Origin: Lineus longissimus
Taxonomy: Eukaryota > Nemertea > Pilidiophora > Heteronemertea > Lineidae
Assembly (NCBI RefSeq): GCF_910592395.1
Contig: NC_088311.1
Span: 11,782,501-11,846,500, forward strand
Direction: 5' to 3'
Length of the DNA: 64,000 nt
Each line of letters opens with the position of its first letter. Positions within the stretch are counted from its first letter, which is position 1. Below the pieces are notes generated by a model. That model saw only the letters and a list, made by a program, of their open reading frames with translations, had not been told where the DNA came from and searched no databases. Positions 1 through 64,000 of this stretch are shown piece by piece. The translations under genes were made by a program, and so were the position numbers.

Positions 1-2100
1 TTCAAAATTCTGACTGAATTATCAAGCTATACCGATGATGACTCGGATTTGAACAAGTGGACCGAAACACTATAGATTCATGCACTTGACGCAATGGTCC
101 CGGAACCGCCAACAGGCGGCACCACCTCACGACGAAGGCTTTTGCGGACCGCTTCAAATGGTTTCATAAGTCATATTCCTGGTTGTGGATTTCGACCTCC
201 AGTTATCTATGATAGAACCCGCTCCAATCGGTTTAACCGCATGGAATAGTTAGCAAAATAATTTTCAAGGTAGTTTACGGTGAAAAGGAGCGCGGACGAA
301 ATTTGACTTAGAAGAAAAAAAGGATTTTATCGGTGAATATCAAAACTGATGACGCGTCCGAAATTGTGAACTGATAATTTTTAGCAAGACCCGATGACGA
401 CGCAGACATTGCACAATTTTGTGACGTTGCCCCACACACGATTTTATGACGTTGTACACCTCGTGTATGCACGTGTATGCTCATGTCATCGTGCGGTAAA
501 ATATGACAGCCACAGCGGCCGGTACTTTCGGTGTTTGCGCCTTGTAACTGGTAAGTCTGTGGAAAGAGCCATGTTTCAAGTGACGTAAGCCATTAGGAAT
601 GCGTGTGTATTCTTTGGGCGGCTTGTAGTAATTAATGGCACCGAGCTTGAAGTCAAGTAAGTAGTACTAGTGTGGGCCTAGGCCCGACCGGCATTCACTC
701 TGCTCATTTCATGATTTGGTCAACGATTTGAAGCAGCCGTATCATACCCAAAAACATTCACAAGTGCAATGTTTCATGCCAGAAAGTTCCACAACATGAC
801 ATGCACCAAACTTCTTGCAATTATGAAGTCAGTGCATACAGCACATTCCAGTGCCCAAATGCAGCAGGGACAAAATCACATCAATGCATCCTTCTTCTCG
901 TCAACCACAACTGTCCGATATTCCACGACATTTCTGTCTGAATGTGAGTACAAACAGAACCAATCAACTTGTATCTGCTTCATCCATTTAACATCTGCAG
1001 CACAATGTGAGAGGACGCATTGCCTTCATAAGCAATGCATCCTCTCACCTCTCACCTCCAAACCTCAAACTGTCCAAATAAAACTTTCCCTTTTTACAAA
1101 CTCTACAACAAAACTGAATGTCAGTATAAACAGCTCCTAATCAACTCATATAACCTTAAATCACTTTACATGTGCAGTATCGTGTGAGAGCTTCCACATC
1201 ATTAAAGCCCTATGATCACCACAGGAGAAAAACCATCCACCATTGCCACCCCAAACCCACAAATACAACCCTACAAGTCGAGAACACCCTCCATATGGCC
1301 AAACTCACTGCTCCTTACTAAATAAGCTCAAATAACCAAACCCAGCTTGTTCCGAAAACTCTGGATTGGGAACAACGTTTACATAACGTAGTGTTGGCCG
1401 TCGTCACGTCACCATGCATTTATAATCAAGTGCATGGATCTATAGTAGGAGTTGCCTGGAGCAAAGGATTTACACGTTGACGTCACGCCTGAAATCTTTG
1501 CTGAAAAAAAACAGATTTTTCTTTGTTGCATGCTTTAGCCGATACAGGATAGCCCCAATCAACATCGGTGGCAGATTTCAGCACATAGAATACACTGTGC
1601 ATATTCGTCTCCTTTTCCTAACATGTCTGGGGAAAAATAGGGAAGAAAATGTGTGATCTACAAGGCTTGTGTCATAATCCCTAAATCTCGGCAAATCAAC
1701 ACTGCCCTCACTTGACGACATGAATTCGAAATGACGTCACGGAATTCCGCTGCTGGCTCCAAAGAATGAAAATTCCCGCGCTAGGTATTCATTGACTCTT
1801 TGAGGGCGAAGATGATGAACATCGTGCTTTCCTTATACGTAAAAAATAAGAACAAAATTTAGAAAGAGTCAACGACTTTCAGAAGCATAGTTTGCTCATG
1901 ATACAAGAGAGGAAGAGACATATTGATGTGAAAAGCCGCCGATTCATTGAAAGCATTATCTAACATTAACTTCTTCACAAATAGGTCAATTAGCCAGTCA
2001 GAAAGGTGTCACAACCGTTTCAACCTTGAGGAGGACTTCAGCACAGAATGAGGCATAAATCACACCCAACACGATCTCTTAGAGTAAATTGACCAAACCA
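1..2100. other. No recognisable gene
   Basis: AT-rich sequence with only short random frames (the longest about 120 codons, low complexity, rich in Thr/Ser/His, no domain). I see no splice-bounded exon, RNA gene or element ends that I can support, apart from the hairpin at 1007-1048. Confidence 0.5.
1007..1048. repeat. Short inverted repeat (hairpin)
   Basis: Two 17-bp arms (1007-1023 and 1032-1048) starting GTGAGAGGA pair with one mismatch around an 8-base spacer. This may be a relic of a foldback or MITE end. No gene is attached. Confidence 0.6.
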
Positions 2101-2170
2101 GTTTGACCTTATTCGATCATATAACAACCACTTTGCATTTCAAAGACCACTACCAACAGTCATCAAACGT

Positions 2171-3062
2171 TAGGCCCGCAGCACTAGCCGCCAACTTTGG
2201 CGACAAGAAGCGTTCAGCTGACACCTCTCGACGCCGAAGTTGGCTGCCAGTGGATCCCGGTCAGAGCACACCTGCCCAGAATCGGCGTCCAATAGCGTCT
2301 TTTCCGCCACTTTAGGCTGCCATTTTGAAATCACGTGACATCAAAACGCATAATGATTGGCCATAGGCTCGCCGCCGACGCGAATTCAGGCGGCAATCCG
2401 TAGCACGCCTGGCTTCTTCTTGCGTTCAAACGCGGCGACACGCGTCAAAAAGCAAACATATAAAGTCTGCAGCACACTAGCCGCCAACTTTGGCGACAAG
2501 AAGCGTTCGGCTGACGCCTCTCGACGCCAAAGTTGGCGGCCAGTGGATCCCGGTCAGAGCACACCTGCCCAGAATTGGCGTCCAGTAGCGTCTTTTCCGC
2601 CACTTTAACCCATCCTGGGCCATACAGCGCGAAATCATGTGACATCAAGACGCAAGCTGATTGGCCATAGCCTCGCCGCCGACGCGGCCAAGTCAAGCGG
2701 CAATCCGTAGCACACATGGCTTCTTCTTGCGTTCAAACGTGTCGACACGCGTCAAAAATCAAACATGTTAGATATTTGGCGTTTAGTTGCGGCAAGTGGC
2801 GGCAAGTCGCGTTCGCCGACGCCGTTTGTAGCAGTCTAGAGATTTTTCAGGCGTTCAGGACTCTTGCGGCAAAAAACGCCTGTGAACGCCGAAGTTGGCG
2901 GCAAGTGTGCTATGGGCTTTAGATATTTGGCGTTTAGTTGCGGCAAGTCGCGTTCACCGACACCGTTCGTAGCAGACTAGGGATTTTTCAGGCGTTCAGG
3001 ACTCTTGCGGCAAAAAACACTTGTGAACGCCGAAGTTGGCGGCTAGTGTGCTACGGGCTTTA
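2171..3062. repeat. Tandem GC-rich repeat with inverted termini (MITE-like)
   Basis: Two direct copies of a unit of about 290 bp (from about 2175 and about 2465), each carrying CCGCCAACTTTGGCGACAAG, are followed by two direct copies of a unit of about 150 bp (about 2770-2922 and 2922-3062) built on GGCGTTTAGTTGCGGCAAG. The left end at 2461 (core AGCACACTAGCCGCC) is the inverse of the right end at 3040-3062, so 2461-3062 behaves like a non-autonomous DNA transposon with TA-like flanks. The frames seen here are by-products of the repeat. The right end abuts the block shared with 42.7 kb, where the same site is empty. Confidence 0.65.
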
Positions 3063-3293
3063 GACTTCACATGCCATGGGAGTTCCTTGTGTCCAGCCTC
3101 CCGTATATATAGGTGTCCCTGAAATCTCGCTCGGCTGGGCAATGCCTTGCACAATCGATCGTCGTTTGCATTGTTCCAAGGCTCCTCAAGTATTTGCTGA
3201 AAGAGTCCTCATCGAATTTCTTGTTGGACAGGAGGCGTTCATCTTTGCGAAATCCCCTGACATAAAAGATCCGGGTTCGAATATCTTTTTTAG
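3063..3293. repeat. Paralogous block, copy A part 1
   Basis: About 230 bp match 42724-42955 with roughly ten substitutions. In copy B this block runs straight into the jelly-roll exon region; here it is cut off at a T-run (3288-3293) by the 3.3 kb insertion and resumes at 6573. It probably lies in the 3' untranslated or downstream part of the minus-strand gene, because a stop codon follows the predicted last splice junction. Confidence 0.75.
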
Positions 3294-5230
3294 CTCAGCT
3301 GACAAAGTCAGCGGAGCTAGTAGAATAGCTGTTCAAATGGTGTCCGTCCTGCAATCCATCCATCTGGGGACCCATCTGTGGACAAAATTGGACATTTCTG
3401 ACCGGGAAGGCCCAGTCACTTCGTTGACGGTGGTAAATTAGGAGTTGCCCAAGGTGAACTAAAAAAACGAAAAATCAGCGCGATCCGACCTATATTAAGA
3501 GAATGAGGTCATTTCGCGTTTAGATTTCTTTCCCTTTTTACCTCGGTCCACAGAGCAAATATTGATTTCAAATATGGCTGAATATTTTTAAATATTTTTT
3601 CATTTTTTACTTTTAATGGAATTAATATAGTTTTCACCGCCAGTTGGCGCTGCAGGCACATTGACTGAATTTTGGCGATTTCAAATTTGGCCATGGCTCA
3701 ACTTTTTTGCAAGCAGTGCTGCTGATTGGCCGATCGATAGAAGAGATGCCACCATTTAAAACTGGCGGTAGTCGCTGCTTCAATGAAGGTGAGTGAACTT
3801 TCTCATGTTCAATCGGTTGATACTCTTTTAATCAACATGACCATGTACCTGAAATTTGTGAAGGTACTGCAAAGAGTCTATATAATTCAGATATATCAAT
3901 AGTTTTTTTATAATATTGCGGAAATTTTGTGCACAAATTAGCGAAAGTTGGTGCTCGTCTCATGTCCTTTTAGAGCGAGAAATTTGTTTCCGTCGATCTC
4001 TACCACTGAAAAATCGCTTGCATAGCTTCGAATATTTGTGAAAATAAGTATCTGAACTTGGTTTCAAATAGTCTAGAGAGTTACCTTTGTGGTGATACAT
4101 ATAGTATGTGATAAATATTTGTGGAATTTGTGAAATTCGGCTTTCAAACGTGCCGATGATGCAAGCGATCTCACGTGAATTTTGCAAGTCCTAATTTGTC
4201 GACCGGGTGTCAAGAATCACTCGCCTTAATTCAGTTCAAAGATCGAAAATAATATCTGAACTTAGTTTCAAATAGCCTACGCAATTATCATTTCGGTGAT
4301 ATATAATGCATGCATGTAATAATTGATTAATCTGCCTAAAACGCGCAATTAAAACGGCGAAAGATCTTGATAAACACTCTGGTGGCGGTCGCACTAAATA
4401 ACGACCGGTAGGGCCCGAAGTCTGGCGGAGAAAAAAAGGTAGCGCCCGGAGGTTGAAACGGGATTTTTATGCACTTTTTACTGTATATTTATGTTGTTTA
4501 GATGTATTTCTAACAGTTCTGTAACTTTGATGACCAAGCTTGCACCCAAAGTTGGTAAAATTGATGCTTGTTTATGGACTGCGCGAGCGACCGGAGAATT
4601 CGCCGTCGGCCATTTTGGCTACGGTCCCTGAGTTGTTGTGGTTGGCAATTTTGCAACAAATCTCGCCATTTACGTTTGTTTTCTCCCTGTCTGGTCATTG
4701 GCCGCGAAAAAAATTATTTTGAAAGTCACATTATGACATCGTAGTATGAATTCCACTGCAGTTTCGTAAGGCAGCAATGCTCATGTTTTTGGTTTGCAAT
4801 CCTGTACTGTCTGTACACTGCGCTGTGCATGGTTGTACTGTTGGCTGTAAAAAAAAAGACAAAAACGATAGCCTAAGAGGATAACTCAACAGGCTGTCAT
4901 GATTCAATTGATGGACACCTTATTTGATAGTACCTCATCATTAAGTCCACTAGATCCTGTTCTGTCACATGTCACGTGGGCGCGGTTGGCTGTTGAGTGT
5001 TATGGTTCAGTCTGTGAGACTAATTTAAAGAGGTTACACTTTTATTTTGAATTGGAAAACAGCCCACAGGCCTGACTTTTCACTGAGTAATAAGTGTGCC
5101 CTTCGAAGGTTAGGGCTCTTTCTGGATTTGCTTCCATAGATGCCTTGTTCAGGATATCATCTGACCGATGCCTGGTCAAGCACAGACTGTATCCGGTGGT
5201 GTACATTTCCCCGTCTATGTCACCCTTTTT

Positions 5231-5256
5231 AGCTCACCTCTTAGCAGAGGTGAGCT
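5231..5256. repeat. Perfect 11-bp hairpin at element start
   Basis: Arms 5231-5241 and 5246-5256 (AGCTCACCTCT and its complement) surround a 4-base loop. It marks the start of a nested copy of the AGCTCACCT repeat family. Confidence 0.8.
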
Positions 5257-5271
5257 TATCCCATACCGTGG

Positions 5272-5281
5272 CGTCCGTCGT

Positions 5282-5322
<41 letters not shown>

Positions 5323-5340
5323 CGTCGTCGTCCGTCGTCC
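5272..5340. repeat. (CGT)n microsatellite
   Basis: About 69 bp of CGT/CGTC trinucleotide repeats directly follow the AGCTCACCT hairpin. The Arg, Ser and Asp/Thr homopolymer frames across it are artefacts. Confidence 0.9.
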
Positions 5341-6014
5341 GTTAGCAGGGCACGTTTCGTAACTGTTAGAGCTATTGAGATGAAACATTGGTACACATGT
5401 ACCCTTATGTAATGACACCTTGGAGACCAAGTTTCGGTCCGATTCGTTTCATGGTTTGGCCACCAGGGGGCCAAACGTTAAAAGTGAAAATATGCAATAT
5501 CTCCCTTAATAGTTGTCGGGAAATTTTGAAAAAAAAAAGGTAGGTACTTCTAGCAAAGGTGCATCATATATCCTCCGGGTTTTTGATTTGACCTCCTTTT
5601 CAAGGTCACAGAGGTCAAATGGTGTAAATTGGCCGTTAGGATGTAACGATGGCACGTTTCTAAACTGCAATGACTATTGATACCAAATTTGGTACACATT
5701 TACCGAATGTACTGTAAATTGGCCATTTTGGGGAAATTGTAATTGCTTGGACCTTCATCAAACCTAACACTACATGACACAATACCATGCTCTTTATCCA
5801 TCTTTCCTCCACATGAGGTGAGCACAATGGCCCTGGCCATTTCATTTATTCAGTCAGTGTTAATTTCTCTTCTCTTTTTTTACAGATTTACTGTTGTTGG
5901 TTATTGCAAGAGGAGTCGTTGGCACATTTCAAGTCCAGGAAAGCACTTACTGTTCCCACATTCAGAGTAAGGTGTGCTTACTCGTTTTACTGCTTTCCAT
6001 TCCCGGAGAGCGTT

Positions 6015-6100
6015 ATCAAATATCTGCCGCAAGGCAACAAATATCTGCCGCAAGGCGCTTCAAATATTTGCCGAAAGGCATCAAATATCTGTCACACCAA
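6015..6100. repeat. Short tandem repeat, about 21-25 bp unit
   Basis: Four imperfect copies of a unit with the core CAAATATCTGCCGCAAGGC lie inside the 3.3 kb insertion. No coding value seen. Confidence 0.75.
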
Positions 6101-7288
6101 TAAAGTTCATTTTGTTAACCAACTCTTTATCTTCTTTTCTTCACATACAAAAAAGACCGTCCCAAACATTTGGCTGCATCCACTTCATCAATGTCCAGAC
6201 AACAGTCGGTTCATTTGACCATTGTAAAGCACCAGGCCCCACCTCACAAAATACACTGTAATAATTATGTACCTTGTGTCCATGTGCATGTTATTAGTTC
6301 CACCTACGCTGCATGAAGTCAAGGACTCCACTCTTTGACGTCATCACACACCCCACTACTGCAACGGCAATGGAAATGACTTTACGTCATATAGCAGGGT
6401 GACGTCAACTCAGTACTTCAGCATGCACTGATATAGCAAGAAGGTCTTCGCTCCAGCACTTCTGCGTGCTAGACGTTATAGCTTCACGTTGCCTCATAAT
6501 AACGGTACCGACACACACTTGGTCCTTGCCTTCACCTACCTATTTCAGCTGAGCGCCAGACCCTTGGGCCTCTTGTTCAAAGAAAACAAATTCCTCCTGA
6601 CAACAAAGACCAATATGTCATTCTGGAAATTAGAAAAGTGTCGTGTATAGTAGCACATAATCCCAAAGCCAGTTTTTGGTCATATGTAAATGATCGACAC
6701 TGTTTCGTTCTTCCCTATTCAGGCTATGATAAATATTATTCACTGAGTTGGAGGCGCTTTAGAATTCAAATTTAATCCTTAGCGTTGGGTGTCTATCTCC
6801 CTCAGGTGTCGCTACACAATTCCGTCAAAACCCTGCCTATGGCTCGAGATTTGGACGACTTTTAGTTCCATCCTCGAGGGTTATTGGCATCTCAACCTAG
6901 ACAATGGTGATAGATTTCCATGACGGTACTACCCATTTATGAGTAGGCCTGCTTGTACTAAGTATATCATTTTCATCAAGCAAAGATAATCTATGAAGCT
7001 ATTTTTATCTAATTAACTCTTTAGTGGTGCAACTCACTTTTATCTTGCATAAGAAGGCTTGGTAAAAGACAGAGGATAAGATTATAAATGTTTGTTGAGG
7101 TTTTTCACAAGCATGATAACCGTTAGGGGTATTTTCATGTCTCCAAATAACCGCTATATTGGGGTGCGTTGTGAAAGCAGAAAAAGCCCTCAAGGTTTTT
7201 CAAAAGCTCAAAACCCCTATTTCTTTGCTCGTTGACCTCCATCATGTTACGTTTTGACACGTCATATACGTCAATGAGCTTTACCTAC

Positions 7289-7860
7289 CTTCCCTGTACA
7301 TGCGTTCAACCTGGATTGCATTCAGAATATACGGGTAGAATAGGAAAGACGACATCTCTCCAATGAACTGGGATGGACACTTTCGGAAACGTCCTAACCT
7401 TGCCACATTATAACTCAAAATCCACCTACGTGGCCGTGGTGGTGGTCGCTTTTCAATTTTTTTCTTCACACCGTTGATAAATATTAGTTGTTTCTCCAAT
7501 TCTTGGTAAACGGCAACGACAATAAAACTCCATTCCTTTGGCCGAATAGAAAGCATGGGTGTTGTGAACCGTCTACTGAAACTCGGTAGTTTATTCAGCA
7601 CCGAATAAATACCACCAAAACGCCAGTTTTCTGCAATCCATAAGCATAACTTAAGGTATTTTTGGTGTGTGTAAAATATTATTTTAAAAGCGTCAGGCAT
7701 TAATGTTTGCGGCCGCTCATAAATAGCAGTCGAGAACGTTGCATACTTTGAGAGATCAATGGAGAGTAACCGTACATCGTGACATGGGCGGTAGAACCAT
7801 AACACGGGACTAAAATACGATGTCCACTGAACGTACTTTGCATAGTCTTTGACGGCAATT
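7289..7860 (-). CDS. Jelly-roll (LamG/pentraxin-like) exon, copy A
   Basis: This is a predicted 572-bp exon of a secreted or surface protein. What is seen: a minus-strand open frame of about 190 codons bounded by an acceptor (CCTAG at 7861-7865) and a donor (GTAGGT, 7283-7288). The peptide has the alternating strands of a concanavalin-A-like sandwich, ending with an IGEMSSFLFYPYILNA stretch and MYREG, as in the last strands of LamG or pentraxin domains. It is the paralogue of 43578-44155, with the same reading frame and splice positions. The next acceptor (TTTCCAG before 6622) would give a stop codon directly after the junction, so this looks like the penultimate exon. Upstream exons are not recognised. 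It could be a remnant rather than an active gene; the family call is from pattern only. Confidence 0.5.
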
Positions 7861-7879
7861 CTAGGTTAGGCAGGTAACT

Positions 7880-8000
7880 TTGTAGACTGGGACATTTTGC
7901 AAGCCGCTCGCCGAACTAGCATCATTTTTTGTTCTGTTTGGAGAGCACGCTTGCCGAACAGCACTGAAAATAAACCCAGTTTGGCAAGCCCGGGTTTTTA
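7880..8000. repeat. Partial copy of the GGCAAGC palindromic MITE
   Basis: The sequence carries the inverted words GCAAGCCGCTCGCCGAAC and TTGGCAAGCCCGGG and matches 46959-47110. It lies just upstream (in gene sense) of the copy A exon. Confidence 0.6.
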
Positions 8001-8317
8001 GAAAGTAGCAATAGCATTGGGATAGCATGTTGCTTATTCCTCTGATGGACATGAACGGCTGATCAGACGCCAGCCAAATCCAAGTAAACATGTCTTCTGA
8101 TTTAATTGTGTCCTGAATGTTCTGTCATTTAAACCACCCCACAGAATAAGGTGCATGGCTGCTACGCACATATCAGCCACCGGTGGCAATGAAGTCCCTC
8201 ATGGATAACCCATGTATACATTGGCAAAGTTTGCTAACTGGATCCTGCATGATTAAGTAACATTGCATTGTGCTTGTCAAAACTTACCTGATGTTCTTGT
8301 CCTTCCCATTGAGTAGG

Positions 8318-8590
8318 CTAAGTGAAATCGCTGCAAGACATTCGAAGAACGTCGTCCGTTAAACGATTAATGGCCATGATGAAAGCACGCGGAAGTACAG
8401 CCGACGCATGCCAACGGAAGATTTGAAAGAGCAATGAAATTTCACCATTTAAACTTTCAGCGGCCATCTTGGATTTCAAAATGGCCGCCGAAAATGACAC
8501 GGTTTTGCTGATATCTTAAAAATTTATCCCAGGATTATCAAGTCTGACCAATCAAATCGAACAATCGAAACCGAGGCTAGATTTTTGTGT
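8318..8590. other. Non-coding, AAATGGCCGCC-containing repeat
   Basis: Repeat-like sequence with the words GGATTTCAAAATGGCCGCCG and TATCTCGAAATC that recur near 8.73 kb and 13.7-13.9 kb. No gene seen. Confidence 0.45.
8546..8587. repeat. 42-bp direct repeat, copy 1
   Basis: Identical to 8924-8965 (starts GACCAATCAAATCGAACAAT). The pair brackets the perfect hairpin at 8600-8684. Confidence 0.85.
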
Positions 8591-8599
8591 GTGCCTATA

Positions 8600-8684
8600 T
8601 CTCGAAATCTTCTACTTGTAAGGCACCTTCTTCCAAGGTCTACTATATTGGAAGAAGGTGCCTTACAAGTAGAAGATTTCGAGA
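8600..8684. repeat. Perfect 37-bp inverted repeat, 11-base loop
   Basis: Arms 8600-8636 and 8648-8684 are exact reverse complements around 11 bases. No terminator context is present (eukaryotic DNA, no gene upstream). It may come from template switching during replication, a very young foldback, or an assembly artefact. Confidence 0.95.
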
Positions 8685-8923
8685 GTTTTTTGGTCTGATT
8701 ATCGAATGGAACACTCGAATCGATGCCAGATGGCCGCCAAATCGAATTTCATGATGGCCACCGGAAATGCCCTTTTGGCCTGTTTATCGGAAGTTATTGC
8801 AGATAGGAAAACAAATTAAACTCCTACAGCCAGGTTTGCGGAGTTTGCTAGTGTCATGAATCTATCCCAATCGAGATATGATGATAGATAATTTATATCT
8901 TCCCTAATCTTCGTTTGGTTGTC

Positions 8924-8965
8924 GACCAATCAAATCGAACAATCGAAACCGAGGCTAGATTTTTG
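8924..8965. repeat. 42-bp direct repeat, copy 2
   Basis: Second identical copy of 8546-8587, 378 bp downstream. Confidence 0.85.
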
Positions 8966-10346
8966 GTTGTAACAGACAGTAACTGCTGTTTTGCTACTGC
9001 GTTGCTTGCATGTTGTTTCTTTGAGAAAACCTTTGCTAGTAGAATTGTGTAAGGTCGCTGGTACTGTAGCGGCAACTGCACCCGGAACAAATAAACAATA
9101 GCCGTGGTTAAACACCATCTGTCTTCATTCTCTCATCTTGTGTGTGTAACCATAAACCACGTGAAACTGTAAATACAAAACAAATACCACCCTAAGTAAA
9201 GTACTAACAATAATAAAAGAACAGCCGAATATATCCTGCACCCAGTTATAGCAAACCACAGTCAGGTGCTGTCATCTATCAACGCCCACGAGGAACTACA
9301 GCGTGACCATGCTTTCACTTTGGAGAGTCCCTCACATTACTATGGTCAATTAGACTTACATGTATTTATTAACCTGAGGGGGGGGGGGTATACATACCTC
9401 TGTTTTGGGCCAATATTGTCTTAGTTCTTATACATTTCTCGTTTGTAATGGCCAAAAGTAATAAAAGTTGTTATTCAAGTAACATGGAGGATGGAAGGCA
9501 CTCAGCAGCAGCGCAAGCGCAGTACATTAGAATCAAAGTGTACGGAAGCCCATCAGGCCACGTGAATCCTAATTTATTCAACACCATACTTCAGAAGCCT
9601 GTAAGAACTGCTACAGTAACCCTTAAATAATCCTTAATATTCCTATTAATATTCCTTTGCCTTGCTAGGCCATTAAAATAGGCTTAGATCCGCTACGCTG
9701 TGCATCAATCCTATGTGTGTCCTCGAAAAAGGCCAAGAATTACAGCCGTACGCAATTTAGTCTCCTGCACAGACTGTAATGTATTAACTATGTAACGCCC
9801 GTGCGAGGAGCTCTTTTATTTTCAGGTTAGCTGTTTTGAGGATGGCCAGACTATCCTGCCAGCGCTATTTTTCATGTTTTCAGGGATAACCCGACGTTCA
9901 CCAAGTCCAAGCCCTATGAAAGTACGTTATTTACGAATCGGCCAATTACTGGCGTTTGGCGATTTGTAATGTTAGGCATCATGTGGAAATAATTATTGCG
10001 ATAATTGTTTACTTTCAGCCTGCCAAATATAACACCATTATTTGAGGTCAATTCCCGTCCCACTTGATTGGGAAAGCGCCTGGTCGGTCTATTAGCTTGC
10101 TAGCTTCCGTGGAAATAAAGATATCAGCAAATGCCTTGCAACCAATGAAGCTCCTCGATTCAATGACCTCCTGAACAATGGCCATACTGTCCACCAATGC
10201 ACAATGGAATGTCTGCATTGGCCCGGTGTGGCGGGGATAGTAGTCCTAGGGCTGATAGTCCGTGTAACAATAGCCCGCATTGCTAAATTTTTTGGTTAGG
10301 GTTAGCGGTACAATATATCATGCTGCTTAATTGGTCAAATACAATG
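8966..10346. other. Non-coding stretch
   Basis: No supportable gene. A G-run lies near 9380. Short frames on the minus strand (10092-10280) show no domain. Confidence 0.45.
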
Positions 10347-10613
10347 CTACCGGACTATGACTCCAGGGGGACTATATCCGCTGTCACACCGGCAACCAAC
10401 TTCGTCTGTTACGGTATTCTCCGCAGGTTCCTCCAGGATTGGCACAATCTTACTCTTGCAATTTGTCGGATGGATGGAACCATCAGATTCAAACAGCGAT
10501 CGAGTTGTGTTCGAAAATCCGATAGGATCTTCAAGGTCAATCTGTCTTACCGACCGTGCACTTACACTGGTGCTCAAAAATATTAGGACAAAGGCCAATT
10601 TTAGGTTTGACAT
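10347..10613 (-). CDS. Small frame with a TIR-encoded signal peptide (doubtful)
   Basis: An 88-codon minus-strand frame starts inside the left inverted repeat of the Tc1-type element. The first 16 residues (MSNLKLAFVLIFLSTS) come from the repeat and look like a signal peptide; the rest is flanking DNA and has three cysteines near its end (CRC motif). It stops at 10347. The same transposon end on the other side (13593-13641, plus strand) runs into a stop at once, so only this copy is open. It may be coincidence. No homologue is recognised. Confidence 0.2.
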   Translation of the reverse strand: MSNLKLAFVLIFLSTSVSARSVRQIDLEDPIGFSNTTRSLFESDGSIHPTNCKSKIVPILEEPAENTVTDEVGCRCDSGYSPPGVIVR

Positions 10614-10725
10614 AACTTTTCACCTGCTTAGAATTAACGGAATGGGCTCAACTTGGTCTCATATGTTAGAGGAAGGGTCCCTCTTTCCCCTTGATACAAT
10701 TTCAAAGAATTACATAACCAGTGGC
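10565..10725. repeat. Left terminal inverted repeat of the Tc1-type element
   Basis: Reverse complement of 13480-13641 with scattered substitutions, starting directly after the TA target. Confidence 0.88.
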
Positions 10726-11112
10726 AGTTGTGTAACTACATTAAGGACAGTAAGGCATTTTTTGCCCTTGTCCAACTTGGGCATTTACAGTAAAATACTC
10801 GTTTTTCTTCCAAATATTCTTGTTTTTTCTATGTTTTTACTTTATTTCTCTTGAGAATAAAGCTTTCCATAACTCATGGCTGATGAAACAAATGTGTTAC
10901 ATAAGATATGTCACCAATTGTATCATAATAAGATGGGTGTTTTTTTTTATATAAAATTAACAACAATCCATTTTGGAAAAGCACAAAATAACAGTTAAAA
11001 CAAATACAAAACCTGTGCTACACTTTCTTGGAGCTAAAACATGTCATCTTCTTATGATTGCACATGTCAAATTATGACTTCATTCAAAAGTAGGGTGCTA
11101 TGTAGGCCATAT

Positions 11113-12120
11113 TTTTGCTGGAGCCTTTGCGTATGCCGATGACGTCATCATTCTTGCCCCGTCGCTCTGGGCTCTGCGACAAATGCTTAAACTGTGTGAT
11201 GACTATTCTAAAGAGTACAAGATCAAGTTCAATGCTGGAAAATCTAAACTGCTGGTGTTTGGCTTAAGGAATACTGAAGGCATTGTGGTCCGGTTTAATG
11301 GTATCGACATGATCCCTAGTTTACATGATATACATCTCGGAATTCCTATAGGGCCAAATATGGAGGGAGAAAGAATCGAAACAACAATATCGGATATGTA
11401 CAAGCGTACGAATCTATTACTAGCGCAGTTTCAATATGCCTCTGCAGTGGTGAGATATGGTCTATTCAAGAGTTTCTGTATGTCCCTCTACGGCAGCCCT
11501 GTGCTGGATTTGGCTCACCCCCAAATACAGCGTGTTTACACTGCGTGGAGGAAGTGTGTGCGTAGGGTTCTCGGTATTTCACCCAGAACCCACAATAACC
11601 TTATTCCCGCTATCATTGATGATTATGACATCATGATAACCCTTGAAAAGCGCCTCATTAACTTTATATCTAATTCTACTCAATCTTCAAATTCACTCCT
11701 CAACATGTGCACACAGATGGTACTGGCGGGCAGCACATCGTCTGTTGGCAAGTCCTTGACTGTAATTAGTGCAAGGCACCGTGTACCAAGAATGGATCTG
11801 AAAAGGAGAGGGTGTCTTACAAAGTCATGGAAAATCCAATCGTCATTTCTGTGTACTCAGATTCAAGAGTTGCTTCACATGAGGGACTCGGGTGATGGAT
11901 TCTTAGCAACCGAGGAGATCAATGAGATATTAGACCATTTATGTACATCTTAGGTGACTTCCTCGGTTGATGGGATTCTACCGCTGGAGTGCCTCATGTA
12001 CAACTAAATTATATGTCCTCATTTTGTATCGATATTTTGTCAAACTTGTTACAGCACTGTATATATTTCAACACCATGCACCTCTGATTGTACCTAGTAC
12101 GAAATAAACATATATATATA
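11113..12120 (+). mobile_element. 5'-truncated non-LTR retrotransposon inserted in the Tc1-type element
   Basis: It begins just before the reverse transcriptase YADD motif and ends in an (AT)n tail at 12110-12120. This is the typical shape of an aborted target-primed insertion. It is younger than the transposon it interrupts. No clear target duplication found. Confidence 0.75.
11114..11953 (+). pseudogene. Reverse transcriptase C-terminal half (LINE)
   Basis: The frame opens at about 11114 and is read through AFAYADDVIILAPS (catalytic YADD of palm motif C) into about 270 residues of thumb and C-terminal region, including a WRKCVRRVLGI stretch typical of the Jockey/CR1-like branch. Everything upstream (endonuclease, fingers, first palm Asp) is missing, so it cannot be active. 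The C-terminal part is open with no stops up to TAG at 11951. Family level beyond 'Jockey-like' is uncertain. Confidence 0.75.
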
Positions 12121-12168
12121 TATTTAGTCCGTTACATCTCCGGCAATGATAATTGAGATCCATCCAAT

Positions 12169-13294
12169 TCAGACTGTTTTTTCGTCGAAGTAACCACCTT
12201 TGGCCTTGATGACTGCCCTGCAGATTCCTGGCATTCTGTTGATTAGTTTCTCCATGAAGACGGGGGTAATTTTACTCCATCCTTGCTGCAAACAGTCCCA
12301 CAGGTGCTTCTGGCTAGTTGGCTTAATTTTTCGAAGTTGTCTGTCCAATTCATCCCACAGAAGTTCAATGGGCGACAGGTCAGGGGATTGCGGTGGCCAC
12401 GACATGACTTCCATTTGTCTTGATTCTGCCAGTTGGTTCAGGTATCCTCGGCACAGCTTTGACTAATGCTTAGGATCATTGTCTTCTTGGAACACCCAAG
12501 ATCCACTGAACAGCCTCTCGGCAGATGGCACGGCGTGCTTCTGCAAGATCTCAAGATATCCTTCCTTCTTGAGAATGCCTTCTATCTTGACCAGATCCCC
12601 AACTTGATTCCCAGCAAAGCATCCCCAGACCATAACATTCCCCCCGCCATGTTTCACAGTTGGAATCACACATCCGTTTGCGAACTTTTCATTTGGCCTC
12701 CTCCGAATATAGACCCTGTGCTTTGTTTCAAACAGCTCAAATTTACCCTCGTCAGTCCAAAGAACTTTTTTCCAATCATCAACAGTCCAAAACTTGTGTT
12801 TTTTTAGCCCATTTGAGTCGTTTCACCTTGTTTTAGGGTCTCAGGAGTGGTTTTCTCACAGCAACACAACCTCGTAAACCAAAGTCAAGCAGACGTCGAC
12901 TGACCGTTTGACGCGAGATGGAGCGGTGTTGCTGTTCCAACTCATTCATCTCTTGGGCGATATCGACTGCAGTTAGGCGCCTGTCTCTCAGAGCGACGTT
13001 TCTCATGTACCTGTCTGTAGCCTTGCTAGTCTTTCTGGGCCTCCCCCTACCTTTTCTGGACTGGTTATTTCCAGCTTCCTTCTTCCTTTTCAGGATGTAA
13101 TGAACAGTTGATTTGGATACATTCACTTTTTTAGCGATTGAGCGTACTGAAAGTCCAACATCATGATAGGCACAGACTGCTGCCCTGATTTCGACACTGA
13201 TCTCTGTCTTCCTACGCATTTTGCTGTCAGTTTCACCTGCAAATGTGCCCTGGTTCTCCAAATCAGTAGACTTTATACACCCGTCATTTGTCAT
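12169..13294 (-). pseudogene. Tc1/mariner transposase, broken
   Basis: The order on the minus strand is: helix-turn-helix DNA-binding half (about 13220-12833, likely true start MRRKTEISVEI; an earlier ATG at 13294 is probably leader), then the catalytic domain with WTDEGKF (first Asp), EDNDPKH (second Asp) and PDLSPIELLW (Glu). I count 36 residues between the second Asp and the Glu, the DD36E spacing. Three lesions: a TAA at 12833-12835, one extra A in the A-run at about 12806-12812, and a TAG at 12463-12465. The total span would fit a normal length of about 340 residues. Otherwise well preserved, so inactivation looks fairly recent. Confidence 0.88.
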
Positions 13295-13479
13295 TGCCTA
13301 ATGGTCCAGAAATTGATTTCTCATGTTATGTAATACTAGGGAACCATTGGGATGACATTATACCAATGTGTATTGTCTAGAAATATTGATCATTGTTATT
13401 TTTTGAAGCCATTAATATAAAAACGAATTGGTGCAATGGTTAAAATTCTACCTTTCCTCATTATTACAGATCTGGAACT

Positions 13480-13641
13480 AATTACTGATTATGTAATTCT
13501 TTGAAATTATATCAGGGGGAAAGAGGGACCCTTCCCCTTACATATGAGCCCTATTTGAGCCCATTCAATTCATTCTAAGCAGGCGAAAAGTTATGTCAAA
13601 CCTAAAATTGGCCTTTGTCCTAATATTTTTGAGCACCAGTG
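13480..13641. repeat. Right terminal inverted repeat of the Tc1-type element
   Basis: Mirror of 10565-10725; followed by the TA duplication. Confidence 0.88.
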
Positions 13642-13643
13642 TA

Positions 13644-15220
13644 TAATCTAGCTATGAGACAAAATTTTCTGCTGGTATTTTGAGCGGCAATCTTGAAATT
13701 AAATTTCGCGGCCGTCTTGCCTTGATTTCTATTGTTCCATTCGATTGGTCAGACCCGTAAACCTAGGGTTAGGCTTTGGAATTAGATTCCTAACTGCTGT
13801 CGATGATTCCTAACTGCTGTCGATTTCGAGATATAGGCAAATACGTGTCATATTTTGGCGGCTATTTTGAAATCCAAAATGGCCGCCGAAATTTGAAATG
13901 GTAGCATTTGATTGGTTGGGTTCAGAAAGCTCGGTAAAGGTGTTAAAATTGATCCTTTATCTATTGTAACATGATTAGGCTACCGCTATCAGTTAGTATA
14001 CACAGTATGTTCAGGGTTCAGAAGCTAAGCCTTTGTTTTGTGCAAACTCATAACAGGTGTACGGTTATCAGACAACAACAACAATTAAGTTACTAAAGTG
14101 AGCTAAAGATAGATGGGATTCATGGATGGGGTGGACCTAATTTGAGATACGGGTGTAGCAGTTGTTGAATTTTAGAGAGATGAATTAGGCCCTGTTTGGC
14201 AATATGCTCAGATATTTTAGCAAGAATTGGTGTTATAACTTAGTTGTATGAGTTTTGGAACATGTAAGTTCCAATTTCGTCAAGTCAATTTGACTTTTGT
14301 TTTAGATTATTTAAACACTACCTCCCCTCTGCTGTAATGTTGCACTTGCTAACCTCGCTTAACCAACCTTGATACCAGGATATTGGTATAAAATTTGTGG
14401 AACGGGCTGGAGCAAACAGAATGGTTGATTGCACGACTTGGCATGTGAGGTAGCTCAACCCTCAAAGCAAACCCACTGAAGTTGCCAGCAAGACTTGGCA
14501 TGGGAGGTAGCTCAATCCTCAACTCTCTAGTCTAAGGGACAGTGCTAGCAAAGCCAAGCATGAGAGGTGGCCATATCATCTTGAGAATTCTCCTTTGCAG
14601 AATGCTAGAACAACTTACGATGAAGGTAGTCTAACCCTTCCCTGGCAATGCATCAGTTGCTATCTGATGGAGGCTCTTGTAACTATAGGCCTCACGAGTC
14701 AGCCTGTTGGGCCTACTGTTTTACACTTTGTTTGCGAGTGTGCATCAGAAAGGATAAATTATGTGTTGATTTTGAGGTGATTATGAGAGAGATATCGGTG
14801 TGCGTAAGTGTTTTGCTTGGAATTATGATGCTGTAGAAATGTGTAAGTACTGTAAGTGTAAATAGTTATGAGCTCAGTTTATTATCAAAACTTATTAATT
14901 AGGTATAAAGTCTTAGCCCTCTGTTTCTTAGTTCCTTGGGGGCGTAAGCTTCCGGTGTCCGGTCACGTGCTGTCTCATATAAAGTCATGTTTGCGAACAC
15001 AAGCCGACGGATCAGGACTATACCCTCTAGATTGACGTGATTTAGAAGGCAATTACATGAAAGCGGCATGGTCAACATCAATATAGCCATAGCTCATGAT
15101 AATTGTTTGGTATTGATTTAATTTGAAATCAATGCAATCACAATAATGCCATATTAACGTTTTTAAATCGTTAATGAGGTCTACTCGCGTAAAATGTGCT
15201 GCAATTCATCATCACGTATA
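13644..15220. other. Non-coding stretch with repeat fragments
   Basis: 13.65-13.95 kb is related to 8.4-8.8 kb (AAATGGCCGCCG words, a duplicated GATTCCTAACTGCTGTCGAT). The remainder shows no gene apart from the repeats listed separately. Confidence 0.45.
14436..14580. repeat. Imperfect tandem repeat, about 58-60 bp
   Basis: Three degraded copies of GACTTGGCATGNGAGGTAGC-like sequence followed by CTCAAYCCTCAA. No coding potential seen. Confidence 0.5.
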
Positions 15221-15427
15221 ATCTATACTATAATGCGCGTTGTGGCCGCTAAATAGAAGGCGATTTTTGTTTCAAAATTGGGCCTCGGCAATGCGTCGAA
15301 TTCTTGCAACCTTTGGCTTCGTAGGTGTGGATCATAAGTAAGAGTGTCACTGAGCGTGTCATACGTCGAATATCTTGGTGGTTTTGGAATAAATAACAAC
15401 TTTGTGGAGATGACGTCAACTGGAGAG
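15221..15427 (-). pseudogene. Exon-like fragment, copy 1
   Basis: About 207 bp match 47947-48153 at over 90%. Both have an open minus-strand frame containing FIPKPPRYSTYDTLSDTL and ending ATTRIIV-stop, and both share a possible acceptor (CTCTCCAG) at the upstream edge of the similarity. This suggests a duplicated terminal coding exon, or an element carrying one. I do not recognise the protein. Upstream of the shared part the two copies differ. Confidence 0.35.
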
Positions 15428-15832
15428 TTCCAAGTAATCTCTTCGCCGAGAAGTCCATCAGTAATCTCTCTGCATTATTACCGTCACGAAAATTGCCGAG
15501 CCACCTAGCTCCCACCTCCGCTATCAACCAATCAGATGTCCTGTTCAAATGGTCCCTTCCATGCGCGCATCATCCACCAATCAAAATCGACGTCACTGAC
15601 GCCAGCATGCAAGATGGCGGCGCCCATATCTGAAGGAAAAATGAGACTAGACCACTAATGAATATTCATAGGTTGGAGGGTCGAGGCCTATCAATTAGAC
15701 GAGTGCATGTTTTTAACTCTCAAGTACATATTCGGAGAGGTATTGAAAAAATATTTGTTGTGGCAAGTCTACCGATATAAAGAAATTATTTGATGAAAAA
15801 ATTAATTTCGAATTTTGCTAATTGGGTAATAG

Positions 15833-16601
15833 TATGTCATCTCATCTAACCGAAATCAACACGAGTGACAACGATTTGTACCAGCATAAAGTCTTTAATT
15901 CCAAAACATGTGCGTACGGGTGCGGTTCAACTGCAAAGACAAAATAAGAACAAACATAAGACTCTAAAAGATTGTCACATCCACCTTGAAGACGAAATCA
16001 AACTAGTCACATCCACCTTGAAGACGAAATCAAAATTGTCTTCCAGCAAGTGCTGCCGCCTGGGCTTACAGACATAAACTAAATTACCTGTGGCAATCAC
16101 CATACATAACTTCAGTGGAAAATTGGGCATGACCGCTAGCCTAATACTATCCCTAAAACCATTAGAAACGTAGCTTATTGTCTTAGGATGTATCTAAAGA
16201 TATTTAACCATACTCTTGCCACTGATTGCAATAGTTCTGCGCCCAAATCTAAGCGGGCCTTGAAACTGTATGAATATGGCGCAGCATTCAAAGTTAGTCG
16301 ACATTGCTGCATTTAGGGCTTGATTTCGCCACAACTAAGGTTCACAATAACATGATATTTGTACAACACATAGAACTTACATAACGTTAAACCCTCATGT
16401 CGAAATAAAGATGACACACCGTTCTTAAAGCACAAATAAGTTGAACTTTACGGCAATCCGCAAATCAACGTCTTGATGACTCCAAAATAGCGTGGGGAGT
16501 GAAAAATACGAGAAGAAAAAATAAGACGCTACTGTAAAGTCGCCCAGGAGCGGTCCAGACCAAAGACGTCCAGGAACCGTCCAGACCAAAACGACACGAC
16601 A
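15833..16601 (-). repeat. BEL/Pao 3' LTR
   Basis: 769 bp, on the plus strand running from TATGTCATCTCATC to CGACACGACA. In element sense it starts TGTCGTGTCG. Short frames across it are non-coding. Confidence 0.93.
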
Positions 16602-17226
16602 TAGCGGCCCCAGCAAACAACGACTTCAAACTCGGTGTTTGCTTAAAAATTAAACGGAGTGTCGTCTTTACTCAACATTTAACTAATCTACATAACGGTA
16701 TAGTAGTCCATCAGTGTCTCTCAAAAGTCACAACCCGAATTCAACGGGAATCTGGTAGAACCTAGTTAAATGTTACCAGGCTAAAAATGCCCAACCAGGC
16801 GCTTAGTCCAAAACCTGAACTACAGGTGAGTGTTCATAATTCACAACAAACTCTTGATTGTCTTACATAGGCCAAATCCTCAGACCAGTAGAATAATAAA
16901 ACGAATCAAAGATCACAAGCGCAATTTACTGAGAGCAGCGATCCGCCTACACTCTCATTTTAAACGATAATCCGTGACGTTTAACACTTGTAGATTACTA
17001 CTTTCAAACAAATACGGTAATCACAAACAGGCGCAAATCACAACCTAGCGCAAGATACAAACTGGAGCAAATTATGAGAGCAGCGATCCGCCTACACTCT
17101 CATAACTAGATTTCAATTATAAACTCGGCGATTTCTTGCATATCACGCGTTAATCCACAAGAACAGAATTCACAAAATGGTTAGTGTTTTGCGCACAAAT
17201 ACCAAACTGCGGTGCTTGGTTCTAAT
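16602..17226 (-). other. BEL/Pao 3' non-coding region
   Basis: Between the integrase stop and the 3' LTR. It contains a 28-bp direct repeat (16933-16960 and 17074-17101) with ends GAGAG and CTCTC. A purine-rich GGGGCCGC (minus strand, about 16603-16610) sits at the polypurine-tract position. Confidence 0.6.
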
Positions 17227-20200
17227 TTACGCGCCACTTTCCTCGATCAGACACATTTTCGCAATGGGTCGTTGATATTCGGAAGTAGCGATTTTCACCA
17301 GTGCCGATCGTACCATTCCATCTGCTCCTGGAAAGACCTTCATGACCCGAGCCAAAGGCCACTGGTTCCTAGTAAGATTGTCCTCTTTCAAAAGAACCAC
17401 ATCACCCTCTTGGACGTTCCTCCTTTGCTTCGACCACTTGTCTCTCTTCTGTAAGTTTGGCAAGTATTCGTACATCCATCGTTCCCAGAACAGCTCTGTC
17501 AGGTACTGCACCTTTCGCCATTCCTTCCGGAAAAGACCGTCTTGCTTAACAAATATCCCGGGTGGCAATCCAGTAATCTTCCGCTGCAGAAGGAAGTGAT
17601 TGGGAGTGAGAGGTTCACAATCACGGACGTCCTCGGATGTTGCAGTAAGAGGCCTGCTATTGAGAATGGCCTCAACTTCGGCAAACAATGTTCTCAGTCC
17701 TTCATCATTCAGGAGATTGGTCCCTGCTACAGCTTTCAAGTGCTTCTTTGTGGATTTCACCAAGCGCTCCCACACGCCCGACATATGAGCAGCTGTCGGT
17801 GGGTGAAATATCCACTTGATCCCTCGCTGCTGTAGATCCTGCTCTATCTGGCCTTGGTTCCACTCATCTATGGACGACTTTAGTTCACGGTCAGCACCGA
17901 CAAAGTTGGATCCATGATCAGAGCGTATTTCCTCGGGAGGTCCTCGTCTGCTAACAAACCGCCTCAGGACCAGAAGGAAATCGTCTGTACTCAAAGGCTG
18001 GGCAACTTCCAGGAAGACAGCTCTTGTAGTGAGGCATGTGAACAGGCACCGCCAGCGCTTTCTAGTGTCACGGCGGCCCCATTTCACGGTTAGGGGGCCA
18101 AAGAAGTCAACGCCAGGATACGTGAAGGGCGGCTTATAGGGTATAAGCCTGGTACGCGGTAGATCGGACATTACTTGCTCCATGGACCTCGCATTCAGGT
18201 AACGGCACACCCAACAATGTGAAATCAGTCTCTTAGCCAATCCACGCCCACCGAGGATCCAGTATTTCTTTCTTGTCTCTGCAACAGTTTGTTCTCTGCC
18301 ACAATGTGCTAACTTCTCATGACATCGACGGGTGATCAAAATGCTAACATGATGCTTCCTTGGCAGAATGAGAGGGTGCTTTTTATCTGATAATAAGGTA
18401 GGTGCTCGTCTCAGTCGACCACCCACTCGTAACTCTCCATTGACCAGGATCGGTCCTAGATCAGCAATCGGACTTGTGACCTTGACCTCTTTGCCCTCCT
18501 GGAGTTGGCTGATTTCCTCCGAAAAGCACTCTTGTTGGACAGACCTTACAACCAGTGATGCAGCCTGATCAAGCTCCTCTAGCTGAATGTTGCCTGTTGC
18601 ATAGGTTTTCCTTCTTAGCCTATTGCAGAATCGTACAACCCATGCTATCCTACGGAGTAAGGTTTGCCAGCTGCCAGTGTTCTTTATCACCTTTTCTAAA
18701 CTAGTCTGGGCCTGTGGTTCTCCAACAGCAAGGTGAACTTGAACCTTGGTCCGAACCTCTGGATCATCTTCTGGTAGGGCATCCACTTCTGTATGTGGCC
18801 AGCAACTTTCTGGTTCCCATAGAAAGTCAGGACCCTTCCACCAGCGATGTTCTACTGTTATCTCCTCAGGCTTCAAACCGCGGGATGCATCATCGGCCGG
18901 ATTGAAGACACCTGGACAGTGTCTCCACTCATCTGGACTGGTCAGGCTACGTATCTCCTCCACTCGGTTTGCTACATAGGTATGAAAGCGTTTTTTTTCA
19001 TTTCTGATGTACTGTAAAGTCGTCTGGGAGTCGCTCCAGAAGACAACGTAATCGATTTTCAAGGTCAGCTCTTCTTTGAGAGTACAGGAAATCCTCGCAG
19101 CAAGGACAGCAGCTTGTAACTCAAGCCTCGGAATAGAAGTTGTCTTCACCGGAGCACATCGTGACCGACCAATGACAAATGAGCAGGTCACTCCTCCTTC
19201 TCCATATGCAAATCTGAGGTAAGAGCACATCCCGTATCCCGACTCGGAAGCATCTGCAAAACTGTGTGGGGATATCTCCAGTACATTCTCACTGCTGAGA
19301 GTGTAACATCTTGGAATCTCGATTTTTACAAGACTGGACAACTCTGACAACCATCTCTCCCAAAGCAAACATTCCTGTTCCTTCAGCGGGTCATCCCAGC
19401 CCAGGTTCTGTTTCCAAAGACGCTGCATCAAGTTCTTTGCTTCTAACACCACCGGACAAACCAGTCCGATCGGATCAAACAAAGATGACAGGGTAGCCAG
19501 CACACCACGCTTGGTCATAGGTTTGTTGCGGTCAAGTACTTTGAACTAGAAGATGTCCCGCTCCACATCCCACCTTTGTCCGAGTGTCCTAGATATTGGT
19601 AGATTATCCAAATCTAGGTCAAGGGAGGGGTTCGCTCGCTCACTCTCTGGTATGCTGGCCAAAACTTCACGGTTATTGCTCATCCAGCCTGTCAGATGAA
19701 ACCCTCCTGTGGCCACCACTGAGGTCACATCCCGTCTCATCTCGATCGCCTTATCAGTGTCAGGCAATGACTGTAGGAAGTCATCCACATAACACTCTTG
19801 CTGCACTGCATCAATCGCTTCCTCAGCAAAATCGCCACGGCAGTCCTCAGCAGTCCTCTTGAGGATGTAGTTGCAACAGCTTGGGGAATCAGCTGCCCCA
19901 AAGATGTGTCTCAACATCTGATACTCAGCCGGTTCCTCATCACCACTGTTCTCCCACCATAGGTAGCGTAACTAGTCGGCATCATCTTGCTCAGAGACCT
20001 TCACCATCAAGAACATCTTCTCAATGTCTCCAACAAGCGCAACTGGTCCTTGGCGAAACCTAAGCAGTACACCCAGCAAACTGTTAGTGAGGTCAGGTCC
20101 TTGCATAAGTTGATTGTTCAATGAAACACCCTGATATTTCGCAGCCGCATCAAAGACCACACGCACCTAATTAGGCTTTTGGGGATGTGTGACACCATGG

Positions 20201-20436
20201 TGTGGTAGGTACCATGTTCTTGGTCCTCTTGTCTTAGCCTCCTCTTCAGTCAGCTTCCGAGCAAACCCTCTACTGATCAACATCTCCATGAATTTACGAT
20301 ATTTCTGTTCGTACCTTGGATCCAGGAACTTACGCTTGAGTGACTGCAGTCGTTTCTCGGCTACAGGTCTGTTATCAGGTAGCTGCACCTCCTTGTCTCG
20401 CCAAAGCATTCCGACTTCATACTGAGCACCGATCTT
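17227..20436 (-). pseudogene. pol: BEL/Pao pol: reverse transcriptase, RNase H, integrase (three in-frame TAGs)
   Basis: It continues the gag-protease frame without shift after the TAG at 20437-20439. Domains in order: connection and RT ([20 protein letters not shown] with the first catalytic Asp; YVDD at about 19785), RNase H (FADASESGYG, RLELQAAVLA, FWSDSQTT), integrase zinc finger (HHCC, about 18300-18190) and DDE core (VDFFGP, RSDHGSNF, GVWERLVKST), then a C-terminal DUF5641-like tail. Interruptions are TAG at 20167-20169, 19972-19974 and 19546-19548, all in the RT part; the last 763 codons (RNase H plus integrase) are open to a TAA at 17227-17229. No frameshift anywhere. Either a recently inactivated copy or a protein relying on amber readthrough; I favour the first but the pattern is odd. 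Confidence 0.85.
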
Positions 20437-22878
20437 CTAGGTGCTGGCCTCCATCATCTCCAAAGCCTTCCGATCTTCCACAGACATCCCCTTGGCCTGG
20501 CTGGGAACAAGACGGTTTTCATACCCAAGAAGCTGCTTCAATTGATCAAGAGTCTCATTCATCGTTTCACCAGTTTTGATAAAGTTCACATTAGTCCTGT
20601 CGTTATCACCAGACTTGCCTTGGTGTTTTCCCAAGGGCCCAAATATAGACCAACCGAGAACAGTGCGAACGGCATACGGTTCACCTTCCCTGCCAATTCT
20701 GCTCTCGAAATGCACCTGAACTTCGGGAACGTTGGTACCGATCAGCAAAGACACCTTGTCCTGATCCACACACGGCAGTGTAATCCCCTCAAGGTGGCTC
20801 CACCTGGAGATATCTGTTGGCCTCGATGTCGAAATATTCAGCGTCTCTACTACTTTAACAGGCACCTGCACGGATTCTGACCCCATCACAGCTTCCACAG
20901 TGAGTGTGGATTTTCTAACACTCATTGACGACTCACCAGTCAGTGCACATATGTTCATAGTCTCTGAACCAATACTAGGGATGTTCAGCTGATTAACCAA
21001 ACTGCTATCTACAAAGGACTCTTCACTTGCAGAGTCAAGTAGTGCGTATGTCTTGATCGTGGCTCCATCTTTACCGATTACCTTGACAGGAACAACTTGT
21101 AAGGCAATCTTAGTCGTTGGGGTGTCCGGCTTCGCATGTCCTAATGCATTGCTAGTTACATTAGTAACTGCAAAGTTCCCCGATTTGTCTGCTTTCTGCT
21201 CTGTTGCTTGTTCTTCTTCACGGGTGTGCTCAGTCTGCGGCGGTTTCTCTCTGTGCAAAAGGCTGTGGTGTTTCCCTTTGCACACCCGACATCTCTGCTC
21301 GCTGCCGCAATCACCAACACCATGATTCTTGCGCAGACAATTAAAGCACAAACCCTTTGATCGCACCAGGGCATGTCGCTGCTTCTGGCTTTTGGTCTTG
21401 AAGCTCGGACAGTTAATCAGATAATGGTCGGCGCCACAATCCCAACATTTCATCGTCCTTGACCGGTCTGCTGCAACCTGTGTCGCGAAGGTGGAGACCC
21501 CCTCCTGAGGTCTCGGTGCATTTCCCTTTTTGCTTGGGTTAGGCCTGCTGCTGTTGGTGTTTGCCTTTGGGTGTTCCCCCACAAAGCCAAACACAGGGTC
21601 GTTACTTGCTTGGGCTGCATTCTCGATGAACTCAACTATGTGTTTCAGGCCAGGGTTATCGCCCCTTTGCCGTATCCTTTCGGCCTTGTCCTGAAACTGG
21701 CCCCTCAATCGAAGGGGAAGTCTCTTCACTATTAAACTAAGATTCGACATGTTCATCTCACTCATTGCTGACAATGAATGCAAAGTTTCAAAGGTCATCC
21801 GGGCCTTGTCAGCAAAGTCTCTCAAGCCTTGCTTGTCGTTGGTCGCAATAGCTGGTCCCAGTGTCAGGGAGTCCACACAGGATTGTGAAATCATGTGTGG
21901 TCTGCCAAACCGCTGCTCCAACAGTTCAAGGGATTTCTTTAAACCCCCTGGTACACCTTCGAATCCTTTTATAGCCGTCTTAGCCTTCCCGTCCACAAAC
22001 TGGAGCAGCCTCGACATCTGTTGCTCCTCAGACAAATCGTAGGCGGTCACCATTTGTCCGAAGCGAGACCTAAACCTTAGGTACTCGCATGGCTCACCGG
22101 AGAACTTTACTACCTCCATGGGCGGAAGACTGTTCTTAATGGCAAGCCTTTCCAAGCTCTCAGCAACCTTTCCCATGTGTTGACCGATCACCGACGTTTC
22201 CATTGGACTGCTTGGTCTAGGTGTGTACGAACCACAAAGGCCACCAGGAGTAGGGCTAATGGCCGGGCAGTAGGTAATAGGAGCTCCGGGTTGCATCCCA
22301 TAACTACTTGCTGCAGGATAGTAAACTTGTCCACCAATGAGTACAGGTGTACCGCCACCAACAGGGTACACAGGTCCTGGTTCGATCACAGGTGTACCGC
22401 CACCAACAGGGTACACAGGTCCTGGTTCGACCACAGGTGTACCGCCACCAACAGGGTACACAGGTCCTGGTTCGACCACAGGTGTACCGCCACCAACAGG
22501 GTACACAGGTCCTTCTTCACCCACATCCCTACGTGGTTGTGGCCTGGAAGTGTAAGCCATCGAGTCGCCTACACCTTGTGACTGTTCACGCTCGAATACA
22601 GGGGCGTGGACCGGCGAGCCTGTAGCACATTCAGCCCCCGTCGCAAATCTCACAGTCCTACCTCCTGTTCTAGACACATCAGGTAATGTCGTGACTGTCT
22701 CTATGGGGCTTGGAAGATTCAAGACCGCGTTGGCACCTCCAGGCTGAAGATGTTCCCCTGGCGTGCTATGTCTTCTCTGTTCCAAGATCGAATCGATTTG
22801 TTCTTGAGTACTGCTGATTTCTGCTTCCAGCCATTTTATCGTCGCATCCGACAAAAGATCAAGTCCAGTACGATCCAT
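20437..22878 (-). CDS. gag: BEL/Pao gag-protease polyprotein
   Basis: 813 codons from ATG at 22878, only 19 bp inside the 5' LTR. N-terminal coiled-coil-like segment (about residues 15-40), a Pro/Gly-rich region with four 15-residue repeats (GPVYPVGGGTPVVEP, about 119-180), the DUF1759-type gag domain (about 230-430), two zinc knuckles (CWDCGADHYLINC about 476; CFNCLRKNHGVGDC about 510) plus a third CxxC...H, then a retropepsin-like protease (LLDSASEESF, about 612) of DUF1758 type. It packages element RNA and processes the polyprotein in cytoplasmic particles. It ends in TAG in the middle of a continuing frame, not at a natural C-terminus. No lesion within the 813 codons. Confidence 0.92.
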   Translation of the reverse strand: MDRTGLDLLSDATIKWLEAEISSTQEQIDSILEQRRHSTPGEHLQPGGANAVLNLPSPIETVTTLPDVSRTGGRTVRFATGAECATGSPVHAPVFEREQSQGVGDSMAYTSRPQPRRDVGEEGPVYPVGGGTPVVEPGPVYPVGGGTPVVEPGPVYPVGGGTPVIEPGPVYPVGGGTPVLIGGQVYYPAASSYGMQPGAPITYCPAISPTPGGLCGSYTPRPSSPMETSVIGQHMGKVAESLERLAIKNSLPPMEVVKFSGEPCEYLRFRSRFGQMVTAYDLSEEQQMSRLLQFVDGKAKTAIKGFEGVPGGLKKSLELLEQRFGRPHMISQSCVDSLTLGPAIATNDKQGLRDFADKARMTFETLHSLSAMSEMNMSNLSLIVKRLPLRLRGQFQDKAERIRQRGDNPGLKHIVEFIENAAQASNDPVFGFVGEHPKANTNSSRPNPSKKGNAPRPQEGVSTFATQVAADRSRTMKCWDCGADHYLINCPSFKTKSQKQRHALVRSKGLCFNCLRKNHGVGDCGSEQRCRVCKGKHHSLLHREKPPQTEHTREEEQATEQKADKSGNFAVTNVTSNALGHAKPDTPTTKIALQVVPVKVIGKDGATIKTYALLDSASEESFVDSSLVNQLNIPSIGSETMNICALTGESSMSVRKSTLTVEAVMGSESVQVPVKVVETLNISTSRPTDISRWSHLEGITLPCVDQDKVSLLIGTNVPEVQVHFESRIGREGEPYAVRTVLGWSIFGPLGKHQGKSGDNDRTNVNFIKTGETMNETLDQLKQLLGYENRLVPSQAKGMSVEDRKALEMMEAST
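22343..22520 (-). repeat. 45-bp tandem repeat in gag
   Basis: Four nearly identical 45-bp units encode 15-residue GPVYPVGGGTPVVEP repeats. The near identity suggests recent expansion. Confidence 0.93.
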
Positions 22879-22897
22879 CTTGTTGCGTTATTTGAAC

Positions 22898-23666
22898 TAT
22901 GTCGTCTCATCTAACCGAAATCAACACGAGTGACAACGATTTGTACCAGCATAAAGTCTTTAATTCCAAAACATGTGTGTACGGGTGCGGTTCAACTGCA
23001 AAGACAGAATAAGAACAAACATAAGACTCTAAAAGATTGTCACATCCACCTTGAAGACGAAATCAAACTAGTCACATCCACCTTGAAGACGAAATCAAAA
23101 TTGTCTTCCAGCAGGTGCTGCCGCCTGGGCTTACAGACATAAACTAAATTACCTGTAGCAATCACCATACATAACTTCAGTGGAAAATTGGGCATGACCG
23201 CTAGCCTAATACTGTCCCTAAAACCATTAGAAACGTAGCTTATTGTCTTAGGATGTATCTAAAGATATTTAACCATACTCTTGCCACTGATTGCAATCGT
23301 TCTGTGCCCAAATCTAAGCGGGCCTTGAAACTGTATGAATATGGCGCAGCATTCAAAGTTAGTCGACATTGCTGCATTTAGGGCTTGATTTCGCCACAAC
23401 TAAGGCTCACAATAACATGATATTTGTACAACACATAGAACTTACATAACGTTAAACCCTCATGTCGAAATAAAGATGACACACCGTTCTTAAAGCACAA
23501 ATAAGTTGAACTTTACGGCAATCCGCAAATCAACGTCTTGATGACTCCAAAATAGCGTTGGGAGTGAAAAATACGAGAAGAAAAAATAAGACGCAACTGT
23601 AAAGTCGCCCAGGAGCGGTCCAGACCAAAGACGTCCAGGAACCGTCCAGACCAAAACGACACGACA
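22898..23666 (-). repeat. BEL/Pao 5' LTR
   Basis: 769 bp, partner of 15833-16601, followed (plus strand) by target copy AATAG. Confidence 0.93.
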
Positions 23667-23671
23667 AATAG

Positions 23672-25796
23672 GGGGCGTGTTTTGAGTTTTTTCTGCCAGT
23701 TGGCTGAAAAGAGTGGAAATATCAAAGTCTGTCTAATTTGTCGATTATCAAAAAATTTCCGTGGTCAATCACCAGTTTATTTTTCACCATTTACTTGCCC
23801 GACTGTCCGGAATAATATAATCTAAATTTCAGATTCACAACCGCACGCATTATTTGATGCGTCGCGGTCAAACATTGACAATTTAACTGCTAAAAGGCTT
23901 AAAAAATCAATTGTGGTCTTGTCTCAAATGCTGCTTTTTCACCTCGAGACAGCCATTTATTCACAAATAGCTCATCTTAGGACACAATGTACCCAACGGG
24001 AGACAAGATTTACGAACACACCGGTGACTTAAACCATTCTGGCGCTAATCGCTGGCTGATATCGAGTACATCACCAGTCTGCACCATCTTGGTTTTCCGA
24101 GAATTGGTTTAGCATTGTGGACGCCTGTACATCATGTACATGGTTACATAGTTCCGTTTTCAAGAAGTATTACACTCATGAAAAAAAGTGTTACTCGCAA
24201 CCAGCACCCCATTTACACCAAACCCACAACATACCAGCACCCACACAATCCGATTTTTATACCTCGAACAGCCCGCGCCACGGGTATATGCTAGTTATAT
24301 CAATAGAAGCTAGTTTTGTTTGCTATACAATTTTAACCGAAGTCATGATTTTCCTGCTGTGCAACTTTTTTACTTACTTTATGGCTCCTCATCTCTCTTG
24401 GGACATAAAAAAGGCGGATAAAGGAATCGGTTTAACTCGAATAGACACTTACCTTTAACAGATGCTAGTACTTACGACACAATAGAAACAGGGCAAACAA
24501 CTATCAAGTATGAGAGGCGTATGCGGCGGCGAATAGCTTTTTCTGTCATTATAAATCTCAAACAATTGTATTGGAGGGTTTGGTCTCTGAAATGTTGTGT
24601 TGATAAAGGTCAACAGTCATATAACACTTTATCCACCGTGAGGCCACAACGCAATCTCTAAACCTCTTTCGATTTTCGCTGACCATCAGAGAGTGCCTCG
24701 TCCAAAGTAAGACCATTTCCAAACTCAGGCATTATCGTTTTCTTGATAAGACATGTGGTCTGATCAAGAAACTCAAAGGTCAAGCCAACAAAAAGATTGA
24801 CACAAAATAGATAAGATATATATGAATGTGTCAATCAGTTTTCTGGAGTCGACAAAATCATGATCCGAAAATCTTAAATACGGAACCACACCAAAAATCA
24901 TCCAGACTGCACAGTCAGAACTAGTAAAGATCGTAAATGTACACTGCAATAAACTGAATAAGTAGGAAACGATACTGAATACTTTTACTGAATACCCTTA
25001 ATTCAAAGAATTTATGCAACATTGCCCGTTTTGATCCCGTGGTCAAAGACTACATGAGTTTTATGATGTAATCTCTAGGAACGATGTCAAGCTGGTCTTG
25101 GCATGCGCACTAGCTGTTTAGAAAAAAGCATTTTTTATACTCTCGTCAGTTCGCGAAATGTTAGAAATCGGATGCGTATCCGAATTATTACACTTCGCGA
25201 AATGGAATACATGTGGTTGTGCGATGAAACCATTAGAATTGAGATTTAATTTATCACAGAACACTTCTATGTCGAAAATGTTATGTGTATACTTCTTCAG
25301 ACACTTTTAACCTTGTGTCGCGCATATTAACATATAATACGAAATATTACTCCAGTCCGAGTGAAACACAACGGAATTGGTATGAACAATAACATGGGAC
25401 TCAAATGGGGGGGGGGGGGGGGGTCGCTTCGAAACTCTTATAACCTAGAAATGGCGAACACACCAGTGATCTCTCGCTTGGATTTTGGAATTGTTGAGGA
25501 GCTGGTGTGATGGAATGACTGATATGGAATTAGTGGGAATTTATGGATAAAGATGGAAGTAATTTATTACCATAAACATGCGAGAAACTTGCGAACAAGC
25601 GAGAAATAAGACGACAGTTTATGGGAGAATAAATTTGTTAGATTAAGAGAAGAATACAAAGGCACAAGATGGAAGACGCCATACTGTCACAATCAGTTCC
25701 GACGAAAGATACTGTCCCAAAGAAAGCTAAATTCCGTGAAGGATATCCGATGCACGACTGCTACAGTAAGCTGACAATGTTTGCGGCACGCAGTTA
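23672..25796. other. Non-coding repeat-derived stretch
   Basis: No gene. 24340-24640 matches the sequence on both sides of the pogo-type insertion (40128-40290 and 41850-41910) and is its empty site. 25210-25390 matches 45480-45620. A frame at 24117-24458 has no domain or exon signals. Confidence 0.5.
25407..25423. repeat. Homopolymer G17
   Basis: Seventeen consecutive G; length is unreliable in sequencing. Confidence 0.9.
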
Positions 25797-26660
25797 TTTT
25801 TTTATTTATTTTTAAAAATTCAAATTCACTATGCCATACCAAATATATACATGAACATAAGACATATCTCTACGAAAATACAACATGGCACACTAGGGAC
25901 AGTAAACAGGCTATGAACTGCCCTTAAAAGACAACAATAAGTTGCAAGAGCACAATAAGTTAAGTTGGACGACACAGAGCACAGCGACAAAAGCTTGTCC
26001 AAGTGCATGTGTTCTGAACATTAAAAGAAGAAACTTGCTTAGATATACTTATTTAAAAAAAACATGACCCTGCGTTTAAAACATTCATGGTTAAAACTAC
26101 TTCCCTCTTTAAATGGCAACTGGTTCCAGAGCTTTACCGTACGACTAAACAATGAAGCATAAAAAGTTTCGGTGCGACAATACGGACTTTTATAAGTGTG
26201 GGATCACCTCTTCTGGTATAAAAAGTTACGTAAGACTCAACTGGAACACTAAATTTACCGGTTAGGCAGTTATGTACAGAACAAAATACAGGTCTAAAAT
26301 CTCGCGTCTGAACGACAAAGGTAAGATATTTAATTTAAGTAGCCTGTCGGAGTAATCCTTTTCACTACCTAAAATATGCCGGGTGGCTAGAAGTTGGACA
26401 GCTTCTAGACGACACAGGTTCCGCTTTGTAGAGCTGTCCCATGCAACCAAGCAGTATTCCAGTTTACTGCGCACTACGCTGTTATACATCAGTTTCAAAA
26501 TATTCACCTTTGAGCAATTGCCTGTGACTCTTCTTACCGCATATCATGCCCTACACGCACTGCTTGCGGCCTGATCAATGTGCTTGTTCCAAGCTAGGTC
26601 GGACTCGACAGTAACGCCAACGTCTTTTACATCATTAGCCCTCTTAAGGAGAGAGGGTTA
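25797..26660 (-). pseudogene. LINE relic: reverse transcriptase C-terminus and 3' end
   Basis: On the minus strand a frame begins near 26630 with DVKDVGVTVESDLAW and continues through VRSKLEYCLVAWDSS and LEAVQLLATRHI (26507-26262), the conserved tail of Jockey/RTE-like LINE reverse transcriptases just after the palm and thumb. It carries at least one stop (near 26543) upstream of the open part, and more downstream. An A/T-rich tail at about 25797-25830 marks the 3' end. 5'-truncated and dead. Confidence 0.75.
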
Positions 26661-28126
26661 TAAAACTGGTTCCAAACGTCTGAGGCCTAGGTTTATTCGC
26701 AGTTTTAGGTGTAATTTGAGGAGATTAAAAAATTTAGATAGAGCGGGCATGGCTGCGGGTGCAAGTGCGCAGGCCCGAACCAAACATGGTTATAATTAAC
26801 AAAGAAAGATTGCGCCAGTGAGCAAAACTGAAGCAGACGAGCTTGAACCTAAACATGCGGTTTATGCGAATAAATTAGTGACATCATCGATGATTTATGT
26901 GCTATTTTGAGCTCTCGGACAGTTTGATGCTATTAACATAATGTATGTCCGCTGGCAGCATTTTATTCTTACCTTGGGGTAAGAAAGTCGCTCAAATTCA
27001 CTGAGTACTTTTCAAAATCATAGGAAAGAGAAATCATATGTTGTTCTGGAACACCATTCACAACTCAGGGGAGGAGGGGATCCTGCTTTTCAAGCAACTC
27101 ATTTCATAATTTATGCATTCGTTCACTTCACATTCGACAAACAGCTTAAATGCAACTGTGCAATTGGTTAACTCGGCTAGAAAGTACGTCCAAACACTTC
27201 AAACTCATAACCAATGCAAGAGAAAGACTGTTACTCACACCTCAATCTTCCAGAAGACTTCCCAAAGCTGACAGCAGAAACTGCACACGGTTTCAAATAG
27301 TGCCGACAAGTTACCCACAGTGCCGTGTAATTTCAAAAAAGAGCATTCAATTCACAAAAAACTTACCCAAAATGGTGAGAAATGCATCTATTTCAATATA
27401 AATTCGGACAATTTTCTGGCGAAAATAAAAGCAACTATTGGAAATCAAGATGTTAATAATCGATATCAAATTCTAGCAGTATACAAACCATGCATTGATC
27501 GAGGTTATTGTGGAACTACAGTGGGTGCTTCGATCATAGGAACCGGAATCCGGACGCCATCCAGCCCCCACTCATAGGGGAGATTTATTGACCAGGGCCC
27601 GGTTTCTCAAAGATTCTGAAGTTTGTTTTGGTGACTTAAGTATGAGAATTTCTTAAGTTTTTTCTTAAGTTGATTCACAAAGAATCTTAACTCACCTAGC
27701 CAACTTAAGTGCGCCAAAAACTTAAGCACTGTAGCTACCGTACTTAAGCCACGACAGAGGGTGTCACAAAGATGGCGGCCTGTTCAGAATTTCCTCGAAA
27801 AAGCATGACTTTAACGATTTTCGACCATCTCTTTTTGAGGAAACAAACTTGTTTTAGATTGCACGGCTAATAAAGTAAAGTGGAAGGAATCTATTGAACA
27901 AATCTTCATAACAGGAAAACACGTATCGTATCTGATCCACAATACGGTTTTTCTTTACGGCTGACACTTTCCGTCAACGAAAACGTAGGCCTATATACAG
28001 TATTTTGCAAGTCCTACACTTTTAAGTTTCAGTTACCCCTTTTTTGCAATAAATTATGGCAGCATCGACTAGAACGTTGCTTTTGAGATGACCCCTTCTT
28101 CTCGCGCATGATGCAGTGTCGCCATC
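26661..28126. other. Non-coding, with a GGCCCGGTTTCTCAAAG repeat end
   Basis: At 27597-27740 the word GGCCCGGTTTCTCAAAG is followed by several CTTAAG boxes, a pattern seen at ends of MITE-like repeats in marine invertebrates. The other end was not located. Nothing else supportable. Confidence 0.4.
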
Positions 28127-28445
28127 TTAGTCCAGACAATCTATGAAAATTTCGGCCTAACCTCAAACAAATTGCTACAAAAGGTTTTTTGCTGGAATTT
28201 GTTATTTGGACCCAAAGCAACATTTTCTGAAAAGTTTACTAAAATATGATCACGGGAAATTGGCTAATTAGCATAAATCCAAAATGGCCGCCATTTTCAA
28301 CTTTGAGGCCCTGTATCTCCCTAACGGTTGATTTTAGACCATATAAATGTATTACGCATGGATAGAAATATGATACCAGAGAATCGATATCACTCATTTG
28401 ATATGTCATGTGACATACCCATGACGTCATAACGTCCTAATTACA
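28127..28445. repeat. Left inverted arm of the Academ-like element
   Basis: Contains AAATGGCCGCCATTTT and a TGACGTCA palindrome at 28422-28429 near the inner edge; pairs with 30539-30880. Confidence 0.85.
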
Positions 28446-28547
28446 GTGTATTCTAACGAGAAGTTTTCGACTGCAAACATATTTCAATGAATACTTCACA
28501 ACAATTATTAAATGCAATCAAACTGCCTGTGCGTTATGATAAAACCA

Positions 28548-28563
28548 TGACGTCATGACGTCA
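28548..28563. promoter_or_regulatory. Two abutting TGACGTCA palindromes (CRE-like)
   Basis: TGACGTCATGACGTCA lies just inside the left arm; single copies also sit at 28422-28429, 30558-30565 and 30577-30584. They match the CREB/ATF consensus; whether they act as a promoter for the nuclease gene is inference. Confidence 0.4.
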
Positions 28564-28683
28564 ATGTGGCGTCATGACGCCATCTCTGTGTTTGGATTCA
28601 TATCATCCCTTCCAGACAGGTGGATTGTGGTTTGTTTTGATCTTATTAACTTATAAAAAAAAGATACACACAAGTTACTTGAA

Positions 28684-30296
28684 TTCCTTCAGGACCACAA
28701 TCCTTTTGAAAACAAGGATGGTCTGTACAATATCGCCACAGGAATGAGCGGTTCAGAGTCCGCTAATCCACAGCATGCAGAGGAAGTTGGGCATTCCATT
28801 CTCAAGAAAATGGTTGGACAAAATGCGTTTTCATTTTCGTTCAAAAAGAAAGACCAGATAGAAACTCTCGGCCAGAAGGTACCATCTCTTGGTGAACAAG
28901 TGTCAGTTGATCCTTAGCTGCTTTTTCAGAGGCTGCTTATCATAGCAAACAACACAACTGACTGTACTTTGGCAGAAGCATTCAAATTTGAACTATCAGC
29001 ACATCCCCCAGCCCTCTTTGACAAGTCAGGTTTGCTTCGTGAGGCAAACAAACCCCAGCTTATGGAAGCATTGGCAAAAGTGATTCCAAAAGAGGAGCTT
29101 ACAAAACCACCGGATGGGGCAGAGTTTAGTGTACTGGACGGCGGGTCTCTCCTTCATCGCTTTTCCTGGGTTAAGGGTGAATCCTTTGAAGTCATAGCAG
29201 GGAACGTCAAGAAGAAGTTTAACAACCCAGTTGTCGTCTTCGATGGATACAGAAATTCTACAACAAAATATGCTACTGATTACAGACGTTCAAAAGGAAT
29301 TGTTGGACCGAAAGTCCATTTCACACCGAACATGTCACTGAAATCGAAAAGGGAAGTTTTCTAGCCAACTGGCCGGAAAATAAACAGGCATTCATTGACC
29401 TACTTAGCGAACGACTGCAGGCGAACGAAATCAAAACACTCCATGCAGAAGGAGATGCGGATTTGCTTATAGCAAAGACCGGCATAGAGTATGCCACCAC
29501 TGGTATCACCCAAGTCATCGGCGAAGACACTGACATTTTGGTTTTGCTATGTCATCATGTAAAACCAGGTTCACAGGCACTGTTCTTTCGGTCGGAGAAA
29601 CCAACAGCCAAGTACCCTGTTATCAATGTTAGTCTCTTGATACAGAAACTTTGGGCAGAGGTCTGCCAGTCTTTACCATGTATTCATGCAATTTGTGGAT
29701 GCGACACAACCTCGCGCTTGTTTGGAATCGGTAAAGGAGCTGCACTCAAAGAGGCACAGAGTGACAGGTCATTTTTGAAGTGTGCCGAAGTGTTTGCAAC
29801 TGGTGCTAGCGCAGAGAAAATTTGTCATGCCGGTGAAAAAGCTTTGGTCTCACTTTATGGAGAAAAGGCAGATGATAGGCTAGACACCTTACGCAAGATG
29901 AAGTTCAGCGACAAAGTGGTGAAGAGTATCTCAAGCGTCGATGTACAAAACCTTCCTCCAACATCTGATACTGCAAAATATCATTTCTATCGAGTTTATT
30001 ACCAAGTCCAGATGTGGATGGGGACAGGAACAAATCTGAATCCAGAAGAATGGGGTTGGTGTTTAAGGAGAGGTACACTCGAACCAAAAACAATGGATTC
30101 CTCACCAGCTCCAGAATGTCTCTTGAAAGTTATCAGGTGCAAATGCAAAGGACATTGTGAGGACCTTAAGTATAGCTGTAAAAGACATCGACTGGAATGT
30201 ACAGGTGCATGTGGTGAATGCCAAGACGGAACCTGCACAAATACTCCAGTTGTCTATGCAGACGTGGAGCACATTGAATCCATTAACATTTTGTAG
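28684..30296 (+). pseudogene. FEN/XPG-like (PIN-fold) nuclease with cysteine-rich tail
   Basis: Structure-specific nuclease fold, judged from motifs in order: VLDGGSLLHR (N-terminal Asp), VVVFDGY (second acidic site), AEGDADLLI and GEDTDILVLL (internal Asp cluster), CGCDTTSRLFGIGKGAALK (GCD plus helix-hairpin-helix-like GIG). The C-terminus (about 30140-30240) is a CKCKGHC...CKRHRLEC...CGEC cluster resembling Cys-rich DNA-binding tails. Lesions: TAG at 28915-28917 and a one-base frameshift at about 29355, where the frame runs into TAG at 29362 while the next frame continues from FLANWPE. The frame is coding-like from about 28684 but has no start, so the N-terminus is lost. The last 277 codons (29463-30296) are open. 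Confidence 0.65.
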
Positions 30297-30538
30297 ATCA
30301 GGACGATCATTTCAACAGGCAAGAGGCCATCGCCTCTTAGTAAATATTAATGCGCTTTGTTCTGAAATGTTGATATGTCCACATCCGCAAAAGAAATGGT
30401 TACGTCATCATAACATATACAGGTAGTCTGATAAATTGCAATTATGTTTTTGAAATGTTTGCTCTAAATGCAATTAATTATTGATGTGAAGTTTATATTA
30501 TAATAAAATATGTTCATAGTCTGAAAAAATATTGTTAG

Positions 30539-30880
30539 CATTGTAATTAGGACGTTATGACGTCATATATACGTCATGACGTCATGGGTATGTCACATGA
30601 CATATCAGATGAGTGATATCGATTCTCTGGTATCATATTTCTATCCATGCGTAATACATTTATATGGTCTAAAATCAACCGTTAGGGAGATACAGGGCCT
30701 CAAAGTTGAAAATGGCGGCCATTTTGGATTTATGCTAATTAGCCAATTTCCCGTGATCTTATTTTGGTAAACTTTTCAGAAAATGTTGCTGGGGGCCCAA
30801 TGAACAAGTTCCAGCAAAAAACCTTTTGTAGCAATTTGTTTGAGGATTTTCATAGATTGACTGGACTATCTCGTAGGAAA
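30539..30880. repeat. Right inverted arm of the Academ-like element
   Basis: Reverse complement of 28127-28445. Confidence 0.85.
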
Positions 30881-31805
30881 TATATGACACGCAATGTAAA
30901 CAAAGACAGAGAGTTTATTATAAACCGCGAGATGCGGAATGCGAAATCGCGAGATGCAAACCTGGGTGAGAGTACCATGCGCCACAAGATGTATTGCAAA
31001 CATGGAACCTGAAAAGGCGAACATTTATGAGACTGTACTAGGGAGCTATCCTTGTTTTGATTGGCGCATTGAAACAGACTCCGCTGTGCGATGTGTGGAA
31101 TGTAACCTCATTGATAGCCTAGTTTCGATGGTCACACTATCCCGTGCTATTTCTAGGGATGACCAGACGTTCATCAAATGCATGCCCTGTGTTATCGGTC
31201 AATCGGGTGACTTGTGCCGCCAGGGGTAGGTGATAAAGCTTGGAACCAGTGAAACCTTGAAACCAGTGATAAACCTTGGAATCGGACCTAAAAATGCATA
31301 AAAACATGAAATTATGCCATTTGAACCTAAGGTGGTTAATATGAATCAATATTTGGAACTTATTTTTACATGATCAGATCGGAATTCGACGGTAGTTTAG
31401 AAATCAGTCGCATATCCGATTCAATAATCTATATTTTAGAACAATCCAGTCATACCTCGCCTCCAGTGTACATTACTGATCTTCCAAATATGGGCATGCA
31501 CGTCACGACACGCCCACAACACACCCATAATATGGACCAATCAGCGCTCCGCTTACTACGCCACCACACGGGGCCTATTTGAACTACGGAGCGGTGTGAT
31601 CATACAGGGTGATACAAAGAAGATTGACTACATCATGCAGTACCGGCTGACACTTATCCGTAGAAACGTAGATGAAGGTTTATTACCGAAGGTTTTAGCC
31701 GGGTTTGGAGATGGAAAATGTGAATAAATTCCTTCGCTGTGAGCGATTTCGTACATATTCATGTACACATCGAGGGATGTAGAGATATTTTCGTGATGTA
31801 ACCAG

Positions 31806-32209
31806 TGTGGGAGTCTCGTAATGCAACATTTAGAGTATTGAGATCTTTATAGTTTTGAACGTAGAGTATTAGTTTATAGTTTATTAGTAATAGGGGCCTA
31901 GTCTTATATCACATATAAGTTGAGTCTCAACCCTGGTTATTGTGCCCAGATCTTGTGAGGGAAATCTAACCCTTCTTGGCTTTTGTTATATATGGAAGCT
32001 ATTGTGTGTTGGGTTGGCTCTGGCCTGCTGTTATGTCATGTACATAGCCCCTTCCAAGGGAGAGGGCAGATCAAACCCAGACACGAGACAAGGAACACAC
32101 CAACGTTGAAGACCCTGATTATATGCCTAGAAGGAAGACAAGTTCTGCCACCAAGTTGTGCATCACTAAGTTGCAGAGCGCCTGAAACCAATGTGGGTAA
32201 GTTGCCACA
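31806..32209 (+). repeat. Gypsy/TatD 5' LTR
   Basis: 404 bp, TGTGGGAG...TTGCCACA (TG...CA ends). Confidence 0.95.
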
Positions 32210-32212
32210 TTT

Positions 32213-32223
32213 TGGCGACGAGG
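32213..32223 (+). other. Putative primer-binding site
   Basis: TGGCGACGAGG three bases after the 5' LTR, the expected position and a sequence common in animal Gypsy elements. The tRNA is not identified. Confidence 0.6.
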
Positions 32224-32260
32224 ATGGGATGTTGTCCATCCAGTCCACAAGAACACGTGC

Positions 32261-34108
32261 GTGGTATTCCAACCCAAGAACAACATCGAAGGGCTCCGGT
32301 TTCCCTCAGTGCTAACTAAAAACAAGCCGAAATTTTCTGTAAATGTTATCAATCTCACAGATCGGAGTATCAACATACCAAAGGGAACTTTACTAGGGGA
32401 CGTCTCGGAGGCTGATGAAATTATAGAGGATGACCCATATCTTGAACAGCTGTCGCCAGGGGGAAGTGGTGGTGCTTCTATCAATCGAACAGAGTCGGTG
32501 CCTGGAGATAAACCAGAGGAAGAAACAACAGATTGGGATGAGACACTGCCGGAACATTTGAAGGGTTTATATCAACGTTCCTGTACCGAATTGACGCCAC
32601 ATCAGAAGCAGCAGGTGGGAAAACTCCTGTTTGATTTCCAAGACATTTTCTCAAAACATGATTTAGATATTGGATGTTTTGAAGAGATCGAACACTCAAT
32701 CGATACGGGAGATCAGCGGCCAATTAAGCAGAGGATGCGGAAGACTCCGTTAGGATTTGAAAATGAGGAAGAGGGACATCTAACCAAACTTCTCGATCAT
32801 GAGATTATCGCTCCGGCGAATTCAGCCTGTTTATCACCACCAGTCCTAGTGCGGAAACGGGATGGAAAAGTGAGATACTGCCTGGATTACAGAGTCCTCA
32901 ACTCCTGCACCAAGAACGATTCATTTCCAATTCCGTCTGTGGATTTGTGCCTGGATACATTAGCAGGAAGTGAGTTCTTTAGCACTCTAGACCTCGCCTC
33001 AGGATACTACAACCTCAAAGTTAAGAAGGAGGATAGACATAAGACAGCGTTTGGGACAAAGTTCGGTAAGTTCGAACATATTCGTCTACCCTTCGGCCTT
33101 TGTAATGCACCGGCCACGTTTCAAAGAGCGATGGAGCTGATCCTGCGGGGTTTGACATGGAAGACAGTACTGGCCTACCTAGATGACATTATAGTTCTAG
33201 GAAAGACGTTTGAGGACCATATGACGAACCTCCGAGAAGTATTTGCCCGCCTGAGGAAGTACAACGTCAAGCTTAAACCTAGCAAGTGTACGCTGTTCCA
33301 GCGAGAAGTCGATTTCCTGGGGAAGAACGTCAGCTCAGAGGGTGTCAAGATCAGCCCCAAGAAGATGGACGTGATTAGGTCTTGGCCGGTACCAAAGAGC
33401 GCGAAAGAGTTAGCCACGATAGTTGGGTACGCTTGCTATCATCGGAATTTCGTCCCCCACTTTGAAGAAAGAGTGCTCCCCTTCCGGAATCTGATTGCCG
33501 ACAGCAAGAAGACGGGGGATTTCGGGTGGACCGAAGAGAAGCAACAGGCTTTCGAAGAACTCAAGGAGATCCTTTCATCGGCACCCTGCTTGGCATACCC
33601 TCTTCCACAGGGAAATTTTGTCCTTGATACAGATGCATCTAGCAACTCAATTGGAGCTGAACTCTCGCAGGTACAGGATGGGGTAGAGCGAACAGTGGCC
33701 TATGCTAGCAATGTACTGACAAAAGAGCAGCGTAACTATTGTACAACCAGGAGAGAACTGTTGGCGGTAATAAAGTTTACCCGGCAGTTTAGGCATTATC
33801 TGATAGGCCGTCCTTTCATCCTACGTACCGACCACAGTAGTTTGGCATGGCTGATGAGATTCAAGGAGCCGCAGGGGCAACTTACCCACATTGGTTTTAA
33901 TGGTCATCTACCTGGACATTTCTTGAAGTACCATGCACCATGGTTTCGAGGGGTTTCTACCTCGTGTTTCACTTGTAAAGTTCAGGAAGGAATTCCGGCG
34001 TTACTGAGAGCTCGGCACGGCTCATGTCGTAACATGACGGAGGGTGCATTTCTGTCATGGGTCTTTTCCGTGAACGCCGTGCTTGTTTTCTTTTGTGAAA
34101 ACACTTGA
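32261..34108 (+). CDS. pol: Gypsy reverse transcriptase/RNase H fused to captured sequence
   Basis: 615 codons. The start given is the alternative codon GTG; there is no in-frame ATG before about 32735, and the frame is open back to 32201, so the N-terminus is lost or depends on another mechanism. Order: end of a protease region (NIPKGTLLGD), RT (VRYCLDYRVLN, FSTLDLASGYY with Asp, FGLCNAPATFQR, YLDD at about 33178), RNase H (DTDASSNSIGAEL, RRELLAVI, LRTDHSSLAWL). After EPQGQL at about 33883 the Gypsy sequence stops and about 65 residues of unrelated sequence follow, including CFTC...HGSC, a possible zinc-binding group. It ends at TGA 34106-34108, overlapping the TatD frame by 26 bases. Confidence 0.88.
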   Translation: MVFQPKNNIEGLRFPSVLTKNKPKFSVNVINLTDRSINIPKGTLLGDVSEADEIIEDDPYLEQLSPGGSGGASINRTESVPGDKPEEETTDWDETLPEHLKGLYQRSCTELTPHQKQQVGKLLFDFQDIFSKHDLDIGCFEEIEHSIDTGDQRPIKQRMRKTPLGFENEEEGHLTKLLDHEIIAPANSACLSPPVLVRKRDGKVRYCLDYRVLNSCTKNDSFPIPSVDLCLDTLAGSEFFSTLDLASGYYNLKVKKEDRHKTAFGTKFGKFEHIRLPFGLCNAPATFQRAMELILRGLTWKTVLAYLDDIIVLGKTFEDHMTNLREVFARLRKYNVKLKPSKCTLFQREVDFLGKNVSSEGVKISPKKMDVIRSWPVPKSAKELATIVGYACYHRNFVPHFEERVLPFRNLIADSKKTGDFGWTEEKQQAFEELKEILSSAPCLAYPLPQGNFVLDTDASSNSIGAELSQVQDGVERTVAYASNVLTKEQRNYCTTRRELLAVIKFTRQFRHYLIGRPFILRTDHSSLAWLMRFKEPQGQLTHIGFNGHLPGHFLKYHAPWFRGVSTSCFTCKVQEGIPALLRARHGSCRNMTEGAFLSWVFSVNAVLVFFCENT

Positions 34109-35180
34109 GTTGGAGTCGGTAGAGGATCTGACTTTGTTGGTTAAACGGGAAGGATTTTATCCTTCAGATACGCCAGAGGGGTTTGATTTCGTCAACTCTT
34201 CGTTCTTTCTTGCAGCACAATCTATTTTGTTTGGGCAAAGATCTTCTATAACCGTTTCACCTCCATCTTGTGCCCTGGCCTTGTTATCTTGGAGGACCCT
34301 GTCGAGGCTTCTGTTGAAACTTGATGAGCGTAGGAGAGAAGAATTCAAGCATCTTCAGCTTGTACGTGCACCTGAAGATTTCCGATTCTCTCCTCCTCTC
34401 ATCGATGCACACTTTCATCTCGATCAGATGTTTCGCCGTGGTCTCTCCAAGAGCCTTGGCCAGGTTAGCTTATTTAGTTCAGGGGTAACTAACTACGCGT
34501 ACGAATCGAGTTGGAAGTTTCTACCCAGACACTTGGAAGAGTTTCCAAGTATGTGTTTTTCAGTGGGTGTGCATCCCAGGTTTGCCTCGGTTAGTTCGAA
34601 GCCATTCAGTCAATATTTGTCTGACAAGCGGTGTGTCGCCATTGGCGAAGTCGGTGTCGATTTCAGTGGTGGGTGTGAGTGTGGCGGGGACCGGCTTTGT
34701 TCTGCGTTGGATTGTGTCCGGGATCGTCAGGTCAGCTATCTCCGCACTGTCCTTCCGTTAGCAGTGGCTAAGAAGAAAGCGGTGATCATTCACTGTCGCG
34801 ACGGCGGAGGTCAGGCAGCCACCCCTGAAGTGATTGGTGTTTTCCGTACGCTGAAATTGACTGGTCTCCGTGTACATATCCACTGTTTCAATGGCACGCA
34901 CTCGGAGCTTGCGGATTGGTTGGGGCTTGGCCCGAACATTTATATAGGCATCGGCCCATTGGTTACTTCGGGCGCCTATTTCCGAAGTGTACTGCGTGAT
35001 GTACCCTTGACCCGTTTTGTTTTGGAGACGGATTCTCCGTATCTCCTGGGCGGGGTCTTCTTTAAGGAGAAGTTTGAACAGGTTGCAAGATGGGCATCGT
35101 CCCTGTTTAGGTTACCTATTCCGGTCCTGCTTCAAATGAATGCTAGGAACTTTGGTCTTGTGTATAACATTAAGCTGTAG
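34083..35180 (+). CDS. TatD-family metal-dependent nuclease carried by the LTR element
   Basis: Metal-dependent hydrolase of the TatD DNase family (TIM barrel; 3'-5' exonuclease or DNA repair roles in known members). Residues seen: LIDAHFHLD (HxH, residues 106-114), IGEVGVDF (Glu), AVIIHCRDG (His), VHIHCFNGT (His), LETDSPYL (Asp); all six expected metal ligands are present, and length after the first motif (about 260) fits a full domain. About 105 residues precede it. The first ATG lies after the HxH motif (34428), so translation must start upstream: the frame opens at 34074 and is joined to the RT frame if one T is skipped in the T-run at 34085-34093. No stop or frameshift within 365 codons. 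Stop TAG at 35178. It occupies the integrase position. Confidence 0.9.
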   Translation: MFSFVKTLELESVEDLTLLVKREGFYPSDTPEGFDFVNSSFFLAAQSILFGQRSSITVSPPSCALALLSWRTLSRLLLKLDERRREEFKHLQLVRAPEDFRFSPPLIDAHFHLDQMFRRGLSKSLGQVSLFSSGVTNYAYESSWKFLPRHLEEFPSMCFSVGVHPRFASVSSKPFSQYLSDKRCVAIGEVGVDFSGGCECGGDRLCSALDCVRDRQVSYLRTVLPLAVAKKKAVIIHCRDGGGQAATPEVIGVFRTLKLTGLRVHIHCFNGTHSELADWLGLGPNIYIGIGPLVTSGAYFRSVLRDVPLTRFVLETDSPYLLGGVFFKEKFEQVARWASSLFRLPIPVLLQMNARNFGLVYNIKL

Positions 35181-35742
35181 TGACGTTGCCTTTTTTGGCG
35201 GGGGGAGGGGGTATGTGATTGTTGGGTGTTGTGACGTGATCGTTGCATTAGCCTTAGCTGTGACAGTGTGAGCGGATCGCTGATCGCTGGTTTATTTATT
35301 TATTTTCGTCACAGTTCTTGGTTATGCTACTTCGATTAAGTTGTTTAGTATTTACCTATGTGTTAATTGAACCTTACAGGAAGAGGGTAATTTGTCACTT
35401 TCGTTTTCTGGGTCATCTCTTGTTAGTGTGGTGTGTGTTAGCTTGTTCATTTTCATAACTTTGAGTAGGTTATTACCAGCTCAGTTTTGTTGATGGCCAG
35501 GTTATTATCATGCCAATTACTCTATGTTACCTCCTGTAGTGTTAAGCTACTCTGTGACAAACTTCCTGTTCGGCCGTGTTATTTGTATACCAGTTACTGA
35601 GGGGTGCACACCTTCTGCTTGGTTCACTGCGTTGGACCGCCTTAAGTTGTCGTATTATGTATATTCTGTATTTTGCATGTCTTGTAAAATATTGTGTTCA
35701 GTTACTAAGAGGTTGGGACACTCTTTTTAGGTGGGAGGGGAA
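35181..35742 (+). other. 3' non-coding region and polypurine tract of the Gypsy/TatD element
   Basis: T/G-rich sequence without a gene. The purine run AGGTGGGAGGGGAA at 35729-35742 directly precedes the 3' LTR, as needed for plus-strand priming. Confidence 0.8.
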
Positions 35743-36146
35743 TGTGGGAGTCTCGCAATGCAACATTTAGAGTATTGAGATCTTTATAGTTTTGAAAGTA
35801 GAGTATTAGTTTATAGTTTATTAGTAATAGGGGCCCAGTCTTATATCACATATAAGTTGAGTCTCAACCCTGGTTATTGTGCCCAGATCTTGTGAGGGAA
35901 ATCTAACCCTTCTTGGCTTTTGTTATATATGGAAGCTATTGTGTGTTGGGTTGGCTCTGGCCTGCTGTTATGTCATGTACATAGCCCCTTCCAAGGGAGA
36001 GGGCAGATCAAACCCAGACACGAGACAAGGAACACACCAACGTTGAAAACCCTGATTATATGCCTAGAAGGAAGACAAGTTCTGCCACCAAGTTGTGCAT
36101 CACTAAGTTGCAGAGCGCCTGAAACCAATGTGGGTAAGTTGCCACA
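35743..36146 (+). repeat. Gypsy/TatD 3' LTR
   Basis: 404 bp, four differences from 31806-32209; followed by target copy CCAG. Confidence 0.95.
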
Positions 36147-36636
36147 CCAGTTCTAAGCGGACACATTTTTTAGTGATTCCCGTGTGCATGTTTGTCATAT
36201 CTACTGAGCTTTATCAGAGCATTATATATACAAATGATTCTTCCAATAAAAACGTTTTACTTTAGTATATGGAATACAAAACAATCACAAAAGCTTACTT
36301 TTGCTTTCATCGAAGAGCAATAATTAGATATTTGCAAATGGCGGCCCGTCATGAATATAAGTTTATTTTTTAACGACAACTACACATTTCCAATGCATTC
36401 AATGATGACGTCATCCTCCACAAAAAGGTTGATTCTGGAACTACTGGCAAATTGCTATCAATAAAGTCAGCTGGGACGAGATTGGCAGTTGGGAGGGTAT
36501 AAATCGTGGAAGGAACGCGCCCGATTTCACGCGGTACTTGCACAGTGATTCCACGGTTTAGTACTGACTATTCCAAGGTTTATCACTGGTTACATGGTTT
36601 CACTGATTCCAAGCTTTATCAACTACCGCCGCCAGG

Positions 36637-38700
36637 CGTAACGGGAAAAAAAATCTTGATACAGCATACAGAACCTTGTGGTATTAGGCTCACAGTATGT
36701 CTTGATAAGTTGGAAAAGCCTTTGTGGTCAAGATGAACATGCACTTGCATGTAGCCTTTGTATTGTCTTCGGCCCTTTATACTATCAATGAATGGAGAAG
36801 TGGACAGCAGCATCAGAAATAGTGATTGTCATTGTCCAGGGAAGTTGAAAATCTTGTGGAAGGAAATAATGATTACTCATCTCGCGATTTCTCATCTCGC
36901 GATTTATAATAAGCCTGACCACACCCAACCCCGGATTCATCGATTAAAACACGTTTTGTTTTAAAAGTAAGAGAAATATTTCGTCAAGTATCGCGCGTCG
37001 ATATCCTGGAAAATAAATGCGTCTCTCACTAATTGCTTAAATTCTGAAGTTAAGTGCATCTTCATTTTTACTAATTTTGATTGACATCCGTGGTGCCCCG
37101 AGTAGGCCTGTGCTCATGCATGCAGTACAATCCACCATGCTGAACATTCTCACAAAATCTTTGTGGGGGGGAACACAACATTAAAATGCAAAATGTATGT
37201 TCTGTTCTGTTTAACGCCATCACCACGTCGTCGTGTAGACATCGGCACTGTTTTATTGGAATTAATGTCGTGCCGTAATAACATGGGGTTAATACACAGG
37301 ATACAAGAATCAAGATTTGTACTACTCGTATAGGTCGAACCAAGAATAGAAAAATAAGGACATTACCCCATGTCTAAGGCGGGAATAAGTTTTTATTGAT
37401 AAATCTAAGGAGTTTCGAGGACCCCAAATCGTTTGTAAGGTTCAAGGAATACTGGCCTTTCATTGGTGCCCGTTTACCACTTATTTACATATTCTCATCT
37501 AAAAAAATATGACAATATTTACGATCATGTGGTAGATAAGATATTTTACCTTCATTTTACAACATTCATCAATAACGCACCCTTGCGGATGTCTAAGCCT
37601 GCTACATGAAGCTGTCAGAAAAATGCCTCGTCAGTAATTTCGCCAGCGGATTTCCGAATAAGGTGTACACGGTTTTCGATCGCTGGACTCTAAGAGAGGA
37701 GGATGGAATATGATTTTATGTTTGATGAAAACTTTACTTGTTTCCAAGCCCCCCCCCCCCCCCAAAAAAAAAATTCTCACAAGAATAAGAAACTGCCCGG
37801 CTTAGTTTTTACTTCGCTTTGCGGAAACTAAAACTAATAAAGCTTACCTCAATTTTTCAGGGGCAAGGCTGGCTAAGAAAAGTTATTAGGCTAGTTTACA
37901 GCCTCCATGATAACACAGTGTACCTAACCCTTGGCCTTACACATTTCCAATTCTCATCCCAGTCTGATACACTGTGGATATCGTCTTCCATCTCCGCTAC
38001 AACTCTCAATGCACTGTTATTTATCAACCATGACTTGTTTAGTAAGGTATTCATAGCTCGATGAACTGGTCGATGTTGCTAGGGTGACGATGTGACATTT
38101 TCTACTAATGTAGATCGGCTGTGCTATGTCATGTATGTGGTTTCATATAATCAGGCAAACTTAAATCGGCCTGTTTCGATCACATGTGCCTCATCAGTAG
38201 TACTTAGTAACAGGAAGATTCCAATTTACTATTACCAAGTTCTGAAGAGGGCATACTTTTATTTATTATCATTATCAGACATCCCAAGATTCAAAATTCA
38301 AATGCTTCATTTTTAACCAAAAGACGAAATGTGAAGGTGCGGCAAATGCCGTGTTTTGCTAAGCTGCCTTCTCCAGCCAGAAACAAATTCAGCTACTTTG
38401 AAATGATGCTGGCATGAATAATACACGCGGAATGTTTGATCGGTGTTCAGTGCGGATGTGTCTAAATTACCTCCTGCTGGAGCCAGGCCATTTTGACCAT
38501 TTCGGATCCCTTCTGTCCATTGTGGCCCGTATTGCCACATACAATCGAGTGTGAAGGAAATACGCACAAATTGGGACATCTCCTTAGTATTTCTTTTTAA
38601 AGCAAAAGGTTGGTCGACGATGTCATTATACACTGGAAAGAATGAAGAATCTATGCTGGACCTGCCTCTACACTTATCTATTCACAGCACCGTCCTCCAA
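36637..38700. other. Non-coding stretch
   Basis: No gene seen. A C-run followed by an A-run lies at about 37750-37772. TCTCGCGATTTATAATAA near 36894-36911 is inverse to 30911-30955. Short frames (37071-37343, 37819-38064, 38313-38633) show no domain. Confidence 0.45.
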
Positions 38701-38706
38701 TATATA

Positions 38707-39269
38707 CAGGGTGGTCAAGAAAAAACCGCGACCGGATACTTCCACTACCACGGGGTTAAAACCATTGATATCAGTGGATGGGAAATCTTCCTAGGAGACG
38801 AATGATACCAAGATCGCCCTATTTGCTTCAGTAGTGTTTGTTTTAGAGCCTATTTTGTGAAGCACAGACAGGCTTTATTCGCGCACAGGAAAAATCGAAC
38901 TGTGCCGGTAAATTGAACCTACATGTAGGTGGATTATATAGTAGGTAATGATGCTGAAATGAGATAATGTCGGCAAGGTTCCTAGTGACCATTTGCAACC
39001 GAGTAAAAGTCGTGTGAGTATGGCCAGGCCTCAGCACACCACCGAGATGTTTCTAACCTGCAGCAGAAGCGTTTAGTTTTTCTGAATTACTTGGCCAAGA
39101 GACTCCGACCTTGCTTCACAAAAAATTCTCCACAACAACAACCACTTAACAGAATCAGTAGATCTTGGTATCATTCTTATTCCAGAAATATTCCCCATCC
39201 ACTGGTATCAATGGTTTTAACCCCCTGGTAGTGAAAGTATCCGGTTGCGTTTTTTTCTGGACCACCCTG
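38707..39269. mobile_element. MITE, 563 bp, mariner-like ends
   Basis: Inverted ends of about 110 bp, starting CAGGGTGGTC and ending in its complement, are flanked by TA on both sides. There is no transposase. Ends of the CAGGGTG type with TA duplications are typical of Tc1/mariner-related MITEs. Confidence 0.85.
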
Positions 39270-39271
39270 TA

Positions 39272-40288
39272 TATCATGTTGCAGATGCCTGGCAGGAAAA
39301 AACCTATCTTTGCGGACGGAGAGACTGTGATAAATTCCATTTCCCTAGCCTGGTTCCGAACATTGACAACCGCGGCCTGTTTTAGTCAAAGCAAGACAGT
39401 GTCCAACATTTCATTGTTGCGTTGCTCTATTTGTTTGATAACTACGATCCGGGCAGTCCTGTGGAAGTTGTGTTACCGGTGTGCTACCTTTTAACAAGTG
39501 ACGATTCGTTCACTCGTTCTGACACGTTTCGAACCCCCGTGACCGTTTTCAAGTGTGATCTGGAGATAGTTCATTTTAACTCGTGAAAATAAAATCCTCA
39601 AACCAAGACATGGTATTGTCATATGGATTCCAATGCTTAATAAAAGCGACAAAGGCGTTAAGCCATATGCAGCTCATGGTATTGGCTTAGTATCTATATA
39701 AATTCTAATTTAATATTATCGACAAGCTTTTGTTTAGGTTGATTTTCCGTTCAACGCCTTCACAATCTGTTAAATAGTGTTATTGTAAATCAATAAATGC
39801 AAAAGTGATGTATTCTCCAAAGCAGACAAAATATTCAGCATTTTTCTCTCTGGCAGTATTAGATTCCTTGTCATGACGTCGCTGTCCAGTACACATTGCG
39901 ATTACGTAGTGAATTCTGACCGAAATGAGCGCGACCACAGATTCGTACTCACTTTGGGGATCAAATTACAAACATGTATGTCGATTAGAATGTTAACATG
40001 AGAACTAAAATATTTTAATGCATATAAGTTGAGCCATATCACAAACATTCGGGTGACTATTTGGCCAGCTAAACGTTGTTTAGAAACAAAATGGCCTACT
40101 TGGGTCATTCGGGGAGGTCATTCTTAATCATGGCTCCTCATTTCTTTTGGGACCTAAGAATGGTAATTGGTTTACTGACAAAAAAAGTGCTACCTTTTAA
40201 GACACTGATGAAGACCCATTTGAAATAGGGCAAACTACTATAACGTTTAAGGTGCGCGCGCGGTCACACATTTAGCTTATTCTTGTAT
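39272..40288. other. Non-coding; right part is a dispersed repeat
   Basis: No gene. 40128-40288 matches 24350-24560 and is the left flank of the pogo-type insertion. Confidence 0.5.
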
Positions 40289-40531
40289 TACTGTAAAATA
40301 TGTGATAAGCGAACGGCCCACAAAACTGGTCGAGAGGAAATCATTGCGTATACATGTTCAGGTCCTTTGAAATAGGCCTAGATGACGCTGATGACAAGTG
40401 TCGTTTTCATGTGGTTATAGCCAAGGGGTTATTGGTGGTAGACTTCTACCGCGTTCGTGCAAAAGCACTTGGGCTCATTGAGTTGAATTGGATGAAAAAA
40501 AGACAAACAGGATGTGATGATTAATACTGGT

Positions 40532-41450
40532 TTAAGTCAATTCTTCGTCCAAATCTACAAATTCTAGACCATTGTCTTCGATTTCAATGTTATTAAACAT
40601 CATCTTTCTCCCATCCCTTGTCATCCCTAAAGTTACGGTACATCTTAGTTTCGGATTCCCTCGGGACGTGCGAAGATCAATTTGTTTTGCCCCCTTTTCA
40701 TTGTATTGTATTGTATTGTATTGTGGCGCCATGTCAAAAAGAGCAAACGTTTCATTCATGTTTATCACAAGTTCAATCCCATTTTCATCAACTGTCTGGG
40801 TAACATTTTGCTGAAAATTGGCCACAAGTTCATCCGCGTTTTCGGGAATAGCCATAAATTTTTTGCATTGTTTCCTAAAACTAATCCCGTTCCTAGAGAG
40901 AAAACCAGTTAGCCACCCTCTGGACGCCCTGAAGTTTGTTAATTGTGGCCGATGCTGCCGGTATTCCTGCTGCTGCTGTTCGGAAAGCACTGCCCACCAT
41001 GTTCGGAAAGACTGTTCAGCTTTAATCATCATATCGTCACCAGAGACAGGTACCACATGTTGTCGCCTTGTTGCCATCCATTCACGAACTGACCTGTCAA
41101 CCTCTGGCCATAAGGCTGAAAAAAATGTGGACTTTAGAAAAGAACAATTTCAAATCTAAAGTTCCAGGTTCTCATGGACATCAAATTTGAAAAGAAAATG
41201 ACATGGAAGATGGCGTTAATTTTCTGTTAAAAGTAAATTACAGCACTCACCAATGCCTCTTTGTCTTTGTCTGCGCCTGTTGACCTGCCTGCTCGTAGTT
41301 TCGCGATGTCTCTCTCGGAGGTCATCCTCAGTCTTCGCGGAGCCATCGGCGCATAGTCGCGGAGGGGATGTTATACTCCCTGGCAAACTGGGGCGGTGAA
41401 ATCCCATGAGGCTGCCTGATGTTTTCGTTTTCATAGTCATCGAGCAGACG
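40532..41450 (-). pseudogene. Truncated pogo-like transposase, two exons
   Basis: Exon 1 (about 41450-41250) encodes a helix-turn-helix of the CENP-B/psq type (PPQFAREYNIPSATMRRWLRE), with a frame disturbance after it (TGA in one frame, continuation in another). An intron runs from GTGAGT (about 41249) to TTTTTTTCAG (about 41117). Exon 2 (to 40532) has the second DNA-binding helix set (FPEV-like start LWPEVDRSVREW, ASRGWLTGFLSRNGIS) and the beginning of the DDE domain. The first catalytic Asp is replaced: INMNETF where pogo proteins have NMDET. The protein then ends after about 75 more residues in an acidic tail, so the second Asp and the last acidic residue are gone. It cannot cut DNA but might still bind it. 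Confidence 0.75.
40703..40727. repeat. ATTGT pentanucleotide repeat
   Basis: Five units of TATTG inside the truncated transposase frame, giving a QYNTIQYN run. Confidence 0.9.
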
Positions 41451-41851
41451 GATTTTCTCCGCTAGTCAATACGATCGATGACGCCGAGCAGGAGGTTGTA
41501 AGGCATCGACATTTTCAACAACATTATTGATGTCGCCATTATCCATTGGATGAACGAAATTAGAAAACATTATCAAAATGCCAAAAAAGACAGTGCACAT
41601 CATTTTGGTTTTTTACTGACGCTTGCGATTGACAATCTTAAATGCACGAGTAGGCCAGCGTTAAATCGGTTATTCAATGTCATCTAAATTCAAAGTGATA
41701 TCAGACATGGATTTTGTGGTACATGTACATGCTCAATAAATCGTGTCATTAACGTCATCTAGGCCTATTTCAAAGGACCTGCACATGTATACGCAATGAT
41801 TTCCTCTCGACCAGTTGTGTGGACCGTTCGCTTATCGCATATTTTACAGTA

Positions 41852-42723
41852 TAACTGTCAAATACTTCTATGTGGGTTTGGTTCTGATATGTTTTGTTGA
41901 TAAAGGTAAACTGGTACAAGTGTAAGTTATCTTACACATATTGATTAGACCGCTCTCTATCATGCGATATATCGGCTGTCCCAAAAAAGTGAACCGCATT
42001 TTTACAAGTATTTCTCAGCGATAGATTGACCGAATTGAAAATTGTCAATTATCAACAAGTCTGCAAAATATCTAAGAGACCGGTTGCAAATTATACGAGT
42101 ATTGTCAAATTAAAAACAGCATGTCAAAATGGCAATATCAGAGGTACGCAATGTGACCTTCGTCATGTTCATACCAACACTGGGCATCTGTCAATCAGTG
42201 TCAGTCTAAAATTAGCCTGTCAGGGTGTCAAGTTTATTGAAGGGCTTCATCTGCAGACCTGTTGGTGATACCCTAAGGTTACTCTGCAAAAAACTTGTCA
42301 ATGCGGATTTGAGCTTTCAGGCCGTAGAAAATCATCTCGTGCGATCTGGATACTCGGATCAGCCACTCGTGCAGTTACCAATCAGCCTCACCATTATTTG
42401 TCGATATATCTCAAAATGCAATGTTTTTAAATATAAAAGTCGCTCAGCTCCCGGACTAATACCTTTGATATCATTATGCCCAAATTTGTCCACACAAACA
42501 ATCGGATCACTGTCTACAGCACATAAAACTATATGTTTTAAAGGGTACAATTAGCCAGCAAGAAGAAGACACAACAGGTTCGATCGTGTGGTAGACTTTA
42601 TCAAAGAACAAGACATGAACCACACCCAACAATATTTTTTGCGTAACTAACCAAACCAATGCATGGTTTAAAAAAACCACGCGTTTCAAACTTCTGAACA
42701 ATCGGACCAGTACAGTCGCATGT
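41852..42723. other. Non-coding; right flank of pogo element
   Basis: 41850-41910 continues the repeat seen at 24.6 kb. At 41970 the word GGCTGTCCCAAAAAAGTGAA resembles a mariner-MITE end, with no partner found. No gene. Confidence 0.4.
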
Positions 42724-42955
42724 TAGACTTTACATGCCATGGGAGTTCCGTGTGTCCAGCCTCCCGTAGATATAAGCGTCCCTGAAATCTCGCTTGGTTG
42801 GGAAATGCCTTGCACAATCAAGCGTCGTTTGCATTGTTCCAAGGCTCCTCAAGTATTTGCTGAAAGAGTCCTCATCGAATTTCCTGTTGGACAGGAGGCG
42901 TTCATCTTTGCGAAATCCCCTGACATAAAAGATCCGGGTTCGAATATCTTTTTTC
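42724..42955. repeat. Paralogous block, copy B part 1
   Basis: Matches 3063-3293 and here is contiguous with the jelly-roll region. A 150-codon minus-strand frame (43182-42730) runs through it, but the splice prediction places a stop before it, so I treat it as downstream sequence. Confidence 0.7.
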
Positions 42956-43577
42956 AACGATAATAGATTCCTCCTGACAACAAATACCAACATTTCATTC
43001 TGGAAAGTAGAAGTGTCGTGAATGATAGCACATCGTCCTAAAGCCAGTTTGTGGTTTGGCGGAGACATTCTATTTTTATATTGGTTACTGAGAATATAAT
43101 CTGATTTGACCAGCTGGCATGATTGATATTGTGCATCGCAGCATTTCCGCGCCTTCTTATAATAATTTTCCAAGATATTCATGATTGTAATTTTGGCGAA
43201 TTATGAATATCTTCCCATTTTCTTTGTTTCAAAAATTATTTCGCAGTTTGCTTTTTCTAGTAGATCATATTTATCAGGCATATATTAATCTATGGTTGTT
43301 TTTATGGATTTTCTCTATGGTCTGTGGTGGAACTCACTTTCATCCTACATAAGAAGGCTTTGTGACAGACAGTGGATAAACATAAATGTACGCTGAGGTT
43401 TTTCACAGGCATAATACCCGTTAGGGGTGTTTTCATGCCTCCAAGAAACCTCCATTATGGAGATGCGTTGTGCAGCCCTGAAGGTTTCTCAAAAGCTCAG
43501 AAACCCTTATTTTTTGCTCGTTGACCTACATCATGTTACGTTTTGACACGTCACATTAGTAAAAGAGCTTGATTTAC

Positions 43578-44155
43578 CTTCCCTGTACATGCGTTTCACC
43601 TGGATTGCATTCAGAATATACGGATAGATTAGAAAAGACGACATCTCTCCGATAAAATGACTTTTTAGATTGGAGTTGTATTTTACGAAACCCCCAATGG
43701 TTGTCATATAATATCCCGGACACGACCAACGTTTGTGTGGCTCCTTTTCAACATTTTTCCTCACCCCGTTGTTAAATAATATTTGTCTATCACTTTTTCG
43801 GTCAACAGCCACGACAATGAAATTCCATTCCTTTGGTCGAATTGAAAACATGGGCGTTTTGAACCCTCTTAAATCAACATTGCGCCTTTTATCCAAAGAA
43901 TATTTCATGACGATTTGATGACGACGTGTAATCAATAAAACGACGTTAAAATCTTCCTGGTGCGTGTAAAATATCACCTTGAAAGAATCAGGTTCTAATG
44001 TTTGCGGCCGCACATAAACAGCAATCGTAAATGCTGCATACTTTGAGAGATCAATGGAGAGTAACCGTACTGCGTGTCGCCGGCAGTAGAACCATAACAC
44101 GGGACTTAGATAAGGAGTCCACTGCACGAATTTTACACGGTCCTTTTTGATAATT
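43578..44155 (-). CDS. Jelly-roll (LamG/pentraxin-like) exon, copy B
   Basis: Paralogue of 7289-7860. A 578-bp exon between an acceptor (TCAAG at 44156-44160) and donor GTAAAT (43572-43577). Open throughout (about 192 codons). Shared blocks: RLLSIDLSKYA, YVRPQTL, FYTHQ, SIRPKEW, FIVVAVD, FIGEMSSFLIYPYILNAIQV, MYREG. The mix of strict identity in predicted strands and change in loops looks like protein-level constraint. The next acceptor (TTTCCAG, exon from 42999) gives an immediate stop, as in copy A. Likely a secreted lectin-like or cell-surface protein. Other exons were not identified with confidence. Confidence 0.55.
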
Positions 44156-44261
44156 CTTGAGTGTACGTAGTGAAAAATGACAGACATGGGTTAAAATGAC
44201 GGCCTTTGTGCAAACAATGCAACCAACGTAACGGTCCCTAGGTGTATTTTCCTATTTACAA

Positions 44262-44560
44262 TGCACAGCTTGGTCATCCTGGGGTCGTGGTTACATGGGG
44301 AGTAATCATTGCAAAAGTAGGCCAAACGGAAGCTGGTGTCAATCCGGCACACACTTGCCTTCACAGCGAAGTCCAGCATACATAGATTTCATAAAATATT
44401 GACTGGCAGCCGAAACGAAAGTATGCAAATGATGGCTATACACTTTTTAGTTACATGTGATTCACTGGCAGTCAAAGGGACTATTATCTTGTCACATTAG
44501 GGTAGTTTAGAATATGAATTTGGCTTAGTTCATGGGGAAGGATACCTGGCGCCAGCATCT
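44262..44560 (-). repeat. Inverted duplication, arm 1 (Cys-containing exon-like)
   Basis: About 300 bp reverse complementary to about 46450-46815, with indels. The minus-strand frame reads FRLAYFCNDYSPCNHDP here; the other arm has changed in frame. Perhaps a duplicated exon of the jelly-roll gene. Confidence 0.5.
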
Positions 44561-44818
44561 AACTGAACATGCATGTATATTTGCCAATGACCAATGACCA
44601 AAGCACTTCACCATCCAAAATACCGAGGTCATCTCTGGCCGTGTTATAGCCCCAAGTTAATTTTTAGGAACAAAAACTAGCTTGATTCCTGCTTGCGGGG
44701 TCAAAAATAAATAATGGCCGCTCCCACGTTTCGTTGGTTGCGTTGCGCAAAGTCTAGTGAGCCTAAAATGACAACTGTTTTTTTTAATTATGAGGTGATC
44801 CGATTGGTGATGACTTAA

Positions 44819-45470
44819 ATGTTCACTTTCCCTTACAATCGTCGATGCATTGGAATGGCTCGCAAGCAACTGACGACTGATGCTACAAAGACACTGATCC
44901 AATATCTAGTGATTTCTAGGCTTGACTATTGCAACAACAGATCACTAGCTGCTGCAAGTGAAGCATCTTTAGGGAAGCTACAGTTGTTGCAAAATAGGGC
45001 GACAAGGATCGTTACTCGGGCTAAATCAAGGGATCACATTACACCGGTGTTACTAAGGTTGTATTGGTTGCCAGGGCGTGAGCGAATTAAATTCAATGTT
45101 TTCCTGATGGTATACAAAGCGCTAAATGGGTTTGCCCCCCCCCCTGGTGTATATCTGATCTAGTTACGCTGTATTCCCAAACTAGGTCGCTGCGTTCAGA
45201 ATCTGCATACGAGTTGTCAGTTCAAATGTTCAGACTGGAGACGTTCGGGGGAAGGGCATTCGTGTCATTAGCCCCGAGGGTGGAATACTCTATCGATAGA
45301 CATAAGAACTGCCAACTGCAATACCATCTACAGTTTTAGGACGTTGCTCAAGACATTCCTCTTCAAACGGTACTTTAACATGTGACAACTTTGCGAGTAA
45401 CATTTTTCTGACTTGTGAGCGCCTTTGAACATTGCTTCAGTGAATAAGGGCGCTATATTAAGTGGTATTT
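44819..45470 (+). pseudogene. CR1/L2-like LINE tail (RT C-terminus)
   Basis: Plus-strand frame with LTTDATKTLIQYLVISRLDYCNN, LQLLQNRATRIVTR, DHITPVLLRLYWLPGRERIKF and VYKALNG, the very conserved C-terminus of CR1/L2-type reverse transcriptases. It is 5'-truncated, with a C-run and stop at 45161-45163 and further frameshifts in the last 70 codons (about 45165-45385). No active domain remains. Confidence 0.85.
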
Positions 45471-46449
45471 TTTATTATGTTTTTTGTGCGATCAAAAAAC
45501 CATTAAAATTGAGATCGACTTTATCACAGAACACCGGCTTTATGGTGCACATAACATATAATACGAATCATTATAGTCCATTCTGAGCGAAACACTACGG
45601 AATTGGTATAAACAAGAGGAAATAACGTATGTTGGAAGACGTTCTTTGGAGATAGATAGCAACGTTGTCTTCAGAAAAACACCAATATTATTGTATAATA
45701 TCTTCCCCAATAGAAATCCAATCTGTGCTAAACTTATTTCTTTTATAACTATCTAACTCCCTCTTAACAATTCGTGTGGTGTTTCGTTTTGCACTGAGTT
45801 TTTAAGATCGATACGTCACCACTTGGTTACCTCTGGTCCTTGCATCAACTTAAGTCTGGCGAGATTCATAAGGACCTCCAGTACATTATACAGGCTTGGA
45901 CATCAGTGCTAGTCGCGCCTTGGTCCGTTGCAAACTGTTCATTCCCCGTTCAAAGGACAGAGGCGAGACTGCACTTGACGTCCATCACACTGGATACTTA
46001 CTCTCCTGAAATTCATATACTAAACAAGGGTAAGACCTTTTGCACATTTTACGACCATTACGCTAAAAATGTGTTTTCGAACATATGTTATAACTCCAAC
46101 ACGGCCTTTTGCATCGGCCCGTTCTAAAGCTTAACATAATTTCAAATTTACAACCATCAGGTTCTGCTTTGGTGTTTAAGAGGAATACTGTAACGTAGTT
46201 TTAGAAAACGCATTTATTTATTTATTTGCCGTGACGTATGGTTGCAACCGAAATCGTACGACCGAGATATAGAAAACCTTAATGAAAACAACACACGGCG
46301 GCACTCTTCGAATCTCGAAGAAATAAAATCTAAAAACACGGTGGTTAAAGGTATTGGTTTACCTTTGTAACACACCAGAAACAAGGCTCCCCCATTACAC
46401 TGCTCTGTGGTAAAATCGGATAAAAGTGACCTCACTGGCAAATATATGC
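45471..46449. other. Non-coding; dispersed repeat copy at left
   Basis: 45480-45620 matches 25210-25390. A 95-codon frame at 45840-46127 has a GTAAGA donor inside it (about 46030) but no recognisable domain; too weak to call. Confidence 0.4.
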
Positions 46450-46815
46450 TCCGTTAGATGCTGGCACCACCTATTAATCCCCACGAACCATCCTAAATTC
46501 ATATTTCAAACTACCCCAATGTTACAAGATAATTTTGACCATGAATTAAGACAAATTAATATTCCAAACTACCCTATTATGACGAAATAAAAGTCCCTTT
46601 AACTGCCAGTGAATCACCTGTAAGTAAAACTAATATTGCCATCATTTGCATACTTTCGTTTCGGCTGCCAGTCAATATTTCATAAAACCCCTATGTGTGC
46701 TGGAGTTCTGTGTGATATCGATGGCTTGTGTGCTAAAGTCATGTTTGCTAGCTTGACTCGAGCTTGCGTTTGGCCTACTTTTGCAATGATTACTCCCCAT
46801 GTAACCACGATCCAA
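46450..46815 (+). repeat. Inverted duplication, arm 2
   Basis: Reverse complement of 44262-44560; shares CATACTTTCGTTTCGGCTGC and GTTTGGCCTACTTTTGCAAT. Confidence 0.6.
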
Positions 46816-46958
46816 TATGATGAACCACACAGCGCTATCAGACGACAATAATAGATATGAAAACTCCGATCGATTCAACGGCGAATATTTCCTGTTATAT
46901 GGCACTCGACGTGGCTTTCCTGGTAGATATTTCGAGATGATATAACTTTAGGCCGGGT

Positions 46959-47482
46959 CTATTTGGCAAGCGACTCGCCGAACAGGCATCTTTTTTTGCC
47001 CTGCTTGGAGAGCCGCTTGCCAAACAGCACTAAAAATCAACTCTGTTCGGCAAGCCGTGCTTGCCAAACAGGGCAAAAATACTACCCTCTTTGGCGAGCC
47101 GGAGAGGTTACAACATGTTGGCCAATCAGAGAGCAGTGACGTCACATTCGAATTTATATGCGCATATTTAACAATGGCCGACTTCCCGCTCTCGATTCAA
47201 TTTCTGTTACTAAACTCGGGTTTTGGTCAATAATCCATGAAGAAGCATGTACATGTACATGACGGTATGGATTTACAAAAAAAGTCATCAACGTGATTTA
47301 ACTGATAAGCATGTTAAATGCATTAGTGTGCATTTCTAAATGCGTTTCACTGTAACTCCAGTGTTGCTGACCGTGTTGCCACGAATGATAATGAGCTCCT
47401 GGATGGTTGAATATGCATGAGTTCGGCTCTCCATCTAGGGCAGAAAAAAGGCGCTGTTTGGTAAGCCGGGCTTGCCAAATAG
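46959..47482. mobile_element. MITE, about 524 bp, CTATTTGGCAAGC ends
   Basis: Imperfect inverted ends of about 45 bp, CTATTTGGCAAGC...GCTTGCCAAATAG, plus internal palindromes of the same word (about 47040-47075). No target duplication recognised. No coding frame. A partial copy lies at 7880-8000. Confidence 0.65.
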
Positions 47483-47561
47483 TCACTTCCATAACTTTAA
47501 CACATCTGTTAATAGGTTTGTATCGGTGTAGCTGTCCTGAATGAATAGAGTAATAATTAGA

Positions 47562-47828
47562 GCGATAATTATTTCGGGCACGGCGGAAATAATTATCGCC
47601 ACGCGGCGGAAATAATTTCGGGCACGGCGGAAAAAATTTCGGGCACGGCGGAAATAATTATCGCCGCGGCGGTAATAATTATCGCCACGCGGCGGAAATA
47701 ATTTCGGGCACAGTGGAAATAATTATCGCCGCGGCGGTAATAATTATCGCCACGCGGCGGAAATAATTTCGGGCACGGTGGAAATAATTATCGCCGCGGC
47801 GGTAATAATTATCGCCACGCGGCGGAAA
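47562..47828. repeat. 65-bp GC-rich minisatellite
   Basis: Repeats of GGCGGTAATAATTATCGCC, ACGCGGCGGAAATAATT and TCGGGCACGG; the last about 170 bp have a regular 65-bp period. Each unit contains the near-palindrome GGCGRTAATTATYRCC, so it can fold. Confidence 0.85.
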
Positions 47829-47948
47829 TTAAAAAAACCCACTTTATTTAAGAAAAATAATGTTAATTAAAAAAAAGAAATATTCCGGAAAAAATAATGA
47901 TGGCACTTTCCAGCCACCGTAGAAAACAGTGTTTTTGTAGTCTTATAT

Positions 47949-48245
47949 CTATACTATAATGCGCGTTGTGGCCGCTAAATAGGAGGCGATTTTTGTTTCA
48001 AAATTGGGCCTCGGAAATGCGTCGAATTCTTGCAACTTTTGGCTTCGTAGGTGTGGATCATAAGTAAGAGTGTCACTGAGGGTGTCATACGTCGAATATC
48101 TTGGTGGTTTTGGAATAAATAACAACTTTTCAGAGAGCACGTCGACTGGAGAGCTCCGCTCATTCTCAAAAGCATACACAAACTTCTCGCATATTCTCCC
48201 TGCCACATCAATATTAACTTCCAGCACGTATGTAGTGCTATACAA
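47949..48245 (-). CDS. Exon-like frame, copy 2
   Basis: 98-codon minus-strand frame starting ATG at 48245 (MYSTTYVLEVNIDVAGRI) and ending ATTRIIV-stop. The last about 65 codons match copy 1 (15221-15427); synonymous and conservative changes outnumber disruptive ones, so it may be or have been coding. No family recognised. The shared part begins at a CTCTCCAG that could be a splice acceptor, in which case the N-terminal part here is intronic. Confidence 0.3.
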   Translation of the reverse strand: MYSTTYVLEVNIDVAGRICEKFVYAFENERSSPVDVLSEKLLFIPKPPRYSTYDTLSDTLTYDPHLRSQKLQEFDAFPRPNFETKIASYLAATTRIIV

Positions 48246-48249
48246 CCTG

Positions 48250-51131
48250 GTCCATGGTGCAGGGTATTAGCAGAGAGATTAATGATTAGCCTATTCTATT
48301 TTAGTTCTATTCGAGAAACACTGACCGGAGTGATAAGGCAAATTCTGCAGGGGGGCCTACCGGAACATGCAGTCAGGGTATCAATAAACAGTTGTGCCAG
48401 GATGGACAAAATATGTACAGTGGCCAGCGCTTGCTCTTTGATTTATTCTTTACTGATTGATGTTGTCAGTTTGAATTGCGTTCTGCATCTCTCCATGCGC
48501 CTGGCTTTGGTCCGACAGTGGCATTGGGTACGGGAGTGGGTAGGTGATATGCCTAATATGTGGGGCCCTTATTTGGAACAGGACCTGCTGTCACTGGTCT
48601 CAATGCATTGCGCAAAATAGCGTACGCCAATCAGTCTATTGGGGGTTGCATGTTGATAGCAGCAATAAGTCCCTAAATGCAGTTCATTTCGTGTTTAACC
48701 TTTAATAAAACTTCAGTAACGTTAGAAATTTAATGTAGTTCAATCATCGTGCCCATTTAACTAATGTATATTACATTTCAACTTTGCCCGCTCCATGGGT
48801 ATATGCTAGTATGCCTAATGCAAGGTACAAATTGGGCTAATTTCAACCATATCTACATAAGTTGAGCAGATTATTGCATGTGCTGTGCTGTGTAGCATGT
48901 ACACCCGAATAGGCAGATTTGATCACACGCACTTGGCTTATAGTGTTCTATAAAGTAACTTGCAATGCAATATATGACGGCAAACTGTCCGCTATGGTTA
49001 CTTTAATGCACTGCCACGACTGTCCTCTATGGTCATGACAGTGACACAGGTAACCATAGCGGACAGTCTGCCTTCTTTACTGCATTTTACGGTAAGACAC
49101 TTTATACAGCAATTTGAGTCAATTGCTTGTTATCATATTTTCTATTCTCGTGTATATGCTACACAACACAGCATCCTTCACAACTTAGGCAGATATGGGA
49201 GAAATCAGTGCATTTCGTACCCTGAATCAGGCAGAGTTCTACAAAAATATTGCTTTTCTCCTTATCAATATAAACCTACCAACGTCTGTTTTGGATCACA
49301 ATGTGATCCTTATTTTTGCCTCTAAATTTGTGTTTTCCGTCGATTTTCTCCTTGAAACTTATCATTACAGGTCTTATTATTTTTTATGGCCTAGTTTGAT
49401 GTGTATGCAGTTTTGTCTCTCATCAGATTTATTTCGTATAAATTGCTGGTATTTTGAGAAAAGGTGATTTGTGGTCATTTGTCCGTTTATTTTGTGGATT
49501 TTCGGTGATATCCATTTACTCAATAACTGCTTTTAAAATCAAATAAAATGTTTTTAATGTATTTGATATGAATTGATATTACTTTTTGTCCAATGGGATT
49601 GTCGTTGGACGTTGACTGTTGAACAGTTATGCGGGAATGACGAAAATATGTCCACATTGTTTAGAGTATATTCACTTCATGAATTAGAACCTTCCCTACC
49701 TGTCAATTGGCTATTGGCAATGTGCCAATAGTACATCAAATATCGAAGTTGGCTAAGCTGCAGGTCAGAGTCGAGACATGATTCAGGGGACTTCAGGTAA
49801 TTTCACTATACCCTACAACAATGAGATAGTCGTGATTTGGAACACCGAACAGCTCATGAGTCATGTGGGACTAGAAAATATGGAGCGGCTCCTGTGCTTA
49901 GAGTTAATCGGGCAAGCCTTTTCACTTTTCCCTAAAAGTGCTGCCACCTGTAACGTGGCGATTCCTCCTCAGTAATAGGATACGTGTACCGGTACTAGCA
50001 CTATGCATCGTGAGAAAAGCAGGTGGTGTTACTGCCACTCCTTGATTTCCCCAGGATGCTAGGGATGCGGAACACCTTCTGAGGTACTCGACATAATTTT
50101 TCACATCATAAACTACACCATAAAGTACATTTTCTAACAACTTCATGACATGATATTTCGGTTTAAGAAGGGAGTAGTTGCTCTGCGCTCTGTTTTCCTT
50201 TTGTCCTCACCTGAGCTGTGGTTCTCGATATTATGAAAGTTTCAGTGGCCTGTGGTCTAAACAATCCCATTGTGAACCTGATGCTGATAGGCTTGTATAT
50301 AATTAAGTTATCATCTAGAAATATCTACCAGCAAATCCACGTCAATTACCATAAAATAGGAATCATTCGCTGTTGAATCTGCAGGAGATTTCAAATTTGG
50401 TTTGTCGTCTGCTAGCGCTGTTGTAACCATAGTGGACAGTGCCTTGCTGACACTGTCCGAATCCCCGCACTGAATATGGCACGTGGAGGTAAATACCGAC
50501 GGTAAAGTGCAGGCCACTTTTTATGCCGGGTAATTAGGTTTAGTTTTGCCGAGGGTTGGAAAAAATGTTGTGTATGATAGAAAGTTTAAAGCAGTAGGGT
50601 GCGGAAAAGCCGTTTGTACTTGTTAGAACAGACCAGCCTGTTTTTTTATGAGACTGTACGTGGCCGCGTCGAATATCGCAGCTTAACTCTGTGTTCCGAG
50701 TCGGTGATCATGAATGTTGCCAAAGGTTAAGGCGTGGAGAGTGGGAATCCCGTTAGGCTGAAGAAGGTTCTTGGTTACCTAGTCAGATAGGACTGACAGA
50801 TTGGATATAACCCTCAACGTTGGGAAATATTTGGAAGAGGAGGAAACTGTGATTTCAGGTGATGGCTTTGAAGCGTTACATGAAAGTTCCACGATCCCTT
50901 GAAATTAGTCTGAAGGTAGGATGATTTATTGAGGCCGACAAAACAGGGAGTTGTTGGTAGGCAGGCCACTTTGACTGAGGGGGCAATTTATCAAAGACTT
51001 ATCGGGTCTCTGTGTTCTGCTATACTTGTGAAGAGGACAGCTATGAGAACGGGGAGCGGGAACTTTCTTTTTGTAACGGGGACAAACGTTTGCCTTTTTT
51101 GCCAGAGTATGTTTCTGATTTAGAGTTGGGT
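48250..51131. other. Non-coding stretch
   Basis: No gene supported; several frames of 60-110 codons without domains. The only structure found is the hairpin at 48984-49067 and a related word near 50420. Confidence 0.45.
48984..49067. repeat. Inverted repeat, 18-bp arms, 48-base spacer
   Basis: Perfect arms ACTGTCCGCTATGGTTAC at 48984-49001 and 49050-49067; a degenerate inner copy (ACTGTCCTCTATGGTCA) lies between them. Confidence 0.8.
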
Positions 51132-51139
51132 AGTCTCAT

Positions 51140-52139
51140 GGTTTATGCCTGTTTCGCCTATTCCTGTTTCGCCTATTCCTGTTTCGCCTACAAAATTCCT
51201 GTTTCGCCTATTCCTGATTTGCCTATTCCTGTTCCGCCTATTCCTGTTCCGCCTATTCCTTTTTCGCCTATTTCCTGTTTGACCTATTTCCTGTTTGGCC
51301 TATTTCCTGTTTCGCCTATTCCTGTTTCGCCTACTTTCCAGTACCCCTACAATAAATCGACTCTCCCACGGGGAACCTTAGGGATGCATGTCTATTTTAT
51401 GGGGAAAATGTGAGGGGACAATTGGATGATGTTAACGATGTGATGACAATTTGACTAATCAAATGCCATCAACTTTGTTGACAAACCATGCCATGACCGT
51501 TTTGAAAGAGTCACCTTGAAAGCGGGGACAGTCCGGGACTTATTTGACCATAGGACCATAGGACCATACTGACACACAGTAAAAACTAACAGATTAAGTA
51601 GAGTAAAGCAGTCGTTTATTTTATGAAAACTGAATTCATGAGTTTTTGATAAAAATACATAATATTGTACATTCTCATAATTATGATCAAAATCAGCTGT
51701 AAAACCCATGTCATAATATACATGTAGGTACAGCACATATAAAGTCAAACAAGGTGGAAAATACATATCATGATATTATGTCAGACAAGGTAACTGATGG
51801 CATCAACGTAACTCATTATGTCCCTCTCTCCATTGACGTATTGTTCTTTGAGGCGTAACATGCGTTCGTCAATGCGTACATATGTGGCTCTCCTCGGGTT
51901 TGGTCGGTCAGTAAGGGACGGTTCATATTCCTACGTCTGTGGGGAGGTTAGCAATACATTTGAATAGGCGAAACAGGAATAGGCTAAACAGGAATTAGGC
52001 GAAACAGGAATAGGCGAAACAGGAATTAGGCGAAACAGGAATAGGCGAAACAGGAATTAGGCGAAACAGGAATTAGGCGAAACAGGAATAGGCGAAACAG
52101 GAATAGGCGGAACAGGAATAGGCGAAACAGGAATACACC
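51140..52139. mobile_element. Foldback (TU-like) element 1
   Basis: Exactly 1,000 bp, flanked by a perfect 8-bp duplication AGTCTCAT (51132-51139, 52140-52147). Each arm is an array of 15-16-bp units: CCTGTTTCGCCTATT on the left (51148-51335) and the complement on the right (about 51964-52132). About 620 bp of unique sequence lie between. Long inverted ends made of 15-bp tandem repeats plus 8-bp duplications are the known features of foldback/TU elements of sea urchins. No transposase frame; translations of the array are artefacts. Confidence 0.88.
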
Positions 52140-52147
52140 AGTCTCAT

Positions 52148-52818
52148 ACAGGAACAAGTGAAATCTGGCGATTATTGGCGCCCGGGTACGGTGGGATTGT
52201 GGTCGTTAGAGACCAGTAATTTGTCCCATCTCTTGATATCGACAGAGTGTGCACATGATGGTATTCCGCTAAGGATACTTTAATGTTATCCTAAGCGACA
52301 TGACGTCATGGGCACTCGGTCGTTTAACTACATTGTATTCTCATTCAGTTGAGGGAGTATTGTTGGAGCTAGGGGGAGAAAGAGGCGCGGGACATAGTCT
52401 TAGCATCCCTGTATAAACCCGAAGCTTACTCTGTGTTATTAGTGTTCTTTGAAAAATAAAAAAAACTACTTGCCCCCCCCCCCCCACCACCACCACTTCA
52501 CTAGTTGTAGTTGGCTATGACATTCTGTGTACGCATACAAATCAAACTACGCATCTTAATACTATAGCAGTATGTAATTCGCACATTCCTGGTTGTGCAG
52601 GAAGAAGAATTTGATGATGTACATTGTACTGTACTGAAATAAAGTTTTGATAGTTTCATGCTTATATCTTAATTACCTTGTCACACGTATGAGATTTTTC
52701 GTCAATGTCCAATTATAAAATATAGGCATGCAATCATAAAAATAACTTTTCACCACTGTGTTTGTTATCTTGCGCCCTATTATTTTTCTCTAAGTTAAAA
52801 AGTGTTACAGGTGACCTT
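52148..52818. other. Non-coding stretch
   Basis: No gene. 52234-52288 is a direct partial duplicate of 53903-53955 (GAGTGTGCACATRATGG). A C-run lies at about 52472. Confidence 0.5.
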
Positions 52819-52821
52819 TAA

Positions 52822-53899
52822 GGCCCCATAAAAAAAATTTCAGTTTATCATCCCCGCCCGCATCACTTTTTTGACCCGCATCAAAAATTTTTTAATTTTT
52901 TAATTTTCAATTTCAATCACTAAATTAGGCTTTCAGCAGGTAAGAATTGATTCACTATCTATTCAGTTGCATTTCTGATGAAATTCTCTTTCCAATGATA
53001 CCAGACATGTCTACTTTGGTTCATTTTAATCAACTGTTATTCACTTTTATATGAGGAAACCCCAGCGTAGATGACGGCCGGCGGCATGCCGAACGGACGA
53101 CGATTGATTTGGCGCGAAAAACGCTACACTCATCAAATATGCCAAACACCATTGACACATCAGAGTTTTCAGCGTAACAAACAATATCACAGTGATTTTA
53201 GATAGTCAATGCTGTTTTACCATACTTTTCAAGGAGGTTCAGAGGAATTTGTTGAAAGATTTTGTCTTCAATTGCCAAATTCGCGCCTTTTTCAGAACAC
53301 GTGCTCTCCCGGCGCTAAATGTATAGCGCGCCTCTCATGGCGCCTCGTTGAACTAAATCTTCCACTTTTTGATACTAGCTGCCAGAATGCCGTTTGTCGT
53401 GTTACAGATTGTGCATAAAGCACGTATTTTGAAGGCGTGGTACGGAACATCTGTCCCGCCTCAAGAGTTTTCAAGTGGCACATTGAGATTCCTTATCACA
53501 CCTCATTTCCAGAGGAACCACTGTGCTTTGAATGTGGTACAGATGAGGATTTGTGCATCTATGATGCCAAGAAGAACTTCCCATTGTGTGAAAGGTGCAG
53601 GGGTACTGGAAAAACCTTCCAGGAAAGGCGAACAAAGGCCTTCGCACCTCGGGGGGCGGGGGGAGACTAACTTTTCACTTGTGAGAATGACGTCAGGCCT
53701 GTAGGACAATGAAAGAGGCACCAGGGTGTAGTTAAGCATAAATTTATAGCATCAATTTCATGTTCAATTGTTCATGTTGCTTTCATTTAAATACCCGTTT
53801 CTGTTCTGAAAAAATAAAAAATAAAAAATAAAAACCGCCCTCCCTCATCACTTTCTTCAGAAAAAAGGATGATAAACTAACATTTTTTTTTATGGGGCC
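52822..53899. mobile_element. PIF/Harbinger-type non-autonomous element
   Basis: 1,078 bp with inverted ends GGCCCCATAAAAAAA...TTTATCATCC and a TAA duplication (52819-52821, 53900-53902). A 3-bp TWA target and GGCCC ends fit PIF/Harbinger. No transposase; it carries one small zinc-finger-like frame. Confidence 0.75.
53437..53670 (+). CDS. Small cysteine-rich (zinc-ribbon-like) frame in the Harbinger-type element
   Basis: 77 codons, ATG at 53437; the frame is open further back to about 53420. Four cysteines in two CxxC pairs, CFECGTDEDLC and CERCRGTG, separated by YDAKKNFPL, look like a zinc-binding module. It may be a fragment of a captured host gene or a DNA-binding part of a lost transposon protein. 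Not recognised beyond that. Confidence 0.35.
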   Translation: MVRNICPASRVFKWHIEIPYHTSFPEEPLCFECGTDEDLCIYDAKKNFPLCERCRGTGKTFQERRTKAFAPRGAGGD

Positions 53900-53902
53900 T
53901 AA

Positions 53903-54268
53903 TATCGAAAGAGTGTGCACATAATGGATACCGCTAGCTAAGGCTACTTTGTTTTCATTGTGTTTCGCAGAAATGGAACAATGTGGACGACTGATGTGTT
54001 CTTTCTGTTGAATCGGCTTACTTTACTTAGTGCAATATTGGGAAAACCAAAAAAAGTGGTAGCTATTTATATGCCTTTTCAGAAACACGATGAAATGCAT
54101 CCAATTGGACATCGGGAACGAGGTCTGCTACTTCCAGTTAGGGAGTGTTCATTATTTGGCTAGATACATTTACCACACATGATTTACCATGAATATAATA
54201 GGAGATCATATATTCGTACGCATTTACGTGGCAGACTAATCTAGACTCATCCGGATCGATCTGGATCT
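53903..54268. other. Non-coding stretch
   Basis: No gene; start duplicates 52.23 kb sequence. Confidence 0.5.
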
Positions 54269-54277
54269 GTTTGGTCC

Positions 54278-55277
54278 GGTAGTTGATAAAGTATGGAATT
54301 AGTGAAACCTTGGAAACACTGATAAACCTTGTAATATTCAATGTAAACCATGGAATCACTGTGCAAATAGCGCGGGAAATCGGGTGCGTTCCTTCCACGA
54401 TTTATACCCTCCCAACTGACAGTCTCGTCCCAGCTGACTTTATTGATAGCAATTTGCCAGTTAGTTCAGAAGCCAACATTTTTAATGTGGAGGATGACGT
54501 CATCAATTGGCAATGCGCTGTGGTCGTTAAAATATTTTATTTCTCTTCAATGGAAGCAAAAATTAGTTTTTATGATTGTTTTGTATTCCATAGACGATAA
54601 AGTATTATGCTCGGTACTAGATGCACGAGATCATAGGACAAACACACACGTGAATAAAAAAAACCGCTTAGAACTGGTGACATCACGAAAAGATATCTAC
54701 ATCCCTCGATGTGCAGGCCTACATGAAGATGTACGAAATCGCTCACAGCGAAGGAATTTGTTCACATTTTTCATCTCCAAACCCTTCCAAAACCTTCGGT
54801 AATAAACCTTCATCTCCGTTTCTTGCCATGTATAAGGTGATGTACGGATAAGTGCCAGCCGGTACTGCATGATGTAGTCAATCTTCTCTGTGTCACCCTG
54901 TATGATAACACCGCTCCGTAGCTCAAATAGGCCCCGTGTGGTGGCGTAGTAAGCGGAGCGCTGATTGGTCCATATTATGGGTGTGTGGTGGGCGTGTCGT
55001 GACGTGAATGCCCATATTTGGGAGATCAGTAATGTACACTGGAGGCGAGGCATGACTGGGTTGTTCTAAAATATAGATTGTTGAATCGGATATGCGACTG
55101 ATTTCTAAACTACCGTCAAATTCCGATCTGATCATGTAAAAATAATCTCCAAATATTGATTCGTAACCACCTTAGGTTCCAATGGCATTATTTCATGTTT
55201 TTATGCATTTTTAGGACTGATTCCAAGGTTTATCACTGGTTCCAAGGTTTCACTGATTCCAAGCTTTATCAACTACC
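54278..55277. mobile_element. Mutator-like non-autonomous element, copy B (uninterrupted)
   Basis: Exactly 1,000 bp, ends GGTAGTTGATAAAG...CTTTATCAACTACC, perfect 9-bp duplication GTTTGGTCC (54269-54277, 55278-55286). It matches copy A in reverse orientation and has the single CTGG (54674-54677) where copy A carries the Gypsy/TatD element. No coding frame with a domain. Confidence 0.9.
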
Positions 55278-55454
55278 GTTTGGTCCTGCGTAAAAAACCC
55301 TATTAGGTTTTCATTCATTTCATTAGCACTGGTGCAATTTCTACCGTTTAGCAGTGTAGTACGCCTACAATACTCAGTGTGGTGGGATTCAACAGGATTA
55401 CTGCATTTAGCTCAACATTACGCCTATTTAGTTTCTATGGTCAGTTATGTATTC

Positions 55455-56430
55455 GGTGAAAAAGGTACAGGAAAAAAAGGTACGGAAATAAAGGTACAGG
55501 AATAAAGGTACGGAAATAAAAGTACACAAAATGGCATAAATAGGTAAAAAAGGTACACAATTTGTTTTCAGAATGTTATTCTCTTCCACTGGTTCAGACT
55601 CGGCCTTTGTCTTAATCTTTTCTTACCCATTTTTCTTATTCTGTGACTAAGGTGGTGCCTTAAAATAGTTTAATACATTGCGGACAATTTTGTTACGGAA
55701 TGAATTTGAGGAAAATTCATGGAAGAAGTTGCCCAACAGGGGAGCTGACGTTTTTTTTGGTAATAACTACATGTACATTCATGTTCATTTAAATTTTAAA
55801 ATACTCGAGTCGTATTCTTATAGGGGCGAATCCAGGATCTTGGGAAAAGGGGGTGGGGGCGCACCTAGCATCCTACCTGGCATTTCACATTAAGATTCTC
55901 GCCAATTTCCCTAAAAAGCTTGTGTTTGGTCTTAAATCTAATAATTTGTCTGTTAAAACTTAATTGGCCAGGCACATTGTCAATTGGGTCCAGCTCTATG
56001 ATGAATGTTAATTGATTAATTGCAATTTAACTTGAACATTGGTACATTTATCGGTTAACCCTTTTGCAGAGGGAATTGTCCTAGAATCTTTACCATCATT
56101 CATGATCTTGAATTGATAGCCGTGGTTTCACTCTTGAAAACCATAACGGTATACCGGAAATTTGATATACCTATTTCTAAGGCCTATGCAATGCCTACGC
56201 AACAAATAAAGTTAAAGTTATGAATAGAAAAATTAAGGGAAAATTCAAATGATATTTTAAAAAAAATTGTGTACTTTTTTACCTATTTCTGCCATTTTGT
56301 GTACCTATTTTTCCAGTACCTTTTTTCCGGTACCTTTATTTCCGGTACTTTTATTTCCCGTACCTTTATTTCCTGTACCTTTATTCCGTACCTTTTTTCC
56401 TGTACCTTTTTTTCCTGTACCTTTATTACC
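55455..56430. mobile_element. Foldback (TU-like) element 2
   Basis: 976 bp. Arms are arrays of a 14-16-bp unit, AAAGGTACAGGAATA on the left (55459-55562) and the complement on the right (56268-56428); both outer ends read GGTRAWAAAGGTACAGG. The flanks show only an imperfect duplication (TGTATTC against TAGATTC). Same plan as element 1 but a different repeat word. Confidence 0.75.
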
Positions 56431-56935
56431 TAGATTCAAACAGTTAGGCGTATGTAGCAAGAGGAGTGCCCAAGCAGTTATTCAAAAAACCTTCTTCAAT
56501 ACAACTTGGTTTTATGGCGTATAAACTAAGTTTATTTGAAAGATGTTATTTTCTCCTAATTAACCAGGTTGTTTTTATAAAACATTATTCTTTCCTAATA
56601 AACTAGGTTGATACAGTGGCTCCTAAGTGCAGAACAGATATTTAGTCATAAAAATAAAAAGAGATAATGACAATAAAGTAACACGGTCAAAAAATATTTT
56701 CCCACACATTTTTCCATTTTTGCCAGATCAAAATATTTTATCGGGAACAAGTTACACAATAAAGCTTAATAAAGTTATTCGGTGAGAACGAGAAACAAAA
56801 TCTGCACGTAAAATATATTAGCTCGCCAAAACAAATAAAGTAGTCGCAAAATATTGAACGAGAATAAGAATTTCGAACAAAAAATTCTAAAATATAGCAC
56901 AACAAGTTAGGGGTAGAAAAAATTATACTAGAACA

Positions 56936-57205
56936 CGGAACAAAATTAGGACAGAACAAATTAACTTAGAACGCAATTATGAGACGGAAACAAGTATTAA
57001 AACCTACTCACAACAAAAGTAGAACACGGAACAAATTAAAGTACAACATGGAACAAAATTAGGACAGAACAATTTAACTCAGAACCCAATTATGAAATGG
57101 GATCCAATATTAAAACCTACTCACAACAAAAGTAGAACACGGGACAAATTAAAGTAGAACACTGAACAAAATTAGGACAGAACAAATTAACTCAGAACTG
57201 AAGTT
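56936..57205. repeat. 113-bp tandem repeat
   Basis: About 2.3 copies, with CAAAATTAGGACAGAAC at 56941, 57054 and 57167. Built of shorter GAACANNAAATTA words. Frames on the minus strand here are by-products. Confidence 0.85.
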
Positions 57206-59704
57206 GATCTCAGAACGGATATGCGCAATTTGGTTGCGCCATAGAATGTTAACATGGCGGATTTGACAGCACCACTGCATAATTTTGGTTATTTTTGTGA
57301 CAATAATATTAGGAATTGCTTACTATATCTATAATTATTATTCCTATGTTTCTCCCTAGCCCTGTTGAACCCAGATACCCAGGATCGTTAACCATTGTGA
57401 GTTTCAACACCTTCCTTCTTAATTGTTAATTTCCATTGTTTTATAATATTTATCTCTTTAGCTGTTAGACCCCTTTTATGGTCTTCCTGGTTAGCAGCTG
57501 GTTACTAGGCCCCTGCCCTAGGCCCTGCCTGATAATCTTGTATAAATACAGCTGCGTGATTATTGGTTGTTTCTTTAATTACTGAGTGCTAGTTGGCTCA
57601 GAGCCTGATATTTGGGCTAGGCTATTTACCCATTAGGGGGGTGTGTAATTACGTATAAATGATGATGTTAAGATGTTTCAAGTAAGTGCTGGCAGATCCA
57701 GAAAACCATCATCCACACTCTGTAGCTAAACAAGACATTCTCTTGAAAAGCGTCAGAGTCTTTTGCCCTGTGACGTTTCGGTTTGTAAATGAGAAGTTAG
57801 AGTGACGTGAATAATAAATGATGTGAGTAGATATCTTAGTTGGTTTAGTCTTTGGGTTCGAGTTCAGAGTTGGGACGTTTACTGTGACAAAATACATAAA
57901 GCCCTTTACCGTTACATTTTGATGGCATGATACAGGCTTACTATAATGAGGGTTTTCAATAGGAATATATCATAATGTACTTGGGTAAATACCATGATGT
58001 TAATATGTCACTTCGGACTCTGAAATGCGGTTGAAGGAGATTGGGCTAGAGAAAAGGTCTGGGAGGTGTTACGCAAATATAGCGAGCCACGAGCCACCTA
58101 AGTAAAACCTAATGTGAGAGCCATGAGTTGTAAAAATGCTACCAGCACCGTCTGGAAAACCGTAATTGAGCCTTTTTGAGTAGACTTGTTGGTGTGTAAG
58201 GTGATGTTGTCCCAATGAAGCGGAGTCCCTCTACCAAAATGTTTGGTGTGTAAGGGGATGTAGTCCCTATGAAGCAGAGTCACTCTACCAAAATCTTTGC
58301 CTTTGGTATGTGAGAAGGATTAGAGAAAAAATATTAGTAAGATTCGGCGGGACTCGAACCCACACCAATGCCACCATGGACAGTTGGAACTCCAGTGCCC
58401 TGGCCTGCAGTTTTACTTGCGGTGTACTGGATTTTTAACCGGGGTAAGCTCGGAGGGTCTCGGGTAGACAGGCATCTCTCCATTTTTCGTCCATGTCACC
58501 TCCAGCCAATTCAGTTGTGAGGAGAGGAATCTTATCAGGGCTGGGAATAGATTGATATTTTGAATACTTATACTGATCCTTGACGTTCAGACATCATCAT
58601 GGATTTACATGTACAAAAGATGACAAGAAAATATAATGATATCTTTATTCAGCTATTCATAACTAAGAACATGACATAAAATATATGATGAGGATGGCCA
58701 TATACAGGCACATTATTATTAAAGGGAGCCTATTGTCACCTCGCTAACTGAGACAATGTAATATAGACAGTAACTGTCATGACTGTACCGGTATCATTTA
58801 AAAAATTATCCTATCAAAAATACATACTAGTAGTATAGACAACTGTTGACAATGTAAACATTATGAAACACATGACCTAAAATGTGACCCTATCTGGCAA
58901 AACCTGACCAAGTCGCACAGAAGATGACCCAAAATGACACCAGGAGATAATGGAAGAAATATAATCTAATCAGATTTCACAGAAGGCAGACGAGAGCGAA
59001 ATGAACAACCAGTCAAGCTCAGAGCGACTTTAGCCTGGTTTTGCCAGGGAGGGTCACAAATACTAATGATGAAGAACCATGGTGGAAGAACATGCCATGA
59101 AGTATGATGAACTGAGTGGTAAAGAAAATATAAAATATAATAGAGTAGATTGGGCTAAAAAGAAATCAATAAATCAATAAAATGAGATGGTTTTAAGCCC
59201 TTATTCATTCCCGACCCTATATTTCAGTTTCATCAAGTAGCATTGTGCAGTTTAGGTACGAAATCCTATTTGTGATAAGAGATACCGCTTGTGTTCATCA
59301 GTCAATATGAAGTCAACCCTCGACGCAAGGGCCCAACGCGCCGCGTAGCGGCAAAAAAGCGAAGCTGGCGAAACATTTATAACGGGTCACCGTCACTTAT
59401 TATTGGACTTATAGCGCATTTACGGGGTTGCAACTATTTTGCTTTATAGTGTCACCAGGAAAGAAAAGCATGCGACCTAACGCCGATCTATTTGTATAAA
59501 GTGATAATTGGAAGGTATATAGTAGGAAATATCAATAAAATAATCATTCCATGTCGTCTTTTGAGGGCATTTTTGATTGTAAAAAATATATGTGTACGTC
59601 ACCGTAGTCTCGGCAATGATAATTTTATCAGAGCAGTCTCGCGCAAGTAGAAGTTCTTTACCTATTAGTTCTTCACTTATTAGTCTCAACGTCTGGCGCA
59701 AAGC
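57206..59704. other. Non-coding stretch
   Basis: No gene seen. It contains a 55-bp tandem duplication at 58190-58300 (GGTGTGTAAGGNGATGT...CTCTACCAAAAT) and a tRNA-like B-box word at about 58352 on the minus strand that does not fold into a tRNA. Confidence 0.45.
58190..58300. repeat. 55-bp tandem duplication
   Basis: Two copies, starting GGTGTGTAAGG at about 58190 and about 58244, a few differences. Confidence 0.75.
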
Positions 59705-59860
59705 CAGACGTTTTCCATTACGATTTCACTACGATGTTTGACAAGAAGAAGCAGTGCGCGAGATATGCTAATGAGCACACTTCCCTCGCTTGAGCTTCTG
59801 AAGAATGTTCCATATCGCGCTAAGCTCATCACTACTGATTATGACAGGCGTGCAACGGTA
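59705..59860. repeat. Duplicated fragment, copy 1
   Basis: About 155 bp match 61665-61815 (GATTTCACTACGATGTTTGA). One frame in both reads LPSLEXXKNVPYRA, so it may derive from an old coding sequence. Not recognised. Confidence 0.55.
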
Positions 59861-61439
59861 GGTATCTGCTCCCCAACTTCCACCCTAATACGGTACAATA
59901 AGTTACCATTTGATGGGAATGGGACAATGCCCTCACTGTGTATGGAGTCATAGGGATAAGAAGACATTATTCATTAGTGTTGGTACAAGTGATTTTGCCC
60001 AAAAAGCATGCGCATTCAAAAAACAAAATATGCAAGGTATCACGTACATGACCATGACGACGTGCAGAAAGTGCACTGGCCAGTGCATACCCTATGGCTA
60101 TGTACTAGTAAACATGGTAAACAAACATGAACAACATCATTATTCATCGGCAGTTCATTTTACTCCGAGCTTTTCCTGAAACATATAGGCATGATGATTA
60201 GGCCTACCATGTACCATGTCCATGACCAATAACAGCACCAGATCATGTGGATGTCAACAAGTTCACATGAACCGTATAATCCCGCATGGCGCATGGGGCA
60301 TGCGTCTAAACCAAAGCCCCAAAATCACTTGTTTTGGTCTATTTCAGTTTCACTTGTGTTTCCCCCGTCTCCCAGTCCATAATACATTTACAGTTTACAA
60401 TCCCCGATCATGGCCCAACAAAAGGTCATCGGTTGACTAAAGGAACACAACTGTTCAATGGATTTATAGTTGAATGCGATTTAACTACGTCTTTTCAATC
60501 GTGGATTGTAAATTTAACCCCATGGGCCTAGGGAAGGCCATATAACAATACTTTCGACACAGTTATTATCTCCGCTGCCTCCACCATGTTACACACAGTG
60601 CTCACTGCTGATTCTAAAATGCGCCACCTAGTCAAAACAGGACATATGTTCTTCTAGGAATAGATCTCTTTCCAATATTTCGTCATTCCACTATCGTCAT
60701 CACCTCATCATACTTTCATTGACATTACAGGCACACATCCACAGAGCACTCTTCAAATCATCTACACAGTGGTTATCCAACTAGGATTATAAAGGTAATT
60801 TCTTAGCCCCGCACAGTGGGTTTCAGTCTTGATAAAGGGGCACTATTGCTAGCAGCTAGGTAGGCAAGATAAAGTTAGACGAAGTAGCCGATAGGGGTCT
60901 CTCACCCCTCAAAGTCCGTCACAACTATTCAAGCTTGTACAAGGAATACATGCAGCGCTGACTCTAACAAGACCCAATGGGAATGTCGCACAGTCATCTG
61001 TCAAAAACAAGACCTATGTTGCAGTATGATATCTTGCCAATATTTAATAATTGCACTATCGTCATCACCTCATCATACTTCATTGACATTACAGGCACAC
61101 ATTGACATTGACCACTGTTCCAGTCAACGACACAGTCGCTATCCAAGTAGCATTATAGAGGTAATTATCATTATCATACCTCATTAGCATGTGAACCAAT
61201 CACGTCGCGTCCTTTGCGATCACGGCAAAGCCTCATGGAATAATGTCTTTCACCGTTGAATAACTTTTCATATTCCATGCCTACAACTTCAATTTCTTCA
61301 TATTCCATGGCTAGAAGTTCAATACTAATATAATATCCAAGATAAAGTTACAAGAAGGGGTCTCTCACCTCTCACTGTATGTCCACACTATTCACGCTTG
61401 TACGAGGAATACATTCAATGCTGAATCTAACAACAGCCA
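59861..61439. repeat. Degenerate direct duplications
   Basis: 60672-60790 matches 61035-61160 (CACTATCGTCATCACCTCAT), and 60855-60960 matches 61329-61430 (GGGGTCTCTCACC, CTTGTACRAGGAATACAT). The same words recur inverted at about 62030-62080 (TATCTTGCCTACCTAGCTGC). No gene. Confidence 0.55.
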
Positions 61440-61664
61440 GTGCCCTTACTCTGTATATTAGTCACTGGAAGATGGCCCATTTCACTCCTTGCTTCTACAT
61501 CACCTATAGTCTCATTGCAAACGCCTCAGTTCTATGATATCACATTCACTTTCAGCTGTCATGCAACGCAACAACTGTGCTATCTGCCATCGCACATCAA
61601 CGAAGAAGTGCAGCCGCCCACATTCCACCTCACGTCTGTCCGACCAGCTGCAATCCTCGAGGAC

Positions 61665-61815
61665 GCCCCACTGTACCACGATTTCACTACGATGTTTGAC
61701 AAGAAGGAGCAGTGCGCGAGATAGGCTAATGAGCAGACTTCCCTCGCTTGAGTTTCGGAAGAATGTTCCATATCGCGCTACGCTGACCACTGCTGACCAT
61801 GACAGGCGTGCATTG
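61665..61815. repeat. Duplicated fragment, copy 2
   Basis: Partner of 59705-59860, about 87% identical. Confidence 0.55.
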
Positions 61816-62337
61816 GACTGGTACAGGTTGGAACTAAACATTGAATATGCTGGTGGTGACGCTTTCTGATGAGAAGTTGGTCGTGACTGATGCAGTATCC
61901 TTGGACTTGTCCACAGCATCGTTCAATCATTGCTCTCTGAGCTGCCTTGATTCTGTACTTACCCAAATACTAAGACCAAATGCCTGTTGACTGTGCTTTA
62001 AGAGAGACTGGCGCCATGCCTAGAGATATGACTGACCCCTATTGGCAAATTTGTATGACTTTATCTTGCCTACCTAGCTGCTGCCTATAGTCTCCCTTTA
62101 ACTGCGGAACACTTCAAAGTCGATAAAATGCCATGTTCCACCTTTTAATGTGTTCAGACCGCCATTTTCATAATAATCAAGTCAGGACACTGCCTTCTAG
62201 TCTCATAATAAATTTTGCTTTCCTCAATAATAACATTTCTTCTTCTTTAATGCTTTCATCATTCCAAACTTCTCCTCCTCTGACTTTTACAGGGGTACAG
62301 TCATGGCAATCAAAACCCAAATACTGAGACCAAATGC

Positions 62338-62401
62338 CTGTTGACTGTGCTTTAAGAGAGACTGGCGCCATGCCTAGTCTCTCTTAAAGCACAGTCAACA
62401 G
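62338..62401. repeat. Perfect 26-bp inverted repeat, 12-base loop
   Basis: Arms 62338-62363 and 62376-62401 are exact complements. The left arm and about 20 preceding bases repeat 61974-62015 directly, so this hairpin arose by copying the right-hand part in inverted form. Confidence 0.92.
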
Positions 62402-62705
62402 ACACCAACCCCCTCAGACTCAGAAACCACAAACACCCAACCCTTCCTGCTACCTTAATACTTCTGGATAGGTCAACACTCCTTGCAGAAAAGTCTGCAT
62501 TCCCGCCATCTCCACCTCTCCGAACACAGGTATCACTGATGTGATAATGCACGGCCTGTCTGCGTCCAGTACGGAGTAGGTTGGTGGCCCTATCCAGCCA
62601 AACTGGCTTCTCTTGATGTTGGAGGATTAGATCATGTGGAGGATTCGGTGGTTTTCCAGAGGCTCCTCTGGCAAATTGACAATGGCAACCTGCACATGTC
62701 CTTAC
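62402..62705. other. Non-coding stretch
   Basis: No gene; downstream flank of the MULE transposase remnant. Confidence 0.5.
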
Positions 62706-64000
62706 TCAAGGATGCTGCTTGAGACTACATAAGTAAAACGGCTCATCAGTTTTACTTTGCGAGTCAGACACATTTTGTACTTGGTAGGTATTAGCCTCAT
62801 TTCTAGGAATTTTCATCCTTATACCTTGCGGCATAGACTTATCAAGAGGCACACGCTGCACAATTTCTGACGGGTCTTTCTGTTTCCTCTTTCGAACAAT
62901 TGGGCCCTTCTTCCCAGCACCAGGCCGAATGCCATGGTGCGCACGGGTGGTAAGATTCAGTACTTTATGCTCGCTTAGATTATATTTTACGACAAGCAAA
63001 TCAAAATCTGTCTCCAACATTGAAACAGCCACCACATGTGAGCACAGGTTCCGCGCTTTGAAAGATGCACATCCAAAGACGCGTTCCTCCTTGTCGCAGG
63101 TGTATACTCCAGGGCTCTTCTTCTGGATGAAATGCGGAATTTTTGAATCATTGTCGGGGACAAAGAACGTACCAGGGTCGGCTCCCTTCGAAACTCTCCC
63201 GATTAACTGTTTAGCTTTTATCACAATGCTTTTTGAGTGTTCGGTGGTGATGCCAACTATGGAAACCATGTCATCCAGGTCATTGCGCTGGTCTTGGTCA
63301 CAGCTCGTAGTGGCTTCAGCGGCATCAACCTCAACAACTTGCTCATTGGACAGGGAAGGATGTCTGCGAGTCAGTAATCAGTCAGCAACTTCGAGGAGTA
63401 GTATTTCTGTTCATGGAGAAGCTTCTGGCGAGTTGGTATCTGGAAGTACTTCTCTCCCAAGAAGAATGCCCTGGCGTCTGGAACAAGTTCGTAGTCCCCC
63501 TCCCCAACAAATGCTGACCGGACAATTTCTTCTTGCTTTTGGAACAGTTCTTCCATACAAATGACAAAGGTTAAGAGGTCTTGCGCCTTGTATTGAACCT
63601 TTCTTCTGATCATGGCGTTGATACTCTCACTTCTGTTGGTTGTGAATTTTCCGGTTACTCCATTCCTGCAACGCTCAGGCGTCAACATGTTCACTTGCAT
63701 GTAAGTGGCAATGTTCTCACTAAACCAGGAGAAAAACTTCGGAGTGTCCAATTCCTCCCTGGAATCCAACTCCTGCTGTAGACTTGCCAGCAGCCCATCA
63801 AAGGCAGCTGAATCATCAGCATCCACCAGTCCTTCGTGGTACACTCCTTCGATAGTATACCCATAGATTTCCCATAGGTACAGTTTTTTTTCTCTGATTG
63901 CACGTTCAACTCAGAAAGTTTCTCCTTCACATTTCTCTTAGAGTGTATCTAACATCTGAGGTGGTCGGCCCCTCTGAATACTTTGGAAAACGCATTTGAG
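62706..64000 (-). pseudogene. MULE-type transposase C-terminal part, broken, runs off the window
   Basis: Read from the right edge on the minus strand: the end of the catalytic region (KVFRGADHLRC then a TAG near 63950), a linker with an A8 run at about 63883-63890 where the frame changes, then TNRSESINAMIRRKVQYKAQDLL and QEEIVRSAFVGEGDYEL (63844-63371), the conserved post-catalytic block of MULE-like proteins, another one-base shift at about 63370, and a SWIM-like zinc finger (FGCASFKARNLCSHVVAVS; one Cys of the usual CxC is Ser) within 63269-62706, ending TAA/TGA-bounded after a basic KKGPIVRKRKQK stretch. At least two frameshifts and one stop, so inactive. The N-terminal catalytic part is outside the window. 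Confidence 0.65.

Follow-up and report, generated by a model that had tools for sequence, protein, structure and literature searches.

The window, the whole 64,000-nucleotide stretch of Lineus longissimus DNA analyzed here, carries at 31806-36146 an element enclosed by two 404-bp LTRs on the plus strand, a 5′ LTR of TG...CA form at 31806..32209 and a 3′ LTR at 35743..36146, which show exactly 4 mismatches over 404 bp. A CCAG target site duplication flanks the pair, the left copy (31802..31805) being equal to the right one (36147..36150). Behind the 5′ LTR lies a primer-binding-site-like sequence, TTGGCGACGAGGAT (32212..32225, plus strand), which is found again behind the 5′ LTR in three elements of lineage E described below, and the 3′ LTR is preceded by a purine-rich tract, the polypurine tract AGGTGGGAGGGGAA (35729..35742, plus strand); a tRNA search within the window found none. 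Between these sequences, a Gypsy linker, RT and truncated RNase H (32229..33875, plus strand) are encoded within an open frame at 32201-34108, which matches the Pfam families RVT_1 (7.5e-32) and RT_RNaseH_2 (3e-32) and has the Ty3 RT as its top PDB match (3.6e-78). The paired TG..CA LTRs, the target duplication and the RT/RNase H identify a Ty3/Gypsy LTR retrotransposon of the Metaviridae type. A sequence-only reading that preceded this analysis had described all of these features, and had also called the element young and supposed that TatD travels with it, in agreement with the 4 LTR differences and with the paired LTRs around TatD.

Downstream of RNase H, the RT frame runs into the second part of an ORF3 zinc-finger region (33898..34085, plus strand), delimited by alignment to P0001 and to L016, the TatD part of a sibling copy on another contig. 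This region is followed by a helical linker (34086..34397, plus strand) whose frame is altered relative to the sibling, by a TatD domain (34398..35180, plus strand, within the open frame 34074-35180, with its stop at 35180) and by a 3′ untranslated region (35181..35728, plus strand) common to the sibling; the polypurine tract is identical in L016. The junction between RNase H and the ORF3 region is occupied by an exact inverted copy of 22 nt of the LTR end (LTR nt 380-401; 33876..33897, minus strand), a mark that the sequence-only reading had missed. The window copy is without gag and protease, the end of RNase H, integrase and the first part of the zinc finger, and the parts of the sibling that are absent before 32229 are gag, a macrodomain and protease; the loss of gag and integrase had been noted before and is borne out by this comparison.

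The window TatD matches PF01026 (Pfam, 3.7e-31). In the ORF at 34074-35180 all six candidate ligands are present, namely H113, H115, E192, H240, H270 and D320 (codon starts at 34410, 34416, 34647, 34791, 34881 and 35031, plus strand), which we take to be metal ligands, and the six positions are invariant or nearly so in a 20-row alignment. The AlphaFold model of this ORF has a mean pLDDT of 84.6, and its top Foldseek matches are TatD/YcfH-type enzymes (2.4e-13 and 2.9e-13), such that the TatD domain with six ligand positions proposed from the sequence was recovered by profile, alignment and structure alike. The copy had also been described as intact, which did not hold: the zinc-finger start is missing, the first Met of the TatD frame comes only after HxH (string index 118), and the second part of the zinc finger lies in the RT frame, after which the frame changes relative to the sibling. 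The window TatD domain keeps fold and ligands, yet, given the lack of a Met before HxH and the frame change, its protein would not be expressible in the usual way, and probably no TatD is made from the window copy itself. We considered whether a programmed frameshift might link TatD to the RT frame, and dropped the idea: as the sibling reads the region in one frame, we interpret the frame change in the window as private decay.

A sibling copy and the origin of the deletion

The sibling, which together with the window forms lineage A, lies on contig C5 at 18.09-18.11 Mb. Its pol shows 98.4% DNA identity to that of the window (L021:543-2201 vs. window 32229-33887) and is followed by an integrase broken by nested insertions; nested insertions also separate this pol from its TatD and 3′ LTR. 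The sibling ORF3 has a complete zinc finger and a TatD with frame breaks of its own (L016), TatD and the 3′ region differing from the window by 1.4% outside gaps, and the 3′ LTR belongs to the window LTR family, with 4.2% difference outside gaps. The upstream part of the sibling (L038) encodes gag zinc knuckles and a macrodomain. The stretch fetched contained the 3′ LTR only, with no 5′ LTR found, so that, of the second copy with TatD between these same LTRs that had been envisaged, the TatD beside a 3′ LTR of the family was recovered and the enclosing 5′ LTR was not.

The RNase H of the window matches the sibling up to about the 22-nt scar, and its TatD matches from ~33898 onward. Because the sibling has pol, integrase, TatD, gag and a macrodomain, we read the window copy as a non-autonomous deletion derivative of a TatD-bearing Gypsy element, in which integrase was deleted, not replaced. 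Two claims of the sequence-only reading thereby find no support: that TatD stands in place of integrase, as the sibling has both and four lineages have integrase followed by TatD, and that TatD was recently acquired, as the same TatD is found in the sibling and lies after integrase in these four other lineages.

The deletion may have arisen by template switching in reverse transcription. During minus-strand synthesis, the RT would have left the ORF3 RNA, copied 22 nt from the end of the minus-strand LTR DNA (strong-stop or the like), and resumed on the RNase H RNA at a point where a few bases match. The RNA of the deleted element would then have been reverse transcribed and integrated by the proteins of full-length relatives. 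In line with what had been proposed earlier, the window copy is a non-autonomous element, presumably mobilized in trans.

TatD-bearing lineages in the source genome

A Pfam TatD search of the source genome (391 Mb, 30 contigs) returned at least 27 rows. Sixteen of the 27, located at 13 loci, can be assigned to five ZnF-TatD lineages, A to E, and 4 form a TATDN2-like group (C12:8.5, C5:16.4 and two at C3:16.77), while the lineage counts leave out 7 of the 27. Lineage A comprises the window and C5:18.1 Mb, lineage B C15:0.64, lineage C the loci on C6, C17:1.49 and C14, lineage D C11:6.1 and C5:13.85, and lineage E C17:1.79, C15:3.1, C10, C2 and C13. For L013, L035 and L036, no pol could be attributed to the same element.

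Element boundaries are fixed by LTR pairs in the window and at five further loci, where the pair encloses TatD with a complete or partial integrase upstream in every case and RT in four of the five. These are, in lineage E, the elements on C15 (LTR pair at 97.4%, 304 bp; RT and only the second half of integrase), C10 (99.0%, 306 bp; RT, integrase and TatD all present) and C2 (98.7%, 303 bp; RT, integrase in pieces and TatD all present), in lineage C the element on C6 (96.6%, 322 bp; integrase and TatD, RT not found), and in lineage B that on C15 (minus strand; 92.1% over 369 alignment columns; RT, integrase and TatD present). The lineage E elements are flanked by 4-bp target duplications, GAAG (C15), ATGG (C10) and GGAC (C2), and thus represent three independent insertions of TatD-containing elements. 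The primer-binding-site-like TTGGCGACGAGGAT is common to lineages A and E. A search for further copies with the window LTR plus TatD had been suggested; TatD between LTRs is found in five elements of other lineages, which have their own LTRs, and the full-length relative with integrase that was to be looked for is seen at C10, at C2 and in lineage B, where integrase, RT and TatD lie together between LTRs.

Integrase matches to Pfam (H2C2 and rve), with TatD behind, were obtained in L021, L009, L018, L015 and L026, and the integrase lies downstream of RNase H in L021, L018, L015/L031 and L026. In lineage D, at C5:13.85, TatD is found behind integrase and is interrupted by a nested Gypsy element, the 430-bp ends of which match at 99.5%. 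Integrase is thus followed by TatD in four lineages besides A. Further upstream, gag zinc knuckles are encoded in L038 and L031, and an aspartic protease scored above the cut-off in L031 and L025. We consider it very probable that the layout of the group is LTR-gag(-macrodomain in some lineages)-protease-RT-RNase H-integrase-ORF3-LTR, with an ORF3 made of zinc finger, helical linker and TatD, and that the window copy is its deletion derivative. As the window element is a reduced member of a TatD-carrying group, TatD seems to have belonged to the element for long and not to stem from a one-off theft; judged from these arrangements, it is the third gene, the ORF3 in the env position, of a Ty3/Gypsy group, as opposed to a recent capture.

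In lineages A, B and C, as well as in P0001, P0025 and P0027, the ORF3 N terminus presents in order an acidic stretch, a basic stretch (KKRRMRSRNKK in L016, NLS-like by eye), a CxxC...H...H...C..C motif, the helical linker and TatD. The lineage E ORF3 (L014) begins almost at the finger, from which the second Cys pair is missing, and its TatD has lost the first ligand histidine; several TatD copies, including the window and L016, are frame-broken. In lineage C, the ORF3 ATG is located 475 nt (L009) or 476 nt (L011) downstream of where the integrase open frame ends. The L009 ORF3 is naturally open over 455 codons (7138-8502), and its protein model has a mean pLDDT of 87.5. An enzyme ORF is thus present between integrase and the 3′ LTR, with catalytic residues kept in several copies, and TatD fold and ligands are kept at ~35% identity across lineages. 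In the ORF3s scanned (L009, L015, L014 and L013), TatD was the only Pfam match above cut-off, with no DEDDy or GDSL. The macrodomain (PF01661) is a separate module, with matches in L038 of lineage A (6.4e-33, 113.6 bits against a cut-off of 22) and in L031 of lineage B (5.7e-36, 123.5 bits), and in both lineages it sits between gag and protease. Near the lineage D TatD, L013 gave a macro match of 19.0 bits, under the cut-off of 22, which resembles the TARG1 type, and none was seen in the scanned stretches of lineages C and E; as the macrodomain queries missed the L013 match, other macro types could escape detection.

Co-inheritance, constraint and occurrence in other animals

We then compared trees of the different domains. 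The RT tree has the order ((D,(B,A)),E), with support of 97/96 for A, B and D and 90/93 for A and B, and separates all seven TatD-bearing rows from three Gypsy elements at 89/89, these outsiders coming from the same loci, with TatD not seen on them. In the integrase tree, A, B and C group together at 86/91, and D, E and the TatD-less n_L017, which has a long branch, form no resolved order. Resolution was poor in an initial, smaller TatD tree; the larger one gives (D,(C,(B,(P0001,A)))) at 100/97, 95/92, 92/89 and 94/89, with E outside together with P0002 (91/95), a placement for which the program warns of long branches meeting at E and P0003. Where resolved, the branching order is the same across trees, which fits a long co-inheritance of ORF3 with pol as far as these sequences tell; lineage E may represent a separate TatD acquisition.

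Comparing dN/dS of TatD across copies, as had been suggested, gave a divided picture. The window and sibling TatD, pooled, have an omega of 0.32 (7 and 7 changes; Fisher p 0.051), p values having been computed for six comparisons only, on copies that share ancestry, such that the tests are not independent. The six lineage E pairs range from 0.32 to 0.62 (L014/L018 0.32-0.33, p 0.0006; L033/L018 0.35-0.37, p 0.002; L033/L019 0.38; L014/L019 0.41; L018/L019 0.58; L014/L033 0.62), whereas no clear constraint is visible in lineage C (L009/L011 0.83, p 0.56) or lineage D (L013/L017 0.75). For RT, omega was 0.27 between window and L021 (p 0.001), 0.62 for L014/L018 and 0.97 for L018/L019 (p 1.0), and for integrase it was 0.59 for L009/L011.

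Outside the source genome, a profile search retrieved 78 proteins at E<=1e-10, with Mytilus, Dreissena, Mercenaria, Saccostrea and Ruditapes among them. A gene model annotated as ‘tatD’ in Mytilus coruscus (P0030) starts with a Gypsy integrase C terminus (46% over 133 aa to L009) and continues into a ZnF-TatD (29% over 493 columns to L015). Among the eight proteins with this type of integrase end, the query included, two carry TatD (P0030 and P0108), and the other six have integrase zinc-binding, core or RNase H domains, as in P0102, which is 95% identical to P0030 over the integrase end and carries integrase zinc-binding and core domains. P0030 and P0108 indicate that the integrase-TatD pairing is not private to the source genome. 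We also sought a viral source of TatD. Viral contigs gave no DNA match to the window TatD and, when searched with the alignment A2, seven loci at 23-29% identity; in BFVD, the one match below E 0.001 is a Yasminevirus protein (1.3e-10), too distant to be informative.

Possible roles of ORF3 and related systems

The closest known kind is the LTR retrotransposon with an exonuclease ORF3, as in the DEDDy elements of bdelloid rotifers. In the part of PMC5408684 consulted, Juno and Vesta are LTR elements with a 3′-5′ exonuclease-type ORF3 beyond pol, some with a Zn-binding Cys-His-Cys motif, the ORF type being common to element classes, and 3′-end processing is discussed; the enzyme there is DEDDy RNase D-like, whereas ours is a TatD with a C2H2-like finger, and the words TatD and macro are absent from that part of the text. 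Orchid Ty3/Gypsy elements with an AlkB m6A demethylase, as presented in an excerpt of PMC9289625, likewise represent a Gypsy lineage in which an additional enzyme ORF has become fixed, but differ in enzyme, in host (plants) and in that the acquisition is described as recent, and the epsilon-like endogenous retroviruses of fish share a macro domain ORF within a retroelement but are retroviruses, with no TatD in the passage concerned (PMC4977317). Accessory domains of LTR elements named in the available portion of PMC6338049 are the chromodomain and a DnaQ-like exonuclease, and the corresponding portion of PMC8220671 has no TatD or macro domain. In the open-access literature, as covered by titles, abstract openings and parts of PMC6962438 and PMC12709183, we found no account of an LTR element with TatD, a coverage that does not extend to notes in Repbase or to subscription papers; for a macro domain in Gypsy or other LTR retrotransposons, the portion of that literature covered gave the fish retrovirus review only. 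TatD thus adds a new enzyme to those known to occupy the ORF3 of LTR elements. Cellular TatD enzymes (E. coli YcfH/TatD, human TATDN1 and TATDN3) share its fold and metal-ligand motif, but identity is 19-23% among the best 12 Foldseek matches, and no PDB sequence match starts before query residue 106, leaving the zinc-finger and helical parts uncovered.

According to the part of PMC12709183 consulted, TatD enzymes (E. coli TatD, human TATDNs) act as 3′-5′ exonucleases on ssDNA and RNA and as AP endonucleases, TATDN2 resolves R-loops, and its loss in fish germ cells leads to more R-loops and DNA damage. By analogy, ORF3 would be made from its own start codon, ~0.5 kb past integrase as measured in lineage C, in an env-like manner, and would act as an accessory 3′-5′ nuclease on single-stranded element DNA or RNA or on RNA-DNA hybrids, so as to clean up R-loops or the ends of the cDNA, or to counter host nucleic-acid defence. 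We put this forward tentatively, as a reasonable possibility short of a probable one; it retains the earlier suggestion that TatD is perhaps useful to the element. A bolder version, which we regard as doubtful, is a two-part counter-defence kit, in which a macrodomain resembling ADP-ribose hydrolases, produced along with Gag-Pol, and a nuclear TatD with a zinc finger would jointly undo ADP-ribosylation marks and clear away trapped hybrids of RNA and DNA, or guide nucleic acids, used by animal cells against reverse-transcribing elements, the modules having been kept or swapped since before the split of the lineages in the source genome and mussels.

Three rival explanations of TatD in the element were considered. 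Host capture was the hypothesis we started from, and it was dropped after L009/L011, and then L016/L021, proved to have TatD behind integrase. In the form of a one-off recent event, with template switching attaching a host TatD mRNA where integrase had been, it would account for the apparent template-switch scar at the junction, the 22-nt inverted LTR end; but a sibling on another contig has the same pol, an integrase and the same TatD, nested insertions lying between them, and TatD follows integrase in four further lineages, which makes such an event extremely improbable.

If TatD is instead old, it could still be a stable hitchhiker without benefit to the element. The lineage C and D copies without clear constraint and the several frame-broken TatD copies fit a passenger ORF, as does the finding, in the part of PMC5408684 consulted, that bdelloid extra ORFs show no significant departure from neutrality within a genome. 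We nevertheless consider it unlikely, in view of fold and ligands retained at such low identity across lineages, of the low omega values of the six lineage E pairs (with p for two), of the congruent trees, and of the presence of the same combination in mussels. ORF3 might also serve the host, or a truce between host and element, for instance by limiting itself through trimming of the element RNA, or in the form of an exapted host copy. The R-loops and DNA damage that follow TATDN2 loss in fish germ cells suggest that the host could tolerate an enzyme of this kind or put it to use (PMC12709183, in part); as no domesticated single-copy descendant was recognized among the loci fetched (7 of the 27 rows lying outside these), which weighs lightly against it, we hold this explanation to be very unlikely.

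Extra enzymes fixed in a retrotransposon lineage hint at steps of the life cycle, or at host defences, beyond the standard enzymes. The window copy illustrates how a non-autonomous derivative originates, with a template-switch-like scar at its junction. For annotation, there is a warning that some multi-copy mollusc ‘tatD/TATDN2’ genes may be retrotransposon ORF3s. With TatD kept beside integrase in several lineages and in mussels, its action on reverse-transcription intermediates becomes testable.

Internal deletions that retain TatD

At a lineage E locus of the zinc finger-TatD Gypsy elements (L014:5113-5526, contig C15), the end of RNase H and the first half of integrase are gone and TatD is retained. 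The missing region is roughly the one absent from the window copy, making this a second internal deletion in which TatD was kept. The lineage D locus on the minus strand of C11 (L013) carries a gag-like ORF, a macro-like domain and TatD, with a spacing of only about 0.5 kb between the last two, and its layout suggests that it is perhaps another derivative lacking pol.

Mobile elements around the window copy

The LTR element is flanked by inverted arms at 30915-31283 and 36570-36912 (58 nt at 93% and 26 nt at 88%), and its host site may have been an older palindromic or TIR-type repeat. The window also contains, all on the minus strand, a BEL/Pao element at 17227-22887 (Pao peptidase, 4e-49; DUF1759; DUF5641; integrase zinc-binding domain) and Tc1/Tc3-like and Tc5-like transposase DNA-binding fragments at 12833-13297 and 40532-41149, respectively.

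TatD matches in other records and in a second repeat

The animal zinc finger-TatD family is matched by Thiodiazotropha/Sedimenticola MAG entries annotated "TatD family hydrolase" (P0044, P0054, P0062, P0067 and P0075); our guess is host contamination of symbiont MAGs. In the giant squid, the legend to a figure of the Hox cluster includes TATDN2, ZMYM1 and POGK in its list of genes other than Hox (PMC6962438); these are possibly element ORFs.

In L. longissimus, a TATDN2-like TatD ORF lies immediately 3′ of a 1017-aa ORF at L020 (C12:8528500-8538400), L032 (C3) and L002 (C5), and the copies of this unit on the three contigs are about 95-99% alike over most pieces. The 1017-aa ORF gave no Pfam match and was judged by eye to be transposase-like. 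TatD may therefore reside in another mobile element too, distinct from the Gypsy group.
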